Shown here: in pieces, positions 1-64,000 of the stretch | Layout: every line of letters begins with the position of its first letter | How positions within the stretch are numbered: the first letter of the stretch is position 1 | From: an uncultured Clostridium sp. | GTDB taxonomy: Bacteria > Bacillota > Clostridia > Clostridiales > Clostridiaceae | NCBI GenBank assembly: GCA_903789665.1 | Contig: CAIFEX010000016.1 | Span: 1-64,000, forward strand | Length of the DNA stretch: 64,000 nt | Direction: 5' to 3' | Notes under the pieces: generated by a model | Databases searched by the model: none | The model's input: only the letters and a program-made list of their open reading frames with translations | What the model was told of the DNA's origin: nothing | Translations under genes and position numbers: made by a program

Positions 1-43
1 GGTACTGCAGGGGAGGCCCTGTGGGAGAGCAGGTCGCTGCCGG
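1..43 (+). rRNA. rrf: 5S ribosomal RNA, 3' end only
   Basis: The first 43 bases match the 3' end of a clostridial 5S rRNA: the GGTACTGCAGGGGAG block, the complementary CCCTGTGGGAGAGCAGG block and the closing GTCGCTGCCGG. The 5' part lies outside the window. A tRNA-Asn follows 21 bases later, so this is the tail of an rRNA operon. Confidence 0.85.
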
Positions 44-64
44 ATATATTTATATTTGATTTGT

Positions 65-139
65 TCCGTGGTAGCTCAATGGTTGAGCATTCGGCTGTTA
101 ACCGAAGGGTTGGAGGTTCGAGCCCTCTCCACGGAGCCA
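65..139 (+). tRNA. tRNA-Asn (anticodon GTT)
   Basis: A full cloverleaf can be folded. The acceptor stem pairs TCCGTGG (65-71) with CCACGGA (129-135), position 136 is the discriminator G, and CCA is encoded at 137-139. The anticodon loop CTGTTAA has GTT at 97-99, and the T loop reads GGTTCGAGCC. It is probably transcribed with the 5S gene just upstream. Confidence 0.97.
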
Positions 140-177
140 TTTTATTTTTTGAATTTATATTATATCAGGGAAGTTTT

Positions 178-206
178 TCAGGCTTTTATGCAAGCCTGAT
201 TTTTTG
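178..206 (+). terminator. Rho-independent terminator of the rRNA/tRNA operon
   Basis: Stem TCAGGCTT / AAGCCTGA with a short loop, followed by a run of T. It lies 40 bases after the tRNA and ends the rRNA-tRNA transcript before the convergent gene at 239. Confidence 0.85.
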
Positions 207-238
207 TGCTATGGAATAAGAATAAGAACTATTACAGA

Positions 239-1105
239 TTATTTTTTGTTGATTTTGCTGCCGTCACTTGTTAGCAGTACAGTTCCGTCTACGTCCGTTC
301 TATAAATTTGTATATTTTTCTTTTTTAGTTTATTTACTGTATTTCTTGTTGGATGTCCGTATTTATTATTCCTTCCACAACTTATTACAGCTATCTTGGG
401 ATCAACTTTGTCTAAAAACTCTGTTGAAGTGGAAGACGAACTTCCATGGTGTCCAATTTTTAATACATCTGCTGAAAGATCATAATTTTTAGCTATTATT
501 TCATCTTCACTTTTATTTTCGGCATCACCTGTGAATAGGAATTTAGTATTTCCATAGGTGATTTTCAAAACTATAGAATAGTTATTGGTATCTTCATATG
601 CAGTATTGTTTGGAGCTAATATTTCAGCTCTGGTGTTTTTACCTAAATTTAAATCTGTGACTTGTGGAATTGGAACATTTATTTTCATATTTTTATGTTT
701 CAATGCAGTTATCATATTCTCAAAAGTTATAGTATTGGCCGTCTTTTTAGGAGCATAAAATTTATATATGTCAAATTTTTTTATTATTGAACTCATTCCT
801 CCTATGTGATCTTCGTCTGGATGAGTTGCAATTACATAGTCCAATTTTTTTATATCATATTTTTTCAGATAAGATATTAAATTATCTTTAGCTTCATTTG
901 GACCTGCATCTATTAAAAGATTTTTGCCATTTACCTGAATGAGTTCGCTGTCACCCTGTCCTACATCTATGTAATGAATTATGATATGGGAAGATCTGAC
1001 TTTTGAATTCAGTACATTGACAGCATTTTTAGTACAGCCGGAGAATATGAAGATTGCTATTAGGAGTATGCTTATTATATTTAGGTATTTTTTTATAAAT
1101 TTCAC
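239..1105 (-). CDS. MBL-fold hydrolase lipoprotein (ComEC C-terminal-domain family)
   Basis: Metallo-beta-lactamase-fold protein of 288 residues, related to the C-terminal domain of the DNA-uptake protein ComEC/Rec2. Residues 1-24 are a lipoprotein signal ending in the lipobox FSGC (Cys24), so it should be anchored to the outer face of the membrane. DVGQGDS (47-53) and the metal-binding H95-x-D97-x-D99-H100 are present, with GHHGSSSS further on. The start codon is GTG at 1103-1105, preceded by AAAGGAG. It follows the acyltransferase by 24 bases on the same strand and is probably co-transcribed. There is no ComEC membrane channel, so it is a stand-alone secreted hydrolase. Phosphodiesterase or nuclease activity is plausible from the family, but the substrate is unknown. 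Confidence 0.88.
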   Translation of the reverse strand: MKFIKKYLNIISILLIAIFIFSGCTKNAVNVLNSKVRSSHIIIHYIDVGQGDSELIQVNGKNLLIDAGPNEAKDNLISYLKKYDIKKLDYVIATHPDEDHIGGMSSIIKKFDIYKFYAPKKTANTITFENMITALKHKNMKINVPIPQVTDLNLGKNTRAEILAPNNTAYEDTNNYSIVLKITYGNTKFLFTGDAENKSEDEIIAKNYDLSADVLKIGHHGSSSSTSTEFLDKVDPKIAVISCGRNNKYGHPTRNTVNKLKKKNIQIYRTDVDGTVLLTSDGSKINKK

Positions 1106-1129
1106 ATTGTAACAGCTCCTTTAACAGTA

Positions 1130-1852
1130 TTAATATGGCAGTATTTTTTCGGATATCTTTTGCCTTATTATGTTGGATAGATTTGAAAGCTCTTCCTTTG
1201 AAAGATTATCGGTATATATCGGTTCACATATAGTTATTTTCACATCAGCTGGTTTTAATACACTGTGTTTGTTACCCTCCCTCAATTTGTAGCTGCCGTC
1301 TATGGCAATAGGGACTATAGGCACTTTGGATTTTAGAGCCAGTTTTAAACTTCCCTTCTTGAAATTACCCACTTTAGGCCCTTTACTTCTGGTTCCCTCG
1401 GGAAATATCACCATATTTTGGCCGCTTTTTAAAATTTGTATGCCTTTGTTTATTGATTTTACAGCTTCACGTATATTTTGCCTGTCGATAAAAACACAAT
1501 TTATCTGTTCCATCCAATAAGTGAGCAGTCCTATCTTGGTAATTTCCTTTTTAGCTATAAATCCCACTGTTCTGTCAAGGACAGATATAATTATAGGTAT
1601 GTCGAAAAATCCCTGGTGGTTGGAAACGAAGAGGCAGGGAACTTTCGGAAGATTCTCTTTGCCTATTAATTTAATTCTGGCATTCATTAGATTTAGAATG
1701 AAATTTGCCCATTTTTTTACAGAAATATATATGTAATTTTCTGCTTTTTCTTTATTACCGGTACTTTTTATTTTTTCCAATTTTATTTTTTTGGCTATTG
1801 TACCTATCATGTATAGAATAAAAATAAAGTACAAGAAAATAGTTTTTAGCAT
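1130..1852 (-). CDS. plsC: 1-acyl-sn-glycerol-3-phosphate acyltransferase (PlsC family)
   Basis: Membrane-associated acyltransferase of 240 residues that should convert lysophosphatidic acid to phosphatidic acid in phospholipid synthesis. One hydrophobic N-terminal segment (about residues 3-20) is followed by the catalytic NHQGFFD block (His79 and Asp84 of the HX4D motif) and the FPEGTR substrate-binding motif (150-155). VPIVPIAIDG is the usual fourth block. The ATG start has AGGAGG at good spacing. It is the first gene of a minus-strand pair with the MBL lipoprotein downstream. Length is normal for the family. Whether it is the main PlsC or a paralogue cannot be told from the window. Confidence 0.93.
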   Translation of the reverse strand: MLKTIFLYFIFILYMIGTIAKKIKLEKIKSTGNKEKAENYIYISVKKWANFILNLMNARIKLIGKENLPKVPCLFVSNHQGFFDIPIIISVLDRTVGFIAKKEITKIGLLTYWMEQINCVFIDRQNIREAVKSINKGIQILKSGQNMVIFPEGTRSKGPKVGNFKKGSLKLALKSKVPIVPIAIDGSYKLREGNKHSVLKPADVKITICEPIYTDNLSKEELSNLSNIIRQKISEKILPY

Positions 1853-2062
1853 AATTTGATTCCTCCTTGTAGAATCACTCGATGATTTCGCAAATATTAC
1901 CTATATATTATATCATATCCAATTATCATATATATTGAATGAATAATTTAACTTTTGCTGGAGATATTCATTAAGCCAATTCATAAGATAAAAATCCTAT
2001 TTATATAGTAATTGCATATAATAATAGACTTAATTCAATTATAATAAATAAAAAATATTTAT
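1853..2062. other. AT-rich intergenic region between divergent genes
   Basis: About 400 bases separate the divergent acyltransferase and citrate synthase genes. The sequence is very AT-rich. A TATAAT-like box for the minus gene is present at 1907-1912, but I could not find a convincing -35 partner. Apart from the plus-strand promoter listed separately, I see no gene or structured RNA. Confidence 0.5.
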
Positions 2063-2091
2063 TTGATAATATAAAATAAAAGTGTTACAAT
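2063..2091 (+). promoter_or_regulatory. Sigma-A type promoter for the citrate synthase operon
   Basis: TTGATA (2063-2068), a 17-base spacer and TACAAT (2086-2091). This predicts a start near 2098 and a 5' leader of about 160 bases. Confidence 0.55.
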
Positions 2092-2256
2092 AATAATTAA
2101 TTTGTTATTATATGAATTAAATAAGCTATGATTATTAAATGGATCTTTAAATTATATAGGGCTGTAGAAGATACATATGAAATAAATAGACAATAATGAT
2201 TCAAAAATCCATTTAAAATTATAGATCCAATATTTTAAGCCAGGGGGATGATTTTC

Positions 2257-3618
2257 TTGAAAAAGAGTTCTGTCAATTACAGATTGGATAATGTAAGCAG
2301 TCCTAATCTCTATAAGGACATATTTCCTTATGATGAAATACCGAAAATAGCTTTTGATAATGTACATGTTCCTATGGATATTCCAGAAAAAATGTATATT
2401 ACAGATACGACTTTTAGGGACGGACAGCAATCTATGCCACCCTATACAAGCGAGCAGATAATAAGAATTTTTGATTATCTTCATCAATTGGATAATAATT
2501 CTGGTATAATTAAACAGACAGAGTTTTTTTTATATACAGAAAAAGACAGAAAGGCAGCTGAGACATGTATTGAAAGAGGTTATAAATTTCCTGAAGTGAC
2601 TTCATGGATAAGAGCCAATAAGGAAGATTTTAAACTTGTGAAGCAGATGGGGATTAAAGAAACTGGAATGCTTATGTCCTGTTCAGATTACCATATATTT
2701 AAAAAACTCAAGATGACGAGGCAGGAGGCTATGGATATGTATTTGGACATAGCTCGGGAAGTCTTGAACAGCGGAATTTATCTGAGATGTCATTTGGAGG
2801 ACATTACCAGGGCTGATTTTTATGGATTTGTAGTCCCGCTTGTGACCAAGCTGATGGAACTGTCTCGAGAGGCGAACATCCCTGTAAAAGTAAGAGCTTG
2901 TGATACTTTGGGACTGGGAGTGCCCTATGGCGGAGTAGCTGTTCCGAGGAGTGTTCAGAAGATTATTTACGGACTTAGGACTATCTGTGGAGTTCCCTCT
3001 GATTTAATAGAATGGCATGGACATAATGATTTTTACAGTGTAGTAGATAATTCCGCGACGGCTTGGTTGTATGGAGCTTCTTCTGTAAATACTTCTTTGC
3101 TGGGAATAGGTGAAAGAACTGGCAACTGTCCACTGGAGGCAATGGTGTTTGAATATGCACAGCTGAAGGGCAACACGGGCAATATGGATTTACATGTCAT
3201 AACGGAATTGGCCGAATACTTTAGCAAAGAGATGAAGTACGATATACCTACAAGGACACCTTTTGTTGGAAGGGAATTTAATGAAACCAGGGCAGGAATA
3301 CATGCGGACGGAATGTTAAAAGACGAAGAGATCTACAATGCTTTTGACACAGATAAAATTTTGGGAAAGCCAATTGTGGTAGCGGTGAACCAGTATTCAG
3401 GGCATGCTGGAATTGCAGCTTGGATTAATACTTACTACAAATTAAAGGACAGCGATAAAGTTGACAAAAAAGACAAGAGGGTCAATAAAATAAAATTGTG
3501 GGTAGATGAACAATATAAATCAGGAAGAACTACAATGATAGGTAACAATGAACTTGAACTTCTAGTTAAAAAATTAATGCCAGAAATTGTAGAAAAAAAA
3601 GAAGAGAGAGCTAGTTGA
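2257..3618 (+). CDS. Re-type citrate synthase
   Basis: Condenses acetyl-CoA and oxaloacetate to citrate with Re stereochemistry. This is an HMG-CoA-lyase/isopropylmalate-synthase-type TIM barrel unrelated to the usual Si-citrate synthase. The family signature TFRDGQQS (Arg54-Asp55) and the metal-binding HGHND (His254, His256) are visible. The protein closely resembles the characterised Re-citrate synthase type of C. kluyveri, and aconitase and isocitrate dehydrogenase follow directly, which fixes the function. I prefer the TTG at 2257, nine bases after GGGGG, over the ATG at 2248, which touches the Shine-Dalgarno sequence. The alternative in the same superfamily, homocitrate synthase, fits the neighbours less well. 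The protein has 453 residues from TTG. Confidence 0.9.
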   Translation: MKKSSVNYRLDNVSSPNLYKDIFPYDEIPKIAFDNVHVPMDIPEKMYITDTTFRDGQQSMPPYTSEQIIRIFDYLHQLDNNSGIIKQTEFFLYTEKDRKAAETCIERGYKFPEVTSWIRANKEDFKLVKQMGIKETGMLMSCSDYHIFKKLKMTRQEAMDMYLDIAREVLNSGIYLRCHLEDITRADFYGFVVPLVTKLMELSREANIPVKVRACDTLGLGVPYGGVAVPRSVQKIIYGLRTICGVPSDLIEWHGHNDFYSVVDNSATAWLYGASSVNTSLLGIGERTGNCPLEAMVFEYAQLKGNTGNMDLHVITELAEYFSKEMKYDIPTRTPFVGREFNETRAGIHADGMLKDEEIYNAFDTDKILGKPIVVAVNQYSGHAGIAAWINTYYKLKDSDKVDKKDKRVNKIKLWVDEQYKSGRTTMIGNNELELLVKKLMPEIVEKKEERAS

Positions 3619-3653
3619 TTAAACAATATATTTATAGAAATGAGGGATGCAAT

Positions 3654-5591
3654 GTGGGATTGAACGCAGCAAAAAAAATAATAAAGAATCATCTGGTTAA
3701 AGGTGAAATGGTTCCTGGCAGGGAAATTGCAATAAAAATAGATAGAACTCTTACCCAGGATTCTACAGGCACTATGGCCTACCTTCAGTTTGAAGCACTT
3801 GGAATAGATAGAGTGAAGACAAAAAAGTCCGTGGCTTTTATAGATCATAATATGCTTCAATCGGGTCCGGAAAATGCGGACGACCACTTGTACATTCAAA
3901 CTATGGCGAAGAAACACGGCATATATTTTTCCAGACCGGGAAATGGGATATGTCATCAAGTTAATTTGGAGAGATTTGGAGTGCCGGGAGATACCCTTCT
4001 GGGTTCTGACAGCCATACTCCTACGGCAGGTGGTATAGGAATGCTTGCCATCGGTGCAGGTGGGCTTGATGTGGCAGTAGCCATGGGCGGTGGAGAGTAT
4101 TACTTGAATATGCCCAAGATAGTAAAGGTAAATCTAGAGGGCAAATTGAGAGAATGGGTTACAGCAAAAGATATAATTCTAGAAATGCTAAAGAGACTTA
4201 CTGTTAAAGGCGGGATCGGAAAGATATTCGAGTATGTGGGAGAAGGTGCAAAGACGCTGTCCGTCCCTGAGAGAGCAACTATAACAAATATGGGGGCAGA
4301 ACTCGGTGCTACCACTTCGATATTTCCCAGCGACGACGTAGTCTATAAATTTTTAAAGGCACAGGGAAGGGAAAAAGATTTTTCCTGCGTTGAGCCGGAT
4401 GAAGATGCGGGCTACGATGAGGAAATGAAGATAGATTTATCTTCCCTGGAGCCTATGGCTGCATGTCCGCATAGCCCTGATAAAGTGGCTGCTGTTTCTG
4501 AACTGGAAAGTATAAAAGTGAATCAGGTGTGTATAGGAAGTTGTACCAATTCATCTTATGTCGATATGATGAAAGTTGCAAATATTCTAAAGGGAAGAAC
4601 TGTAGATGAAAATGTCTCACTTACAATATCACCTGGTTCAAGGCAGGTTCTGAATATGTTGTCTAAAAATGGAGCTTTAGGTTATATGATAGGTGCAGGT
4701 GCGAGAGTATTGGAGAGTGCCTGCGGACCCTGTATAGGAATGGGGCAGTCACCTGCTACTGATGCTGTATCTCTTAGAACTTTCAATAGAAATTTTGAAG
4801 GAAGATCCGGCACTAAATCTGCAAAGGTATATTTGGTAAGCCCGGAAGTTGCAGCTGTTTCCGCATTAACAGGCCATATCACGGATCCAAAGTGTTTTGG
4901 AAAGCCTTATGAAATTGACATGCCCAAAGAATTTTTAATAGATGACAATATGGTGGTCAAACCAAGTGAGAATGGAGATAATGTAAAAATAATGAGGGGA
5001 CCTAATATAAAGCCATTTCCAAAGGCAAAGCCTCTGACTGACGTGATAAGCGGAAAAGTTCTCACGAAGGTAGGAAACAATATAACTACAGATCATATAA
5101 TGCCCTCTAATGCAAAGTTATTACCTTACAGATCCAATATACCGTATTTATCCAATTACTGTCTGACACCCTGCGATAAAGATTTCCCTTCAAAAGCGAG
5201 AAAAAATTCAGGAGGCTTTATATTGGCGGGAGAAAATTATGGACAGGGATCCAGCAGGGAACATGCCGCACTGGCTCCACTTTATCTGGGAGTAAAGGCG
5301 GTATTTGCCAAGTCTTTTGCTAGAATTCACAGACAAAATCTCATAAATAATGGAATAATTCCCCTGGCTTTTAAAAAACCTGAAGACTATGAAGATATAG
5401 ATGTGATGGATGAACTTGAGATGGTAGATATGTTTGAACAAATTGACAGTGATGTGATTGTAGTAAAGAATAAGACTAAAAATAAAGAGTATAATATGTC
5501 GTTTAATGTTACCCAAAGGCAGAGAAATATGATAAAATATGGTGGACTGTTGAATTTAATGAAAGAGCAGCATTTGAAGTTGAACATATAG
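3654..5591 (+). CDS. acn: Aconitate hydratase
   Basis: Isomerises citrate to isocitrate with a [4Fe-4S] cluster. The cluster ligands are visible as Cys297 in CIGSCTNSS and Cys357/Cys360 in ACGPCIG. The C-terminal swivel domain contains the GSSREHAA loop. The length of 645 residues fits the shorter bacterial/homoaconitase-like type. The reading frame is open further upstream, but the GTG at 3654 is preceded by GAGGG at seven bases and gives the typical N-terminus MGLNAAKKIIKNHLV. It follows Re-citrate synthase by 35 bases and precedes icd by 24, so the three form one operon for 2-oxoglutarate and glutamate synthesis. Confidence 0.94.
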   Translation: MGLNAAKKIIKNHLVKGEMVPGREIAIKIDRTLTQDSTGTMAYLQFEALGIDRVKTKKSVAFIDHNMLQSGPENADDHLYIQTMAKKHGIYFSRPGNGICHQVNLERFGVPGDTLLGSDSHTPTAGGIGMLAIGAGGLDVAVAMGGGEYYLNMPKIVKVNLEGKLREWVTAKDIILEMLKRLTVKGGIGKIFEYVGEGAKTLSVPERATITNMGAELGATTSIFPSDDVVYKFLKAQGREKDFSCVEPDEDAGYDEEMKIDLSSLEPMAACPHSPDKVAAVSELESIKVNQVCIGSCTNSSYVDMMKVANILKGRTVDENVSLTISPGSRQVLNMLSKNGALGYMIGAGARVLESACGPCIGMGQSPATDAVSLRTFNRNFEGRSGTKSAKVYLVSPEVAAVSALTGHITDPKCFGKPYEIDMPKEFLIDDNMVVKPSENGDNVKIMRGPNIKPFPKAKPLTDVISGKVLTKVGNNITTDHIMPSNAKLLPYRSNIPYLSNYCLTPCDKDFPSKARKNSGGFILAGENYGQGSSREHAALAPLYLGVKAVFAKSFARIHRQNLINNGIIPLAFKKPEDYEDIDVMDELEMVDMFEQIDSDVIVVKNKTKNKEYNMSFNVTQRQRNMIKYGGLLNLMKEQHLKLNI

Positions 5592-5615
5592 ATAATTAAG
5601 GGGGTAATTTATTTC

Positions 5616-6620
5616 ATGAAGAACAGACATAAGATAACTCTTATTCCCGGCGACGGTATAGGGCCGGAGGTTAGTAAGGCGGCGACAAAAGTTATAGCTG
5701 CCAGCGGCGTTGATGTAGATTGGGAAGTAGTTGAAGCCGGGGCGGCGTTTATAGATAAGTACGGCACTCCCATTCCTGAGAAGGTTATTGACAGTATAGA
5801 AAAAAACAAGGTAGCACTGAAAGGACCTGTGACCACACCGGTGGGCAAGGGATTTAGGAGTGTTAATGTGACTTTGAGAAAAAGGCTGAATTTATATGCC
5901 AATATAAGGCCCATAAAGACTTATAAAGGTGTAGAATCCAAGTACAATGATGTGAATTTGGTCATATTCAGGGAAAATACAGAGGATCTTTATGCGGGAA
6001 TAGAATTTATGGTGAATGATGAAACGGCGGAAGGCGTGAAAATAATATCCAAGAATGCCAGCAGAAGAATAGTAAAGGCAGCTTTTGAATATGCAGTTAA
6101 TAATGGCAGAAAAAAAGTAACTGCTGTTCATAAGGCCAATATAATGAAATTGTCAGATGGGCTCTTTTTGAGAACAGCTGAGGAAGTGGCCCGTGATTAC
6201 AAAAATATAGAATTTGACAATGTAATAGTGGATGCCATGAGTATGAAATTGGTACTGCATCCTGAAAAATATGATGTGCTTGTGATGCCTAATTTGTACG
6301 GCGACATATTGTCAGATCTGGCATCTGGGCTTGTTGGAGGACTTGGATTGGTTCCCGGAGCTAATATAGGAAAAAATCAAGCTATATTTGAGCCTGCACA
6401 TGGATCGGCCCCTGACATTGCGGGACAGAATAAGGCAGACCCTACAGCTATTATACTGTCTTCGGTTATGATGCTAAATTATTTACATGAAAAGGAAGCT
6501 GCAGACAGAATTGAAAGGGCAGTGGAAAAGACGCTTGAAGAAGGAAAACATAAAACTCCTGACCTTGGAGGGAATTCGACTACTGACGAGTTTACAGATG
6601 AAATAATTTCAAATTTGTAA
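5616..6620 (+). CDS. icd: Isocitrate dehydrogenase, probably NAD-dependent
   Basis: Oxidatively decarboxylates isocitrate to 2-oxoglutarate. This is a 334-residue member of the IDH/isopropylmalate dehydrogenase family. Visible motifs are the N-terminal IPGDGIGPEV, the substrate-binding SVNVTLRKR, RENTEDLYAG, and NLYGDILSDLASG for metal binding. In the cofactor loop HGSAPDIAG, Asp267 and Ile268 stand where E. coli NADP-IDH has Lys344-Tyr345, which points to NAD specificity (inference). The ATG has AGGGGG eleven bases upstream. It is the last gene of the oxidative TCA branch operon. Isopropylmalate dehydrogenase is the alternative, but the neighbours argue against it. Confidence 0.92.
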   Translation: MKNRHKITLIPGDGIGPEVSKAATKVIAASGVDVDWEVVEAGAAFIDKYGTPIPEKVIDSIEKNKVALKGPVTTPVGKGFRSVNVTLRKRLNLYANIRPIKTYKGVESKYNDVNLVIFRENTEDLYAGIEFMVNDETAEGVKIISKNASRRIVKAAFEYAVNNGRKKVTAVHKANIMKLSDGLFLRTAEEVARDYKNIEFDNVIVDAMSMKLVLHPEKYDVLVMPNLYGDILSDLASGLVGGLGLVPGANIGKNQAIFEPAHGSAPDIAGQNKADPTAIILSSVMMLNYLHEKEAADRIERAVEKTLEEGKHKTPDLGGNSTTDEFTDEIISNL

Positions 6621-6629
6621 AATAAAAAA

Positions 6630-6664
6630 CTATCTCCACATCAAATTGTAGGGATAGCCTTTTA
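6630..6664. terminator. Bidirectional terminator between icd and metY
   Basis: Stem CTATCTCCAC (6630-6639) with GTAGGGATAG (6648-6657), containing one wobble and one mismatch. On the minus strand it is followed by TTTTTTATTTT, a strong U tract ending metY. On the plus strand it is followed by CCTTTTAT, which is weaker. Confidence 0.65.
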
Positions 6665-6701
6665 TAATTAAATTATATAAAAAGATTAGGAAGTTGTCTA
6701 A

Positions 6702-7985
6702 TTAAGCTTTTGCAAGGGCTTGGTCCAAATCATATATTATGTCATCTATACTCTCTACGCCAATCGAAAGTCTTATGAGATCAGGAGTTACTCCTGCAGC
6801 TTTCTGTTGTTCTGCGTTTAGTTCTGCATGAGTTGTACTTGCCGGGTGAATTACCAGTGACTTCGCATCTGCCACATTTGCAAGTAAAGAGAATAACTTG
6901 ACACTATTTATAAATTTCTTTCCAGCTTCAAATCCACCTTTTATTCCGAAAGTAAATATAGAACCTGCTCCCTTTGGAAAATATTTTTTAGCCAGTTCCC
7001 TATATGGACTTCCTTCCAGTTCAGGATAGTTTATCCATGAAACCTTTGGATGTTTGCTTAGAAATTTAACTACCTTTCTTGTATTTTCAACATGTCTTTC
7101 AACTCTTAGTGAAAGTGATTCAAGTCCGTTGAGGAAATAAAATGCACTTTGAGGGCTCAATGTGGCACCGGTATTTCTCAAAAGCTGCACTCTTGCTTTT
7201 GTAGCAAATGCGGTAGGACCTTGATCTGCATATACAAGTCCTCCGTAACTTTCGTCAGGTGTAGTGAAGTCAGGGAATTTTCCGCTTGCCCTCCAGTCGA
7301 ATTTTCCGCCATCAACTATGACACCGCCTATGGTAGTTCCATGTCCACCTATGAACTTGGTTGCAGAATGAACAATTACGTCTGCACCCCAGTCTATTGG
7401 TTTAACAAGATAAGGAGTCCCAAAAGTATTATCTACAATAAGTGGTATTTTATTTTCGTGTGCTATTTTTGCCACTGCTTCTATATCCAATACATTTATT
7501 CTTGGATTTCCTATGGTTTCAGCATAGACGGCTTTTGTATTATCTTTGATTGCTTTTCTTATGTTTTCAGGATCGTCGGGATCTACAAATGTCACGTCAA
7601 TTCCCAACTTTTTCAAAGTGACAGAGAACAGTTCGTATGTTCCACCATAGAGAGTGCTGGCAGAAACTATATTGTCCCCTGTATTTGCCACGTTCAATAT
7701 GGCATATAATATTGCCGCCAAGCCTGATGCTGTAGCAAGGCCTGCACTTCCGCCTTCAAGAGCGGCTATTCTTTTTTCAAATACATCTTCTGTTGGATTC
7801 ATTATTCTTGCATATACATTTCCGGGTTTTTTCAGCTGAAAGAAATCTGCAGCCTCGTCAGCGTCTTTAAATACAAAGGATGTTGTCTGGTAGATTGGGA
7901 CCGCCCTTGCTCCTGTTGTTGGATCAGGCACTTGTCCTGCATGTACTTGTAGAGTTTCAAAACCTAATTTTCTCTTTTCACTCAT
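6702..7985 (-). CDS. metY: O-acetylhomoserine sulfhydrylase (homocysteine synthase)
   Basis: PLP enzyme of the Cys/Met metabolism family that makes homocysteine from O-acetylhomoserine and sulfide. It has 427 residues, the usual length. The PLP lysine is Lys210 in [13 protein letters not shown], and YQTTSFVF and the N-terminal [11 protein letters not shown] are typical of MetY. The frame is open 12 codons further up, but the ATG at 7985 has a perfect GAGGAGG seven bases upstream and gives the conserved N-terminus. It sits behind a SAM-I riboswitch and terminator, so it should be switched off when S-adenosylmethionine is plentiful. The product feeds MetH, encoded divergently. Confidence 0.95.
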
Positions 7986-8050
7986 ATTTATTTCCTCCTC
8001 ATATTTTGATGTATCAAACATTTTTGGACGAAACTTCTATTTAAATTGGC

Positions 8051-8090
8051 AAAATAAAAAATCTTCCTGCCGATGAGATACAAGAAGATT
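8051..8090 (-). terminator. Attenuator hairpin of the metY SAM riboswitch
   Basis: Read on the minus strand, AATCTTCTTG pairs with CAGGAAGATT (one wobble) and is followed by TTTTTATTTT. It lies between the SAM-I aptamer and metY, as expected for a transcriptional expression platform. Confidence 0.85.
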
Positions 8091-8100
8091 TTTCTTCATG

Positions 8101-8224
8101 CTCCTCATCTTTCAGACTACATGCTTTTGCATATGTCTGCTGGAATTAGCACCGTTGAATGGAAATGATCATTCAGGTTGCCGGGCATCATAGGGCCAGT
8201 CCCTCAGCCGCTCTGGATAAGAAG
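8101..8224 (-). promoter_or_regulatory. SAM-I (S-box) riboswitch upstream of metY
   Basis: The minus strand carries the S-box core: CCAGAGCGGCTGAGGGA, the GCCC...GGCAACC segment, GGTGCTAATTCC and TGAAAGATGAG. Helix P1 pairs CTTCTTATC (8216-8224 region) with GATGAGGAG (8101-8109) over nine pairs. A terminator and metY follow. SAM binding should stabilise P1 and allow termination. Confidence 0.96.
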
Positions 8225-8244
8225 TTTCGTATTTGATTAAGAAA

Positions 8245-8274
8245 ATCATAACAGAAGATTATATAACTTGTCAA
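8245..8274 (-). promoter_or_regulatory. Sigma-A promoter for metY
   Basis: Minus strand TTGACA (complement of 8269-8274), an 18-base spacer and TATGAT (complement of 8245-8250). Transcription would start just before the riboswitch P1 strand. Confidence 0.75.
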
Positions 8275-8307
8275 GAGAAAAATGAAAAAAATAAAAAATT
8301 TATACAT

Positions 8308-8336
8308 TTGACAATTTTGGTTTTAAGTATTAATAT
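8308..8336 (+). promoter_or_regulatory. Sigma-A promoter for metH
   Basis: TTGACA (8308-8313), exactly 17 bases, TAATAT (8331-8336). The predicted start is about 8343, directly at the 5' strand of the second SAM-I aptamer. Confidence 0.85.
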
Positions 8337-8343
8337 TAAAATA

Positions 8344-8449
8344 TTCTTATCAAGAGAGATTGAGGGACAGGCCCTGTGAAATCCGACAACCGGCAGTTAC
8401 GTATCGGTGTCAATTCCTGCAGAATAGAATTAATTCTGAAAGATAAGAA
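8344..8449 (+). promoter_or_regulatory. SAM-I (S-box) riboswitch upstream of metH
   Basis: Core elements read on the plus strand: TTCTTATC, AGAGAGATTGAGGGA, GGCCC with GACAACCGGC, CGGTGTCAATTCCTGC, and TGAAAGATAAG. P1 pairs 8344-8351 with 8442-8449. A terminator hairpin at 8476 follows, then metH. It is independent of the metY riboswitch on the other strand. Confidence 0.95.
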
Positions 8450-8475
8450 AGATTGCTTTTTATAGATGAAATTGT

Positions 8476-8513
8476 AAGCTGCTTTCCTTGTCTTGGGAAA
8501 AGCGGCTTTTTAT
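8476..8513 (+). terminator. Attenuator hairpin of the metH SAM riboswitch
   Basis: AAGCTGCTTTCC pairs with GGAAAAGCGGCTT (one wobble, one bulge) and is followed by a T run. It is placed between the aptamer and the metH ribosome binding site. Confidence 0.85.
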
Positions 8514-8546
8514 ATGCAAAATTGTATTTGAAAAGGGGTGGAGTAA

Positions 8547-10943
8547 ATGAAATTTAAAAATCTACTGAGTAAATTTGACAAAAAGTTCATGTTATTTGAT
8601 GGGGCTATGGGAACTATGCTTCAAAAATCAGGGCTTCAACCTGGAAAACTTCCGGAAATCTTAAATGTGACCGATGCGGAAGTTATAAAACAGATACATA
8701 GAAAGTATCTGGATGCAGGGGCGGATATAATAATATCCAATACTTTTGGAGCCAATGAACTTAAATATAATTCTTCAGATTATACTATAGAGGATATTAT
8801 TACAGCCGGGGTGAAAATTGCAAAAGAAGAGGCCGGGAGAAAAGGAAAATTGGTCGCATTGGATCTAGGTCCAATAGGCCAGGTTATGGAACCAACTGGA
8901 AATTTAAGCTTCAAGGCAGCGTATAAACTGTTTAAAAATCAGGTTGTTATAGGTGAAAGAACAGGAGCGGATTTGATCCTAATAGAAACCATGTCTGATC
9001 TGTATGAAGCTAAGGCAGCTGTTCTTGCAGCTAAGGAAAATTCATCTCTTCCGGTATTTTGTACAATGACTTTTCAGAAGGATGGCAGAACTCTTATGGG
9101 TACTGATCCTAAAACCATGGTAGTTGCACTTGAGGGTTTGGGGGTAGATGTCCTCGGAGTAAATTGTTCTCTTGGACCAGCTGAACTTCAGGGAATTGTG
9201 GATGAAATATTAAAGTATTCATCCATCCCTGTTTTAGTTCAGCCAAATGCAGGACTTCCGAGATACGACGGCAGAAATACGGTTTATGATATAACCCCTG
9301 AAGAATTTTCAAATAATATAGTAATCATGGCTAAGAAAGGAGTCAGGATTTTTGGGGGCTGCTGCGGTACAGATCCTGAATTCATAGAATCTATTGTAAA
9401 TGCCCTTAAATTTATGAAACCTCTTGATATAAGAGAAAAGGGCTATACTGCAGTCTGTTCTCCTACTAAAACTGTTTTTATAGGGAAAGGGATAAAGATT
9501 ATCGGGGAGAAAATAAATCCCACGGGACAGGAAGATTATAAGAAAGAACTGATAGAGGGAAAAGTAAATTATATAAAAAAGCAATCTGTTGTCCAGGATA
9601 ATCAAGGAGCTGATATATTGGGGTTAAATGTAGGATTGCCTGAAATAGATGAACCTTCTACGATGAAAAAAGCTGTAAAGGCAGTTCAAGAGGTGGTTCA
9701 GCTGCCTGTTGACATAGATAGTCCCAACCCAAGGGCCCTAGAAGCTGGAGCCAGGATATACAACGGAAAACCCATAATAAATTCTGTCAACGGGAAGAAA
9801 AAAGTTATGGAGACTGTATTTCCGATAGTCAAAAAATATGGAGGATGTGTAATAGCTCTTACTATAGACGAAAATGGAATACCAAATAATGCAGAGGACA
9901 GGGTTTCAATTGCAGGTAAGATAATAAAAACTGCAGCTTCCTATGGTATAAGTAAAAGAGATATAATAGTTGACTGTCTGACACTTACTGCATCGGCACA
10001 GCAGAAGGAAGTCATGGAGACAATAAAAGCTGTAAAACTTGTAAAGGAAAAATTTGGGGTTAAAACTGTTCTGGGAGTGAGCAACATATCCTATGGACTT
10101 CCGAGAAGATGTGTATTAAATAGGACTTTTCTTGCTCTGGCGCTTAATGCAGGTCTTGATCTTCCGATAATGAACACACAGGATCAGGGAATGAAAGATA
10201 TTATAGCGGGATTCCAGGTCTTAACTGGGATAGACAAAGAGGGAGAAAATTATATAGGTGAATATGGATCTAAATCTAATTCTCCAAAGGTAAAATGCAG
10301 TGAGACCGATAAAAAATTGAATGATGCAATTATTGAGGGTATGGGAGAAGAAGCCGCAAGGATTACATCCAGTCTTTTAAAAGTTGAGAAGCCTGAAAAT
10401 ATAGTGAATTCATATATAATACCGGCTCTGGATGAAGTTGGAAAAATGTATGAGTCGCAGGATGTGTTTTTACCCCAGCTTATACAGTCTGCAGAGACTG
10501 TGAAAAAATCATTTGAAATAATAAAGAAAAAAATATTGAAAGATGGAAAGAAAAGTATAAAAAAAGACAGTATAGTACTGGCTACTGTAAAGGGCGACAT
10601 ACATGATATTGGAAAAAATATAGTAAAGGTACTTTTGGAAAACTACGGATTTGATGTAATAGATTTGGGCAGGGATGTGGATATAGAAAAGGTAGTTGGT
10701 ACTGTGAAGGATAGGGATATAAAACTTGTAGGGCTCAGTGCACTTATGACCACCACTGTGCCGAATATGAAAAAGACTATAGATGCTTTGAGAGAAAATC
10801 AGCTTAAATGTAAAGTTGTAGTAGGCGGGGCAGTGCTGAACCAAAATTATGCAGATATGATAGGTGCGGACTACTATGCAAAAGATGCCAGGGAAGCTGT
10901 TAAAATAGCTCAAAAAATTTTCCCGGTATCCACCACAGTTTAA
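8547..10943 (+). CDS. metH: Cobalamin-dependent methionine synthase without reactivation domain
   Basis: Transfers the methyl group of methyl-tetrahydrofolate to homocysteine through cobalamin. Domain order in 798 residues: homocysteine-binding barrel (about 1-300) with zinc ligands Cys207 (VNCS) and Cys272-Cys273 (GGCCGT); pterin-binding barrel (about 315-565, IIGEKINPTG); B12 cap (about 580-660); and B12-binding domain with D684-x-H686-x-x-G689. The cysteine numbers are those I remember for Thermotoga MetH. The C-terminal SAM-binding reactivation domain of E. coli MetH is absent, as in many anaerobes, so reactivation needs another protein. The start ATG has AAAGGGG. Expression is controlled by the SAM-I riboswitch. 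Confidence 0.96.
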   Translation: MKFKNLLSKFDKKFMLFDGAMGTMLQKSGLQPGKLPEILNVTDAEVIKQIHRKYLDAGADIIISNTFGANELKYNSSDYTIEDIITAGVKIAKEEAGRKGKLVALDLGPIGQVMEPTGNLSFKAAYKLFKNQVVIGERTGADLILIETMSDLYEAKAAVLAAKENSSLPVFCTMTFQKDGRTLMGTDPKTMVVALEGLGVDVLGVNCSLGPAELQGIVDEILKYSSIPVLVQPNAGLPRYDGRNTVYDITPEEFSNNIVIMAKKGVRIFGGCCGTDPEFIESIVNALKFMKPLDIREKGYTAVCSPTKTVFIGKGIKIIGEKINPTGQEDYKKELIEGKVNYIKKQSVVQDNQGADILGLNVGLPEIDEPSTMKKAVKAVQEVVQLPVDIDSPNPRALEAGARIYNGKPIINSVNGKKKVMETVFPIVKKYGGCVIALTIDENGIPNNAEDRVSIAGKIIKTAASYGISKRDIIVDCLTLTASAQQKEVMETIKAVKLVKEKFGVKTVLGVSNISYGLPRRCVLNRTFLALALNAGLDLPIMNTQDQGMKDIIAGFQVLTGIDKEGENYIGEYGSKSNSPKVKCSETDKKLNDAIIEGMGEEAARITSSLLKVEKPENIVNSYIIPALDEVGKMYESQDVFLPQLIQSAETVKKSFEIIKKKILKDGKKSIKKDSIVLATVKGDIHDIGKNIVKVLLENYGFDVIDLGRDVDIEKVVGTVKDRDIKLVGLSALMTTTVPNMKKTIDALRENQLKCKVVVGGAVLNQNYADMIGADYYAKDAREAVKIAQKIFPVSTTV

Positions 10944-11068
10944 AATGTTGAAATAAAAATAAAAATCGGCTATTAAATTTTAAATTCATGAAATTTTTAT
11001 GGAATATTATTTGTAGTTAATGTAAAATATATTTGAAAAAAAATATATATTGGTTTGGGGAGATAAAG

Positions 11069-11755
11069 ATGAATGAAAAAGCTAATGGAAAAATTGCAAA
11101 GTACGTACCAGAAATAAGAGGGACACTTAGGGATCACATGATAAATCTCCCTCTTATCATAAGAGAATCCAGCGGAATAAAAGTTTTTGGGAAAAGAATA
11201 AAATCTCTTGCTTTTACTACGGACATAGCGATTATAAAGAACATAAACGCAGATGCAATTTTGGCGGTATATCCCTTCACACCTCAGTCTGTTATAACAG
11301 AAGCTCTCGTTGCAGCTTCTGACATGCCAATATTTTGCGGAGTAGGAGGAGGACTTACTACCGGAAAGCGTGTTATAAATCTGGCACTTAATGCTGAATT
11401 TAACGGTGCAATGGGGGTAGTTGTAAATAGTCCTACGCCTAATGAAATTGTAAGAGCTGTGAGAGATGCAATTGACATTCCAATTATAGTTACAGTAACT
11501 TCTGAAAGAGACGATATTGAAAAGAGAATAGAAGCGGGTACCTCAATATTAAATGTAGCTGCAGGCAAAAATAGTATAGATTTGGTGAAAAAGATAAGAA
11601 AAAATCATCCTGAATTCCCTATAATAGCCACAGGAGGGAAAAATGAAGAAAACATTAGAAAAACTATAGAGGCAGGTGCAAATGCCATTTCGTACACACC
11701 CCCGTCTACTGCCGAACTTTTTAAAGGAACCATGGAGCGGTATAGAAATGCTTAA
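11069..11755 (+). CDS. TIM-barrel (ribulose-phosphate-binding-type) protein of unknown function
   Basis: I do not recognise an experimentally defined function. The 228-residue protein has alternating beta strands and helices typical of a phosphate-binding TIM barrel, with glycine-rich turns GVGGGLTTG and IATGGKNEENI and a C-terminal AGANAISYTPPS that could hold a phosphate. Similar proteins are usually annotated only as hydrolase or barrel protein. The frame opens at 11033, but the ATG at 11069 has GGGGAG upstream and I prefer it. It lies 125 bases after metH and ends in a strong terminator, so it may be read from the metH transcript. Confidence 0.7.
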   Translation: MNEKANGKIAKYVPEIRGTLRDHMINLPLIIRESSGIKVFGKRIKSLAFTTDIAIIKNINADAILAVYPFTPQSVITEALVAASDMPIFCGVGGGLTTGKRVINLALNAEFNGAMGVVVNSPTPNEIVRAVRDAIDIPIIVTVTSERDDIEKRIEAGTSILNVAAGKNSIDLVKKIRKNHPEFPIIATGGKNEENIRKTIEAGANAISYTPPSTAELFKGTMERYRNA

Positions 11756-11777
11756 ATTTAATAAATAATGTAAGCTG

Positions 11778-11818
11778 ACTGGAAATATAGATTAAATATT
11801 ATATTTTCAGTTTTTTTG
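11778..11818 (+). terminator. Rho-independent terminator
   Basis: ACTGGAAATATA (11778-11789) pairs with TATATTTTCAGT (11800-11811) over 12 pairs with one wobble, then TTTTTTTG. Confidence 0.88.
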
Positions 11819-11860
11819 TTTCAATCAAGTTAAAAAATAAAAAAAATCACAAAAAAGGTA

Positions 11861-11889
11861 TTGCATAATTATAATAATATATGTATAAT
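11861..11889 (+). promoter_or_regulatory. Sigma-A promoter of the ABC transporter / argGH operon
   Basis: TTGCAT (11861-11866), 17 bases, TATAAT (11884-11889). Two near-identical 10-mers G[C/T]ATAATTAT (11863-11872 and 11883-11892) overlap the -35 and -10 boxes and could be regulator contacts. Confidence 0.75.
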
Positions 11890-11948
11890 TATTTATATAT
11901 TTAATCTAAGGAATTAAAGTTTTTATTATTTGAAAAGAGGAGATAAAA

Positions 11949-12773
11949 ATGAAAAAATTCAAGAAGATAATAACAATAGGACTGTCGGTGATATGTACGG
12001 CAGTATTGTTGGCAGGCTGCGGCGGCAGCGGTAATACGTCACAAAATGGACAAGGTTCTCAGGATACATTGGAGAAAGTGAAAAAATCAGGTGTTCTGAA
12101 GGTGGGTCTGGAAGATTCTTTTCCTCCTATGGAATTTAGGGACAGTCAAAATAAACTTCAGGGTTTTGATATAGACATGGCAAATGCAATAGCTAAAAAA
12201 ATGGGAGTAAAAGCTCAGTTTATCAGTACTGAATTCAATGGGATAGTTTTAGCGCTTAAATCTGGAAAGTTTGATACCATAATATCTGGAATGAGTATAA
12301 CAGATGACAGAAAAAAAAAGATAGATTTTTCTAAACCCTATGTGGAAAATTATCAAATTATAGTTACTAAGTCTGGAAATAGTTCCGTTAAGAGTTCAAA
12401 GGATTTGGACGGTAAAAGGGTAGGAGTGGGACTTGGTACTACCAGTGAACAGGTAGTTAAGAAATTTAAGAATATAAAAGAAGTGAAAAAATACGACAAA
12501 ACTACTGAGGAACTTCAGGATCTTTTGATAGGAAGATTGGATGCAGTAGTAGTGGATGAACCTGTTGGAAAATACTATATATCCAAATCAAATAAAAAAA
12601 GTCAATATAATGTTTTGAGTGAAAAATTAAGTAAGGAACCCATGGGAATAGGGTTTAAAAAAGGTGATAAAAAATTAGAGGCAGAAGTACAAAAGACATT
12701 TGATGAATTGAAAAAAGACGGAACTATGTCCAAAATTTCTACAAAATGGTTTGGAGAAGATATATATAAATAA
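11949..12773 (+). CDS. Polar amino acid ABC transporter, substrate-binding lipoprotein
   Basis: Extracytoplasmic solute receptor of the SBP_bac_3 family, 274 residues. The signal peptide ends in LAGC (Cys24), the lipid-attachment cysteine. The mature part starts with a Gly/Ser/Gln linker, then VKKSGVLKVGLEDSFPPMEF and GFDIDMANAIAKKMG, the classic fold of glutamine/arginine/cystine receptors. ATG with GAGGAG. It is the first gene of receptor-permease-ATPase, followed by argG-argH, so arginine, ornithine or citrulline are likely ligands (inference from context only). Confidence 0.93.
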   Translation: MKKFKKIITIGLSVICTAVLLAGCGGSGNTSQNGQGSQDTLEKVKKSGVLKVGLEDSFPPMEFRDSQNKLQGFDIDMANAIAKKMGVKAQFISTEFNGIVLALKSGKFDTIISGMSITDDRKKKIDFSKPYVENYQIIVTKSGNSSVKSSKDLDGKRVGVGLGTTSEQVVKKFKNIKEVKKYDKTTEELQDLLIGRLDAVVVDEPVGKYYISKSNKKSQYNVLSEKLSKEPMGIGFKKGDKKLEAEVQKTFDELKKDGTMSKISTKWFGEDIYK

Positions 12774-12801
12774 TATTTAAGAAAGGAAATGGATTGAACC
12801 A

Positions 12802-13452
12802 GTGAATATAGAATTTATAAAAGATATACTCCCTGTTTTGCTAAAGGGCAGTGTAATGACTATGGAACTTACAGTAATCACCTTGATTTTGGGAACGTTT
12901 CTTGGCATACTTTTAGCACTTTTGAAATTGTCTAAAAATATCGTGCTTAAATCACTGTCAGGTTTTTATACATGGGTATTCAGAGGTACACCTCTATTAT
13001 TGCAGTTGTTTTTCTTCTATTATGGTTTGCCTTTTGTTGGAATAGAACTTACTCCTTTTTCAGCAGCAATATTAGGACTTTCACTTAATTGTGGAGCTTA
13101 TATGGCAGAGATAATAAGAGGAGGGATTCAATCTGTAAACAAGGGACAGTTTGAGGCAGCAAAGGCACTTGGATTCAGTTATGGAGAAACCATGAGGAAG
13201 ATAATACTTCCCCAGACATGGAAGCTCATAATACCACCTGTTGGGAATGAATTTATATCTATATTGAAAGACACTTCCCTGGTGTCCACTATAGCAATGG
13301 TTGAGCTTATGAGATCAGCACAGCAGATATATGCCAGCAGTTTTGATCCGATATCGGTATTTCTTACAGCAGCGGTGCTGTATCTTATAATGACTACTGT
13401 ATTTACTACCGTATTTGGAATATTTGAAAGGAAATTGGCCGTTTACAGTTAA
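12802..13452 (+). CDS. Polar amino acid ABC transporter, permease
   Basis: Inner-membrane permease of the HisM/GlnP type, 216 residues, with about five hydrophobic segments. The EAA loop that docks the ATPase reads EAAKALGFSYGETMRKIILPQ. The start used is GTG at 12802. The nearest AAGGA is 14 bases away and an in-frame ATT at 12793 is a possible rare alternative, so the exact N-terminus is uncertain. It sits 28 bases after the receptor gene and 40 before the ATPase gene. Confidence 0.93.
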   Translation: MNIEFIKDILPVLLKGSVMTMELTVITLILGTFLGILLALLKLSKNIVLKSLSGFYTWVFRGTPLLLQLFFFYYGLPFVGIELTPFSAAILGLSLNCGAYMAEIIRGGIQSVNKGQFEAAKALGFSYGETMRKIILPQTWKLIIPPVGNEFISILKDTSLVSTIAMVELMRSAQQIYASSFDPISVFLTAAVLYLIMTTVFTTVFGIFERKLAVYS

Positions 13453-13492
13453 CTGTAGATTTATTTGAATTTATTTTGGAGGTGTAATCTAA

Positions 13493-14272
13493 ATGGAAAA
13501 TACAGCTGTAAATAATTGTACAGATTTAGATAAAAATAAATATATGATAGAAGCTACTCATTTAACCAAGAGCTTTAATGATTTGGTAGTTTTTAAAGAT
13601 CTCAATGTAAAAGTTAAAAAGGGTGAAGTTTTAGTTGTGATAGGACCTTCAGGTTCAGGAAAAAGTACACTGCTCAGATGTTTGAACCATCTGGAAACTT
13701 TGGACAGTGGAACTGTAGTCGTAGAAGGAGAAAAATTGAACCCGAAGGATAAGAAAATGGTGAGAAGGATAGCTACGAAGATGGGAATGGTTTTTCAGAG
13801 CTTTAACCTGTTTCCACACATGACAGCTATTCAAAATGTCATGGAAGCTCCAATGGTAGTTAAAAAGGAGAAAAAATCGAGAGCAAGGGAAGATGCTAGA
13901 AAACTTTTAGATAAGGTCGGTTTAAAAGACAAGGAAAATTTTTATCCTTCAAAGCTTTCAGGAGGTCAGCAGCAGAGGGTGGCCATTGCAAGGGCACTTG
14001 CGATGAATCCGGATATAATGCTTTTTGACGAACCAACATCTGCCCTGGATCCGGAACTCGTGGGAGAGGTTTTGAATGTAATGAAAGATCTAGTTAAAGA
14101 CGGGATGACCATGATAGTTGTGACTCATGAGATGGGTTTTGCAAAAGAAGTGGCTGATAGGGTCATATTTATGGATAATGGTAAAATAGTGGAGCAGGGA
14201 ACTCCGGAACAGATATTTTTACATCCCAAAGAAGACAGGACTAAAGCTTTTTTGTATAAAGTTATCAAGTAA
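13493..14272 (+). CDS. glnQ: Polar amino acid ABC transporter, ATP-binding protein
   Basis: ATPase of 259 residues driving the amino-acid importer. Walker A is GPSGSGKST, the signature is LSGGQQQRV, Walker B is [13 protein letters not shown] and the switch histidine is in [16 protein letters not shown]. An N-terminal extension of about 18 residues precedes the first beta strand, slightly longer than usual for GlnQ/HisP. ATG with GGAGGTG. argG starts 22 bases after its stop, so transport and arginine synthesis appear to be co-transcribed. Confidence 0.94.
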
Positions 14273-14294
14273 TATATAAATGGAGGTTGAGTTT

Positions 14295-15500
14295 ATGAAA
14301 GACAAAGTGGTATTGGCGTACTCGGGAGGATTGGATACATCGGTTATCATTCCCTGGTTGAAAGAGAATTATGATCTGGAGGTTATTGCAGCCTGCATAG
14401 ATGTGGGACAAGATGATGACATGGATAAGGTGAGGGAAAAAGCCCTCAAAACAGGTGCTTCTAAAGTGTATATTGAAGATATGAAGGAAGAATTTATAAA
14501 AAATTATCTTTTTAAGGCGGTTAAGGCCAATTTGTTGTATGAGAATTCATATATGCTTGGTACTTCTCTTGCAAGGCCTCTCATGGCGAAAAAATTAGTC
14601 GAGATAGCACATAAAGAAGGTGCCAAATATATATCCCATGGATGTACCGGAAAGGGAAACGACCAAGTGCGTTTTGAAGTTGGAGTGGCAAGTTTCGATC
14701 CGGCAATAAAGATAATAGCTCCCTGGAGGCTGTGGAATATAAAATCAAGGGAAGATGCCATAGATTATGCAAATGCCAGGGGAGTAGAGATAACTGCGAC
14801 AAAAGAAAAAATATATTCAAATGATAAAAATATATGGCATGTAAGTCATGAAGGCGGAGACCTGGAAGATCCACGAAATGAACATAAGATAAGCATGTAT
14901 TTTATGACCGTCCCACCTGAAAAGGCAAAGGATGAGAATACCTATATAGAGCTCTATTTTGAAAAGGGAGAACCTAAAAAATTAAACGGGCAGGAACTGG
15001 ATCCTGTTACAATGATGGAAGAGCTGAATAAAATAGGCGGTGAAAATGGAATAGGAATAGTGGACATGGTGGAAAACAGGCTTGTAGGAATGAAATCAAG
15101 GGGAGTATATGAAACTCCTGGCGGAACCATACTTTATACCGCTCATACTGCCCTTGAAAGGCTGACTATAGATAAAGACACTTTTCATTATAAACAATTG
15201 GTATCCCAGAAATACGGCGAACTTGTATATGACGGTCTGTGGTTTGGAAGCCTTAGGAAGGCATTGGATGCTTTCGTCGAAGCTACCCAGGAGAATGTGA
15301 CTGGAACGGTAAAATTGAGGCTGTATAAGGGAAATATAATGACAGCGTCGATAAATGCCAAATACCCTTTATTTAATGAGAGCATATCTTCTTTTGGTGC
15401 CAGCGATCTGTACGATCAGAAGGATGCAGATGGTTTTATCAAATTATTCAGTCTTCCCTATAAAATTAAGTCCCTGGTAGATAAGGAGAAAAAGAATTGA
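14295..15500 (+). CDS. argG: Argininosuccinate synthase
   Basis: Joins citrulline and aspartate with ATP to form argininosuccinate. The N-terminus [18 protein letters not shown] is the PP-loop of this family. The protein has 401 residues, the usual size. An ATG at 14280 is also open, but the ATG at 14295 has GGAGG eight bases upstream and gives the conserved N-terminus. Its stop codon overlaps the start of argH (TTGA), so the two are translationally coupled. Confidence 0.97.
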
Positions 15501-16822
15501 CTATGAAACTTTGGGGTGGAAGATTTAAAAAATCCGAAAGCAAGCTTATGGAGGATTTCAATAGCTCGTTGAGATTTGACAGGCGTCTTTATAGAGAAGA
15601 CATAGAGGGAAGCATGGCCCATGTTAAAATGCTTTCTAGGTGCAATATTTTATCCCGGGAAGACGGGAAAAAAATATTGGAAGGACTGAAGTCAATACTT
15701 GGGGATATAGAAAGTGGAAAGCTGAAAGTAGAGGGAAACTACGAGGATATACACAGCTTTGTAGAGATAAATCTAATAAAGAAAATAGGTCAGGCTGGAA
15801 AAAAATTACATACCGCCAGAAGTAGAAATGATCAGGTGGCAGTAGATTTTAAATTGTATGTTAAAAGAGAAGCTGGTGAAGTGATTAAAAATATAGAGAC
15901 ACTTCAAAATACAATAAAGAACCTGGGGGAGCGAAATAATGTGATAATGCCCGGGTATACTCACCTTCAAAGGGCCCAGGTAGTTACTTTCAAGCATTAT
16001 ATAATGGCGTATTATTACATGCTTTCAAGGGATAAAAAAAGAATTTTGAATGCCGTTGAAATTATGGATGAAAGTCCGCTTGGATGCTGTGCATTGGCAG
16101 GTACGACTTATGATATAGATAGAAATTTTACTGCTGAGGAACTTGGATTTAGAAAACCAGTTGATAATTTTCTGGACGGTGTAAGTGACAGGGATTATGT
16201 CCTTGAAATGTTATCGGATTTTTCCATATTGATCATGCATTTGAGCCGTCTTAGTGAAGAGCTTGTATTGTGGAGCAGTAAAGAATTTGATTTTGTACAG
16301 ATAGATGATGAATTTTCCACAGGAAGCAGCATAATGCCTCAGAAAAAGAATCCCGACGCTGCAGAACTCATAAGAGGCAAAACTGGGAGAGTATACGGTT
16401 CACTTGTGTCACTGCTTACCACTATGAAAGGTATTCCTCTTGCCTATGATAAGGATATGCAGGAAGACAAAGAGCAGTTTTTTAATTCCTTAGATACCGT
16501 ATTAAGCTGTTTGAAGGTAATGAACGGTATACTCTCCACATTAAAAGTTAAGAAAGACAATACCTTTAATGCTGTTAAGAAGGGTTTTTTAAACGCTACA
16601 GAAGCAGCAGACTATTTAGTAGGCAAAGGTATGGCTTTTAGGGATGCACATAAGGTTATTGGTGAAATTGTACTGTACTGTGAAGATAAAAATAAATCCA
16701 TTGAAGATCTGTCACTGGAGGAGCTGAAAAATTTCAGTAACTTGTTTTCAGAAGATGTTTATGAATTCATAGACTATGAAAATACATTGAACAGAGGAAT
16801 TAAAAAAAATCTCAAGCGATAG
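15497..16822 (+). CDS. argH: Argininosuccinate lyase
   Basis: Splits argininosuccinate to arginine and fumarate, the last step of arginine synthesis. The fumarase/aspartase superfamily signature is [11 protein letters not shown], and [11 protein letters not shown] is the conserved N-terminal block. It has 441 residues. The TTG at 15497 has AAGGAG eight bases before it and overlaps the argG stop codon. The ATG two codons later would be 14 bases from the Shine-Dalgarno, so TTG is preferred. A strong terminator follows. Confidence 0.97.
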
Positions 16823-16842
16823 ATTGAAGGAAGAAATGTCTA

Positions 16843-16880
16843 AAGTGGAAAGCTGATTTTAAGAAGCTTTCCACTTTTTA
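16843..16880 (+). terminator. Terminator of the transporter-argGH operon
   Basis: AAGTGGAAAGCT (16843-16854) pairs perfectly with AGCTTTCCACTT (16864-16875), followed by TTTTA. The hairpin ends just before the convergent DUF378 gene. Confidence 0.92.
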
Positions 16881-16884
16881 ATTG

Positions 16885-17103
16885 TTAAATTTCTTTTGTA
16901 TGCCTGTTATTTTCTGTTTCTTTGCCGAAAAACGACAGTGCATATAATCCTCCAAGACCTACCAGAGCATACAGCACTCTTGTAAAGGGTGACATTGTAC
17001 CAAATAGTGATGCTATAAGATCATATCTGAAAAATCCAATTAGCCCCCAATTGAGAGCACCTATTACCACTAATACCAGTGCAATAATGTCTAATGTCCT
17101 CAT
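16885..17103 (-). CDS. DUF378 family small membrane protein
   Basis: A 72-residue protein with two hydrophobic segments separated by a short loop. The first contains VVIGALNWGLIGFF, typical of the DUF378 family (YuzA-like), and the second contains LVGLGGLYAL. The family's function is not known. The ATG has AAGGAG. It is convergent to argH and appears to be transcribed alone. Confidence 0.85.
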   Translation of the reverse strand: MRTLDIIALVLVVIGALNWGLIGFFRYDLIASLFGTMSPFTRVLYALVGLGGLYALSFFGKETENNRHTKEI

Positions 17104-17133
17104 GTTTACATCTCCTTTTTATTTTATCCGAAC

Positions 17134-17256
17134 GCTGCCATTGCTAATATTCCCAATTTCTCAAAGTGGGGGATAAGCACTGCTGCGCGCCTGGATAAGA
17201 TTTTCTAAGGTTCAGGTGGAGAAAAGTATTCCTTATAAGCAAACCCCACCTGGATC
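17134..17256. repeat. GC-richer intergenic element with inverted repeat
   Basis: This stretch is markedly richer in G+C than its surroundings and has no ORF. An inverted repeat pairs TTCAGGTGG (17211-17219) with CCACCTGGA (17246-17254) around a 26-base loop, and further G-rich and C-rich blocks (AGTGGGGGATAAG, CTGCGCGCC) lie to the left. It resembles dispersed structured repeats of acetogenic clostridia as I remember them, but I cannot confirm copies elsewhere from this window. Confidence 0.4.
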
Positions 17257-17332
17257 TAAAAATTACTTTATATAAATTATTATTTACAAATTATATAAAA
17301 TTTATGAGGAAAAATAAAAACAAGGAAAAATA

Positions 17333-17830
17333 TTAATTTTTACTATTTGAGGTATTATTTATTATATCTATATTTATGCTTCTTTCTACAGGTTGATATA
17401 AAGATATTATGGTATCAGTCCTCTGTATTCCATCTATGGATTGAATTTTATTCATGAGCAGATCTTGCAGATCCGATATATTTTTGCATATTATTTTTAT
17501 AAAAATGGAATAAACTCCGGTGGTATAGTGAATTTCAACAATTTCCTTTATGTCTATCAATTTATCGAGAACGTCTTTGAAATTTCTGGCTTTATCCAGA
17601 TAGATTCCGATAAAGCCGCATACATCATATCCTATTTTGGAATTATCGATTATAAGTTTTGTCCCTTTTATTATATTCATATCCTGCATTTTTTTCATTC
17701 TAACATGGATAGTTCCGCCGCTCACGTGACATTCTCTTGCAATTTCCAAAAAAGGAGTCCTGGAATCCTTTAAAAGGATGTCGAGAATTTGAAGGTCCAA
17801 ATCATCTAATCCAGAAACTTTTAAACTCAT
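17333..17830 (-). CDS. Lrp/AsnC family transcriptional regulator
   Basis: DNA-binding regulator of 165 residues with an N-terminal helix-turn-helix (about residues 9-55, including SRTPFLEIARECHVSGG) and a C-terminal RAM (ACT-like) domain that senses amino acids and forms octamers. ATG with AGGAGGGG. It is divergent from asnA, the arrangement of asnC and asnA in E. coli, where AsnC activates asnA. A 38-bp palindrome lies between the genes. An asparagine-responsive role is therefore likely but inferred. Confidence 0.9.
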   Translation of the reverse strand: MSLKVSGLDDLDLQILDILLKDSRTPFLEIARECHVSGGTIHVRMKKMQDMNIIKGTKLIIDNSKIGYDVCGFIGIYLDKARNFKDVLDKLIDIKEIVEIHYTTGVYSIFIKIICKNISDLQDLLMNKIQSIDGIQRTDTIISLYQPVERSINIDIINNTSNSKN

Positions 17831-17885
17831 TTAAATCCCCTCCTTGTTTATAGTTAAGTTATTGTTACTTAAATCCCCACTTAAT

Positions 17886-17894
17886 ATTATACCA
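17886..17894 (-). promoter_or_regulatory. Extended -10 promoter of the Lrp/AsnC gene
   Basis: Minus strand TGGTATAAT, an extended -10 element, about 55 bases before the ATG. No good -35 box is seen, which is normal for extended -10 promoters. Confidence 0.5.
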
Positions 17895-17926
17895 GAAATT
17901 TTGTTAAATTAATAATTTGAAACGTT

Positions 17927-17964
17927 ATCATCAATTAATAATTTATAAATTATTAATTGATGAT
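17927..17964. promoter_or_regulatory. 38-bp perfect palindrome between the Lrp/AsnC gene and asnA
   Basis: Positions 17927-17945 (ATCATCAATTAATAATTTA) are exactly complementary to 17946-17964 without a spacer. It lies upstream of both divergent promoters, about 50 bases before the asnA -35 box, a position that suits an activator. It is a candidate operator for the AsnC-like protein. A purely structural role cannot be excluded because the sequence is AT-rich. Confidence 0.6.
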
Positions 17965-18012
17965 GTATACAAATAATAAGTTAATAAAAAAATACAAATT
18001 TTATTATTAATA

Positions 18013-18041
18013 TTGCAATATATTCAAAAAAGTATTATGAT
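18013..18041 (+). promoter_or_regulatory. Sigma-A promoter of asnA
   Basis: TTGCAA (18013-18018), 17 bases, TATGAT (18036-18041). The start of transcription would be near 18048, about 65 bases before the ATG. Confidence 0.7.
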
Positions 18042-18112
18042 ATTATCAATAAATAACATAAAAAAGTAAATAAGTAATAAATTCATATAACTTATTAAAG
18101 GGGGACGCATTT

Positions 18113-19084
18113 ATGAAGACATATGTATTAAAAGATGAAAGAAAAAGGGAATTGAAAATTTTGGACAAGACATTGCAAAAAGTAGGAAGAAAAGAACTGC
18201 CCCATATACTGCATATACAGCAAGTTATGTTGAGAGCAGTTGATGAATACATGAGCAAGAAAGGCGTAACCAGGATTATGCCTATTATGATAGCACCGAT
18301 TACGGATCCGTTGAATCATGATGTGGAAGAATGTGAATTGGAGTATGAAGGACAAAAGTTCGATATAACAAGATCAATGATATTCCACAAACAAATAATT
18401 TTATCCAGTCCTTATCTTGATAAAATATATATAGTATCGCCTAATGTAAGATTCGAACAGGAAGAAAAGGAAGACAAGAGACATTTATTTGAATTCACAC
18501 AAATTGATTTCGAATTTAAAGGTGCCACTATGGATGACATATTTAAATTTCAGGAGGGACTTGTCAAATATGTATTTAATTATATAAAAAAAGAATGTGC
18601 AGATGAGTTTAAAGCTCTTGGAATCGGAACATCACATTTGGATGTAACTGTGCCCTTTAAAAAGTATACAACACAGGAACTTCAGGCAAAATATGGCGAT
18701 GATTTTGAAGAAACAGCATCGGCCAAAGCAACTCAGCCTTTCTGGATTATAAACCATAAAAGAGAATTTTATGATGCTGAAGATCTAGAAAAGCCTGGAA
18801 ATTATAGAAATTATGATTTGATATGGCCCTACGGGTATATAGAAGGTTTGAGCGGTGGAGAAAGAGAGTATAAATATGACAGGATACTCACCCGAATGAA
18901 AGAAGCCCATATGGATGGAAATGCCTTTAGAAACTATATTCAGCTCGCAAAGGAAGGGAAAATTCCCAAGACTGCAGGAGCTGGTTTCGGAGTGGAAAGA
19001 ATGACCAGATTTGTATGCCAGCAGAAGGAAATTGATGATGTAACTGTATTTACAAGAAAACCCGGGAAAACTTATTTGTTTTAA
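18113..19084 (+). CDS. asnA: Aspartate-ammonia ligase (asparagine synthetase A)
   Basis: Makes asparagine from aspartate, ammonia and ATP. It is related to class II aminoacyl-tRNA synthetases. The 323 residues match the family length. Characteristic stretches are FWIINHKREFYDAED, the glycine-rich GYIEGLSGGEREY and the C-terminal GAGFGVERMTRF, the class II motif 3. ATG with a GGGGG Shine-Dalgarno. It is divergent from an AsnC-type regulator and probably under its control. Confidence 0.95.
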   Translation: MKTYVLKDERKRELKILDKTLQKVGRKELPHILHIQQVMLRAVDEYMSKKGVTRIMPIMIAPITDPLNHDVEECELEYEGQKFDITRSMIFHKQIILSSPYLDKIYIVSPNVRFEQEEKEDKRHLFEFTQIDFEFKGATMDDIFKFQEGLVKYVFNYIKKECADEFKALGIGTSHLDVTVPFKKYTTQELQAKYGDDFEETASAKATQPFWIINHKREFYDAEDLEKPGNYRNYDLIWPYGYIEGLSGGEREYKYDRILTRMKEAHMDGNAFRNYIQLAKEGKIPKTAGAGFGVERMTRFVCQQKEIDDVTVFTRKPGKTYLF

Positions 19085-19091
19085 CATAATC

Positions 19092-19140
19092 GGCGAGAAG
19101 TTGCCTACCTATAGGTGGTGTGATGGATCGCCTTTTATTT
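19092..19140 (+). terminator. Structured terminator after asnA
   Basis: GGCGA (19092-19096) pairs with TCGCC (19128-19132), followed by TTTTATTTT. The 31-base loop holds a second small hairpin around ACCTATAGGT. The outer stem is short for a terminator, so the inner fold may contribute. Confidence 0.5.
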
Positions 19141-19259
19141 TGATTTATGTTATAAGCTGTTTACGGGCAATTGTACATTTTTTATCATTAAAGGGTATTG
19201 ATATAATATGTAAAATATAAGATAATATAAAGGACAGACAAATTTAAGGGGGTAATGAA

Positions 19260-19649
19260 ATGCCTTTGTGGTTAAATGTACTATTGCAGATAATATTTAT
19301 CGCAATAATATTTTTAGTAGTATATAATTTTTTAAAATCCCATGTATTATGTAAACTTAATCCTAATAAGTGGCTGATTCTTGCTCTATCCATAGCATCC
19401 TTTATTTTACCGCCTGCTGTGGCAGCTTCTTTCAGATATAATATGAATGGGACGGTATGGCAGTATATATTTGCTGCTGCATTTTTAATTTTTTTCCTGT
19501 GGTTTTTGGATCTAAACAGCGGTGCTATATATAGTAAAAGCAAAAAAAATAAAAAAGATATAAAAATAAGACCTAAGGCTAAGCCCAACAGGGTAAACCG
19601 CAGTAAGGACAGTAACAACAATAACGGCAATAAAAAAAATAAAAAATAG
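19260..19649 (+). CDS. Small membrane protein with basic tail, unknown function
   Basis: I do not recognise a family. The 129-residue product has three hydrophobic segments (about residues 5-25, 38-55 and 67-85). A very basic Lys/Arg/Asn-rich tail from about residue 95 ends in an asparagine and lysine run. The positive-inside rule would place the tail in the cytoplasm. The ATG has AAGGGGG at good spacing, and this frame is preferred to the overlapping minus-strand frame. It stands alone between asnA and the methyltransferase island. Confidence 0.72.
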   Translation: MPLWLNVLLQIIFIAIIFLVVYNFLKSHVLCKLNPNKWLILALSIASFILPPAVAASFRYNMNGTVWQYIFAAAFLIFFLWFLDLNSGAIYSKSKKNKKDIKIRPKAKPNRVNRSKDSNNNNGNKKNKK

Positions 19650-19756
19650 TTTTACATATTTTAAGGTCGTATCATGAATTACTCTGAATTAGGGTAAAAT
19701 TTGATATGGCCTATAATTATATTATTCTGAAGATTTGAAATGTTTTATTGAAATCG

Positions 19757-19785
19757 TTGACAAAACATAAAAATCCACCTATAAT
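19757..19785 (+). promoter_or_regulatory. Consensus sigma-A promoter of the methyltransferase operon
   Basis: TTGACA (19757-19762), 17 bases, TATAAT (19780-19785): a full-consensus promoter. It predicts a start near 19792 and a leader of about 70 bases that contains GTATATAC and AGTATATAT blocks which could be regulator contacts. Confidence 0.85.
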
Positions 19786-19863
19786 TAAAATAACATATAA
19801 ATAACCTGTATATACATGATTTACTATAATCTCAGTATATATAAATATAGGGGGAAATTTAAT

Positions 19864-21030
19864 ATGGGGAAATATAATAAAATGCTACAGCAGGAAAGAC
19901 AGGAAATTTTCAATAGTTTATATGAGGGAAAAGTTCCAAAAAGAATACCTATTGCAGCATGTGTTACAGTAGAATTTGCCATCAAATATTATGGAATTGA
20001 TATTTTGAAAGCACAGTGGAATCCAGAGTTACTAGAGGGTGCATTTAGGAAAGTTGCAGACGACTTTTACTCAGATGTTTTTCCAATACGTGATCTCATA
20101 AGATTTCCAGTATTTTATAGGTTGTTGGGTGCCAAGAATTTTGTAATGGGTTCCAATGGATTTCTGCAGCATCCGGAAATATCAGCTATGCATTCTGATG
20201 AATATGGAGCTTTTATTAAATCTCCCATGGATTTTATTTTGGAAACCATTCTTCCGAGGATCTATTCGGCACTTGACACGGATCCGGTTAATCGTTCCTT
20301 AATATTGGCGAAGGCTTATAAAGCTTATTGTGATACGGTGGGTTTTTTGAATGGTGTAGTTATTCCAAATCTTGAAAAAGAATATGGAAAATATCAGGCT
20401 CCTCCGCAATCTTCTGCCATGACCGCAGCTCCTATGGATTTTATTGCAGATCAGCTTCGGGGATTTAAAGAAATCAGCCTGGATATACGAAGAAAACCTA
20501 AAGAGCTTATTGAAGCTTGTGAAGCAGTTTATGACACTATGCTGGAGCGAGGTATACCAGCACAACCGTCAATCTATAACTATACTTTTATTCCATTGCA
20601 TATGCCGCCTTATATGAGAAACAGGGATTATGAAAAAATTTATTATCCGACTTTTAAACGTATGGTGGATGGCATTGCTGCTGCTGGTGGGAAATCTTAT
20701 CTTTTTCTCGAGCAGGATTGGTCAAGATTTCTTGATTCACTTTATGATTTGCCAGAGAATACGATTTTACGTTTTGAATATGGAGATCCGAAGGAAATAA
20801 AGGGGAAGTTGGGTAAACAACATATTATTACAGGCCTTTATCCTTTAGGACTATTGAAAACCGGTACAAAACAACAGTGTATTGACAAAGCAAAGGAACT
20901 CATAGATATTCTTGCACCGGGAGGAAAATATTTCTTTGATCTTGATAAGAATATCATTACTGTGGATAGTGTAAACGTCGATAATTTACTTGCTGTTTTG
21001 GAGACATATCGTACCTATGGTATATATTGA
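19864..21030 (+). CDS. UroD-fold corrinoid methyltransferase (methyltransferase I), copy 1
   Basis: Protein of 388 residues of the uroporphyrinogen-decarboxylase-like methyltransferase superfamily (MtaA/CmuA relatives). Such enzymes move a methyl group from a substrate to a corrinoid protein, or back to an acceptor. Typical parts are the N-terminal EGKVPKRIPI, the FLQHPE loop and the C-terminal DILAPGGKYFFDLD. The HxC zinc motif of MtaA/MtbA is absent: at that place it has LEQDW. A Glu283-x14-Glu298-x21-His320 pattern is shared with copy 2. The start at 19864 has AGGGGG; an upstream ATG at 19816 has none. A 51-codon ORF, an MtrH-like methyltransferase and a corrinoid protein follow. The substrate is unknown; a methoxylated compound is one guess. 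Confidence 0.85.
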   Translation: MGKYNKMLQQERQEIFNSLYEGKVPKRIPIAACVTVEFAIKYYGIDILKAQWNPELLEGAFRKVADDFYSDVFPIRDLIRFPVFYRLLGAKNFVMGSNGFLQHPEISAMHSDEYGAFIKSPMDFILETILPRIYSALDTDPVNRSLILAKAYKAYCDTVGFLNGVVIPNLEKEYGKYQAPPQSSAMTAAPMDFIADQLRGFKEISLDIRRKPKELIEACEAVYDTMLERGIPAQPSIYNYTFIPLHMPPYMRNRDYEKIYYPTFKRMVDGIAAAGGKSYLFLEQDWSRFLDSLYDLPENTILRFEYGDPKEIKGKLGKQHIITGLYPLGLLKTGTKQQCIDKAKELIDILAPGGKYFFDLDKNIITVDSVNVDNLLAVLETYRTYGIY

Positions 21031-21045
21031 GGGGGAGAAAAAGAA

Positions 21046-21201
21046 ATGGAAAGTAAATATTTTCAAAGCTGGGAAACATATAAAAAGACATGTGATGAAA
21101 GGGCACAACCAGTTCGAAAAAATGAGGGAATCTATATGAAGCCAGTTTTTGAAAGATATGATGTGGAAATTAAAAATTTTATTATTACATTGTTACTTTG
21201 A
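21046..21201 (+). CDS. Conserved small protein following UroD-type methyltransferase, copy 1
   Basis: A 51-codon ORF with an excellent ribosome binding site (GGGGGAG, eight bases before ATG), 15 bases after the methyltransferase stop. It is homologous to the 47-codon ORF at 23896, which follows the second methyltransferase. Both share Y5-[FY]-x-x-W9-E10-x-Y12-K13 near the start, then M-x-P-x-x-x-[RK]-Y and a C-terminal F-[IV]-x-x-L-L. No known family is recognised. The repeated pairing suggests a subunit, chaperone or leader peptide of the methyltransferase. The C-terminus is hydrophobic but too short to be a sure membrane anchor. Confidence 0.7.
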   Translation: MESKYFQSWETYKKTCDERAQPVRKNEGIYMKPVFERYDVEIKNFIITLLL

Positions 21202-21215
21202 AATGGGGGGTTAAA

Positions 21216-22034
21216 GTGATTATTATTGGAGAAAAGATCAATGGAACAATTCCGAGTGTAAAAAAGGCAATAGAAAACAAAGATGAAGAATTTATTAGAA
21301 ACAGGGCAATTCAGCAGGCAGAAGACGGAGCAGATTATATTGACGTGTGTGCAGGTACTTCCCCGGAAGTAGAACTTGAAACATTGAAATGGCTCATGGA
21401 TGTTGTACAAGATGTTGTAAATAAGCCTCTGTCTATAGATAGCCCGAATCCCAGGACCATTAAATCGGTTTTTAAGTATGCCAAAAAACCTGGAATAATA
21501 AATTCTGTATCGAAAGAAGGTGATAAATGCAGTGTCCTATATCCTATGATCAAGGGAACGGATTGGCAGATAATTGCACTTACCTGTGACAATAACGGTA
21601 TTCCTTCCGATGTGAAAACCAAAGTGAACATAGCCAGGGATTTGGTGGAAGAAGCACAAAAATATGATATAAAACCTGATAGAATCCACATAGATCCGCT
21701 TGTTATGGCACTTTCCACACAAAACACTTCTCTGCTTAATTTTATTGAAGCCATGAAATCTATAAAGTCCATGTATCCTACTGTGAAAATCACTTCGGGA
21801 TTGAGCAATATTTCTTTTGGAATGCCGCTTAGAAAATATGTAAATCAAAATTTTCTGACTATTGCCACTTTTATGGGTATGGATTCTGCAATTATGGATC
21901 CCTGCAACAGGGGGATAATGACAGCACTTTATGCAGCTGAGGCACTTATGGGAAATGATAAATACTGTAGAAAGTTTTCAAATGCCTATAGGAAGAATAA
22001 AATTGGGCCTGTAAGGGACAGGCAAAAACTCTAA
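21216..22034 (+). CDS. Methyl-tetrahydrofolate:corrinoid methyltransferase (MtrH/AcsE-like, methyltransferase II)
   Basis: Pterin-binding TIM barrel of 272 residues that should pass the methyl group between the corrinoid protein and tetrahydrofolate. It starts with IIIGEKINGTIPS, the same motif as the pterin domain of MetH, and keeps DGADYIDVCAG, PLSIDSPNP, ALTCDNNGIP and GLSNISFGMPLR. The GTG at 21216 has GGGGGG upstream; the frame also opens at a TTG at 21198. It sits between the first small ORF and the corrinoid protein, as expected for a three-component methyltransferase system. Confidence 0.9.
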   Translation: MIIIGEKINGTIPSVKKAIENKDEEFIRNRAIQQAEDGADYIDVCAGTSPEVELETLKWLMDVVQDVVNKPLSIDSPNPRTIKSVFKYAKKPGIINSVSKEGDKCSVLYPMIKGTDWQIIALTCDNNGIPSDVKTKVNIARDLVEEAQKYDIKPDRIHIDPLVMALSTQNTSLLNFIEAMKSIKSMYPTVKITSGLSNISFGMPLRKYVNQNFLTIATFMGMDSAIMDPCNRGIMTALYAAEALMGNDKYCRKFSNAYRKNKIGPVRDRQKL

Positions 22035-22092
22035 AATATTTTTTGATATGTTAATGCACTAACACAAATTACAAATTATAGGGGGATTAGAT

Positions 22093-22728
22093 ATGGATTA
22101 TAAATTATTGACACAGTCAGTAGGGGATTTGGATGAAGACAAAGTTTATGAAATGGTAAAGGAATTTGTGAGTTCAAATCCAAAGGAAGAGGAAGCTCAG
22201 AAAGTTGTAAATGCGTGCCAGAATGGCATGGGAATAGTAGGCGATCTGTTTGACAAGGGTGAGTATTTCGTAGGGGATCTGATTTTTGCAGGAGAACTTT
22301 TGAACAATGCCATTGATATTTTGAAACCTGTCATAGGCTCTGGAAATTCCAAGAAAGTTGGCACTATTGTTTTGGGTACGGTAAAGGGAGATCTGCATGA
22401 CATAGGTAAGAATATATTCAAGAGCATGGTGGAGGCTGCAGGGTTTGAAGTGTATGACATAGGCATAGATCAATCTGCCTCGGCTTTTATAGGCAAGATA
22501 AGGGAAGTACATCCCCAGATTGTTGGAATGAGCGGAGTTCTTACCCTTGCCATTGATTCCATGAAACAGATAATAGACGAATTTAAGAAAGAAAATATAA
22601 GGGACAAGATAAAGATAGTCATAGGCGGAAATGCTGTCACAAAGGAAGCTTGTGAGTATGTAGGTGCTGATTCCTATAATACAAATGCTGCGGAAGGTGT
22701 AAAAACTTGTTTAAGGTGGGTGAGTTAA
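22093..22728 (+). CDS. Corrinoid protein of methyltransferase system, copy 1
   Basis: Cobalamin shuttle protein of 211 residues. An N-terminal helical cap (about 10-85) is followed by a Rossmann B12-binding domain. The D100-x-H102-x-x-G105 motif supplies the lower axial histidine ligand. It carries the methyl group between the UroD-type methyltransferases and the MtrH-like enzyme. ATG with AGGGGG. Its stop codon TAA is directly followed by the ATG of the second UroD-type gene, so the two are coupled. Confidence 0.94.
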   Translation: MDYKLLTQSVGDLDEDKVYEMVKEFVSSNPKEEEAQKVVNACQNGMGIVGDLFDKGEYFVGDLIFAGELLNNAIDILKPVIGSGNSKKVGTIVLGTVKGDLHDIGKNIFKSMVEAAGFEVYDIGIDQSASAFIGKIREVHPQIVGMSGVLTLAIDSMKQIIDEFKKENIRDKIKIVIGGNAVTKEACEYVGADSYNTNAAEGVKTCLRWVS

Positions 22729-23883
22729 ATGGCGGACATTAAAAAATTGCAGGAAGAAAGAACTCAATTGTTCAAAGATCTGTTTGATGGAAAGATTCCA
22801 AAGAGAGTGCCTATAAGTGTGAATTTTCCTCTTGAGTTTTCCATACAGTATGCAGGTAAGGACTTAGCTAAGGCACAGTGGGACACTTCCATGCTAGGTG
22901 AGATATTTGAAAAAATATGTAAGAATTTTATTTCAGACGTACTCCCTGTACAGGCTCTTAGATTTCCAGTATATTATAAAATGTTAGGGGCAAGAAATTT
23001 TATAATGAGTTCCAGTGGATTTTTGCAGCATCCGGAAGTGAGCGGCCTTGAAGCCGGGGAATACGACGAATTTATTAAATCGCCCTATAATTGCATTATG
23101 GAAAAAGTACTGCCCAGAATCTATACCGAACTAAATACAGATCCCGTTCAGAGATCTCTTGTAATGGCGAAAGCTTTTAAGGCATTTTATGATGAATTAA
23201 ACAATGTGACTGTAATCTATGAAAAACTGATTGAAAAATATGGTTATTCTTCTTTTGGAAATACCAATGGCTTTATTGAAGCTCCCTTTGATTTCATGTC
23301 AGATCAGTTGAGAGGATTTAAGGGCATGACAGGCGACATAAGAAGACGTCCTGACAAGGTGGCGGCAGCCTGCGAAGCTGTAACCCCAATATTGGTAAAG
23401 GGCGGGATACCTGCATCTCCTTCAAAATATGCTGGTACCTTTATTCCCCTGCACATGGCACCGTATATCCGCACTAAGGATTTTGAAAAATTGTACTGGC
23501 CGAGTTTTAAAAGGGAAGTTGAAGAGCTTGCTGCAGCAGGACAGCCTTCTCTGCTGTTTGTTGAAAATGACTGGACACGTTATGTGGATTATCTCTATGA
23601 ACTTCCTGAAAATACTAGAATGTGGTTTGAATACGGAGATCCTAAGTTTATGAAGGAAAAACTGGGGAAAAAGCATATTCTTACAGGTTTTTATCCGATT
23701 TCTATGTTGAAGACGGGAACAAAACAGGAGTGCATAGACAAAGCCAAGGAACTTGTAGATATCCTTGCACCAGGTGGAAAGTATATGTTTGGATTTGACA
23801 AAGCCATTATAACCGCAGATAGCATTAAAATTGAAAATCTGCAGGCGGTTCTGGAATATGTAGCTAAAAATGCTGATTATTAG
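22729..23883 (+). CDS. UroD-fold corrinoid methyltransferase (methyltransferase I), copy 2
   Basis: A 384-residue paralogue of the protein at 19864, similar over the whole length (shared KTGTKQ-x-CIDKAKEL and DILAPGGKY). The HxC zinc motif is missing here too, replaced by VENDW. Glu279-x14-Glu294-x21-His316 matches copy 1. It starts immediately after the corrinoid gene stop, with AAGGTGGGTG upstream. The N-terminal half, where substrate choice is expected, differs most between the copies, so they may act on different methyl donors (inference). A small ORF homologous to that after copy 1 follows 12 bases later. Confidence 0.86.
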   Translation: MADIKKLQEERTQLFKDLFDGKIPKRVPISVNFPLEFSIQYAGKDLAKAQWDTSMLGEIFEKICKNFISDVLPVQALRFPVYYKMLGARNFIMSSSGFLQHPEVSGLEAGEYDEFIKSPYNCIMEKVLPRIYTELNTDPVQRSLVMAKAFKAFYDELNNVTVIYEKLIEKYGYSSFGNTNGFIEAPFDFMSDQLRGFKGMTGDIRRRPDKVAAACEAVTPILVKGGIPASPSKYAGTFIPLHMAPYIRTKDFEKLYWPSFKREVEELAAAGQPSLLFVENDWTRYVDYLYELPENTRMWFEYGDPKFMKEKLGKKHILTGFYPISMLKTGTKQECIDKAKELVDILAPGGKYMFGFDKAIITADSIKIENLQAVLEYVAKNADY

Positions 23884-23895
23884 GAGGAATATAAT

Positions 23896-24039
23896 ATGAA
23901 GACAGAGTATTATAAAACATGGGAACAGTATAAGGCAGGACATTCTGGGATTAATGAAAATGTTGAAAGTGAAATGGCCCCTAAAATGCAAAAGTATGAG
24001 GAAATGATGTTTATATTTGTTCTTAATTTATTGATGTAG
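23896..24039 (+). CDS. Conserved small protein following UroD-type methyltransferase, copy 2
   Basis: A 47-codon ORF with AGGAGG eight bases before ATG, 12 bases after the methyltransferase stop. It shares Y5, W9-E10, Y12-K13, then M27-x-P29 and K33-Y34, and a hydrophobic F-V-x-x-L-L end with the ORF at 21046. Identity in two independent copies, each with a strong ribosome binding site and fixed position, supports a real gene. Function unknown. It ends the first operon of the island; an inverted repeat follows. Confidence 0.7.
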   Translation: MKTEYYKTWEQYKAGHSGINENVESEMAPKMQKYEEMMFIFVLNLLM

Positions 24040-24046
24040 CAACGTT

Positions 24047-24099
24047 ATTTTAAAGCTGCGGCTCTCTTTTGTCAAAAACTGAGATTGCAGCTTTAAAAT
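24047..24099 (+). terminator. Hairpin terminator inside the methyltransferase island
   Basis: ATTTTAAAGCTGC (24047-24059) pairs perfectly with GCAGCTTTAAAAT (24087-24099). The 27-base loop contains a further small stem (CTC/GAG with TTTTG/CAAAA). The U tract is weak, so termination may be partial. Confidence 0.6.
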
Positions 24100-24167
24100 T
24101 ATTAATTTGTATGTATTAGAATTGTTTTTGAAAAACCGGGGCCGTATATTATAGAGATAACTTAGTA

Positions 24168-24196
24168 TTGACAAAAATATTTTCCACTTTTAATAT
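24168..24196 (+). promoter_or_regulatory. Sigma-A promoter of the second methyltransferase operon
   Basis: TTGACA (24168-24173), 17 bases, TAATAT (24191-24196). It drives corrinoid protein 2, the GntR regulator and the DUF1638 gene as a separate unit. Confidence 0.82.
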
Positions 24197-24222
24197 TGTA
24201 ATTAGAATGAAAAGGATTGATG

Positions 24223-24897
24223 GTGGATGAAATGGATAACCTCGCGGAATTAAAAAAGTTGATTGTGAAATATGTGGAACAGCTGGATGAAGAAAAGGTG
24301 GTAAATTTGGCCAATGAAGCTTTGAATAGGGGAATAGATCCTGTAACCCTGCTTGAAACTGTCAATGATGGCATGGAAAAAGTAGGGAAATTATATGAAA
24401 GTAAAGACTATTATATAGCGGATCTTATATTTTCTGGACTTATTTTTAGAAAAATTTTAGAATTGGACAAAATGAAAGAATATTTTCTCCAAAATAAGCA
24501 TAAGGGATTGGGAAAAGTGGTTTTAGGGACGGTAGAAGGTGATATCCATGATATTGGCAAGGATATTTTTAAAGGTATGCTTGAAGCCAATGGATTTGAA
24601 GTAATCGATTTAGGTGTGGATGTTTCAAAGGAAAAGTTTATAGAGGCAGTTAGAAAAAACAAACCTGATATTTTAGCTATGAGTGCTGCACTTACCAATA
24701 CCATAGATACAATGCGGAATATAGTAAAGGCTTTTTCAAAAGCCGGCATAAGGGATAAAGTTAAGATCATTGTAGGCGCCAATCATATGAATTCCGATAT
24801 AAGCAGGTATATTGGTGCAGATGGTTTTTCCAAAAAGGCTTCTACTGGTACTAAAATATGTTTAAGATGGATGAAGGAAAAAACAGGTAGGGAGTAA
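24223..24897 (+). CDS. Corrinoid protein of methyltransferase system, copy 2
   Basis: Second cobalamin shuttle protein, about 224 residues, with a helical cap and B12-binding domain. The axial-ligand motif is in GDIHDIGKDIFKGML (Asp107-x-His109 from this start). It is clearly different from copy 1 and has its own promoter. The start is uncertain: AAAGGA is followed by ATG 24220, GTG 24223 and ATG 24232, and GTG 24223 has the best spacing. The GntR gene starts six bases after its stop. It could serve the same methyltransferases or partners encoded elsewhere. Confidence 0.9.
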   Translation: MDEMDNLAELKKLIVKYVEQLDEEKVVNLANEALNRGIDPVTLLETVNDGMEKVGKLYESKDYYIADLIFSGLIFRKILELDKMKEYFLQNKHKGLGKVVLGTVEGDIHDIGKDIFKGMLEANGFEVIDLGVDVSKEKFIEAVRKNKPDILAMSAALTNTIDTMRNIVKAFSKAGIRDKVKIIVGANHMNSDISRYIGADGFSKKASTGTKICLRWMKEKTGRE

Positions 24898-24903
24898 CGG
24901 ATA

Positions 24904-25614
24904 ATGAAAAATCCAATATATGCTGAAATTGTACAGAATATACGGAATAAAATTAGCAGCGGCCAGCTGAAACCAGGAGATGATCTACCTTCTGAGACAT
25001 CTTTGTGCAGTGAATATAATACCAGTAGAATGACGGTGAGGAAGGGACTTTCCATTTTATCAAATGAAGGCTATATATATTCTATCCCAGGTAAAGGCTA
25101 TTTCGTAAAAAAACCAAATTATAATAAATATATCTTTGTCTATGACGAAATGAACAATTTAATCAACAATGTGGATAAAACAAAGCTTTTGTCTGTGGAT
25201 ATAATATTACCCGACGAAAAATTGGCAGGCAGTTTGCGGATCAGCGAAAATAAGAAGGTTGTCATGATCAGAAGATTGTTTTATACTGAAGGAGAACCTA
25301 TGGCTTATGATGTCAAATATCTTTTATACAAAAAAGGAACTCCTATTGTGGAAAATGAAATTGAAAATGCAACTTTCCCGGAGATGATATCCAATAGGAC
25401 TTCACTTTATGATTTAAACAACGAACTTATCATATATGCAAAAACTCCTGAGGAAGAGACCAAAAAACTGCTTCATATATATGGTGAAGTTGCATTGCTT
25501 GTAGTGGAACAAAAATTATATGATTCGGGTAATAAACCAATCGGACTTGGAATAACCTATTTTAGGGGAGATTATATTAAACTGCATGGAGTGAGCAAAT
25601 CAAGTAATTGTTAA
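24904..25614 (+). CDS. GntR/HutC family transcriptional regulator
   Basis: Regulator of 236 residues with an N-terminal winged helix (about 1-70, including LPSETSLCSEYNTSRMTVRKGL) and a C-terminal UTRA ligand-binding domain (from about 90, with MIRRLFYTEGEPMAYDVKYL). ATG with GGGAG. It is encoded within the methyltransferase island and is the obvious candidate for its substrate-dependent control. UTRA domains bind small ligands, so the effector may be the methylated substrate (inference). Confidence 0.92.
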   Translation: MKNPIYAEIVQNIRNKISSGQLKPGDDLPSETSLCSEYNTSRMTVRKGLSILSNEGYIYSIPGKGYFVKKPNYNKYIFVYDEMNNLINNVDKTKLLSVDIILPDEKLAGSLRISENKKVVMIRRLFYTEGEPMAYDVKYLLYKKGTPIVENEIENATFPEMISNRTSLYDLNNELIIYAKTPEEETKKLLHIYGEVALLVVEQKLYDSGNKPIGLGITYFRGDYIKLHGVSKSSNC

Positions 25615-25650
25615 GCCTTTAAATGTTTGGGGAAGGGGTTGAAAATTAAA

Positions 25651-26361
25651 ATGAATACCTTGATCGTAGCTTGTCGAACTATTGAAGATGAATTGAATAA
25701 AGCAATAGATGAAACAGGATGTAACTATCCGGTATTGTGGATAAAGTCTGGACTCCACCTACAACCTGATTCTCTGAGAGAATGTTTGCAGTGTGAGCTG
25801 AATCACATATCTAATGTGGATCAGGTTATTCTGGCCTTTGGATATTGTGGAAATTCTATAATTGGGCTTAAACCGCCGAATTATCGCATGATATTTCCAA
25901 GAGCAGATGATTGTATTACATTGCTTTTGGGGTCTTGCAAAAGGCGTGATGAACTGGCCGGTGACAGCGGAACTTATTTTTTGACCAAGGGCTGGCTGGA
26001 ATCGGAAAGCAATATATGGAGTGAATATCAAAATGCTGTGAAACGTTATGGTAAAAAGAAAACGGAGAGAATTTATAGTATAGTTTTTAAGCATTATAAA
26101 AAATTGGGGGTTATAAAGACTGGAGCTTATAAACTTGAGGATTATTTGGAAAAGGCAAAAAAAATAGCAGGAGAATTGAAATTACAATATGAAGTTTTGC
26201 CGGGAACTCTTGAGTATATCAGGGAACTTTTGACGGGTCCGTGGAATTCTGACAAATTTGTGATCATAGATCCAGGTGAAACGGTTACAATGAAACATAT
26301 CTACGGTACACATGGACATCCTTTAGATAATAGCCAGTGTATAATTAAAAATGGACTATGA
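25651..26361 (+). CDS. DUF1638 protein associated with corrinoid methyltransferases
   Basis: Protein of 236 residues of the DUF1638 family, whose genes often lie next to corrinoid methyltransferases in methanogens and anaerobes. Family features seen are the N-terminal LIVACRTIEDE, LAFGYCGNSIIGL, a DDCITLLLGS block and a C-terminal FVIIDPGETVT. The function is undefined; conserved Cys, Asp and Glu residues suggest metal or cofactor binding. The frame opens at TTG 25627, but ATG 25651 gives the family N-terminus. The stop codon lies inside the first arm of the hairpin that terminates nrdJ from the other side. Confidence 0.82.
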   Translation: MNTLIVACRTIEDELNKAIDETGCNYPVLWIKSGLHLQPDSLRECLQCELNHISNVDQVILAFGYCGNSIIGLKPPNYRMIFPRADDCITLLLGSCKRRDELAGDSGTYFLTKGWLESESNIWSEYQNAVKRYGKKKTERIYSIVFKHYKKLGVIKTGAYKLEDYLEKAKKIAGELKLQYEVLPGTLEYIRELLTGPWNSDKFVIIDPGETVTMKHIYGTHGHPLDNSQCIIKNGL

Positions 26362-26395
26362 ACGGCAGTTTTTATTTCTGCTGTTTATAGTCCAT
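26351..26395 (-). terminator. Long hairpin terminating nrdJ, overlapping the end of the DUF1638 gene
   Basis: ATGGACTATGAACGGCAG (26351-26368) pairs with CTGCTGTTTATAGTCCAT (26378-26395), 18 pairs with two wobbles and a 9-base loop. On the minus strand it is followed by TTTTTTAATT, so it mainly serves nrdJ. On the plus strand there is no U tract. Confidence 0.82.
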
Positions 26396-26398
26396 AAT

Positions 26399-26541
26399 AA
26401 GGTAATTTCACCTCTCCTTGTTCGGTGGAGTAAGTGATTTGCACCAAATCAAAGATTTGAGCTCTGAATTAAGGTAACTCCACCTCTCTTTGTTCGGCGG
26501 AGTAAGTGATTCGCACCAAATCAAAGATTTGGGCTCTCTAC
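26399..26541. repeat. Two tandem 72-bp repeat units
   Basis: Unit 1 (26399-26470) and unit 2 (26471-26541) both begin AAGGTAA and share GTTCGG[T/C]GGAGTAAGTGATT, GCACCAAATCAAAGATTTG and GCTCT. Each can form hairpins, for example CAAATC-AAA-GATTTG and a CTCCACC/GGCGGAG-like stem. They lie between the nrdJ stop and its terminator, so they are transcribed in the nrdJ 3' region. No ORF is present. Confidence 0.8.
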
Positions 26542-29500
26542 TTAACTGCATCCTGTAGTGGAACCGCAGTCCAGGCATACCATGCAGGTTCCGTTTCTAA
26601 CCATTCTGGTACTGGAGCAAGTAGGACAGACCGCACCGTATACTCTTTCACCGTCTATTTTTTTTGTCTTTATTTCAGTATTGTTGATTTTCCCGGAATT
26701 TAATTCAGCGGAAGAGTTTCCTAGAATCAAGCTGTTCTTGTCGTAATTCTCAGGTTTGATCTGACATCTGGAAAAATCTCCAAGTTCTATATCTATTATT
26801 TTACTTATAAGATCCGATATGGAAGATACGTATTTTATATAGGGATGTTTTTGAACGAATCCGTAGGGTTCGTATTTTTGACCACGCAGCATCCTCGATA
26901 TATCCTGCGGTGGAACATGGTATTGGAGCATTACCGATATTGCCTTTGACAGGGAATTTAAGAGCCCCATTATTATAGTTCCCTCTCTGTCCGTAGTTAT
27001 ATATATTTCAGATATATCGCCATTTGCGGATCTGTTTACTGTAGTGTATATTTTCACGTCATCTATTTGTGCCGGATGAGTTGTTCCTCTGCGGATTCCC
27101 ACGGGTTTATCCCTTTTTGAATACTTTACCCCTTTTTGCAAATTCCTGGCCTTGCTTAAAAGCTGTTTATAGGTTAAGTCATCAAGCTTTACATCAGCTG
27201 AAGCGGATAAGTTTGTATTTAGAGGCTGGGCTGCTTTAGAGGAATCCCTGTACAGTGCTATTCCTTTAATCCCGAGTTTCCATGAGGATAAAACCACGTC
27301 TTTGAAATCCTGTATGGAAGCGTCTTTGGGTAAGTTTACAGTTTTTGATACTGAACCGGATATGAGCGGGGTTATGGAAGCTACCATTTTTACATGCCCC
27401 ATGGGATCAATGTATCTTTCACCGCTGCCGCATTTATTTGAAGTGTCGAATATGGCAAGATGTTCATCTTTTAAATGCGGGGCTCCTTCCATTTTGCCGT
27501 CGAGTATTTTCTCATAGGTAAAGCCGTCTTTGGTTATGGTTTCTTTTTCAAGTACGTAGGACAATATATCCTCTATTTCTTCCTTGGTGTAGCCTAGTTT
27601 TTTTAATGCCATGGTTATTACGGGGTTTATGATTGTCATGAATCCGCCGCCGGATAATTTTTTATAGACAATATGGCTGAAGAACGGCTCTATTGAGGTT
27701 GCACCGCAGTCCATAGCAAAGGATATGGTGCCTGTAGGTGCTATAGCTGTAACCTGGGCGTTTCTATAGCCAAATTTGTCGCCGCTTTTAAGGGCATTTA
27801 CCCAGCATTTTGTCAATGTAGTTCCCAAATACGATAAATTTTGGCTTTTTAAAATTTCATGGTTTACTTTTAAAGGAGTATAGTTTAATCCTTCAAATTC
27901 ATTTGAAAAACTGTATCCCATGGTTTTTGAGAGTTTTTCCAAATTTACAGAAGCTGCCCTGGCATGATTTCTCATCACTCTCATCATATAAGGCTTATTT
28001 ATTTGAAACTTTTCAAAGGGGCCTATTTCTTTTGCCATTAAAGAGGATACATAATAGGATTGGCCTGTAAGTATTCCAACTAATGAAGCTGCAAGTGTCC
28101 TGGCTTCGTTTGAATCATAAGGATATCCCATGACCATGAATAGGGACGCTATATTTGATATGCCTAAGCCTGTAGTTCTGAAAAAATGTGTTTTTCTTGC
28201 TATATCTGCCGTAGGAAATTGTCCCCAGTGTATGGAAGCTTCCAGTATCAGCTGAACTAAGCTGATTATATGTAGATATCCCTCCATATCAAAAGTATTT
28301 TTGCCTGGATTATAAAATTTATATATATTTATGGATGCCAGATTGCATGAAGTATTGTCTAAAAAGGCATATTCTCCGCAGGGATTTGTAGAATTTATCA
28401 TATTATACGGTGCATTTACTTTTCCGTCTTCCCCTGCAGGGCATGTATGCCATGCATTGAAGGTATCGCTGAACTGGGGCGCCGGATCCGCACATTTCCA
28501 AGCACAGCTGTTGAAAGTGTCCCAGATTTCCTTTACCTTTGCTGTCTTCGTAATCTTAGGATCAACCCGACCTCTGAGCTTTATCGTCTCATCTGGATTA
28601 ACCTTTAGTCTGTCTACTTTACTCATGAAGCTATTTGAAAATCTTACAGAATTGTTGCTGTTTTGACCTGATACAGTTTCATAGGCTTCGCCGTCTAAAT
28701 CTGTATCGTATCCCATTTTACCAAGTGCCTTTACTTTATTTTCTTCTTTTGATTTCCAGGTTATAAAGTTCATTATTTCAGGATGGTCTACATCCAGGCA
28801 TACCATTTTGGCAGCTCTTCTCGTTGTGCCTCCAGACTTGATTGCTCCGGCATTTCTGTCCAATGCCTTTAAAAAACTCATAAGACCTGAGGAAGAGCCT
28901 CCTCCAGATAATTTTTCACCTTTTGCTCTTATGGGGGAAAAATTAGTACCTGTTCCCGAACCTCCCTTGAATAGTTTTGTTTCTGTTACAAATTGATCTG
29001 ATATAGAATGAGAACCCAGCAGTTTGTCTTCAATAGATAGTATAAAACAAGCAGAAGCTTGAGTTCTAGTATAGCTGTCATTACATTCCATCACTTTATT
29101 TAAATTGTCGTCGAAATAGTAGTTGCCCTGCTTTGTACCACTTATGCCGTAGGATAACTTTAGCCCCGTATTGAACCACTGCGGAGAGTTTGGGGCATAC
29201 ATCTGCTTTAAAAATGCATAGACACATTCATCGTAAAAAATAGAACTTTCCTCTTCTGTCTTTATAAGCCCTTCATCCTTTAAGGATTCACGCCAAAAGT
29301 TTACCATTCTGTCTGCTACTGATTTCATGCTGTTTTCATAGCCCAGTTTTCCGGGAATACCGGCTTTTCTGAAATATTTAGAAGCTATTATGTCGCAGGC
29401 ATTCTGGGAATACTGTTCTGGAAATTCCAGATCCTTCATATCCACCAGAACTTTGTGGGTTTTATGATCTTTTAAAAATACATCCGTTTTTTTCCACTTG

Positions 29501-29589
29501 AATAGATCATATACGGTTTTATTGCTGTTTTTTTCAAGGGATTTTGTATAATATCTTTTAAATAAATCCTTTATGCTGTTCAATTGCAA
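26542..29589 (-). CDS. nrdJ: Vitamin B12-dependent (class II) ribonucleotide reductase
   Basis: Reduces ribonucleotides to deoxyribonucleotides with adenosylcobalamin as radical source. About 1015 residues, the long NrdJ type. NPCGE, CNLASINI and the loop SSGLMSFLKALDRNAGAIKSGGTTRRAAKMV are family landmarks. The C-terminus carries a Cys4-type tail (CPTCSS...CMVCLDCGS) thought to re-reduce the active site. The start is TTG: 29589 is only four bases after GGAGG, while a second TTG at 29583 has ten-base spacing, so the N-terminus may be two residues shorter. NrdR boxes overlap the promoter. It needs no oxygen, fitting a strict anaerobe. Confidence 0.96.
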   Translation of the reverse strand: MQLNSIKDLFKRYYTKSLEKNSNKTVYDLFKWKKTDVFLKDHKTHKVLVDMKDLEFPEQYSQNACDIIASKYFRKAGIPGKLGYENSMKSVADRMVNFWRESLKDEGLIKTEEESSIFYDECVYAFLKQMYAPNSPQWFNTGLKLSYGISGTKQGNYYFDDNLNKVMECNDSYTRTQASACFILSIEDKLLGSHSISDQFVTETKLFKGGSGTGTNFSPIRAKGEKLSGGGSSSGLMSFLKALDRNAGAIKSGGTTRRAAKMVCLDVDHPEIMNFITWKSKEENKVKALGKMGYDTDLDGEAYETVSGQNSNNSVRFSNSFMSKVDRLKVNPDETIKLRGRVDPKITKTAKVKEIWDTFNSCAWKCADPAPQFSDTFNAWHTCPAGEDGKVNAPYNMINSTNPCGEYAFLDNTSCNLASINIYKFYNPGKNTFDMEGYLHIISLVQLILEASIHWGQFPTADIARKTHFFRTTGLGISNIASLFMVMGYPYDSNEARTLAASLVGILTGQSYYVSSLMAKEIGPFEKFQINKPYMMRVMRNHARAASVNLEKLSKTMGYSFSNEFEGLNYTPLKVNHEILKSQNLSYLGTTLTKCWVNALKSGDKFGYRNAQVTAIAPTGTISFAMDCGATSIEPFFSHIVYKKLSGGGFMTIINPVITMALKKLGYTKEEIEDILSYVLEKETITKDGFTYEKILDGKMEGAPHLKDEHLAIFDTSNKCGSGERYIDPMGHVKMVASITPLISGSVSKTVNLPKDASIQDFKDVVLSSWKLGIKGIALYRDSSKAAQPLNTNLSASADVKLDDLTYKQLLSKARNLQKGVKYSKRDKPVGIRRGTTHPAQIDDVKIYTTVNRSANGDISEIYITTDREGTIIMGLLNSLSKAISVMLQYHVPPQDISRMLRGQKYEPYGFVQKHPYIKYVSSISDLISKIIDIELGDFSRCQIKPENYDKNSLILGNSSAELNSGKINNTEIKTKKIDGERVYGAVCPTCSSTRMVRNGTCMVCLDCGSTTGCS

Positions 29590-29650
29590 CTTACCTCCAA
29601 TTTATGGTAAAAAATATATTGTACATGTTGTGTGTATTTATAAAGCAACT

Positions 29651-29694
29651 ACTATATATAGTATTAATCGATATATATTAATACTATATATAGT
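29651..29694 (-). promoter_or_regulatory. Tandem NrdR boxes at the nrdJ promoter
   Basis: Two identical ACTATATATAGT palindromes (29651-29662 and 29683-29694), 32 bases centre to centre, match the NrdR box consensus. They are also halves of a larger inverted repeat: 18-base arms 29651-29668 and 29677-29694 around an 8-base spacer. They lie just downstream of the -10 box, where bound repressor would block transcription. Confidence 0.85.
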
Positions 29695-29702
29695 GCTTAT
29701 TT

Positions 29703-29731
29703 ATTATATTATATATCCTGTAAAAGTTCAA
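29703..29731 (-). promoter_or_regulatory. Sigma-A promoter of nrdJ
   Basis: Minus strand TTGAAC (complement of 29726-29731), 17 bases, TATAAT (complement of 29703-29708). The predicted start near 29696 touches the first NrdR box. Confidence 0.72.
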
Positions 29732-29849
29732 TTTAATTTGTATGTCATTTTTTATCGTGTTTTTTAAATAAACTGTATTTTATAAGTTTATTTTAATATT
29801 CACTACAAAATAGTTTATAATTGATACTGAAAGGAGATTGAATTATAGT

Positions 29850-30365
29850 ATGATAAGAAGATTTAAAAATTATGTACCAGAAATAAATAAAAATTGTTTT
29901 ATAGCTGACAGTGCAGAAATTATAGGAAAAGTTAAAATCTACGAAAAAGCCAATATATGGTTTGGAGCTGTATTGAGGGGGGACGTAAATTACATATATG
30001 TGGGAAAGGGAAGCAATGTACAGGATAATTGTACCCTTCATACCAGCAGCGGAATGAATCCGGTAGAAATAGAAGAATATGTAACCGTAGGGCATAATGC
30101 TATAATACATGGCGCCAAAGTCGGAAGGTATTCTTTAATTGGAATGGGTTCTATAATATTGGATAATGCTGAAATTGGCGAATATACCATTATAGGGGCA
30201 GGCAGCCTTGTAACTAAAAATAAAAAGATACCTTCTGGAGTTATGTGTATGGGATCACCTGCGAGAGTTGTAAGAGAACTTACAGAGGAGGAAAAAGAAT
30301 CTCTCAGGAATTCGGCAAAGGGGTATATTACAAAATCTGAAATTTACAAACACTTTGGCTGTTAA
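29850..30365 (+). CDS. Gamma-carbonic-anhydrase-like hexapeptide-repeat protein
   Basis: Left-handed beta-helix protein of 171 residues (YrdA/PaaY group). The hexapeptide repeats run from about residue 18 to 135. The three metal-binding histidines of gamma carbonic anhydrases are at His64, His82 and His87 (TLHTSS, VGHNAIIHG). Carbonic anhydrase activity is possible but unproven for this group, and other members are acetyltransferase-like. ATG 29850 is 13 bases after AAGGAG. A TTG at 29838 is open but lies too close to it. The gene stands alone, divergent from nrdJ. Confidence 0.88.
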   Translation: MIRRFKNYVPEINKNCFIADSAEIIGKVKIYEKANIWFGAVLRGDVNYIYVGKGSNVQDNCTLHTSSGMNPVEIEEYVTVGHNAIIHGAKVGRYSLIGMGSIILDNAEIGEYTIIGAGSLVTKNKKIPSGVMCMGSPARVVRELTEEEKESLRNSAKGYITKSEIYKHFGC

Positions 30366-30432
30366 AATATATATCACCTATTTTATAAGTTAAGTATAAA
30401 ATATAGTGTTAATAATATTTGGAGATTGTAAA

Positions 30433-31704
30433 ATGCCTATTTTTAAATTAGGTTCATCTGGTAATCAGGTAATGCAGATTCAGGCGGTTTTAAGTAAAAT
30501 AGGTTATTATCACGGTCCTGTAGATGGAATATTTGGTGTGCAGACTGAAGAGGCGGTTGAAAATTTTCAAAGGAACAATGGATTGATATCGGATGGTATA
30601 ATAGGGCCGGATACTTATAGGGTGCTCCAAAGCTTCATGTTGGGTTATGATGAATATGTCATAAGATCAGGTGATACACTGTACAGCATAGCTGAGAAGT
30701 ATGGGACTCAAGTTTATAAAATAATAACGGCCAATCCTTCCGTAGAGCCTTTGGGTCTAATTCCGGGGAATACAATTAAAGTACCTTACAACATAGACGT
30801 GGTGGATACAAATATAAATTATACCTACAGCGTACTTGAGACGGATCTTGCGGGCCTTGAGGCCAGGTATCCATTTATAACTGTAGGAAGTGCCGGTGAG
30901 AGTGTACTTGGAAGGCAGCTTTATTATGTGAAACTCGGGTCAGGAAGCAATCAGGTATCTTATAATGGCTCGCACCATGCTTTGGAATGGATAACTACAC
31001 CTCTTTTGATGAAATTTATGGAAAATTTCGCTAAAGCCTATTCGGAAGGTAGAAGTATAAGGGGTTATAATATAGGAGAAATATGGAGGAGAAGCAGTAT
31101 CTATATAGTTCCCATGGTAAATCCTGATGGAGTGGAGCTGGTGCTGAATGGGTTAACCAGGAATAATCCCTATTATTATCAGCTCATAGATTGGAATAGA
31201 GGAAGTACTGATTTTTCAAGGAACTGGGAAGCAAACAACAGGGGTGTTGATATAAATCACAATTATAATGCAAACTGGCAGCTTTCAAAAGAAGCTGAAC
31301 TTTCTTACGGTGTATATGGCCCGGGACCCACCAGGTATTCAGGTCCCTATGCTGAATCAGAACCTGAAACCAGAGCCATGGTCAATTTTACGAATAGCCA
31401 TGATTTCAGAATGGTATTGGCCTATCACAGCCAGGGAAAGGTTATTTATTGGCAGTATGATGCCCTGACTCCTCCCGAGTCCAGAAGAATAGCTGAAATA
31501 TTCTCTCAAGTAAGCGGGTATGAACTGGCGCAAACCACTGGCATAACATCTTATTCAGGGTATAAAGACTGGTTTATACAGGATCATGGAAAGCCCGGAT
31601 TCACCATAGAAGTGGGTAGAGGGGTCAATCCCCTTCCTATAAGTCAGTTTGATGAAATATACAATGATAATGAAGAACTTCTTATTTTGGCTTCAGTTAT
31701 ATAG
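30433..31704 (+). CDS. Peptidoglycan-binding, LysM and M14 zinc carboxypeptidase protein
   Basis: Cell-wall peptidase of 423 residues. Domains are a PG_binding_1 domain (about 5-68, ending RNNGLISDGIIGPDT), a LysM domain (about 75-122, YVIRSGDTLYSIAEKYG) and an M14 metallocarboxypeptidase (about 135-420). The zinc site is H-x-x-E in SHHALEW plus the later His in AYHSQG, and the catalytic Glu is in FTIEVGRG. This architecture is that of gamma-D-glutamyl-meso-diaminopimelate endopeptidase I from sporulating bacilli. There is no signal peptide, consistent with action in the mother cell or forespore. ATG 30433 has GGAG upstream. Monocistronic. Confidence 0.92.
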   Translation: MPIFKLGSSGNQVMQIQAVLSKIGYYHGPVDGIFGVQTEEAVENFQRNNGLISDGIIGPDTYRVLQSFMLGYDEYVIRSGDTLYSIAEKYGTQVYKIITANPSVEPLGLIPGNTIKVPYNIDVVDTNINYTYSVLETDLAGLEARYPFITVGSAGESVLGRQLYYVKLGSGSNQVSYNGSHHALEWITTPLLMKFMENFAKAYSEGRSIRGYNIGEIWRRSSIYIVPMVNPDGVELVLNGLTRNNPYYYQLIDWNRGSTDFSRNWEANNRGVDINHNYNANWQLSKEAELSYGVYGPGPTRYSGPYAESEPETRAMVNFTNSHDFRMVLAYHSQGKVIYWQYDALTPPESRRIAEIFSQVSGYELAQTTGITSYSGYKDWFIQDHGKPGFTIEVGRGVNPLPISQFDEIYNDNEELLILASVI

Positions 31705-31750
31705 AAATTTTATATTATTGGAAAGTTAGAAGAGGCATATATTTTAAGCT

Positions 31751-32173
31751 CTATTTATAGATGTCTACTAGAAGACCGCTTATATCGTCTATGGTAGCAG
31801 CTATGTTTAGATTTTCCTTTTGGTCATTTAGGAGTGCCTTGGTGAGCTCTTCCAATTTTTTATCTATGGTATCCACGGTTATGAAATATTGTGTCTGCCA
31901 AAAGCTTATGTCTTTTTTTATGTTGTACATGTGTTTTAAGACAGATTCCAGATATTCTTTTATCATTTTTTTGTATAATTTTACATCCGAATAGCATTTC
32001 GTTACGGCTAACCTGTTTCCCCTTTTTTTTATTTTATTAAACATTCCTTTGAGCTGTTCTTCTGATTTTTTTTCCATTTGAGAATTGAAACTTTGGGAAA
32101 AATCTTTTTTTATCTTTATGTTTTTATTATTTGAAGAAGGAGAAGAGGTTCCTCCAATTCTGGGAATTTCCAT
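31751..32173 (-). CDS. YaaR-like protein (DUF327)
   Basis: Helical protein of 140 residues of the DUF327/YaaR family of Firmicutes. The short N-terminal MEIPRIGG segment and a Ser/Asn/Lys-rich linker are followed by helices containing VKLYKKMIKEYLESVL and a C-terminal ISGLLVDIYK, all typical. Function is not established. The frame opens at 32266, but ATG 32173 with AGGAGG gives the family start. Convergent with the M14 peptidase gene. Confidence 0.85.
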   Translation of the reverse strand: MEIPRIGGTSSPSSNNKNIKIKKDFSQSFNSQMEKKSEEQLKGMFNKIKKRGNRLAVTKCYSDVKLYKKMIKEYLESVLKHMYNIKKDISFWQTQYFITVDTIDKKLEELTKALLNDQKENLNIAATIDDISGLLVDIYK

Positions 32174-32287
32174 AAGATGCCTCCTGTTTTTATTTAAGAA
32201 AATTTTCAACTTTTGATTCAAAAAAAGCCGTTCATATAGTATAATCTTATCATAACTCTCAACCAATATATAGTTAATTGTGATATA

Positions 32288-32328
32288 TTGTAGAATTTTT
32301 ATTAAATAGTTATAATAAACTATTTAAT
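32288..32328 (+). promoter_or_regulatory. Promoter and overlapping operator of the P-type ATPase
   Basis: TTGTAG (32288-32293), 17 bases, TATAAT (32311-32316). The -10 box sits in an inverted repeat with perfect 11-base arms ATTAAATAGTT (32301-32311) and AACTATTTAAT (32318-32328), which suggests a repressor site. Confidence 0.65.
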
Positions 32329-32379
32329 GTGTATAAGATTACGGTATTTTCAAAAAATAAAAGTTGGGTAGGTGATTTT

Positions 32380-34995
32380 ATGTGGTTTGAAAAAAGCTTG
32401 GATGAAATAATCAAAGAATTCAATACCGACATAGTAAATGGGTTGAGTTCGGAGGAAGCTCTAGCTAGAAAGAATAAGTACGGACCCAATAAATTAGCTG
32501 AAAAGAAAAAGAAGTCAATTTTAAAACTTTTATTTGAACAGATAAATGATGTATTGATATATATATTGCTGGCTGCAGCTGTAATTTCCGCTTTACTTGG
32601 AGAGGTAAGCGATGCAGTTATTATAATGGTTGTAATTGTGCTAAATGCAATAATAGGACTGGTTCAGGAATCAAAAGCTGAGAAGGCGCTGGAATCATTG
32701 AAAAAACTTTCCTTTCCAAAAGCACTTGTGAAAAGAGACGGCCGCATTGTAGAGATATCATCTGAAGATGTAGTAATAGGGGATATAGTGGTTTTGGAAG
32801 CAGGTAAATATGTCCCATGTGACTTGAGACTGATTGAAACTGCAAATTTGAAAATAGAGGAATCGGCCTTAACCGGTGAATCCGTACCTTCGGAGAAATA
32901 TGCAGAGAATGTATTAAAAGGTGAAGATATAGCCCTTGGCGACCAGCAGAATATGGCTTTTATGTCCACCATGGTAACTTATGGAAGAGGAACGGGAGTT
33001 GCTGTAGCTGCAAGTATGGATACTGAAATAGGGAAAATAGCAAAAATGCTTGACAACGATGAAAAAAACTTGACACCGCTTCAGGTGAAGCTTGCACAGC
33101 TTGGTAAAATACTTGGTTTTGGAGTACTTGTAATATGTGTACTTATGTTCATTGTAGCGGTAATTCAAAAAAGGGATTTATTTGAGATGTTCTTGACGGC
33201 TATAAGTTTGGCGGTAGCCGCTGTTCCGGAAGGATTACCTGCCATGGTCACAATAGTTCTTGCTGTGGGAGTTCAGAGAATGATAAAGAAGAATGCCATA
33301 ATAAGAAAATTACCTGCCATAGAAACCCTGGGCTCTGTGAATATAATATGCTCCGATAAGACGGGAACTCTGACCCAGAATAAGATGACCGTGACTAAAT
33401 TTTATGCTGATGGTACCTTGGATAATATTTCAGGGCTGAATATGAAAAACAAAGTGCATTTTGCCCTTGTGGAATACATGATACTGTGCAGTGATGCCAC
33501 TTATTCTGCAGATTCTAAAACCGGAGATCCAACTGAAATAGCGCTGCTTGAACTGGGAGCTAAATTTGATTTATATAAGAAAGATGAAGACAGACTTCAT
33601 GTCCGGGTAAATGAGATACCGTTTGATTCAGATAGAAAGCTCATGACAACTTTGAATAGGTTTGACAATAAATACAATGTGATTACAAAAGGTGCTGTGG
33701 ATAATTTGATTGAGATCTGCAGCAGCATATATCTAAATGGCGGTATAGTCCCCTTTAGTGAAGAACTTAAGTTAAAAGTGATGAATGCCTCTGATTCCAT
33801 GTCAAAGGATGCACTCAGGGTGCTTGCAGCGGCTTTTAAAAAGGTGGATTCAATTGAAATCGAGATTGATTCCATGGAAAAGAATTTGACTTTTGTTGGC
33901 CTTGTGGGGATGATAGATCCTCCCAGAGAAAATGTACGGGATTCCATAGAGGAATGCAAGAAGTCCGGTATAAGAACGGTCATGATCACGGGAGATCATA
34001 AAAATACAGCTTTTGCCATAGCAAAGGAGCTTGGAATAGCCAAGGATTTCTCTCAGGTCATGTTGGGGTATGAATTTGACAAACTGCCTGAAAAGGAAGC
34101 TGGGAATAGAATCGATAACTTGAGGGTATTTGCCAGAGTGTCCCCGGAACACAAAGTAAAAATTGTAAAAACGTTAAAAAAGAAGGGAAATATAGTTTCC
34201 ATGACTGGGGACGGCGTAAATGATGCACCTTCCTTAAAAACTGCCGATATAGGTGTAGCCATGGGAATTACAGGAACTGACGTGGCTAAGGATGCTTCTG
34301 ACATGATACTGACCGATGATAATTTTTCAACTATTGTGGAGGCGGTAAAAGAAGGAAGAAATATATATAACAATATAAGAAAATCTATAACATTCCTTCT
34401 TTCCTGCAATATAGGGGAAATAATAGCCCTCTTTATCGGCATAGTGCTTGGGTGGCCTTCTGTACTGAGACCTATCCATCTTTTGTGGGTGAATTTGATA
34501 ACGGACAGTCTTCCGGCACTGGCTCTCGGAGTGGATCCTGATGATCCGGATATAATGAAGGAAAAGCCGCGTGATGCAAGAGAAGGGTTGTTTTCAGGAA
34601 AAAATGGTGTATTTCTGATAGGCAATGGTATTTTGATAGGTGTGCTTACATTAAGTGCATTTTATGTGGGAACTAGGATATATCCAAATTCCGTTATGCA
34701 TGCACAGACTATGTCATTTGTAGTTCTCAGTGTGTCCCAGCTGTTTTACACTTTAAGTATGAGGCACAGTGAAAAATCCATATTCCAGATTGGAATTTTC
34801 ACCAACAGATATCTAATTGGAGCCATAATACTTGGAATAGTGCTTCAAAATGTGGTCATTACAGTCCCATTTTTGGCATCTGTATTCAAGGTATTTAGAC
34901 TTACGCTGAATGACTGGATGTTTGTAATTTTATTGTCTATTGTACCTCTAGTTGTAAATGAAATTGTCAAAATGCTCTGGAAGCAGAATACTTGA
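32380..34995 (+). CDS. Calcium-transporting P-type ATPase (SERCA/PMCA type)
   Basis: Cation pump of 871 residues in the cytoplasmic membrane, probably exporting Ca2+. Visible parts are the N-terminal cation-ATPase domain, the TGES actuator loop, the phosphorylated Asp326 in CSDKTGTLTQNKM, the nucleotide-binding KGAVDN, the hinge MTGDGVNDAPSLKTADIGVAMG and ten hydrophobic segments. VAAVPEGLPAMVTIVLA in the fourth membrane segment is the Ca2+ site of type IIA pumps. The frame opens at 32329, but ATG 32380 with GGTG upstream fits family starts. It is monocistronic with its own promoter/operator and terminator. Ion specificity is inferred. Confidence 0.94.
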   Translation: MWFEKSLDEIIKEFNTDIVNGLSSEEALARKNKYGPNKLAEKKKKSILKLLFEQINDVLIYILLAAAVISALLGEVSDAVIIMVVIVLNAIIGLVQESKAEKALESLKKLSFPKALVKRDGRIVEISSEDVVIGDIVVLEAGKYVPCDLRLIETANLKIEESALTGESVPSEKYAENVLKGEDIALGDQQNMAFMSTMVTYGRGTGVAVAASMDTEIGKIAKMLDNDEKNLTPLQVKLAQLGKILGFGVLVICVLMFIVAVIQKRDLFEMFLTAISLAVAAVPEGLPAMVTIVLAVGVQRMIKKNAIIRKLPAIETLGSVNIICSDKTGTLTQNKMTVTKFYADGTLDNISGLNMKNKVHFALVEYMILCSDATYSADSKTGDPTEIALLELGAKFDLYKKDEDRLHVRVNEIPFDSDRKLMTTLNRFDNKYNVITKGAVDNLIEICSSIYLNGGIVPFSEELKLKVMNASDSMSKDALRVLAAAFKKVDSIEIEIDSMEKNLTFVGLVGMIDPPRENVRDSIEECKKSGIRTVMITGDHKNTAFAIAKELGIAKDFSQVMLGYEFDKLPEKEAGNRIDNLRVFARVSPEHKVKIVKTLKKKGNIVSMTGDGVNDAPSLKTADIGVAMGITGTDVAKDASDMILTDDNFSTIVEAVKEGRNIYNNIRKSITFLLSCNIGEIIALFIGIVLGWPSVLRPIHLLWVNLITDSLPALALGVDPDDPDIMKEKPRDAREGLFSGKNGVFLIGNGILIGVLTLSAFYVGTRIYPNSVMHAQTMSFVVLSVSQLFYTLSMRHSEKSIFQIGIFTNRYLIGAIILGIVLQNVVITVPFLASVFKVFRLTLNDWMFVILLSIVPLVVNEIVKMLWKQNT

Positions 34996-35010
34996 AATTA
35001 ACTGTGTTTG

Positions 35011-35055
35011 AAAAAGCTGTATACAATTCTACTTGGAATTACATACAGCTTTTTT
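35011..35055 (+). terminator. Terminator after the P-type ATPase
   Basis: AAAAGCTGTAT pairs with ATACAGCTTTT, with an inner AATTC/GAATT stem, followed by a T run. On the minus strand it could also stop the convergent regulator gene. Confidence 0.85.
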
Positions 35056-35064
35056 AAGATCCTG

Positions 35065-36036
35065 TCAGTGTTGGCTATTTATGATGGGAAATAATTTTTT
35101 TAATTTCCTGTAAAGTGTCATTCTTGGAATTCCCAAGTTTTTTGCTGTTTTTGATTTATTAAAATTATTTTTTATAAGCATGTCCATTATTAATTTGCTT
35201 TCGGCTTCATGCATGGAGCTTTTTAGAAGTTCATTTTTATCATGATGGGTTTTCAACAGGAATTCAGGTAAATCGTCCATAGTTACAACTTTACCTTTGG
35301 AGGTTATCATTATTCTTCCCAATATATTTATTAATTCTCTTATATTACCGGGCCAGTTGTAGTCTGATAATGCTTTTAATATGCCGTCGGGAAAATATTT
35401 TTTTATAGAGTATTTCCTGTAAAACCTATCCTGTAAAGATTTTACTAAAACTGGTATATCATCTTTACGTTCCCTAAGAGGGGGAATTTCTAGGCTTAAA
35501 AAATTTAGCCTGTAATATAAATCTCTCCTAAATGTTCCCTGGAGTATCTTTTCCTTTAAATCATAATTGGTGGCGGCTATAACCCTTACATCTATGTTTG
35601 TTATTTTATTGCTGCCTATGCGTTCTATTTCATTTTCCTGTAGAACCTTTAGGAGTTTTGCTTGAAGAATTAATGGCATATCGCCTATTTCATCGAGAAA
35701 TATAGTTCCACCATCTGCCAGTTCGAATTTTCCAAGCCTGCCTTCTTTGGAAGCCCCGGTGAAAGCTCCGCTTTCATACCCGAATAATTCGGATTCTGCA
35801 AGATTTTCCGGTATTGCGGCACAATTTAACCTGACAAATGGTTTGAATTTTCTTTTGCTTTTGTTGTGAATAGCATGGGCGAACATTTCTTTGCCGACGC
35901 CGCTCTCGCCGCTTATGAGTACAGTAAAATCCGTATCTGCAAATTTTCCAGCCATTTTTTTACATCTTTTTCCTTTAACCGAATTTACCAAAATATCATC
36001 GAATGTATATTTTGCACTGAATGATTTATTGTTCAT
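35065..36036 (-). CDS. Sigma-54-dependent activator without sensory domain
   Basis: Enhancer-binding protein of 323 residues: an AAA+ domain (about 10-245) and a C-terminal Fis-type helix-turn-helix (about 275-318). Walker A is GESGVGKE (43-50), the sigma-54 contact loop is GAFTGA (90-95) and Walker B is TIFLDEIGD. There is no N-terminal PAS, GAF or receiver domain, as in PspF, so its activity must be controlled by another protein or by its level. ATG with AAAGGTGA. It is divergent from a transporter gene that has a sigma-54 promoter, so that gene is the likely target. Confidence 0.94.
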   Translation of the reverse strand: MNNKSFSAKYTFDDILVNSVKGKRCKKMAGKFADTDFTVLISGESGVGKEMFAHAIHNKSKRKFKPFVRLNCAAIPENLAESELFGYESGAFTGASKEGRLGKFELADGGTIFLDEIGDMPLILQAKLLKVLQENEIERIGSNKITNIDVRVIAATNYDLKEKILQGTFRRDLYYRLNFLSLEIPPLRERKDDIPVLVKSLQDRFYRKYSIKKYFPDGILKALSDYNWPGNIRELINILGRIMITSKGKVVTMDDLPEFLLKTHHDKNELLKSSMHEAESKLIMDMLIKNNFNKSKTAKNLGIPRMTLYRKLKKLFPIINSQH

Positions 36037-36065
36037 ATTTGTAATATCACCTTTCGTGGAATTAT

Positions 36066-36111
36066 AAGTGTATCAATATGTTACAAAGAATTGTAACATA
36101 TTGATACACTT
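36066..36111. promoter_or_regulatory. Inverted repeat with 21-base arms upstream of the sigma-54 activator gene
   Basis: Arms 36066-36086 and 36091-36111 are perfectly complementary around AGAA; the inner part reads ATATGTTACAA-AGAA-TTGTAACATAT. It lies 30 bases before the activator ATG and about 300 bases upstream of the sigma-54 promoter of the transporter. It is a good candidate for the activator's enhancer site and for autoregulation. Confidence 0.65.
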
Positions 36112-36360
36112 GATTTCAATGTGAAAAATTATGGAAATATGAAAAAATTTGCTGTAGTCAGATAAGAATAATTAATTGATGAATATGCAATTATCATAGT
36201 TTAATATTATAAATTGATATGAATTAATAGTTGGAAAATTACAATTTTATAAAACGATTTTATAAAAATATATTTTTATATATAAAAGAAATCCTCCGGC
36301 ATTTTATTGTGTGGAAATATTTAATAAATATTATATGAATTATAAAATTCAATATCCCAT

Positions 36361-36393
36361 CAGAATAAATTATAAATTTTATAATTTATTCTG
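36361..36393. promoter_or_regulatory. 33-bp palindrome next to the sigma-54 promoter
   Basis: CAGAATAAATTATAAA (36361-36376) is exactly complementary to 36378-36393 around a single T. It ends ten bases before the -24 element. It could be a second operator or only an AT-rich structural feature. Confidence 0.5.
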
Positions 36394-36402
36394 CACTTTT
36401 TA

Positions 36403-36420
36403 TTGGCATGATAAATGCTT
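36403..36420 (+). promoter_or_regulatory. Sigma-54 promoter of the transporter gene
   Basis: TTGGCATGATAAATGCTT: GG at 36405-36406 and GC at 36417-36418 are exactly ten bases apart, the -24/-12 signature (consensus TGGCAC-N5-TTGC). It lies 55 bases before the ATG and pairs with the divergent sigma-54 activator. Confidence 0.75.
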
Positions 36421-36474
36421 AGTGTAAAAAGCTACCGAAATAATTTTCCGTAATTAAAAAAAGGAGTGAGATTG

Positions 36475-37665
36475 ATGGAACTTTCATCTGTTGAATGTTT
36501 TCTGATAGTAATGGCATTTTTACTAGTAGGAGAAGTTATATCGGAGAAAACAAAAGCTTATGTTCCTTCGGTATTTATCTCTGCTGTTCTGTTTTTGATA
36601 GGGTTTTGGACATTTGCACCAAAGGATATAGTTGTGAGGGCATCTTTTGGCAAAGAGTTCATACAGATTGCCATGGGCCTTCTTCTTGTACATCTGGGGA
36701 CCCTTATGAGTTTGAAGAAATTGATAGCCCAGTGGAAGGCGGTAGTAGTTGCAGTCTGCGGCATATGTGGAATCATAGCTTTAACCATGAGTGTGGGGCT
36801 GTTGTTGTTTGACTGGCATACGGTTATCGCCGCAACACCGCCTCTTACAGGAGGAATAGTAGCGGCACTGCTTATGTCCGAGGGTTTGAAAGCACAGGGC
36901 CTTACTACTTTGGCCGTTCTTCCTATAGCTATGTTTGTAACTCACAGCTTTTTTGGCTATCCCATTACTTCTTGGTGTTTGAAAAGGGAAGGAAGAAGAA
37001 TTGTGAAGGATTTTAGGGAAAATGGTCCCGATCCCAAAGTAATTAAAGAGGGAAGCATGTTTAAGGAGGAAAACAACAGGAAAAAACTTATACCTGCGCT
37101 TCCTAAGGCTTATCAGAGCTCTCCAATGATACTGTTTAAAGTGATATTGGTGTCCATGCTTGCGGGGTGGCTGTCTAAATTAACTGGAGGAGCTGTAAAT
37201 CAGTATGTAATATGCCTCATACTTGGAGTTGTTTTTTGTGAACTTGGATTTTTGGAAGAGCAGTCCCTTGTCAAGGCAGGGGTATTCAACTGGCTTATAT
37301 TGGGACTTTTGGCGTATGTATTCTCTCAACTGTCCAGTGTTACGCCGTCACAGCTTCTGGGAATAATAGGTCCTATAATTGTGCTTATAATATTGGGAAT
37401 TCTCGGCATGTTTATAATGTCAATGCTTGTGGGAAGGCATCTTGGGTTTTCAAAGGAGATGGCTTTTGCCTGTGCACTTACGGCACTTTTTGGATTCCCG
37501 GCAGATTATGTTATAACAACAGAGGTCTGTAAGTCCGTAGGCACTACGGAAGAGGAAAAAAATTATCTGATAGATATATTGCTCCCGAGGATGCTGGTCG
37601 GTGGATTTATGACTGTATCCATTGCTTCTGTAATCATAGCCAGCATATTCCTTAAGTTGTTATAA
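36475..37665 (+). CDS. Integral membrane transporter, sodium/glutamate-symporter-like
   Basis: Hydrophobic protein of 396 residues with about ten membrane segments in two halves and a cytoplasmic loop around residues 165-210 (charged KREGRRIVKDFRENGPDP). The glycine-rich TPPLTGGIVAALLMSEG in the first half and ALFGFPADYVITTE in the second look like the paired re-entrant loops of GltS-type or 2-hydroxycarboxylate-type carriers. I cannot name the substrate. ATG 36475 has AAGGAG eight bases upstream. Its sigma-54 promoter and divergent activator suggest induction by a specific nutrient. Confidence 0.72.
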   Translation: MELSSVECFLIVMAFLLVGEVISEKTKAYVPSVFISAVLFLIGFWTFAPKDIVVRASFGKEFIQIAMGLLLVHLGTLMSLKKLIAQWKAVVVAVCGICGIIALTMSVGLLLFDWHTVIAATPPLTGGIVAALLMSEGLKAQGLTTLAVLPIAMFVTHSFFGYPITSWCLKREGRRIVKDFRENGPDPKVIKEGSMFKEENNRKKLIPALPKAYQSSPMILFKVILVSMLAGWLSKLTGGAVNQYVICLILGVVFCELGFLEEQSLVKAGVFNWLILGLLAYVFSQLSSVTPSQLLGIIGPIIVLIILGILGMFIMSMLVGRHLGFSKEMAFACALTALFGFPADYVITTEVCKSVGTTEEEKNYLIDILLPRMLVGGFMTVSIASVIIASIFLKLL

Positions 37666-37677
37666 ATTATTTGTTGG

Positions 37678-37723
37678 CAGAAAAGCCGTATGCAATCAAT
37701 TAAAATTGCATACGGCTTTTCTG
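37678..37723. terminator. Bidirectional terminator
   Basis: Nineteen-base arms CAGAAAAGCCGTATGCAAT (37678-37696) and its complement (37705-37723) pair perfectly around an 8-base loop. It separates the convergent transporter and cvfB-like genes and can work for both. Confidence 0.9.
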
Positions 37724-37734
37724 CGATTCGACGT

Positions 37735-38589
37735 TCATCTTATGAGTTTGGTACCATTTTTATCCTGGTAAATTAGATTCCTTCTCATAAGCCCTCCAAG
37801 AGCATTTTTAAAATAATTTTTGCTTTCATGGAAAACTTTTTTTATGTCATCGGGGGAACTCTTGTCATTATAGGGCATAAACCCATTATGACATTTTAAA
37901 TAATCGAGTATTGTATCTTCCAGGGACAGCCTTTCATATTTTGGAGTTTTCCTGGGGGTAAGTCCTAATTTGCCATCTTCATAGATTTTTTTTACTCTTA
38001 AATTCAGTTCGTCACCAATTTTGAGCTTTGTAAAATATTCATTGCTTAGTATGACTCCCGTGTATTTTTTGTCCACTACTACCATAGCGCTGTTGTTTGT
38101 CTGAAATCCGTAGACAATACCTTTTACTTCTGCTCCTATGTGGTACTTTTCGTCTTTATCTTCAACTTCCAGAAGATATCTGCCTATATCTGTGGTTGCG
38201 GCTATTCTGCTCGTTTTATCAAGGTAGATGTAAAAAGGATAATATTTTCCAACCTCAAGTGTATATTTTTGCTCAGATATTGGAGCCAGTATATCTCTTT
38301 CCAGGCCTATATCCACGAAATATCCAAAGTCTACCCTTGATACCACTTTTAACAGTGCAATTTCACCGACTACCGCGGCAGGGGATTTGAGAGTCGCAAT
38401 TACCCTGTCCTTTGAATCCCTGTATATGAAGGCATTTACCTCATCTCCTATAGAAAGTTCATTTTCCAAGGCGTTTTTGTTTGGAAGAAGTATGTCGTCA
38501 CTGGTTTTGCCCGTTTTGGCGTCCAGATAATATCCGAATCCTGTTTTCCGGACAATCTTTAAAAGATTGAATTTCCCTATAAGTATCAT
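37735..38589 (-). CDS. cvfB: S1 RNA-binding protein (CvfB/YitL family)
   Basis: RNA-binding protein of 284 residues with tandem S1-like OB domains (about 2-62, 70-132 and 145-212) and a C-terminal winged helix (about 220-284). The conserved N-terminal GFGYYLDA and the second-domain VDFGYFVDIGLERDILAP fit CvfB. In Staphylococcus this family affects virulence-factor RNA levels, and in other Firmicutes the role is unclear. ATG with AGGAG. It appears to be transcribed alone between a terminator and the germination genes. Confidence 0.9.
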   Translation of the reverse strand: MILIGKFNLLKIVRKTGFGYYLDAKTGKTSDDILLPNKNALENELSIGDEVNAFIYRDSKDRVIATLKSPAAVVGEIALLKVVSRVDFGYFVDIGLERDILAPISEQKYTLEVGKYYPFYIYLDKTSRIAATTDIGRYLLEVEDKDEKYHIGAEVKGIVYGFQTNNSAMVVVDKKYTGVILSNEYFTKLKIGDELNLRVKKIYEDGKLGLTPRKTPKYERLSLEDTILDYLKCHNGFMPYNDKSSPDDIKKVFHESKNYFKNALGGLMRRNLIYQDKNGTKLIR

Positions 38590-38661
38590 ATGTGTTTCAC
38601 TCCTAACTTTTTAAAAGCCCAAAGCTTATTATATACTATTGCAAAAATTTACACCAGAAGA

Positions 38662-39774
38662 TTAACCGCCGAAATTTGTTTTAGTAGAAGATCCCTCCAC
38701 TGTAACGTGAACCTCTAATTTAAGCTGGCTTTTTTTGAATATATCGTCTGGATTTTCTCTGGGATACCTTCTTTGAAAGTCTTCTGCTATATTGAATATA
38801 TCCAAATTTTTTTCCCTGTATTTTTTAAATATATCTTCACAGGCAAAAGCTATATTATTTTCTGCATTTGATTCCAGCAATTTTATAGAGTCCTGATTTA
38901 AATTCATTTTATTCTGTGCCTCGGATATACTTGCCTTTGTGTTTATTATTTTTTTTACTACCAGTTTTTCGCCGTCATAGTGCATCTTTGTTCTCGTAGA
39001 ATTTTTTAATATTTCCAGGCTTACATATTTAGATGGAACATTTGGATTTGTGACTTCCATAGAACCTGCCTTTATATTGTCCAGTATAAAATTATAACCC
39101 AGTGCATTTTCCCTTCTCAGTGTATCTACCATTTTATAATTGACCATTATGGCACCGTCTCCGATCTCCAGCCTGTTTTCCAGCTGTTCCTGTTTTATCT
39201 GGACGATCGGGATGACGGATGTCTTGGCTCTGGTATGCATTTCATTTAGAAAATCGTTAAAACTGGTCATAACTTCTCTGGAGGAGGAAGGTATGTTTCT
39301 TATTAAGTCATGTATGAAGATTCCAAGGTATTCCTGGCCTTTTAATTTCATATTCAAGAAATTGTCAGGACATCCCTTTAAAACAGCTATATTTGCCCTG
39401 AGGACAAATTCCTGGTCTCTTTCAAAAATATCCAGAAAGTCCTTTATACCGTATTCTGCAGCTTTTTGTGTAAATATGATCCCCATAGTCTGGGTATAAT
39501 TCAGTTTATAATTTGAGGATAGATTTATGTCCCTTATAGTTTCAAACATAGTTTTCTTTGAGCTCCTAAAGAGAATTCTCTGGTCGCTGTTGGAAGAACT
39601 TGTAACAGTTTTTTGTGGCCTGAAGGCTTCCACGTAGAGTATAGGGTTACCCTGATTATCCACATCTATTATACAGGCTGTTGCGAATATAACTTTGTCT
39701 ATGTCATTATAGTTAAAACATCCGCCGAGAAAAGATGTACATATTATTAGAAGGCAGCAAAGAAATTTTTTCAT
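38662..39774 (-). CDS. gerC: Germinant receptor C subunit (Ger(x)C lipoprotein), set 1
   Basis: Lipoprotein subunit of a spore germinant receptor, 370 residues, anchored in the spore inner membrane. The signal peptide ends in LGGC. The mature part has the GerAC fold, with DIDKVIFATACIIDVD at the start, ETIRDINLSSNYKLNYTQTMGIIF and a C-terminal helical third ending in KSQLKLEVHVTVEGSS. It overlaps the upstream gerA gene by four bases on the minus strand. A B subunit is missing from this strand; the nearest gerB is divergent at 41272. Confidence 0.93.
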   Translation of the reverse strand: MKKFLCCLLIICTSFLGGCFNYNDIDKVIFATACIIDVDNQGNPILYVEAFRPQKTVTSSSNSDQRILFRSSKKTMFETIRDINLSSNYKLNYTQTMGIIFTQKAAEYGIKDFLDIFERDQEFVLRANIAVLKGCPDNFLNMKLKGQEYLGIFIHDLIRNIPSSSREVMTSFNDFLNEMHTRAKTSVIPIVQIKQEQLENRLEIGDGAIMVNYKMVDTLRRENALGYNFILDNIKAGSMEVTNPNVPSKYVSLEILKNSTRTKMHYDGEKLVVKKIINTKASISEAQNKMNLNQDSIKLLESNAENNIAFACEDIFKKYREKNLDIFNIAEDFQRRYPRENPDDIFKKSQLKLEVHVTVEGSSTKTNFGG

Positions 39775-41171
39775 ACTTTATCATCCTTGTTGAAATTATT
39801 GTTTGATATATTGGTGAGTTTTCCTCTAAAAATAATATCCCTGTATCTCAAATTCTTTTTGGTCAGTATGGGTGTGATATACGGATAGCCGCAGCTGTCC
39901 AGTGATGCTATGGCAGATACCATGACGAACATTCCCATTAAAAATCCGAGCATTCCTATTAGAGAACATAGAAACAATATTATAGAGCTCCACAGTAAAA
40001 TGGGACCGTATAGTTTGGGTGTCAAGAAGGAGGATATGGCAGATATGGCCACTATTATCACTGTACTTTGAGAAGTAAGGCCAGCACTTACCGCTGCCTG
40101 GCCAAGTATTAGGGCTCCCACTATGCTCATAGACTGTCCAATAGGCTGTGGAAGCCGTATGCCAGCTTCTCTTAAAAGCTGGAAGAAAAACGACATCAGG
40201 TAGATTTCCAATATAGTGGGAATAGGTACATCTGCCCTGGATGAAGAAAGCCTGAAGACAAATATAAGCGGTATTAGCGAAAAATGGTAGGTGGTCAGGG
40301 CTATATAAAGTCCGGGTAAAAATACTGAGATTCCGAAAGAAATTATTCTGATTATCCTTACTATACTCGTATAATAGGTATTTAGGTAATAGTCGTCCGC
40401 CATCTGGAAATTTTCTATAAAAAAATAGGGTGCACTCAGTGCAAAGGGGGTGCCGTCTACGAGAATGACCACCCTTCCCTGAAGTATTTTAGATGCTGCG
40501 GTATCGGCCTTTTCAGTATATCCTACGGTATCAAAAATGGTTCTTGAATTTTTTAACTGTTCTTCTATATAATTTGTGTCCAGGAGAAAATCTATATTCA
40601 TTTTTGAAAATTTACTGTTGATGTATTTAAGCACCTTTTGTGAAACCAGATCCTGAAGATACAGGAAGGCTACGGTCGTATTGGAAATATTACCCACAAT
40701 CTTGTAATCTATTTTAAGCTGGGGGCTTTTTATTCTCCGCCTTATAAGGGATATATTATCCATCAGGGCTTCTGTAAAACCTTCTCTCGGACCCTTTATC
40801 ACTGTTTCGGTTAGAGGTGTGTTTATACTCCTCTTGCTAAATCCCTTAGCTTCACAGTACAGGGCATTGTTATAAAAATCAGATATGATTATGACGTCGC
40901 CAGATAATATGTGAAGCAGCATATCATCCCTGGAATTTACATCACCCAGTGAATTGCTGTAAAGTACTTCGTCTTTTATCATTTCCGCATCGGTTATCAG
41001 TTTGCTGCTTTTTATAAGCGGTGCTATTATATATTCACTTATAAATTTTGAATCGCACATATTATCTATAAATAATAGGTATATGGTTCCCCTGCTGCAT
41101 TTTATCTCACGGTGTTTCAAATCCGAATTACCCTTTAGTTTCTCATTTATATAATTTAAATAATCATTCAT
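39771..41171 (-). CDS. gerA: Germinant receptor A subunit (GerA family), set 1
   Basis: Membrane subunit of a germinant receptor with an N-terminal soluble region and about five C-terminal membrane helices. The conserved GPREGFTEALMDNISLIRRRI, GRVVILVDGTPFALSAPYFF and REAGIRLPQPIGQSMSIVGALILGQAAV blocks are present. The frame opens at ATG 41219, but no Shine-Dalgarno precedes it, whereas ATG 41171 has GGTGA upstream (466 residues). Choosing 41171 leaves about 100 bases between it and the divergent gerB for two promoters. It is followed by gerC with overlap. Confidence 0.92.
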   Translation of the reverse strand: MNDYLNYINEKLKGNSDLKHREIKCSRGTIYLLFIDNMCDSKFISEYIIAPLIKSSKLITDAEMIKDEVLYSNSLGDVNSRDDMLLHILSGDVIIISDFYNNALYCEAKGFSKRSINTPLTETVIKGPREGFTEALMDNISLIRRRIKSPQLKIDYKIVGNISNTTVAFLYLQDLVSQKVLKYINSKFSKMNIDFLLDTNYIEEQLKNSRTIFDTVGYTEKADTAASKILQGRVVILVDGTPFALSAPYFFIENFQMADDYYLNTYYTSIVRIIRIISFGISVFLPGLYIALTTYHFSLIPLIFVFRLSSSRADVPIPTILEIYLMSFFFQLLREAGIRLPQPIGQSMSIVGALILGQAAVSAGLTSQSTVIIVAISAISSFLTPKLYGPILLWSSIILFLCSLIGMLGFLMGMFVMVSAIASLDSCGYPYITPILTKKNLRYRDIIFRGKLTNISNNNFNKDDKV

Positions 41172-41271
41172 ACTTTCATCACCAGATATATTATCTGTAT
41201 TTTCTTGAATAACATTCATGGTTTAGCAGATAATATTTGTATGTAAAATTTAGTGTGAATGGAGATTATTT

Positions 41272-42357
41272 ATGGGCAAATTCAATTTTAAACATATATT
41301 TTTCATAGTATCTGCCCTCTCGATATCGAGTTTGAAAACCTACCCGCAAATTTTTATGAATATGTCTGGTAGGGACAGCTGGGTGGCAATTATAATAACT
41401 TGTGTGATAATGCTGGTTTATTTTGATTACCTGATAAATATATGTTTGAAAAATAATTGTTATAGTTTGCATGAAATATTTACTACTTCCTTTGGAAATT
41501 TATTTGGAAGTGTGCTTTTAATTTTGTTTTCCATAGCTATCTTTTTATCTCTTCTTGAAAGTGCCTCTGTAGAGGCAAATGTAGTACATACCAATTTTTT
41601 TATAGAAAGTCCCGTATGGTATATATTGCTTTTTATAGTGATACCGGGTTTTTATACCGTAAAAAGAGGCAGATATTCTGTAATGGCAGTTATCATGGTG
41701 TGTATAGCCATTTCTGTGTTCAATGGGATAAATCTGGCCCTTTTAACGTCCAGGTTCAAGAATTACTGCAGGATGTTTCCAATATTCGAGCATGGAATAA
41801 ATGCAAATTTTTTCTTATCAATTTTAAAATCAATTGGCATGTATTCTTCTATTGTCATAGCACTGCCTTATTTGAGCCAGCTGGAAGTTAAAAAGGGACT
41901 CAGAATTTATTCATTTATGGGTAATTTGTTTGTGGCACAGATGATAATTGTTGCCATAATAGGAATACTTGCCACTTTTAATGTGGAAAGGGCGAACACG
42001 ATTGTCTATCCCAAATTGGTTCAGACCCAGCTCATATCATATTTTGGATTTATAGCAAGCGGCGAATTCTATGTGATATTTCAGGTAATATCGGGTTGGT
42101 TCTCAAAATATATAACTTCATTTTTTGCCCTGGTGCTTATACTTAGGGAGTTTAAAATTGACAAAACTATAAATTCCAATATATTTTTGATTGTATTTAC
42201 TGCTGCAATATACATAATATCCTATTTCATTTCCAGAAATTTGTTTTCACTCTTTAAATTTCTGAATGTGTATGTATACTTATGTGTAATTTTGCTATTT
42301 TTACTTCCGCTGGTTACTTTTACTGTATTCAATATAAAATCTGAAAGAAGGCAGTGA
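41272..42357 (+). CDS. gerB: Germinant receptor B subunit (GerB permease family), set 1
   Basis: Spore germination protein of the amino acid permease superfamily, 361 residues and about ten membrane segments. It starts KFNFKHIFFIVSALSISSLKTYPQ and contains SLLESASVEANVV in the region that binds germinant in GerAB proteins. ATG with GGAG. It lies divergently from the gerA-gerC pair on the minus strand and is followed four bases later by a second gerA. It can complete either the minus-strand set or be an extra B subunit of the plus-strand operon. Confidence 0.9.
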   Translation: MGKFNFKHIFFIVSALSISSLKTYPQIFMNMSGRDSWVAIIITCVIMLVYFDYLINICLKNNCYSLHEIFTTSFGNLFGSVLLILFSIAIFLSLLESASVEANVVHTNFFIESPVWYILLFIVIPGFYTVKRGRYSVMAVIMVCIAISVFNGINLALLTSRFKNYCRMFPIFEHGINANFFLSILKSIGMYSSIVIALPYLSQLEVKKGLRIYSFMGNLFVAQMIIVAIIGILATFNVERANTIVYPKLVQTQLISYFGFIASGEFYVIFQVISGWFSKYITSFFALVLILREFKIDKTINSNIFLIVFTAAIYIISYFISRNLFSLFKFLNVYVYLCVILLFLLPLVTFTVFNIKSERRQ

Positions 42358-42361
42358 CAAT

Positions 42362-44032
42362 ATGGGCAATGTATTTAAGAATTTAATTTCTCTCATTACA
42401 TACAGGCGTGAAAAAGAAATACAGAATTTTTATATACCTGAAGAAAATGAGAATTCAGATAATAATTACAGTTATGATTCTTTTAATATAAAAAATGATT
42501 TCAAGATCCCGACAGATATTGATTCCAATATAAAATTTATAGAGCAGGAGTTTCATTATCCTGTCAACAGGGATATCATAGTGAGAAAAATCAAGATTTC
42601 GGGAAAATATGACGCATTTATAGCTTATTTGAATGGTGCTGTAGACAATAATATTGTAAATAATTTTATATTGAGGCCTCTTCTGAATTATAGAATCACT
42701 GCAGGTGAGGATCGATCCCCTAAAAAAGAGGAGGTGGATTTCATCTTAAACAATGTGGTTGAAATCAATTATATGAAGACCGTGGATAAACCCAAAGATG
42801 TCATATACCAGATAATTGTAGGCAATACGGTGGTTTATATAGACGGATGCTGTTACTACGGCATCTATGGCACTAAGGGCTTTGAAAAAAGAGAAGTGAA
42901 CACACCACAGACGGAGGGTTCTGTGAAGGGATCCTATGAAGCTTTTACTGAAAATTTGTCTACTAATGTAGCCCTGATAAGAAAACTTATAAGGAACAAG
43001 GATCTGATCACGGAAAAACTCCGTGTAGGGGACAGCAACAATAATGAATGTGCCATCATGTATATAGAAGGCATAGTGAATCCTGCAATAGTTCAGGAGA
43101 TAAAGAGGAGGATCAGCAGTGTAAAGACGGATTTTATATCCGGGACAGGAATGCTTGGAGAGTATATCAGTGATAATACATGGTCTTTGATTCCAACTGT
43201 ACTTTCTACAGAGAGAACTGACAGGACATGCTACTATATTATGGAAGGCAGGGTGGCACTTATTTCCAATGGCACACCTTATGTACTCATTGTGCCAATT
43301 ACATTTTTTACACTGTTCCACACTTCGGAAGATTACATTTTAAAATGGCAGTATAGTTTCCTGCTGAGGGTTGTCAGGATCTTTGGAATACTTGTATCCC
43401 TGCTGCTCCCGGGAATGTATGTGGCACTTATAAACTACCATCAGGAGATGATTCCCTCCTCCCTCCTTATTTCGATTGCAAGATCTAGGGAAGAAGTGCC
43501 TTTTCCCACCATTGTAGAAGTCATATTCATGGAAATTTCATTTGAACTCATAAGGGAAGCTGGCGTAAGAATACCGGGAATTCTGGGAAATACCATAGGT
43601 ATAGTGGGGGCTCTTATAATAGGCCAGGCAGCTGTTCAAGCAAGTATAATAAGCCCTATTTTAATTATAGTCATTTCCTTTACCGTACTTGGAAATTATT
43701 CCATACCAGATTTCAGTTTGACCTATGCTACCAGAATAATTAGGTTGTCCTTCATCTTGTTCGGATATGTGCTGGGGTTTCTGGGTGTATGTCTGGGGAT
43801 AGTGGCAAGTATAACCATAATGTGCAATTTGAGATCCTTCGGAGTTCCTTTTTTCTCCAATTTTCCACCTAAGACAAGGAAGAGCAGGGATACTGTTTTA
43901 AATTATCCTATTTGGAAACAGGAATTCAGACCTGACGAATTGAATACCATGGATCCGAGGAAACAGCCCAAAAATCCTAGAGGATGGATAAATCAGGATG
44001 CCAGTGTTAAAAAGAGGAATAAAAACATTTAA
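42362..44032 (+). CDS. gerA: Germinant receptor A subunit (GerA family), set 2
   Basis: A 556-residue GerA-type protein. A hydrophilic N-terminal region of about 310 residues, with GSYEAFTENLSTNVALIRKLI, precedes the membrane region containing REAGVRIPGILGNTIGIVGALIIGQAAV. A basic, proline-rich tail of about 45 residues follows the last helix. It is longer than the A subunit of set 1 at both ends. The Shine-Dalgarno AAGGCAGTG overlaps the end of the preceding gerB. The next gerB and gerC follow at once. Confidence 0.93.
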   Translation: MGNVFKNLISLITYRREKEIQNFYIPEENENSDNNYSYDSFNIKNDFKIPTDIDSNIKFIEQEFHYPVNRDIIVRKIKISGKYDAFIAYLNGAVDNNIVNNFILRPLLNYRITAGEDRSPKKEEVDFILNNVVEINYMKTVDKPKDVIYQIIVGNTVVYIDGCCYYGIYGTKGFEKREVNTPQTEGSVKGSYEAFTENLSTNVALIRKLIRNKDLITEKLRVGDSNNNECAIMYIEGIVNPAIVQEIKRRISSVKTDFISGTGMLGEYISDNTWSLIPTVLSTERTDRTCYYIMEGRVALISNGTPYVLIVPITFFTLFHTSEDYILKWQYSFLLRVVRIFGILVSLLLPGMYVALINYHQEMIPSSLLISIARSREEVPFPTIVEVIFMEISFELIREAGVRIPGILGNTIGIVGALIIGQAAVQASIISPILIIVISFTVLGNYSIPDFSLTYATRIIRLSFILFGYVLGFLGVCLGIVASITIMCNLRSFGVPFFSNFPPKTRKSRDTVLNYPIWKQEFRPDELNTMDPRKQPKNPRGWINQDASVKKRNKNI

Positions 44033-44047
44033 AGTAGGTGGAGATTT

Positions 44048-45154
44048 ATGAATGAAGGTAATATAGGACTGTTTCAGGCTGTATGCCTTGTCGTTTTAGC
44101 TATTATAAATAAAATATTTTACTCAAGTGCTGCGACAATAGTGCAGAGGGTTGGAACTGCAGCCTGGTATTCCACGGTAGGATCCTGTGTTATCAGTATA
44201 ATGTTTTTCTATATTATATACAGACTTATGCTCAGGTTTCCCGGCATGAATTTAATTCAGATATTCGATGCAGTTCTTGGAAGGTTTTTTGGAAAAATTC
44301 TAAGTATGGTACTCTGCATATACTGTGTTTTTTATTCCGGATCCAATTTGCGGGAATTTGTGGATATGATTAAGATATACAATTTACCTAAAACCCCACC
44401 GGCTTTTATAATGGGAAGTATTTTGCTGGTTTCGATCCTGGTCGCATATTTTGGATTCAAAGGGCTCGGACAGTTGTGCGGCATTTGTCTTGTCCCCGTC
44501 TTACTGGGCCTTGCTGTTGTGTTTTCCATGGCCTATCCCGTGTATAATTTCAATTATTTAAAACCATATCTGGGATATGGCATTCCCAGGACTTTATGGT
44601 CTGAATTTCTGAGAAGCTCCTCCTACGACGAATTTATTATTTTATTTGTTATAACGGATGCACTTAAGGATCTGAAAGAGATAAAAAAGGCAGGCATTAT
44701 GAGTATAGTATTTTCTGGAGTTATATTCATGTTCTGTTTTCTGTTCTACCTTGCTTCTTTTGGTTATGCTTTTGGAGAAGAAAATATATCCGGTATTTTT
44801 GAGCTTTCAAGAACAATTTATTTTAACAGGTTTATTCAAAGGGTTGAGACAATATTTCTGATGATCTGGGTTATACCCTCCATGGTAACTACATCAATAG
44901 CTTTTTATATATGTGTAAGTATCTACTGCAAAATATTCAATATAAAGAATCACAGACCTCTTTTAGTTCCATTTGCCTTTTTGGTTTTTATCGCGGCAAT
45001 TATTCCCCAGAACATAATGGAACTGGTATCTGTAAATTTAGTGTTTATCCGTGAATACAGCATGGTTGTCAATTATTTTATACCTATTTTTGTACTTGTC
45101 ATAGCTGTCCTCTTGAAGAAAAAAGGTGGGAACCAAAATGTACAGAAGAATTAG
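44048..45154 (+). CDS. gerB: Germinant receptor B subunit (GerB permease family), set 2
   Basis: A 368-residue membrane protein with about ten hydrophobic segments, GerB/spore permease type. The N-terminal half has FYSSAATIVQRVGTAAWYS and LRFPGMNLIQIFDAVLG, typical of GerKB/GRKB-type subunits. ATG with GGTGGAG. The end overlaps the start of gerC by 17 bases. It is clearly different in sequence from the gerB at 41272, so the two would recognise different germinants or partners. Confidence 0.92.
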   Translation: MNEGNIGLFQAVCLVVLAIINKIFYSSAATIVQRVGTAAWYSTVGSCVISIMFFYIIYRLMLRFPGMNLIQIFDAVLGRFFGKILSMVLCIYCVFYSGSNLREFVDMIKIYNLPKTPPAFIMGSILLVSILVAYFGFKGLGQLCGICLVPVLLGLAVVFSMAYPVYNFNYLKPYLGYGIPRTLWSEFLRSSSYDEFIILFVITDALKDLKEIKKAGIMSIVFSGVIFMFCFLFYLASFGYAFGEENISGIFELSRTIYFNRFIQRVETIFLMIWVIPSMVTTSIAFYICVSIYCKIFNIKNHRPLLVPFAFLVFIAAIIPQNIMELVSVNLVFIREYSMVVNYFIPIFVLVIAVLLKKKGGNQNVQKN

Positions 45155-46403
45155 TTTGATTTTACTTCTTTTAATGCTGGCTACTTTGTTTTCAGGCTGT
45201 TATGATGCGGTGGAGATTGACGATCAGGTCTATCCTGTGATATTAGGGGTGGATGTGGGAACCAACAATAAATTTAAAATAACCATACAGTATCCTGTGT
45301 ATGGTGCGGGAAACAGAAACACAGAAGGTACCCAGCGCACACAGGCCAATGTGGCGGTGGTGGAATCTCCAAGCATAATTGAATCCGTGGAAATGTTTGA
45401 ACAGGAAATATCCCGTGAAGTCACACTGAAACATTTGAAAGTCATTGTATTTTCAGAAAAGATTGCAATGAAGGGAATAGGAAGCTATATTCTGGGAATA
45501 CAGAGATTTAGGGACATGAGAAGTACCGTTGCAATTACTGTGGTGAAAGACAAAGCTGAAGATTTTATCAGGGAAAATCTATCTATTGTAGGAGAGAGTC
45601 TGCCTAAGATGGTGGAATTGTTTTTTTCTCAACCACTGCATAATTCCTATTCCGTCCAGGAAAAATTTTTTAATTTCTACCGGAGTGTGCTTTCAAATTA
45701 TGAGCAGCCTGTTGCAGCTTACGGTGGTGTAAATAATTATCAAAATGTAAGAGACGAAGACAGTTCCAAAGATATTTCGCCTATTACGGGGAAGGGATAT
45801 TTACCCGGGGAGATTCCGAGGAAGGGATCGGCAAAGAGAGAGCTTTCCGGCACAGCTGTATTTAATGGAGATAAGATGGTGGGGCGTCTGGACAGTTATG
45901 AAACCAGGTATTTTCTTCTTGTAGAAGGTGAATTCAAGGGTGCCACTGTAACTATAAATGACAGGCATAAGCCTGACACTGTTATCGTATGCTATATCAA
46001 ATTGTCCGGAAAGCCTAAGGTGAAGGCCCATTTTAGTGATGGAAAACCTGTAATTGACGTAAATTTGAAAGTGGATGCGGATATAATTTCCATTCATAAT
46101 AAGACTCCCTATGAAAAGGTGTATATGATACAGGATTTAAATAGCCAGATAAATGATTTTTTATTGAAGGGTATAAATAAGACTATTGAAAAAACCCAGA
46201 AGGTCTATAAATCTGATATCTTTGGATTTGGATATCATGTGGCCGATAATTTTAAAACTATTCAGGAATGGGAAAATTATAACTGGCTAAGTCATTATGA
46301 AGATGCGAAGATCAACGTGAATTTGGATGTGAAAGTCAGGAGAATGGGAGCGGGATTTTATACATCGGATATATGGAATTCCAAGGGAAAGGTAGAAAAA
46401 TGA
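45138..46403 (+). CDS. gerC: Germinant receptor C subunit (Ger(x)C lipoprotein), set 2
   Basis: Lipoprotein of 421 residues with signal peptide ending LFSGC. The mature chain opens with YDAVEIDDQVYPVILGVDVG and contains EISREVTLKHLKVIVFSEKIA and GTAVFNGDKMVGRLDSYETRYF, standard GerAC blocks. ATG 45138 has AAGGTGGG at seven bases; a GTG at 45126 is also open. The last codons overlap the next small gene (ATGA). Confidence 0.93.
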   Translation: MYRRISLILLLLMLATLFSGCYDAVEIDDQVYPVILGVDVGTNNKFKITIQYPVYGAGNRNTEGTQRTQANVAVVESPSIIESVEMFEQEISREVTLKHLKVIVFSEKIAMKGIGSYILGIQRFRDMRSTVAITVVKDKAEDFIRENLSIVGESLPKMVELFFSQPLHNSYSVQEKFFNFYRSVLSNYEQPVAAYGGVNNYQNVRDEDSSKDISPITGKGYLPGEIPRKGSAKRELSGTAVFNGDKMVGRLDSYETRYFLLVEGEFKGATVTINDRHKPDTVIVCYIKLSGKPKVKAHFSDGKPVIDVNLKVDADIISIHNKTPYEKVYMIQDLNSQINDFLLKGINKTIEKTQKVYKSDIFGFGYHVADNFKTIQEWENYNWLSHYEDAKINVNLDVKVRRMGAGFYTSDIWNSKGKVEK

Positions 46404-46567
46404 AATATATACTGTGTTTTTTGATAATATGTTCCGGTTATTATACATTTAGCTATGGTGTTTCAGTATGGGTGGAGGAAAACAACAGGCTGGCGGCTTT
46501 TGGAGTATGGCTGCTGGATGCAGCGTCAACTTTAATTTCCATTATGATGATTGTAAATAACGGCTAA
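46400..46567 (+). CDS. Small membrane protein at the end of the ger operon
   Basis: A 55-residue protein whose ATG overlaps the gerC stop codon (ATGA), so it is translationally coupled. Two hydrophobic segments (about residues 3-20 and 31-51) are separated by a short polar loop with WVEENNRL. I recognise no family. Its position resembles the small D-type subunits that accompany some germinant receptors in bacilli, but this is only an inference from position and topology. Confidence 0.65.
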   Translation: MKYILCFLIICSGYYTFSYGVSVWVEENNRLAAFGVWLLDAASTLISIMMIVNNG

Positions 46568-46580
46568 AATAATTTTCAAT

Positions 46581-46608
46581 TTGACTTAGATTACTTATAA
46601 TGTATATA
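46581..46608 (+). promoter_or_regulatory. Possible sigma-A promoter of nadE
   Basis: TTGACT (46581-46586), 16 bases, TATATA (46603-46608). It lies in the only gap between the ger operon and nadE. Confidence 0.45.
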
Positions 46609-46651
46609 TAGTATGAGAAAATTGAAAAATTTTACGAGGAGGTAAAATGTA

Positions 46652-48574
46652 ATGGATTTTATACGGGTGTCATCGGCTTGCCCGCTGACGGACATAGGTA
46701 ATTTAGAGTTTAATTTAAAAAATATAGAGGAATGTATAGACAAAGCTATGGCTGAAAAGTCAAAACTTATTGTGTTTCCCGAACTTTCCATAACTTCATA
46801 TACCTGTGCAGATCTCTTTGAACAGCAGCTCCTTTTGGAGAAAATACCCGAAGCTCTGAAAAAACTTTGTGAGTATTCCAGGGGAAAGGATATTCTCATA
46901 GCAGTGGGAGCTCCTGTCGTACATGACGACTGTTTGTATAATTGTGCATGCATAGTGTTTAAGGGAAGTATTTTAGGAATTGTTCCCAAAAGCTATATTC
47001 CAAATTATGAAGAATTTTATGAAAAAAGATGGTTTACTGAAGGAACAGGTGTTGTAGATGAAAATATTGACTTCTGTTTTCAAAAAGACATACCCTTTGG
47101 TGTGAATTTGATATTTACCTGTGAAAATTTCAAGTTTGGATTTGAAATATGTGAAGATCTCTGGGCGGTAATACCTCCAAGCAGTTATCTCTGCCTTATG
47201 GGGGCGAATATTATTGGAAATCTGTCTGCTTCCAATGAAATTGTCAGCAAATCTTCTTATAGAAGGAACCTCATACGTTCACAAAGTGCCAGGGGCATGT
47301 GTTCTTATGTATATTCATCTTCGGGAGTGTTTGAATCCTCCACGGATTTGGTTTTCAGCGGAGATTTGTGTATTTCAGAAAATGGAATTATGTTGAATTC
47401 AAATGAGAGATTTAAAAGAGAAAATGAAGTTATAACTTCAATTCTGGATGTAGATAAATTGAAAAACCAGCGTCTGAAAAATGTGAGCTTTAGAGATAAT
47501 GTAAAAGGGTTTTCGCACAGACCGGTAAATGTGGAATTCCAGTTTGAAAGCACGGATTATGGCAAATTTGACAGAAAGGTAGATAGACATCCATTTGTAC
47601 CTGACAATGAAGGTGAGTGTGAAATAAGGTGCAGGGAAATATTTAACATACAAACTGCGGGCTTAGGGAAGAGAATAAGCCATACTAATCTGAAAAAAGC
47701 TGTAGTAGGTATATCCGGCGGATTGGATTCCACACTTGCACTTCTGGTAGTGGTTAAGACCTTTGATATTCTTAAAATACCCAGAAAAAATATAATAACA
47801 ATCACTATGCCCGGATTTGGAACTACGGATAGGACATATAATAATGCTGTCAGCCTATGCAAGAATTTAAATACGGAATTTAGAGAAATAAATATAGTAA
47901 AAGCATGTATACAGCATTTTAAGGATATTTCCCATGATGAAAACATACATGATGTAACTTACGAGAATGTACAGGCCAGAGAGAGGACTCAGATTATGAT
48001 GGATATAGCAAACAAGGAAGGCGGGCTTGTGATTGGCACAGGGGATCTTTCAGAACTTGCCCTTGGGTGGTGTACATATAATGGAGATCATATGTCAATG
48101 TACGGGGTGAATTGTTCCATACCTAAAACATTGGTGAGATATCTGGTAAAATATGTAGCTGACAGGGAAGCTTCCCAAAGTGTATCCCGGATTTTGATAG
48201 ATGTACTGGATACTCCCGTGAGCCCTGAACTTTTACCTAAAGACAAGGAAGGTAAAATATCCCAGAAAACAGAGGATATAGTGGGACCCTATGAACTCCA
48301 CGATTTCTTTTTATACTATTTCGTGAGGCTGAATTATTCTCCACAGAAGATATTGTTTTTGGCTAAACAGGCCTATGAAGGTTGTTACAGCAGTCAGATT
48401 ATTGAAAAATGGCTCAATGTATTTATAAAGAGGTTTTTTACCCAGCAGTTTAAACGCTCTGCAATTCCGGACGGTCCCAAGGTGGGTACAGTTAGTCTGT
48501 CTCCTAGAGGGGACTGGAGAATGCCTTCGGATGCCAGTTATAAACTGTGGGCCCGTTCTGCAAGTGAAAATTAA
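46652..48574 (+). CDS. nadE: Glutamine-dependent NAD+ synthetase
   Basis: Makes NAD+ from nicotinate adenine dinucleotide using glutamine nitrogen. The N-terminal nitrilase-type glutaminase (about 1-270) has the triad Glu44 (FPELS), Lys113 (PKSYIPNYEEFYE) and Cys167 (ICEDLW). The C-terminal synthetase (about 325-640) has the PP-loop SGGLDS at 355-360 and GTGDLSELALGW. The 640 residues are normal for the two-domain bacterial form. ATG with GAGGAGG. Transcribed alone. Confidence 0.96.
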   Translation: MDFIRVSSACPLTDIGNLEFNLKNIEECIDKAMAEKSKLIVFPELSITSYTCADLFEQQLLLEKIPEALKKLCEYSRGKDILIAVGAPVVHDDCLYNCACIVFKGSILGIVPKSYIPNYEEFYEKRWFTEGTGVVDENIDFCFQKDIPFGVNLIFTCENFKFGFEICEDLWAVIPPSSYLCLMGANIIGNLSASNEIVSKSSYRRNLIRSQSARGMCSYVYSSSGVFESSTDLVFSGDLCISENGIMLNSNERFKRENEVITSILDVDKLKNQRLKNVSFRDNVKGFSHRPVNVEFQFESTDYGKFDRKVDRHPFVPDNEGECEIRCREIFNIQTAGLGKRISHTNLKKAVVGISGGLDSTLALLVVVKTFDILKIPRKNIITITMPGFGTTDRTYNNAVSLCKNLNTEFREINIVKACIQHFKDISHDENIHDVTYENVQARERTQIMMDIANKEGGLVIGTGDLSELALGWCTYNGDHMSMYGVNCSIPKTLVRYLVKYVADREASQSVSRILIDVLDTPVSPELLPKDKEGKISQKTEDIVGPYELHDFFLYYFVRLNYSPQKILFLAKQAYEGCYSSQIIEKWLNVFIKRFFTQQFKRSAIPDGPKVGTVSLSPRGDWRMPSDASYKLWARSASEN

Positions 48575-48661
48575 AGGTTAAAGATGTTATCTGAACTTTT
48601 GCTTTGTTAATTGGATATAATAGTGTATTATTATATTATAAAATAGTAAAAGGAGGACCGT

Positions 48662-49087
48662 ATGTTTGAGCTTGTTTTATGGATTTTAGTTGGACTAATA
48701 GCTCTGATAATAGATATGGTTACAAGTGCATTTTTGTTTATATGGTTTACTGTTGGGGCTATTGCGGCCATTATAGCTGGAATGTTCGGCTGCGCATTTG
48801 TAGTTCAGTTCATAGTGTTTACAATTGTCAGTATCATACTCATAATTGTATGTTATCCTGTTGTGAAAAAGAAGATAAAGCAATCTGTGAAGCCCACGCC
48901 GCTCAGAGAAAAAACTTATATTGGCAGAGAAATTGTGGTAGATGAGGAAATGGAGAAGAACAACGGAGTTAAAGTCGATGGAGTTTACTGGAATATAAAA
49001 GACGGTGGATATGTACTTAAAAAAGGAGACAAAATAAAGATAGTGGGAATGGAAGGAAATAAATTGATTGTAAAGAAGGAGATGTAA
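48662..49087 (+). CDS. NfeD-like membrane protein
   Basis: A 141-residue protein with three hydrophobic stretches (about residues 3-20, 24-40 and 45-68) and a C-terminal OB-fold domain (about 80-141), the NfeD short type. ATG with AGGAGG. The SPFH gene follows three bases after the stop; NfeD and SPFH/flotillin proteins are regularly paired and thought to act together on membrane domains. Confidence 0.88.
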   Translation: MFELVLWILVGLIALIIDMVTSAFLFIWFTVGAIAAIIAGMFGCAFVVQFIVFTIVSIILIIVCYPVVKKKIKQSVKPTPLREKTYIGREIVVDEEMEKNNGVKVDGVYWNIKDGGYVLKKGDKIKIVGMEGNKLIVKKEM

Positions 49088-49090
49088 ATT

Positions 49091-50026
49091 ATGGGCAAAA
49101 TTCTTATTTTGATTATTCTTATAGCTATACTGGCTGCTGTAATATACTCTATTAAAATTGTGAATACAGGTTATGTAACTATTGTGGAAAGGCTTGGACA
49201 ATTTCATAGGGTGCTGCAGCCCGGGTGGCATTTTATAATTCCCTTTGCTGATTTTGTGCGTAGAAAAGTTTCTACCAAGCAGCAGATACTTGACATTGAG
49301 CCCCAAAGTGTCATTACCCAGGACAATGTAAAAATTTCTATAGATAATGTCATATTTTATAAAGTGTTAAATCCCAGAGATGCCATATACAATATAGAAG
49401 ATTACAGATCAGGTATAATTTTTTCGACTATTACAAACATGAGAAATATTGTGGGCAATATGACTTTAGATGAAGTCCTTTCAGGGAGGGATAAAATAAA
49501 CAACGAGCTTTTGAGAGTTGTGGACGATATTACGGACGCTTACGGAATAAAGATATTATCTGTGGAGATTAAAAATATCATCCCACCTGCCGAAATCCAG
49601 CAGGCCATGGAAAAACAGATGAAAGCCGAAAGGGACAAAAGGGCGGTTATACTTCAGGCAGAAGGACAGAAACAAAGCGATATAGCCAGGGCTGAAGGAG
49701 AAAAACAAGCCAAGATACTGCAGGCAGAAGCTGAAAAAGAGGCAAATATAAGAAGGGCGGAGGGACTTAGACAATCCCAGATGCTGGAAGCGGAAGGTAA
49801 GGCGAAGGCGATAGAGTCTGTGGCAGCGGCCAATTCCAAGGCCATTGGTCTTATCAACAGATCCATAATAGATTCGGGTACGGATGAGAGAGTGATAGCT
49901 TTAAAACAAGTTGAAGCTCTTAAGGAAATGGCTAAGAATCCGGCAAATAAGCTTATACTTCCAAGTGAGGCAGTTTCTTCTCTTGGAAATATGGCAGCAA
50001 TAGCAGATATGATTCAGAAGAAATAG
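49091..50026 (+). CDS. SPFH/stomatin-like membrane protein
   Basis: Band-7 protein of 311 residues. One N-terminal membrane helix (about 3-22) is followed by the SPFH domain (about 25-190: IVERLGQFHRVLQPGWHFIIPF, ISIDNVIFYKVLNPRDAIYNIED) and a long helical, coiled-coil region rich in Ala/Glu repeats (about 180-250, EGQKQSDIARAEGEKQAKIL). This is the QmcA/slipin type. It forms a two-gene unit with NfeD. ATG with AAGGAG. Confidence 0.93.
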   Translation: MGKILILIILIAILAAVIYSIKIVNTGYVTIVERLGQFHRVLQPGWHFIIPFADFVRRKVSTKQQILDIEPQSVITQDNVKISIDNVIFYKVLNPRDAIYNIEDYRSGIIFSTITNMRNIVGNMTLDEVLSGRDKINNELLRVVDDITDAYGIKILSVEIKNIIPPAEIQQAMEKQMKAERDKRAVILQAEGQKQSDIARAEGEKQAKILQAEAEKEANIRRAEGLRQSQMLEAEGKAKAIESVAAANSKAIGLINRSIIDSGTDERVIALKQVEALKEMAKNPANKLILPSEAVSSLGNMAAIADMIQKK

Positions 50027-50100
50027 CTTGGACAATTGATGGGGATTTTCAGTGCATTCTGAAAATCCTCTATAAAGTTCCAAACTTTTTAGGAGGTGAC

Positions 50101-53100
50101 ATGTTTCCTATGAGTATTAGATTTATATATGGAAGAGCAGGCAGCGGAAAGAGCCACTACTGTTTAAACAGTGTGAAAAATAAAATATACGGTGGGGATG
50201 AGAGAAACCTTGTAATTATAGTTCCGGAGCAATTTTCCTTTCAGGCTGAGAAAAATTTGGTGGAAACAGTAGGGGAAAGGGGAATGTTGAAGGCCCAGGT
50301 ACTCAGTTTCAGAAGAATGGCGGAAAGGGTACTTGCCGAAGTGGGGGGAGGAACTAGAAAAAATATAAATGATGCAGGCAGAAGTGTGCTTTTATATAAG
50401 ATAATAGAAGAAAATAAAGATAAATTGAAGGTGTTTGGCAGGGCTGCTAAAAAGAAGGGTTTTATAAATCTTATATCCGATGCCATAATTGAACTGAAAA
50501 GATACAAGATATCTCCCGGGATTTTAAAAGACAGTGCAGATAATATTGAAGGCGTGAGCCTGAAAAATAAATTGGAGGATATTTCAGTAATTTTTTCTGA
50601 ATTTGAAAATACGCTTCATAAGAAGTATTTGGATTCCGAAGATACATTGAATATTCTCAGTGAAAAAATTGACAGGTCCAGGATGTTTGATGATGCAGAG
50701 GTGTGGGTGGATGAATTTTTCAATTTTACCCCCCAGGAGTATGAGGTACTTAAAAAGATCATGAACAAGGCCTATAGGGTAAATATAACCTTGTGTATGG
50801 AAGGGAGAGAAGGATACGGCACTTCTGAAAGCATGGACTTATTTTTCCCCACAAGGATTACGGAAAAAAAACTTTTGCAGATAGCTGAGGACAATAATAT
50901 ACACTATGATAAGCCTGTTGTTTTGAATTGCAGTCCCTGTTATAGGTTCAAAAAGAGTCCTGAGCTCCAGCATCTTCAAGGCTTTTTGTTTTCATATCCA
51001 CGTAAGCCATATTGCAGACCTGTTAAAGATATAGGAATATACAGGGCGCTTAACCAATATGCTGAAATAGAGCATGTTGCCAGAGATATAGTAAAGGCAT
51101 GCAGGGATAAAGATCTTAGATTCAGGGATATTGCCGTTGTAACAGGAGATCTGGATGGGTATGAAAGCTTGATAAAAGCCGTATTCAATGAGTATGACAT
51201 ACCTTATTTTATAGACAAGAAAAGGGAAATCGTCAATAACCCTGTTATAGTTCTGATAATTTCCGCAGTGGAAATATTGTCTAAGAACTGGTCCTATGAA
51301 TCTGTGTTCAGATATCTGAAAACTGGAATTTTGAATATTGAATTTGATGAAATAGATATGCTTGAAAACTATGTTCTTGCCAATGGGATAAGAGGGAAAA
51401 GATGGACACAGCCTGAACCCTGGGATTTTAAAATGAGCCGTGGCATTTCAAAAGAGGATATACCTGAGGATGAAACAGAATATCTAAATAGGATAAATTC
51501 CATAAGAGACAAGGTAAGGGAACCTATATTAAAACTTTCAGCTGCCATAAAGGGAAGAAAGAAAGGGACACAGATATGTCAGGGACTTTATGATTTTTTA
51601 TGTGATCTGGGAGTTCCTGAGAAGATAAAGGGACTTATAGAAGAATTCAGAAGCAGCTCCAAATTGGATAAGGCCAATGAATACAGCCAAATATGGGATA
51701 TAGTGATGGATGTACTTGATCAGATAGTCGAGTCCAGGGGAGATGAGACTTTTGGAATGAAAGCTTTTAATGAAATGCTTGTAAATAGTTTTTTACAGTA
51801 CAAGATAGGGGTAATTCCACCTTCTTTGGATCAAGTACTGGTAAGCAGTGTAACGAGGCTAAGAAGTCATGATATAAGGGCACTTTATATTGTAGGAGTG
51901 AATGACGGTATTTTCCCGGCAGCTATAGTTTCTGACGGCATTTTTACGGATGATGACAGAGATGTTCTCAGAGAAAAGGGACTGGAATTAAAGGAAAATA
52001 CCAGAACCAGAGCTTTGGAGGAACAATTCCTGGTATACGTCACGTTGACTGTAGAGGATAAGTATTTGAAATTGAGCTATTCAATGAGTGACAGTGAAGG
52101 AAAAGCTAAAAGGCCATCCATTGTAATATCCATGATAAAAAAACTTTTTCCGGGATTGCAGGAAAAAAGTGATGTAATGGATACAGCAGGGGATGGGGAA
52201 AGTATGGAATCTATAAGTACACCTAAAGCCACTTTTAATGAACTGATCCTAAATATGAGAAGGAATATAGGCAATACCGATTCAATAAATCCTATCTGGA
52301 TGGATGTATACAGTTGGTATAAAGGAGACTCCCGCTGGAGTGAGAAGTTAAAAAGTGTTCTAAGTGGATTTTCCTATAACAATAAAATGGAAATTGCAGA
52401 TACGGGCAAAGTGAGGAAACTTTATGGAAGACATCTGACGGTAAGTGTTTCAAGATTGGAAAAGTATGCTCAATGTCCCTTTGCATATTTTGTACAATAT
52501 GGTCTGAATGTCAGGGAAAGAAAAATGTATGATTTTAGTCCGCCGGATTTGGGCAGCTTTATGCATAAGATGATTGAGAAGTTTTCAATTGCTTTAAAGG
52601 AAAAAGAACTGACGTGGAAAGACATAGATGAAAAATGGTGCAGAGAAAATATAGAGTGCATAATAGATGGGGCCTTGGAAAATATGCCGGGTTCAATATT
52701 GAATAGTTCTAGGAAATATAAGCACCTTACAGATAGGATAAAAAGAATTCTTACAAGATCTCTGTGGCTTATAACAGAACATATGAAAAAAGGCGAATTT
52801 GAGCCCAGGGCATATGAACTGTCCTTTGGATATGGGGGGGATTTTCCTCCTATTTCAATTGAGCTTCATTCCGGTGAAAAAGTTAATCTTGTGGGAAGGG
52901 CTGATAGAGTGGATGCCATGGAAAAAAACGGTGAAACTTATCTTAGAATAATAGATTACAAGTCCGGTACCAAGGAATTCAAACTGTCTGATATATATTA
53001 TGGCTTTCAAATGCAGCTTTTGATATATTTAGACGCCATACTTACGGAATTGGATGAAAAAATGGATGTGGATGCTGTTCCTGCGGGCATATTGTATTTT

Positions 53101-53589
53101 AAATTGGATGATCCTATAATAAGATCGTCGGGTAATATATCTGATGATGAGATAAAAGAGAGAATAGTTAAAAGTCTAAAGATGAACGGACTGCTTCTGA
53201 GTGATCCGGATATTATAAAGAAAATGGATAAAGATATAAAAAGCTCTTCGGATATTATACCTGCTTCCGTAAAAAAAGATGGCAGCCTTTCAAAGGCTAA
53301 ATCATCTCTGGCTACAGTAGAGCAATTTCAACTTCTCAGGAAATATGTGAGAAATACTATAGGAAAATTGTGTGATGAGATGCTGGAGGGAAACATAGAT
53401 ATCGCTCCCTGTAAGAATAAAAATAGGAGTGCCTGCAGCTATTGTATTTATTCTGCAATATGTCAGTTTGACATTTCCATGGATGGCAATAGATACAAAG
53501 TGATAAGGGATAAAAGCAATGAAGAGGTATGGAAGGACATTGAAAATGAAGTTCGTAAATCAAGTGATCATGGTGTTATAGGAGGATAA
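50101..53589 (+). CDS. addB: ATP-dependent helicase/nuclease subunit B
   Basis: Subunit of the AddAB recombination nuclease that processes double-strand breaks. It has 1162 residues. Walker A is GRAGSGKS (10-17). The C-terminal nuclease domain carries IIDYKSG with the catalytic Asp and Lys. An iron-sulfur cluster is held by Cys792, Cys1112, Cys1115 and Cys1121, with the same 320-residue gap as I remember for Bacillus AddB. ATG at 50101 follows AGGAGGTGAC closely; ATG 50110 is an alternative. addA normally follows addB, but here surE follows three bases after the stop. Confidence 0.95.
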   Translation: MFPMSIRFIYGRAGSGKSHYCLNSVKNKIYGGDERNLVIIVPEQFSFQAEKNLVETVGERGMLKAQVLSFRRMAERVLAEVGGGTRKNINDAGRSVLLYKIIEENKDKLKVFGRAAKKKGFINLISDAIIELKRYKISPGILKDSADNIEGVSLKNKLEDISVIFSEFENTLHKKYLDSEDTLNILSEKIDRSRMFDDAEVWVDEFFNFTPQEYEVLKKIMNKAYRVNITLCMEGREGYGTSESMDLFFPTRITEKKLLQIAEDNNIHYDKPVVLNCSPCYRFKKSPELQHLQGFLFSYPRKPYCRPVKDIGIYRALNQYAEIEHVARDIVKACRDKDLRFRDIAVVTGDLDGYESLIKAVFNEYDIPYFIDKKREIVNNPVIVLIISAVEILSKNWSYESVFRYLKTGILNIEFDEIDMLENYVLANGIRGKRWTQPEPWDFKMSRGISKEDIPEDETEYLNRINSIRDKVREPILKLSAAIKGRKKGTQICQGLYDFLCDLGVPEKIKGLIEEFRSSSKLDKANEYSQIWDIVMDVLDQIVESRGDETFGMKAFNEMLVNSFLQYKIGVIPPSLDQVLVSSVTRLRSHDIRALYIVGVNDGIFPAAIVSDGIFTDDDRDVLREKGLELKENTRTRALEEQFLVYVTLTVEDKYLKLSYSMSDSEGKAKRPSIVISMIKKLFPGLQEKSDVMDTAGDGESMESISTPKATFNELILNMRRNIGNTDSINPIWMDVYSWYKGDSRWSEKLKSVLSGFSYNNKMEIADTGKVRKLYGRHLTVSVSRLEKYAQCPFAYFVQYGLNVRERKMYDFSPPDLGSFMHKMIEKFSIALKEKELTWKDIDEKWCRENIECIIDGALENMPGSILNSSRKYKHLTDRIKRILTRSLWLITEHMKKGEFEPRAYELSFGYGGDFPPISIELHSGEKVNLVGRADRVDAMEKNGETYLRIIDYKSGTKEFKLSDIYYGFQMQLLIYLDAILTELDEKMDVDAVPAGILYFKLDDPIIRSSGNISDDEIKERIVKSLKMNGLLLSDPDIIKKMDKDIKSSSDIIPASVKKDGSLSKAKSSLATVEQFQLLRKYVRNTIGKLCDEMLEGNIDIAPCKNKNRSACSYCIYSAICQFDISMDGNRYKVIRDKSNEEVWKDIENEVRKSSDHGVIGG

Positions 53590-53592
53590 AAA

Positions 53593-54300
53593 ATGAGATT
53601 ATTACTCACCAATGACGATGGAATAAATGCAGAGGGTCTGCATATTCTGGCAAAATATTTTGAAAAGGAAAATGAAGTTACGATTGCCGCACCTAACGTG
53701 CAAAGAAGTGGAAGCGGACATTCAATAACGGCTGAAGAATCTTTGACTGCAGAGGAAGCTAGAATTCCAGGTATTGATTCGAAGGCATACAGCATAAATG
53801 GGACTCCTGCAGATTGTGTCAGGATGGGACTGAATAAAATATGCAGTAAGAAAGTAGACATGGTTATTTCCGGAATAAATGACGGGTTTAATCTGGGAGT
53901 GGATATATTGTACTCCGGGACGGTTTCTGCAGCTATTGAGGCATCTATTTGCAAGGTGCCCTCCATGGCAGTATCCCTGGATACCAAGTACGACAACTAT
54001 GACTATAATATAGCTGCAAAGTATGCCATTGAAGTATTTTCTGCAATTGAGGATGAGTATAAAAGGAATGACGTGGTCTTGAATTTAAATGTTCCCCTTT
54101 TGCCGATAGAAAGGATAAAGGGAATAAAGGTATGCAATATGGGAGGCAAATATAACAGACATTCCCCGGATTCAGAGGATTATAGTCCTACGGATGTATG
54201 TTATATAAAAAAGGGTTATGCAACTTTGACCCCACTGCATTACGATTTGACAAATTATGATATAATTAAACAGACTGCGGAATTATTTTCCAAAAAATAG
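53593..54300 (+). CDS. surE: 5'-nucleotidase SurE
   Basis: Stationary-phase survival nucleotidase of 235 residues that dephosphorylates nucleoside monophosphates. The N-terminal LLTNDDGINAEGL metal motif, RSGSGHSIT and VVISGIN-type segment (DMVISGINDGFNLG, YSGTVSAAIEA) are all present. The ATG has AGGAGG and lies four bases after the addB stop, so the two are probably co-transcribed. Confidence 0.95.
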   Translation: MRLLLTNDDGINAEGLHILAKYFEKENEVTIAAPNVQRSGSGHSITAEESLTAEEARIPGIDSKAYSINGTPADCVRMGLNKICSKKVDMVISGINDGFNLGVDILYSGTVSAAIEASICKVPSMAVSLDTKYDNYDYNIAAKYAIEVFSAIEDEYKRNDVVLNLNVPLLPIERIKGIKVCNMGGKYNRHSPDSEDYSPTDVCYIKKGYATLTPLHYDLTNYDIIKQTAELFSKK

Positions 54301-54311
54301 TTAAATGTTAA

Positions 54312-54340
54312 TTGACATGATAAATTGATTAGTGTATAAT
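54312..54340 (+). promoter_or_regulatory. Consensus sigma-A promoter of the RNA upstream of fdhA
   Basis: TTGACA (54312-54317), 17 bases, TATAAT (54335-54340): full consensus. It starts a transcript near 54347. Confidence 0.85.
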
Positions 54341-54346
54341 TACGTT

Positions 54347-54597
54347 AATAATTAAAATACAATATAAATTCTGAAGTATGCGTGTGCTTTAGTTTTGAAC
54401 CTACATTAGAGAAACGGAAGTTCGATATTTAGGTGAGTACATGTATCCTAGCAATTTGGCTGTAGGAGGATGGAGTCATCTGTGAGAGCATCCACCTGTG
54501 GAAGCATAGGTGTCAAAATAAAGTTAACGGTATTTTGGATAATGTAATCTATGAAGGTTATAAATTATAAGAGAGATTCAAGTGATCTCTCTTTTTT
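54347..54597 (+). ncRNA. Structured RNA of unknown class upstream of fdhA
   Basis: A stretch of about 250 bases without an ORF lies between a consensus promoter and a strong terminator. Its central part is much richer in G+C than the flanks and folds into a closed domain: TTTTGA (54393-54398) pairs with TCAAAA (54513-54518). Inside lie ACCTA/TAGGT, CCTAGC/GCTGTAGG, GGATG/CATCC and CACCT/AGGTG stems. A riboswitch for the molybdenum/tungsten cofactor would fit the downstream gene, but I do not recognise that consensus. Because fdhA has its own promoter after the terminator, a free small RNA is equally possible. Confidence 0.55.
54569..54597 (+). terminator. Terminator of the RNA upstream of fdhA
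   Basis: AAGAGAGAT (54569-54577) pairs with ATCTCTCTT (54585-54593), 7-base loop, then TTTT. Confidence 0.9.
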
Positions 54598-54627
54598 ATA
54601 TTTCAAATTGTTAAAAAAAAAGTAATC

Positions 54628-54656
54628 TTGACTTTAAATTCTGAATATTTTAAAAT
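54628..54656 (+). promoter_or_regulatory. Second promoter, directly upstream of fdhA
   Basis: TTGACT (54628-54633), 17 bases, TAAAAT (54651-54656), located after the terminator and about 70 bases before the fdhA ATG. Confidence 0.62.
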
Positions 54657-54723
54657 GAATATATACATTTGAAGTTTATTCACATCAGAGATGGTTTTTG
54701 TGTAAAATTTGAGGGGGTTGGAT

Positions 54724-56859
54724 ATGGATAAGAAAATTTTGACAGTATGTCCTTATTGTGGTGCGGGGTGCAGCCTTTATTTATATGTAAGGAACAACAG
54801 AATAATTAAGGCAGAACCAGCTAACGGCAGGACAAATGAGGGATCATTGTGCTTGAAAGGTTATTTTGGCTGGGATTTTTTAAATGATCCTAAAATTTTA
54901 ACAGCACGTCTAAAAAAGCCCATGATAAGAAAAAATGGTGAGTTAAAAGAAGTATCGTGGAATGAAGCTATTGATTTTACAGCTTCAAGGTTATCGGATA
55001 TAAAGGAAAGATATGGACCTGACTCAATAATGGCCACAGGTTGTGCCAGGGGGTCCGGAAATGAAGCAAATTATATTATGCAAAAGTTCATGAGGGCGGC
55101 AGTGGGGACAAATAATGTAGATCACTGTGCTAGAGTTTGACATGCTCCTTCTGTGGCCGGTCTGGCTTATGTTTTGGGAAATGGCGCCATGTCAAATGGG
55201 ATACATGAGATAGACGACACCGATCTGTTGCTTATTTTTGGTTATAATGGGGCATCTTCACATCCTATAATTGCAAAGAGAATAGTAAATGCAAAACAGA
55301 AAGGTGCAAAGATCATAGTAGTGGATCCGCGCATAACTGAATCAGGAAGGATAGCGGATCTCTGGCTGCCCATAAAAAATGGGACCAATATGGCCCTTGT
55401 AAATGCCTTTGCAAATGTTCTTATAAATAAAAATCTGTATGATAAAGAATATGTGAGAGATCATACAGATGGTTTTGAAAAATATAGCGAAATAGTGAGA
55501 AAATATACTCCTGAATATGTGGAGAAAATCACTCATGTAAATGCCGGGGATATAGTGAAGGCAATGGAAATGTATTCTGGTGCCGAAAATGCCATGATAC
55601 TCTATGGAATGGGAGTATGTCAGTTTGCACAAGCTGTGGATGTGGTCAAAGGCCTGGCTTCTCTGGCACTTCTGACTGGAAATTTTGGAAGGGCCAATGT
55701 AGGTATAGGTCCGGTCAGGGGTCAGAATAATGTGCAGGGTGCCTGTGACATGGGAGTACTTCCAAATGTCTATCCAGGTTATCAGAGTGTGACTGACAGC
55801 AAGGTAAGAAAGAAATTTGAAAAGGCCTGGAAAGTTAAACTTTCAGATAAGATAGGATGCCACCTGACCGAGGTTCCGCGTAAGACGCTTAAAGAGAATA
55901 AATTAAAAGCCTATTATATAATGGGAGAGGATCCAATCCAAAGTGATCCCGATTCGGGGGAAATGAGAAAGACCCTGGAGAAACTGGAGTTTGTCGTAGT
56001 TCAAGATATTTTTATGAATAAAACTTCCCTTTATGCAGATGTAATTTTACCTGCTACTTCCTGGGGAGAGCATGAAGGTGTGTTTACCTGTGCTGACAGA
56101 GGATTTCAAAAATTCAGGAAGGTAGTGGAACCTAAAGGTGATGTAAAACCAGACTGGAAGATAATTTCAGAAATATCCTGTTCCATGGGTTATCCCATGC
56201 ATTATAAAAATACAGAGGAAATATGGGATGAACTCAGAAATTTGTGCCCTAATTTTAAGGGAGTAACTTATGACAGACTGGAAAAACTAGGGGGAATTCA
56301 ATGGCCCTGTCCTTCAGAGGATCATCCAGGTACATCCTACCTTTACAGAGATAATAAGTTTAATACTCCGACGGGAAGGGGAAACTTGTTTGCTGCAGAA
56401 TGGAGATCCCCTATGGAATCCGTAGATAGAGAATATCCGCTGGTTCTCTCCACTGTAAGGGAAGCAGGACATTATTCAGTGAGAACCATGACAGGTAACT
56501 GCAGGGCACTTCAGCAGCTGGCAGATGAACCTGGGTATGTGCAGATTAACCCTAGAGATGCAGGCAAATATAAAATAAAAGATGAACAGGTTATAAGAAT
56601 AAGCTCGAGAAGGGGATCTGTTTTAGCAAGAGCCATGGTAACGGAAAGGGCAAACAGGGGAGCGGTTTATATGACATATCAGTGGTGGATTGGTGCATGT
56701 AATGAACTTACCTGCAATAACCTTGATCCGGTGTCGAAAACTCCGGAATTAAAATACTGTGCAGTTAAAATAGAAGCACTGGATGACCAGAAAAAAGCGG
56801 AAGAATATATAAAGAGAAAATACAGCGAAATAAAGAAAAAGATGAAAGCAAAAGTATAG
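54724..56859 (+). CDS. fdhA: Selenocysteine-containing formate dehydrogenase, catalytic subunit
   Basis: Molybdo/tungsto-bis-pterin enzyme that interconverts formate and CO2; 711 residues, close to E. coli FdhF (715). The N-terminal [4Fe-4S] cluster is held by Cys9, Cys12, Cys16 and Cys43, with Lys45 next to it. An in-frame TGA at 55138-55140 is read as Sec139 in DHCARV-U-H, matching Sec140-His141 of E. coli, and the downstream frame continues the same family to the end. ATG 54724 follows GAGGGGG. It heads a run with moeA, mobB, fdhD and hyt genes. In C. autoethanogenum the same gene set encodes an NADP- and ferredoxin-dependent hydrogenase/formate dehydrogenase complex. Gene callers will split it at the TGA. 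Confidence 0.96.
55138..55180 (+). promoter_or_regulatory. Bacterial SECIS element in fdhA
   Basis: The UGA codon is followed by a hairpin with apical loop GGTCT (55159-55163), closed by GGCC/GGCT. The loop begins 18 bases after the UGA, the same sequence and distance as I remember for the E. coli fdhF SECIS that binds SelB. Confidence 0.8.
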
Positions 56860-56889
56860 AGGAACTTGAAAAGTTGGGAGGAATATATT

Positions 56890-58089
56890 TTGATAGAACT
56901 GCAGAAAGCTTTGGATACAGTATTGGATAACACGTCACTGCTTGGATTTGAAGGTGTTTCATTGACCAGGGCTTTAAACAGGGTGCTGGCGGAGAACATA
57001 ACTTCTAGAGATAATTTACCTCCATTTGATAAGTCGGCGATGGACGGATATGCTCTAAATAGTGCTGAAACTAAAGAGGGAGTATCAAAATTTAAAATCA
57101 CTGGATCTATAAAAGCCGGAGATTTTCCTAAAAATGGAATAAAAGCTGGAGAGACCGTGAAAATAATGACTGGAGCTGCCCTCCCCGAAGGTGCTGATGC
57201 AGTTATTCAAATTGAAAAAGTGAAAACTTGTGAGGATGAACTTGAAGTCTGTGGAAAAGTTAATAGAGGTAAAAATATACTGAGAGAAGGGGAAGAGATA
57301 AGAAAAGGCGATTCCGTCTTTGGAAAAGGAACATTTTTGAGGCCTTCAGAAATAGGAATGTTGGCTTCCCTGGGATACAGCAGTATAGAGTGCTATAGAA
57401 AGCCTAAGATTATAGTTATAACTACCGGTGATGAACTTGTAGGTGTGGATGATGAAATAACAGGAGGCAAAGTTAGAAATTGCAATGAGTATGCCCTTGC
57501 GGCCTTGGGAAATAATTTGAATGCAGATGTAAAGTCCTATGGGGTAGTTGAGGATAACAGGGAAAAAATTTTGAATTCGGTAAAGAATGCTTTTCAGGAA
57601 GGGGACATAGTTATAACTTCGGGAGGTGTGTCTGTAGGAGATTATGACTTTATAGAGTATGTTCTCCACGATATAGGTGCTGATATAAAGTTTACATCCG
57701 TAAAGATCAAGCCCGGCAAACCAATTACCTTTGCAACTTTTAAAAACAAGCTATTTTTTGGTCTTCCAGGTAATCCGCTGTCTGTTATAAATACTTTTGA
57801 AGTTTTTGTAACACCGGCTGTGAAGAAAATGACGGGCAGGAAGGATATCTTGAGTGAAGAATTTCCGGTCATCCTGGAGGATGATTTTAGATCAAAGGGA
57901 GATAGGGACAATTATGTTTATGTCAATATAGAAGAAAGAGATGGAAAATATTATGCACATAGTGTTGGAAGTCAGAGTTCAAATGCGCTTTTTACATTAA
58001 CCCGTTCAAATGGAGTAATAATTATTAAAGAGGGAATTAAATCCGTGAAAGCTGGGGATATCTTAAATGGCAAATTTATATTCAAATAA
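56890..58089 (+). CDS. moeA: Molybdopterin molybdenumtransferase MoeA
   Basis: Inserts molybdate (or tungstate) into adenylylated molybdopterin. About 399 residues with N-terminal LPPFDKSAMDGYAL, GAALPEGADAVIQIE, the MoCF-domain VVITTGDELV and TSGGVSVGDYD, and FGLPGNPLSV. The TTG at 56890 has GGGAGG eight bases before it; the frame is open to 56866. It lies 30 bases after fdhA and its end overlaps mobB, so it is dedicated to cofactor supply for this enzyme. Confidence 0.94.
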   Translation: MIELQKALDTVLDNTSLLGFEGVSLTRALNRVLAENITSRDNLPPFDKSAMDGYALNSAETKEGVSKFKITGSIKAGDFPKNGIKAGETVKIMTGAALPEGADAVIQIEKVKTCEDELEVCGKVNRGKNILREGEEIRKGDSVFGKGTFLRPSEIGMLASLGYSSIECYRKPKIIVITTGDELVGVDDEITGGKVRNCNEYALAALGNNLNADVKSYGVVEDNREKILNSVKNAFQEGDIVITSGGVSVGDYDFIEYVLHDIGADIKFTSVKIKPGKPITFATFKNKLFFGLPGNPLSVINTFEVFVTPAVKKMTGRKDILSEEFPVILEDDFRSKGDRDNYVYVNIEERDGKYYAHSVGSQSSNALFTLTRSNGVIIIKEGIKSVKAGDILNGKFIFK

Positions 58090-58606
58090 GAAACCTGTCA
58101 TTTCCATAGTTTCATCTGTTTCAAATTTAGGTAAAACTACATTGATAGAAAAAATAGTAAAAGATCTTAAAAACCGCGGTTATAAAGTAGGTGTTATAAA
58201 ACACGATGCCCATCAATTTCAGATAGATTATCCAGGAAAAGACAGTTATAGATTTACTGAAGCTGGGGCGGACAATGTTGTAATTACTTCAGACAATAAA
58301 GTGGCCATGATAAAAAAGATTGAAAAAAGAGAGAGCATAGAGGAACTTTTGGGATTGTTTCAGGACGTGGATATTGTGATAGTTGAAGGATTTAAAGAAA
58401 GTGCTTTTCCCAAAATAGAAGTTTACAGGAAGTCTAAAGATTCCCATTTGCTCTACAGGGATTTCGAGAATAATTTTACAAATTTTATAGCAGTTGCCGC
58501 CGATGAGAAAATGAAACTGGATATTCCTGTATTGGATTTAAATAATGCAGATGAAATAGCTGATTTTATAGAAACAAATTTTATGGGGGAAACAAAACGT
58601 GGATAA
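58067..58606 (+). CDS. mobB: Molybdopterin-guanine dinucleotide biosynthesis protein MobB
   Basis: GTP-binding adaptor for MGD cofactor formation, 179 residues. It has the P-loop SSVSNLGKTTLIEKIV (a GNxGKT-like variant with SNLGKTT), the IKHDAHQFQIDYPGKDSYRFTEAGA motif and IVEGFK. It overlaps moeA by 23 bases and fdhD by 8, showing tight coupling. The P-loop has Ser/Asn where many MobB have Gly-Ser-Gly. Confidence 0.92.
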   Translation: MANLYSNKKPVISIVSSVSNLGKTTLIEKIVKDLKNRGYKVGVIKHDAHQFQIDYPGKDSYRFTEAGADNVVITSDNKVAMIKKIEKRESIEELLGLFQDVDIVIVEGFKESAFPKIEVYRKSKDSHLLYRDFENNFTNFIAVAADEKMKLDIPVLDLNNADEIADFIETNFMGETKRG

Positions 58607-59387
58607 AACACTTAAACTTAAAGTAATAAAATATGACGGGAAATATGAAAAAACCATGGATGAAATGGCCGTACGGGAGTATCCGTTAAATATATTTGTA
58701 AATGGAAAACATTTGACTACACTTTTGTGTACACCTGAAAAACTTGAAGAATTAACTGTGGGGTTTCTGGCTTTTCAAGGTATTATAAAATCTTACGATG
58801 AGATAAAATGTGTAAAAATACATGAGGAAAATGGTACGGCTGAAGTGTTTTTGAATTGTGAGGGACTTGATATTTCCAAATACTTGAAACAGGTGATACC
58901 TCACAGCTTTAGTGAAAAAAAGAGCAGTGAATTTTTTTCATATATAATAAATTCCCTTAAAATAGATAAAGTACAAAATGAAAACGTTCATATAGAGAAG
59001 GAGAGAATTTATGATTTAATGAAGGAAAATTTATCCTATTCTGAGGCATTTAAAAATACCGGTGGAGTTCACTGTGCTGCCCTTTGTAATAAATACGGCA
59101 TAGTATCCATCTGTGAAGATGTGGCCAGACACAATGCAGTAGATAAACTGCTCGGAGAGTCTTTTATGAAAAAAATTCCTTTATGGGACAAGATATTGTT
59201 CGTAAGCAGCAGAGTTTCTTTTGAAATGTTGTTTAAAATTGCCAGATTTGGGATTCCTATAATGATATCGAAATCTGCACCTACCGATCTTTCAATAAAA
59301 TTTGCTGAAGCTCTGAATGTAACTTTAGTTGGCTTCGTGAGGGGAAAAAGGATGAATGTATATGCGAATCCGCAGCGAATAGTGTGA
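58599..59387 (+). CDS. fdhD: Formate dehydrogenase sulfurtransferase FdhD, variant without CxxC
   Basis: Sulfur carrier needed to sulfurate the Mo/W cofactor of formate dehydrogenase, 262 residues. The conserved EYPLNIFVNG, FKNTGGVH, CEDVARHNAVDKLLG, VSSRVSFEM and LVGFVRGKRMNVYANPQRI blocks are present. The CGxCG loop of E. coli FdhD (Cys121, Cys124) is absent: the matching region (about 103-115) has no cysteine. Instead Cys159 and Cys163 occur in GGVHCAALC. GTG start overlapping the mobB end. Confidence 0.93.
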   Translation: MDKTLKLKVIKYDGKYEKTMDEMAVREYPLNIFVNGKHLTTLLCTPEKLEELTVGFLAFQGIIKSYDEIKCVKIHEENGTAEVFLNCEGLDISKYLKQVIPHSFSEKKSSEFFSYIINSLKIDKVQNENVHIEKERIYDLMKENLSYSEAFKNTGGVHCAALCNKYGIVSICEDVARHNAVDKLLGESFMKKIPLWDKILFVSSRVSFEMLFKIARFGIPIMISKSAPTDLSIKFAEALNVTLVGFVRGKRMNVYANPQRIV

Positions 59388-59427
59388 TGATTGACTTGCA
59401 AATAATTTTAAGGAGAGTGAAATATCA

Positions 59428-59925
59428 ATGGCAAATACAGTGAAACAAGATTTAAGCGGCAATGATCTATCTGCACAAGATGTGATTGAAAAGTATCCTA
59501 AAGAGCAGAGGTATACTCTTGCAATACTTCAGGACATCCAGAGAAAATATAAATATATACCCAGAGATGCTTTGAAAAATCTGGCCCAGTATCTGGAAAC
59601 TCCTCTCAGCAGGTTATATGGCATGGCTACTTTCTATAAAGCACTGAGTCTGACTCCGAAAGGGGAAAATATAATAACGGTCTGTGATGGAACGGCCTGC
59701 CATGTGGCAGGATCCATGGTTGTAATGGATGAGCTCGAAAAGGCAATAGGAATTAGACCTGGGGATACCACGGATGATCTCAAATTTTCAATAAATACGG
59801 TTAATTGTATAGGCTGCTGTGCTATAGGGCCTGTTATGATGATAAATGATAAGTATTATGGAAATCTGACTCCCAAGTTGGTTCAGAAAATTCTTGATGA
59901 ATATAGAGGTGGGAGCAATGAGTAG
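59428..59925 (+). CDS. hytC: Electron-bifurcating hydrogenase subunit HytC (NuoE-like)
   Basis: A 165-residue [2Fe-2S] protein of the NuoE/24-kDa family. An N-terminal helical bundle (about 15-75) precedes a thioredoxin-like fold with cluster ligands Cys86, Cys91, Cys127 and Cys131 (CDGTACHVAG, CIGCC). It passes electrons within the hydrogenase/formate dehydrogenase complex. ATG with AAGGAGAG, 40 bases after fdhD. Its end overlaps hytB by eight bases. Confidence 0.93.
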   Translation: MANTVKQDLSGNDLSAQDVIEKYPKEQRYTLAILQDIQRKYKYIPRDALKNLAQYLETPLSRLYGMATFYKALSLTPKGENIITVCDGTACHVAGSMVVMDELEKAIGIRPGDTTDDLKFSINTVNCIGCCAIGPVMMINDKYYGNLTPKLVQKILDEYRGGSNE

Positions 59926-61717
59926 TAAAAAAATCGTCAATGTGTGCTGTGGTACAGGATGTCTGGCCAAAGGAAGTATGGAGGTATATGAAGAACTTAA
60001 ACTGCAGTTAGACAGATTAGATATGAATTCGGATGTAGATGTTGTGCTTAAAGCCACTGGGTGTGATGGATTGTGTGAAAAAGGCCCCGTGCTTAAAATA
60101 TATCCGGATGATATTGCATATTTTAAGGTTAAAGTTAAAGACGTAGGGGATATTGTTAAAAAAACATTGATCAATAATGAAATTATAGACAATTTGCTCT
60201 ATTTTGAAACTTCTACTAAAAAAAGGCTTAGAAATCATAAGGAAAGTGAATTCTATAAGAGACAAAGTAAAATTGCCCTTAGAAATGTAGGTGAAATAGA
60301 TCCTATAAATATTGAGGATTATATTGAAAGAGGAGGTTATGGAGCTCTTAAAAAAGCCATCAGCAGCATGAAACCTGGACAAGTGCTTGAAGAGGTGTCA
60401 AAATCTGGCCTCAGAGGAAGAGGTGGGGCTGGTTTTCCTACGGGACGCAAATGGAAAACTGCTGCTGATATTGATACTACGCCCAAATATGTGGTCTGTA
60501 ACGGTGATGAAGGGGATCCGGGTGCATTTATGGATAGAAGTATAATGGAGGGAGATCCAAACAGCGTAATAGAGGGTATGATTCTATGTGCATATGCAGT
60601 AGGCGGGACTGATGGATTTGCCTATATAAGGGATGAATATGGACTTGCTGTTGAAAACATGCAAAAAGCTATAGATGCGGCAAAGAGAGAAAATTTGCTC
60701 GGTAAAAATATACTTGGAAGTGATTTTTCATTCGACATACAGATAGTGAGAGGTGGAGGAGCCTTTGTGTGCGGCGAATCAACGGCGCTCATGTCTTCTA
60801 TAGAGGGCAAGGTAGGTGAGCCTAGAGCAAAATATATACACACTACTGAAAAAGGACTGTGGGGAAATCCAACTGTTTTAAACAATGTTGAAACCTGGGC
60901 CAATGTACCTATAATAATTGAAAAAGGTGGAGATTGGTATCATTCCATAGGTACCATGGAAAAAAGCAAGGGAACGAAGGTGTTTTCACTTGTTGGAAAA
61001 GTAAAGAATACCGGACTTGTGGAAGTGCCGATGGGAACTACGCTGAAAGAAATAATATATGACATAGGCGGTGGAGTTTTAAATGATAGAAAGTTTAAAG
61101 CTGTTCAGATAGGCGGACCTTCTGGAGGATGTCTGCCCGAGAGATGTCTGAATCTGAAAGTTGACTACGATACCCTGATAAAAGCGGATTCCATGATGGG
61201 ATCGGGTGGAATGATTGTGATGGATGACAGAACCTGTATGGTGGATGTGACCAGATATTATATGAGTTTTCTGGCGGAAGAATCCTGCGGCAAATGTGTA
61301 CCCTGCAGGGAGGGAATAAGAAGGATGCTGGAAATATTGACAGATATATGTAATGGCGAGGGCAGAGAAGGGGATATAGAGGAACTTCTCGAAATATCTT
61401 CCATGACAAGCCAAGCTTCCCTGTGCAGCCTTGGTAAGAGTGCACCCAATCCGGTAAAAGCGTCAATCAGATATTTCAGGGATGAATTTGAGGAACACAT
61501 AAGAAACAAGAGATGCAGGGCCGGAGTTTGCAAGAAACTTACTACTTTTGGTATAGACAAAGAGAAATGTGTCGGGTGTGATATATGCAGGAAAAACTGT
61601 CCTGCCGATTGCATTACCGGAGAGGTGAAAAAGGTTCATGTGATAGATGCGGATAAGTGTTTAAGATGCGGCAATTGCATCAACAATTGTAGATTTGGTG
61701 CGGTTAAGGTTCTGTAA
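59918..61717 (+). CDS. hytB: Electron-bifurcating hydrogenase subunit HytB (NuoF-like flavoprotein)
   Basis: FMN- and pyridine-nucleotide-binding subunit of 599 residues, where bifurcation between ferredoxin and NADP is thought to occur. Domains are an N-terminal thioredoxin-like [2Fe-2S] domain (about 5-85, CCGTGCLAKG), the 51-kDa FMN/NAD(P) domain (GRGGAGFP at 167-174, NGDEGDPGAFMDR), a [4Fe-4S] site at Cys457, Cys460, Cys463 and Cys503, and a C-terminal 2[4Fe-4S] ferredoxin. ATG 59918 has GAGGTGGGAG; the frame opens at 59894. Preference for NADP over NAD is inferred from the Hyt complex, not read from the sequence. Confidence 0.94.
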   Translation: MSSKKIVNVCCGTGCLAKGSMEVYEELKLQLDRLDMNSDVDVVLKATGCDGLCEKGPVLKIYPDDIAYFKVKVKDVGDIVKKTLINNEIIDNLLYFETSTKKRLRNHKESEFYKRQSKIALRNVGEIDPINIEDYIERGGYGALKKAISSMKPGQVLEEVSKSGLRGRGGAGFPTGRKWKTAADIDTTPKYVVCNGDEGDPGAFMDRSIMEGDPNSVIEGMILCAYAVGGTDGFAYIRDEYGLAVENMQKAIDAAKRENLLGKNILGSDFSFDIQIVRGGGAFVCGESTALMSSIEGKVGEPRAKYIHTTEKGLWGNPTVLNNVETWANVPIIIEKGGDWYHSIGTMEKSKGTKVFSLVGKVKNTGLVEVPMGTTLKEIIYDIGGGVLNDRKFKAVQIGGPSGGCLPERCLNLKVDYDTLIKADSMMGSGGMIVMDDRTCMVDVTRYYMSFLAEESCGKCVPCREGIRRMLEILTDICNGEGREGDIEELLEISSMTSQASLCSLGKSAPNPVKASIRYFRDEFEEHIRNKRCRAGVCKKLTTFGIDKEKCVGCDICRKNCPADCITGEVKKVHVIDADKCLRCGNCINNCRFGAVKVL

Positions 61718-61731
61718 AGGGGGAGGTAAAT

Positions 61732-62487
61732 ATGAAAATTACAATAGATGGCAAAATATGTGAGGCCCAGCCTGGGGAATTTATATTGGAGGTGGCGAGA
61801 AGAAACAATATATATATACCTACTTTATGTCACAATGATGCACTTCCAGGTCTTGCCAGCTGCAGACTCTGCATAGTTGAGGTCATAGATAGAGGACGGT
61901 CAAAAATTGTTACATCCTGTATATTTCCAATAAGCAGGGAAGTAGAGGTTGTGACTGATTCATATAAAATAAGAAGGATGAGAAAAAATATAGTCATGCT
62001 GCTTCAGGCGAGGTGTCCTGCCAATAAGGAAGTGGCAGAACTTGCTAAAGTCTTTGAAGTGGAGCAGAAAAGAATAAAGAGATTTAAACTGAATACGGAA
62101 GAGAATTGCATTTTATGCGGACTGTGTGTAAAGGCCTGCGGCAAATTGGGAGCTGGAGCCATATCTACAGTGAACAGGGGAATATACAAAAATGTGTCCA
62201 CTCCCTATGATGAACCTTCTCCTGAATGTATAGGATGTGCCTCCTGTGCAAATGTATGTCCTACAAATGCCATAAAAGTTGTAGACTGGAATGGGCAGAG
62301 AGAGATCTGGGGCAAAAAGTTCAAAATGGTTAAATGTGATCTGTGCGGAAAATATTTTGCCACTGAAGATCACGTAAAATATGCCTATAAAAGATTGAAC
62401 ATGGCTCCACCGGAAAAACTTTTATGTAATACCTGTAAAAAGAAAATTGCTGCTAAGGACATAAAGGACATATTTGAGACAGTTTAA
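61732..62487 (+). CDS. hytD: Electron-bifurcating hydrogenase subunit HytD (NuoG N-terminal-like)
   Basis: Iron-sulfur protein of 251 residues. A plant-type [2Fe-2S] ferredoxin domain (about 1-75, with CHNDALPGLASCRLC) is followed by a His-Cys3-type region and a 2[4Fe-4S] ferredoxin domain (about 120-180, CILCGLCVKACG and CIGCASCANVCP). A C-terminal CDLCGK...CNTCKK zinc- or cluster-like motif is extra. It has no catalytic domain, so it serves electron transfer between HytA and HytB. ATG with GGGGGAGG, 14 bases after hytB. Confidence 0.92.
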   Translation: MKITIDGKICEAQPGEFILEVARRNNIYIPTLCHNDALPGLASCRLCIVEVIDRGRSKIVTSCIFPISREVEVVTDSYKIRRMRKNIVMLLQARCPANKEVAELAKVFEVEQKRIKRFKLNTEENCILCGLCVKACGKLGAGAISTVNRGIYKNVSTPYDEPSPECIGCASCANVCPTNAIKVVDWNGQREIWGKKFKMVKCDLCGKYFATEDHVKYAYKRLNMAPPEKLLCNTCKKKIAAKDIKDIFETV

Positions 62488-62547
62488 TGAAATTGTAAAG
62501 AATGTTTTGTAAATTGTGTTTTGAATTAATGAAAGGTGGTATGTTAA

Positions 62548-63105
62548 ATGAAACCAGATCTCAATTCTTTTGTAATGGTAGATCCCGATAAATGTGTAGG
62601 ATGCAGGGCCTGTGAGATTGCCTGTGCTGCAAAACATAGGGGAAAAAATAATCAGGGTCATACTATTGGAACCATGAATGGAATTGTAACTCCCAGAAGA
62701 TTTTTGGTAAAAAATAAGGGTACTGTAATGCCTATACAATGCAGACACTGTGAAGACGCGCCCTGTGCAAATGTATGTCCTGCAGAAGCTATAACCGAAA
62801 AAAACGGGAGTATAGTTATAAATGATAGAAAGTGTATAGGATGTAAAACTTGTGTTTTGGTTTGCCCTGTGGGAGCTGTAGATCTGCTGCCTAGAATCGA
62901 AAGCAAGACAATTACAGGTGGAATTGGAGTAAAAGTGAGATTGGCAGCTTATAAATGTGATTTATGCACGGAAGAAGGAGGAGATCCCGCCTGTGTGAGA
63001 GAGTGCCCTGAAGATGCACTCAGGGTGGTAGATCCCAGAGAAAACAAAAAAGACAGAAATGTCAAGGCAGCTTTGGAATTGAGGGAAGTAAATGGAAATG
63101 ACTGA
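62548..63105 (+). CDS. hytE1: Ferredoxin-like iron-sulfur subunit HytE1 (HycB/CooF-like)
   Basis: A 185-residue protein with four [4Fe-4S] motifs: CVGCRACEIAC, CRHCEDAPCANVCP, CIGCKTCVLVCP and CDLCTEEGGDPACVRECP. This pattern is typical of electron-transfer partners of formate dehydrogenases and hydrogenases. In the Hyt complex two such proteins (E1, E2) wire FdhA to the hydrogenase; E2 would lie beyond the window. ATG with AAAGGTGG. Confidence 0.92.
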   Translation: MKPDLNSFVMVDPDKCVGCRACEIACAAKHRGKNNQGHTIGTMNGIVTPRRFLVKNKGTVMPIQCRHCEDAPCANVCPAEAITEKNGSIVINDRKCIGCKTCVLVCPVGAVDLLPRIESKTITGGIGVKVRLAAYKCDLCTEEGGDPACVRECPEDALRVVDPRENKKDRNVKAALELREVNGND

Positions 63106-63146
63106 TCAATTGTTATAATAATCAGATAATAAGGGGGATGTTAGAT

Positions 63147-64000
63147 ATGCTTACAGGTATACCTATTGTAAATATAGATAAAGAGTTATGTACAGGATGC
63201 AGAAGATGTGCAGAAGTTTGCCCGGTTGATGCTATAGAAGGAGAAGAGGGTAAACCACAGTCGATAAATGCGGATAAATGCATAATGTGCGGGCAATGTG
63301 TTCAGATGTGTAAAGGCTATGAATCTGTATATGATCAGGTTCCGACTCCCATGAGCAAAAGGTTGTTTGACAGGGGGCTGCTGAATGATGTGGATGAACC
63401 ACTTTTTGCAGCGTATAATATGAGCCAGATAAAAGAAGTTAAAGATATATTAAAAAATAGAGATGTTTTTAAAATTGTACAGTGTGCACCTGCTGTAAGA
63501 GTTGCCCTCGGGGAAGACTTCGGTATGCCCCTTGGAACTTTAACCCCTGGTAAAATGGCAGCGGCACTTAGAAAGCTTGGCTTTGACAGGGTATATGATA
63601 CCAATTTTGGAGCTGATCTCACTATAATGGAAGAGGGCAGCGAATTATTGAAGAGGATAACAGAAGGGGGCGTGCTGCCTATGTTTACTTCCTGCTGTCC
63701 TGCCTGGGTGAAATATTTGGAACAGACTTGTCCGGAACTTCTTCCACATCTTTCAACTTGCAAGTCTCCCCAGCAGATGGCCGGTGTTATTTTTAAAACC
63801 TATGGGGCACAGGTAGATAAAGTAGACCCAGCCAAAATGTATACTGTGTCTGTAATGCCGTGTACCTGCAAGGAATTTGAGTGTGAGAGAGAAGAAATGC
63901 AGGACAGCGGGTACAGGGATGTGGATATAGCCATAACTACAAGAGAACTGGCATATCTGCTGAAAGATGCGAATATTGATTTTAACAGACTGGATGAAGA
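63147..64000 (+). CDS. hytA: [FeFe]-hydrogenase catalytic subunit HytA (partial, 5' part)
   Basis: The frame stays open from ATG 63147 to the window end (about 284 codons), so the 3' part is missing. Two N-terminal [4Fe-4S] clusters are at Cys15/18/21/25 and Cys45/48/51/55. The H-cluster domain shows motif L1 TSCCPAW (Cys183, Cys184) and L2 MPCTCKEFE (Cys239, Lys242, Glu245); L3 lies outside. The hydrogenase uses or makes H2 in the bifurcating complex. Shine-Dalgarno AAGGGGG. It follows hytE1 by 41 bases. Confidence 0.95.
   Translation, partial: MLTGIPIVNIDKELCTGCRRCAEVCPVDAIEGEEGKPQSINADKCIMCGQCVQMCKGYESVYDQVPTPMSKRLFDRGLLNDVDEPLFAAYNMSQIKEVKDILKNRDVFKIVQCAPAVRVALGEDFGMPLGTLTPGKMAAALRKLGFDRVYDTNFGADLTIMEEGSELLKRITEGGVLPMFTSCCPAWVKYLEQTCPELLPHLSTCKSPQQMAGVIFKTYGAQVDKVDPAKMYTVSVMPCTCKEFECEREEMQDSGYRDVDIAITTRELAYLLKDANIDFNRLDE

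Follow-up and report, generated by a model that had tools for sequence, protein, structure and literature searches.

The window, a 64,000-nucleotide stretch of DNA from an uncultured Clostridium sp., carries on its forward strand a cluster of methyltransferase, corrinoid protein and regulatory genes (Table 1). The two MT-I genes encode proteins that are 55% identical. MT2 scores above the Pfam URO-D cut-off and MT1 just under it, and a relative has the UROD fold, so that both enzyme bodies belong to the UROD superfamily. Two corrinoid protein genes and a pterin-type MT-II gene adjoin the MT-I genes, and judged by this gene content the cluster would encode a corrinoid-dependent MT-I system. The MT1 frame is open from 19816, and the ATG that is preceded by a Shine-Dalgarno sequence lies at 19864. 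In the region, 40 promoter-like matches were found, vs 27.5 +/- 5.5 in shuffled sequences. For MT-II, the GTG at 21216 was taken as the start on the basis of its own Shine-Dalgarno sequence; the ORF list has a TTG at 21198.

Table 1. Genes and features of the methyltransferase cluster (window positions).
Feature	Position	Strand	Evidence
Promoter-like site, TTGACA-17-TATAAT	19757..19785	+	12/12 consensus match, upstream of MT1
MT1, UROD-type corrinoid-dependent methyltransferase (MT-I)	19864..21030	+	URO-D 21.2 bits, below cut-off
Module 1, 51 aa, probable detached C-terminal domain / small subunit of MT1	21046..21201	+	Profile member, BLASTP, pN/pS
MT-II, pterin-binding methyltransferase	21216..22034	+	Pterin_bind E 1.4e-19; PRK07535 above cut-off
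Corrinoid protein 1	22093..22728	+	B12-binding + B12-binding_2 above cut-off
MT2, UROD-type corrinoid-dependent methyltransferase (MT-I)	22729..23883	+	URO-D 32 bits, above cut-off (23.9)
Module 2, 47 aa, probable detached C-terminal domain / small subunit of MT2	23896..24039	+	Profile member, BLASTP, pN/pS
Corrinoid protein 2	24217..24897	+	B12-binding + B12-binding_2 above cut-off
GntR/UTRA regulator, neighbour	24904..25614	+	Pfam
DUF1638 protein, neighbour	25627..26361	+	Pfam E 1.3e-44

Directly behind each MT-I gene lies a small ORF, module 1 and module 2, for which the first-pass annotation had given the correct coordinates; a stop codon follows the last of the 51 and 47 codons. The module 1 ATG is placed 15 nt past the MT1 stop (21028-21030) and the module 2 ATG 12 nt past the MT2 stop (23881-23883). 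By eye, a Shine-Dalgarno sequence, GGGGGAG (21031-21037), ends 8 nt ahead of the first ATG, and another, AGGAGG (23882-23887), which overlaps the MT2 stop, ends 8 nt ahead of the second. Both modules are in frame with their own MT, with one stop in between (TGA and TAG, respectively). The residues that the two peptides had been said to share (Y5, W9-E10, Y12-K13, a central M-x-P, [RK]-Y and a C-terminal F-[IV]-x-x-L-L) were found in both, and the homology holds at 25% identity end to end (BLASTP E 2e-6, single comparison). The whole genome contains two module copies, modules 1 and 2.

The first-pass annotation had further proposed that the small protein and the methyltransferase form a functional pair that has not been described. 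This proposal came through both a search for homologous ORFs after related methyltransferases, which are present in other genomes, and a test of codon-level constraint, which is clear. Against the BL-3 orthologues, pN/pS was 0.34 for the module 1 ORF and 0.21 for the module 2 ORF. Pooled over four pairs it was 0.18, with 64.3 changes over 93.2 synonymous sites vs 59.7 over 482.8 non-synonymous sites (Fisher P 4e-28).

When genome_contigs was scanned with MT2 as the query, 18 loci were obtained. At the eight nearest (L003-L010, from clostridial genomes and Bacillota MAGs), a W-E-x-Y-K peptide, 47-51 aa long and preceded by a Shine-Dalgarno sequence, follows the enzyme; no W-E-x-Y-K peptide follows the enzyme at the ten distant loci (L011-L020), from Chloroflexi, Anaerolineae and Actinobacteria. 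Under the rule given below, the 14 ORFs of these distant loci comprise 11 with no small ORF, one at an edge and two with small ORFs that look spurious. Paralogues in BL-3 (G142) and G224 have the same stretch fused to the MT C-terminus via a linker, which means that the small ORF represents a detached C-terminal domain or, conversely, that the tail is an attached small protein. A profile of 27 modules matched 12 of 391 genomes of the class, and MT2 alone as the query matched 11, all of them among these 12; the MT2 matches per genome are lower bounds, with the best four candidates scored in most of these genomes. The remaining tail match, in G514 (E 0.004), covers 22 residues inside a 759-codon frame and was taken as false.

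UROD-type ORFs in the fetched loci were gathered by an iterated profile, which gave 248 distinct sequences, and 200 MT-I-type ORFs (score at least 250, L011-L020 excluded) formed the tally set; each has its own sequence, yet they are not independent of one another, and a tail-first search supplied some of them. A small ORF was counted if it had 28-75 codons, a Shine-Dalgarno sequence and a start between -8 and +80 nt. The score threshold, the exclusion and the limits of this rule were set after seeing the lists, and the controls were run under the same rule. As counted by rule, 124 MT-Is have a small ORF, 66 a C-terminal extension of 61-93 aa and 10 neither; two of the last group, at L230 and L249, have a module by profile, giving 126 split, 66 fused and 8 neither. 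The split modules (n=124) are 36-66 aa long and begin 3-73 nt after the enzyme (median 14), 111 of them within 30 nt. Because of the tail-first part of the tally, we also report the MT-first phylum set alone (loci L191-L259, from 63 of 398 genomes), for which the count is 70/77. MT-Is without either form mostly group in one clade together with Chloroflexi-type sequences; the exceptions among the eight are L160:7989-9221, alone amid split MTs, and three L259 ORFs in a mixed clade of 59.

Small ORFs passing the same rule were rare elsewhere: 4 of 64 already fused MTs and 28 of 495 other genes at the same loci (non-UROD, at least 200 aa) were followed by one. The comparison of 124/134 MT-Is with 28/495 other genes gave a Fisher P of 3.7e-90, on ORFs that are distinct and not independent. 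Among lower-scoring UROD relatives, 0 of 33 had a small ORF, a 34th being at a locus edge; since the fused rule needed a score >300, the lack of a fused tail in these 33 rests on the profile search.

To what extent the modules form one family can be seen from an iterated profile started from a single module, which collected 160 of the 190 modules (66/66 fused and 94/124 split). Modules 1 and 2 are both among the 160 and, lying directly behind a UROD-type MT-I, are members of the family. Searched against 18,372 six-frame ORFs of at least 30 aa, the tail profile gave 162 matches, all at MT-I tails: 159 were assigned modules, two were those of L230 and L249, and the last was a locus-edge tail that is by position part of a further UROD match whose MT is cut by the edge. 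Within the sequence searched, modules adjoin MT-I genes only. The 30 small ORFs outside the main profile count as MT companions by position only; they fall into small classes, of which classes 3, 6 and 9 gave a 57%, 35% and 30% probability of kinship, and for the remaining classes profile comparison detected no relation to the main profile.

The module family has no name in Pfam, NCBIfam or the PDB. Modules 1 and 2 had no Pfam match at E up to 1, 0 of 27 family members scored over a Pfam cut-off, and 8 further small modules likewise had no match over a curated Pfam or NCBIfam cut-off. The one NCBIfam match was weak and to module 1 only (14.6 bits vs a cut-off of 230), and the best PDB sequence match to the tail profile had an E of 1.5. 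Profile comparison showed no relation of the module to the corrinoid protein or to the MT body, with an hhalign probability of 0.1% for each.

The fused and split forms have replaced each other repeatedly. A FastTree phylogeny built from 214 MT bodies requires at least 6 changes between them as a raw minimum count; a quick ML tree, which covered the first 110 of 139 representatives, requires 5, likewise a raw minimum. Stop-codon read-through was rejected as a general mechanism, as the 124 split modules are spread over the three frames (46/40/38). Distances among modules follow those among their MTs closely, with r 0.91 for 94 split and 0.83 for 66 fused pairs (permutation maxima 0.07 and 0.13). 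For 74 pairs a corrinoid gene lies no more than 1.8 kb away; among these, module and MT had a partial correlation of 0.86 given the corrinoid protein, and module and corrinoid protein one of 0.04 given the MT (p 0.18). Module divergence therefore tracks the MT and, beyond that, not the neighbouring corrinoid protein. Since linkage alone would also make module and MT diverge together, this result argues against a role in corrinoid specificity more than it proves binding.

AlphaFold2 modelling of a natural fusion from Anaerosolibacter (L005:1143-2504) gave a pLDDT of 90.4 and a pTM of 0.90, and the model has the UROD fold (Foldseek E 2.7e-10). In its tail, where block means are 80-88, two helices are predicted, at 420-426 and 435-452. 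When MT2 and module 2 were joined in an artificial read-through with a short linker, residues 385-417 (the linker and the W-E-x-Y-K half) fell below a pLDDT of 50 and only the last helix stayed at 79-84, in a model whose alignment had the tail in just 5 of 26 rows, three of them read-through rows. These models suggest that the last helix may be the anchor and that the first half of the module may need the longer natural linker or the freedom of a separate chain. A direct-coupling analysis aimed at a docking site gave a top pair of 1.43 vs at most 1.12 in six shuffles, but this signal is clade-driven, and the analysis yielded no trustworthy contact.

Taken together, our results show that the two small ORFs are under coding constraint and are homologous to fused C-terminal tails, and we think it probable that each encodes a small subunit of the MT ahead of it. 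A small subunit is favoured over an assembly factor or activator, both of which the first-pass annotation had also considered, since 66 of 200 relatives carry this stretch covalently, as a C-terminal domain. The module would then be the C-terminal domain of the MT made as a separate polypeptide, small, acidic and probably two-helical. Its hydrophobic C-terminal helix (E-E-x-x-F-x-F-[IV]-x-x-L-L) would most likely dock on the barrel of the UROD-type MT-I to which the module belongs, making the module a component of that enzyme, which in the fused paralogues it is by covalent attachment. The substrate would be bound in the MT-I barrel and the corrinoid protein would bring Co(I) to the barrel opening, as modelled for CdmB in the accessible part of its description (PMC13222342); the docked module could shape or close this chamber, or stabilize the MT dimer. 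We infer that the module proteins are made and MT-bound, with a part in shaping or closing the substrate-cobalt cavity or in holding the MT dimer. Of these roles, shaping of the substrate/corrinoid cavity is put forward tentatively. It is also conceivable, if somewhat doubtful, that, in this large group of Bacillota, corrinoid MT-Is of the UROD type are not single-polypeptide enzymes and need an undescribed small subunit of 36-66 aa, in cis or in trans, to complete the substrate-cob(I)alamin chamber, in which case annotations and in vitro reconstitutions would have missed a component. The 8 of 200 MT-I-type ORFs without a module speak against the small subunit.

The module could instead lie outside the MT fold, as an arm by which the corrinoid protein or the reductive activase is captured and held at the MT; fusion through the linker would then keep the arm close. 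Fused tails indeed sit at the very C-terminus, after the 61-93 aa extension, and the modules resemble many docking peptides in being acidic and having a hydrophobic end. We nevertheless regard such an arm as unlikely, given the lack of correlation between module and corrinoid protein once the MT is accounted for, the confident AlphaFold2 prediction of the tail with no partner present, and a linker that is itself conserved in the fused forms (YgvYdNaGe...). Translation beside the MT, at a median gap of 14 nt, would fit co-translational binding by an assembly factor or stability partner, which binds nascent or apo MT, aids its folding or dimerisation and is dispensable for turnover; permanent covalent fusion in a third of the tally set (66/200) is more in keeping with a structural part than with a helper that acts transiently, and we consider this explanation improbable. 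Even less probable is a targeting or clustering peptide, with an amphipathic C-terminal helix that directs the MT to a membrane, compartment or scaffold: position, helix and hydrophobic end agree with it, but a separate peptide, the form found in 126 of 200, must also bind the MT in order to target it. That the ORFs arose by chance or are decaying remnants of a former fusion, as might be suggested by the window, where just one stop separates each ORF from an MT in the same frame, is scarcely credible in view of the pooled constraint, the low base rate after other genes and the even use of frames by the split modules.

A small subunit of the MT would have consequences for the study of these enzymes. 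Through UROD-type MT-Is, methyl groups enter acetogenesis from methoxylated aromatics, haloalkanes and unknown substrates, and in some genomes more than 20 of these enzymes are encoded (23 in G224). Should most of them have a small subunit that gene callers and family databases leave unnamed, the substrate screens and heterologous expression carried out so far used incomplete enzymes. Within single genomes, the module also provides a clear test case of a domain shifting repeatedly between fused and separate genes.

Among known systems, MtaA/MtbA of Methanosarcina mazei (4ay7) has the same fold as the MT body, at Foldseek rank 22 (E 2e-7) in the list for the fused relative, which has UROD structures first; this and the other solved UROD members in that list are 336-357 aa long and have no tail. 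The sole PDB chain matched by the fused MT of L003 was CdmB (9rui, E 1.2e-21), the chloromethane MT-I of Acetobacterium dehalogenans, which is ~26-30% identical to the MT-Is studied here. According to the accessible part of its description, CdmB has a UROD fold, is a homodimer and works with a corrinoid protein (PMC13222342). The CdmB chain ends with the barrel and has no fused tail, and no small ORF follows cdmB in the A. dehalogenans genome (G508, 100% match), where two fused and two split modules occur at other MTs. CdmB is reported in the same partial source to be active with CdmC alone (PMC13222342), which, together with the missing small ORF in this one solved relative, argues against the small subunit reading. 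In our set, cdmB is one of the lower-scoring UROD relatives, and MT1 and MT2, each with a small ORF behind it, differ from this type of MT-I gene, which has neither small ORF nor tail.

The aryl O-demethylase MT-Is MtvB, OdmB, VdmB and MtoB also belong to the UROD superfamily, and a corrinoid protein and an MT-II adjoin them as in the window, according to the accessible parts of two reports, in which a small subunit for these enzymes is not mentioned (PMC8630106, PMC13222342). More generally, the literature searched, mainly open-access and represented by the accessible parts of six papers (PMC10418091, PMC13222342, PMC8630106, PMC3306737, PMC13391211, PMC9768040), contained no description of a small subunit or tail for UROD-type MT-Is; an earlier mention is possible. 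A comparison in manner of working only is offered by Trm112, described in the accessible part of its source as a small binding partner that supports several SAM methyltransferases (PMC5372719). The enzymes served by Trm112 are unrelated to the MT-Is, and several of them share it, while in the present case every MT has a module copy of its own.

In the window, a single stop codon, TGA, parts the UROD-type methyltransferase MT1 from the small ORF behind it, module 1, in the same frame, and TAG alone likewise parts MT2 from module 2. Across 124 split cases, in which the module is a separate small ORF, its frame relative to the methyltransferase is approximately random. Fused methyltransferases carry the module as a C-terminal tail, joined to the barrel by a linker of conserved sequence, with the consensus YgvYdNaGe..g...n.e; because of this sequence conservation, the linker is probably not a free tether. 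One genome alone, G224 (L024-L049), encodes 23 paralogues of MT-I with E values of 1e-60 or lower, and among the 20 that were retrieved the majority are fused and a few are split.

Directly 3' of module 2, an inverted repeat, TTTTAAAGCTGC ... GCAGCTTTAAAA, was spotted by eye; it is absent from the list of the terminator scan, and the transcript may end there. A tandem repeat (72-bp unit, 1.9 copies, 91% matches) lies between the DUF1638 and ribonucleotide reductase genes.

Positions and loci of the features described
Feature	Location
MT1/module 1 junction	window 21028-21046
MT2/module 2 junction	window 23881-23896
Inverted repeat	window 24047-24100
Tandem repeat	window 26398-26537
Second-flavour fused tail	L146:750-2138, L160:12807-14180, L231, L232, L233, L235, L257
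Class LSREELIEKYNLSEDDQVYLLD...FRFLSYHL	L133, L134, L160:4406-5635
117-126 aa extension	L143, L144, L158, L162, L163

Some fused tails are of a second flavour, TPWE.K...GDE..I...WE..E.M.YNW.W.W, which matches split counterparts, ORFs of ~57 aa ending in WE.LDAFAY..IW.WVQR. In one genome, two paralogues have small ORFs of the class LSREELIEKYNLSEDDQVYLLD...FRFLSYHL that hardly differ from each other, and profile comparison relates this class only weakly to the main profile, the iterated tail profile. Other UROD-type ORFs bear a different C-terminal extension, 117-126 aa long, with MGV..LPS.YINGEL.W.SIIPS at its end; a profile search found no relation of this extension to the module, and it is possibly thioredoxin-like.
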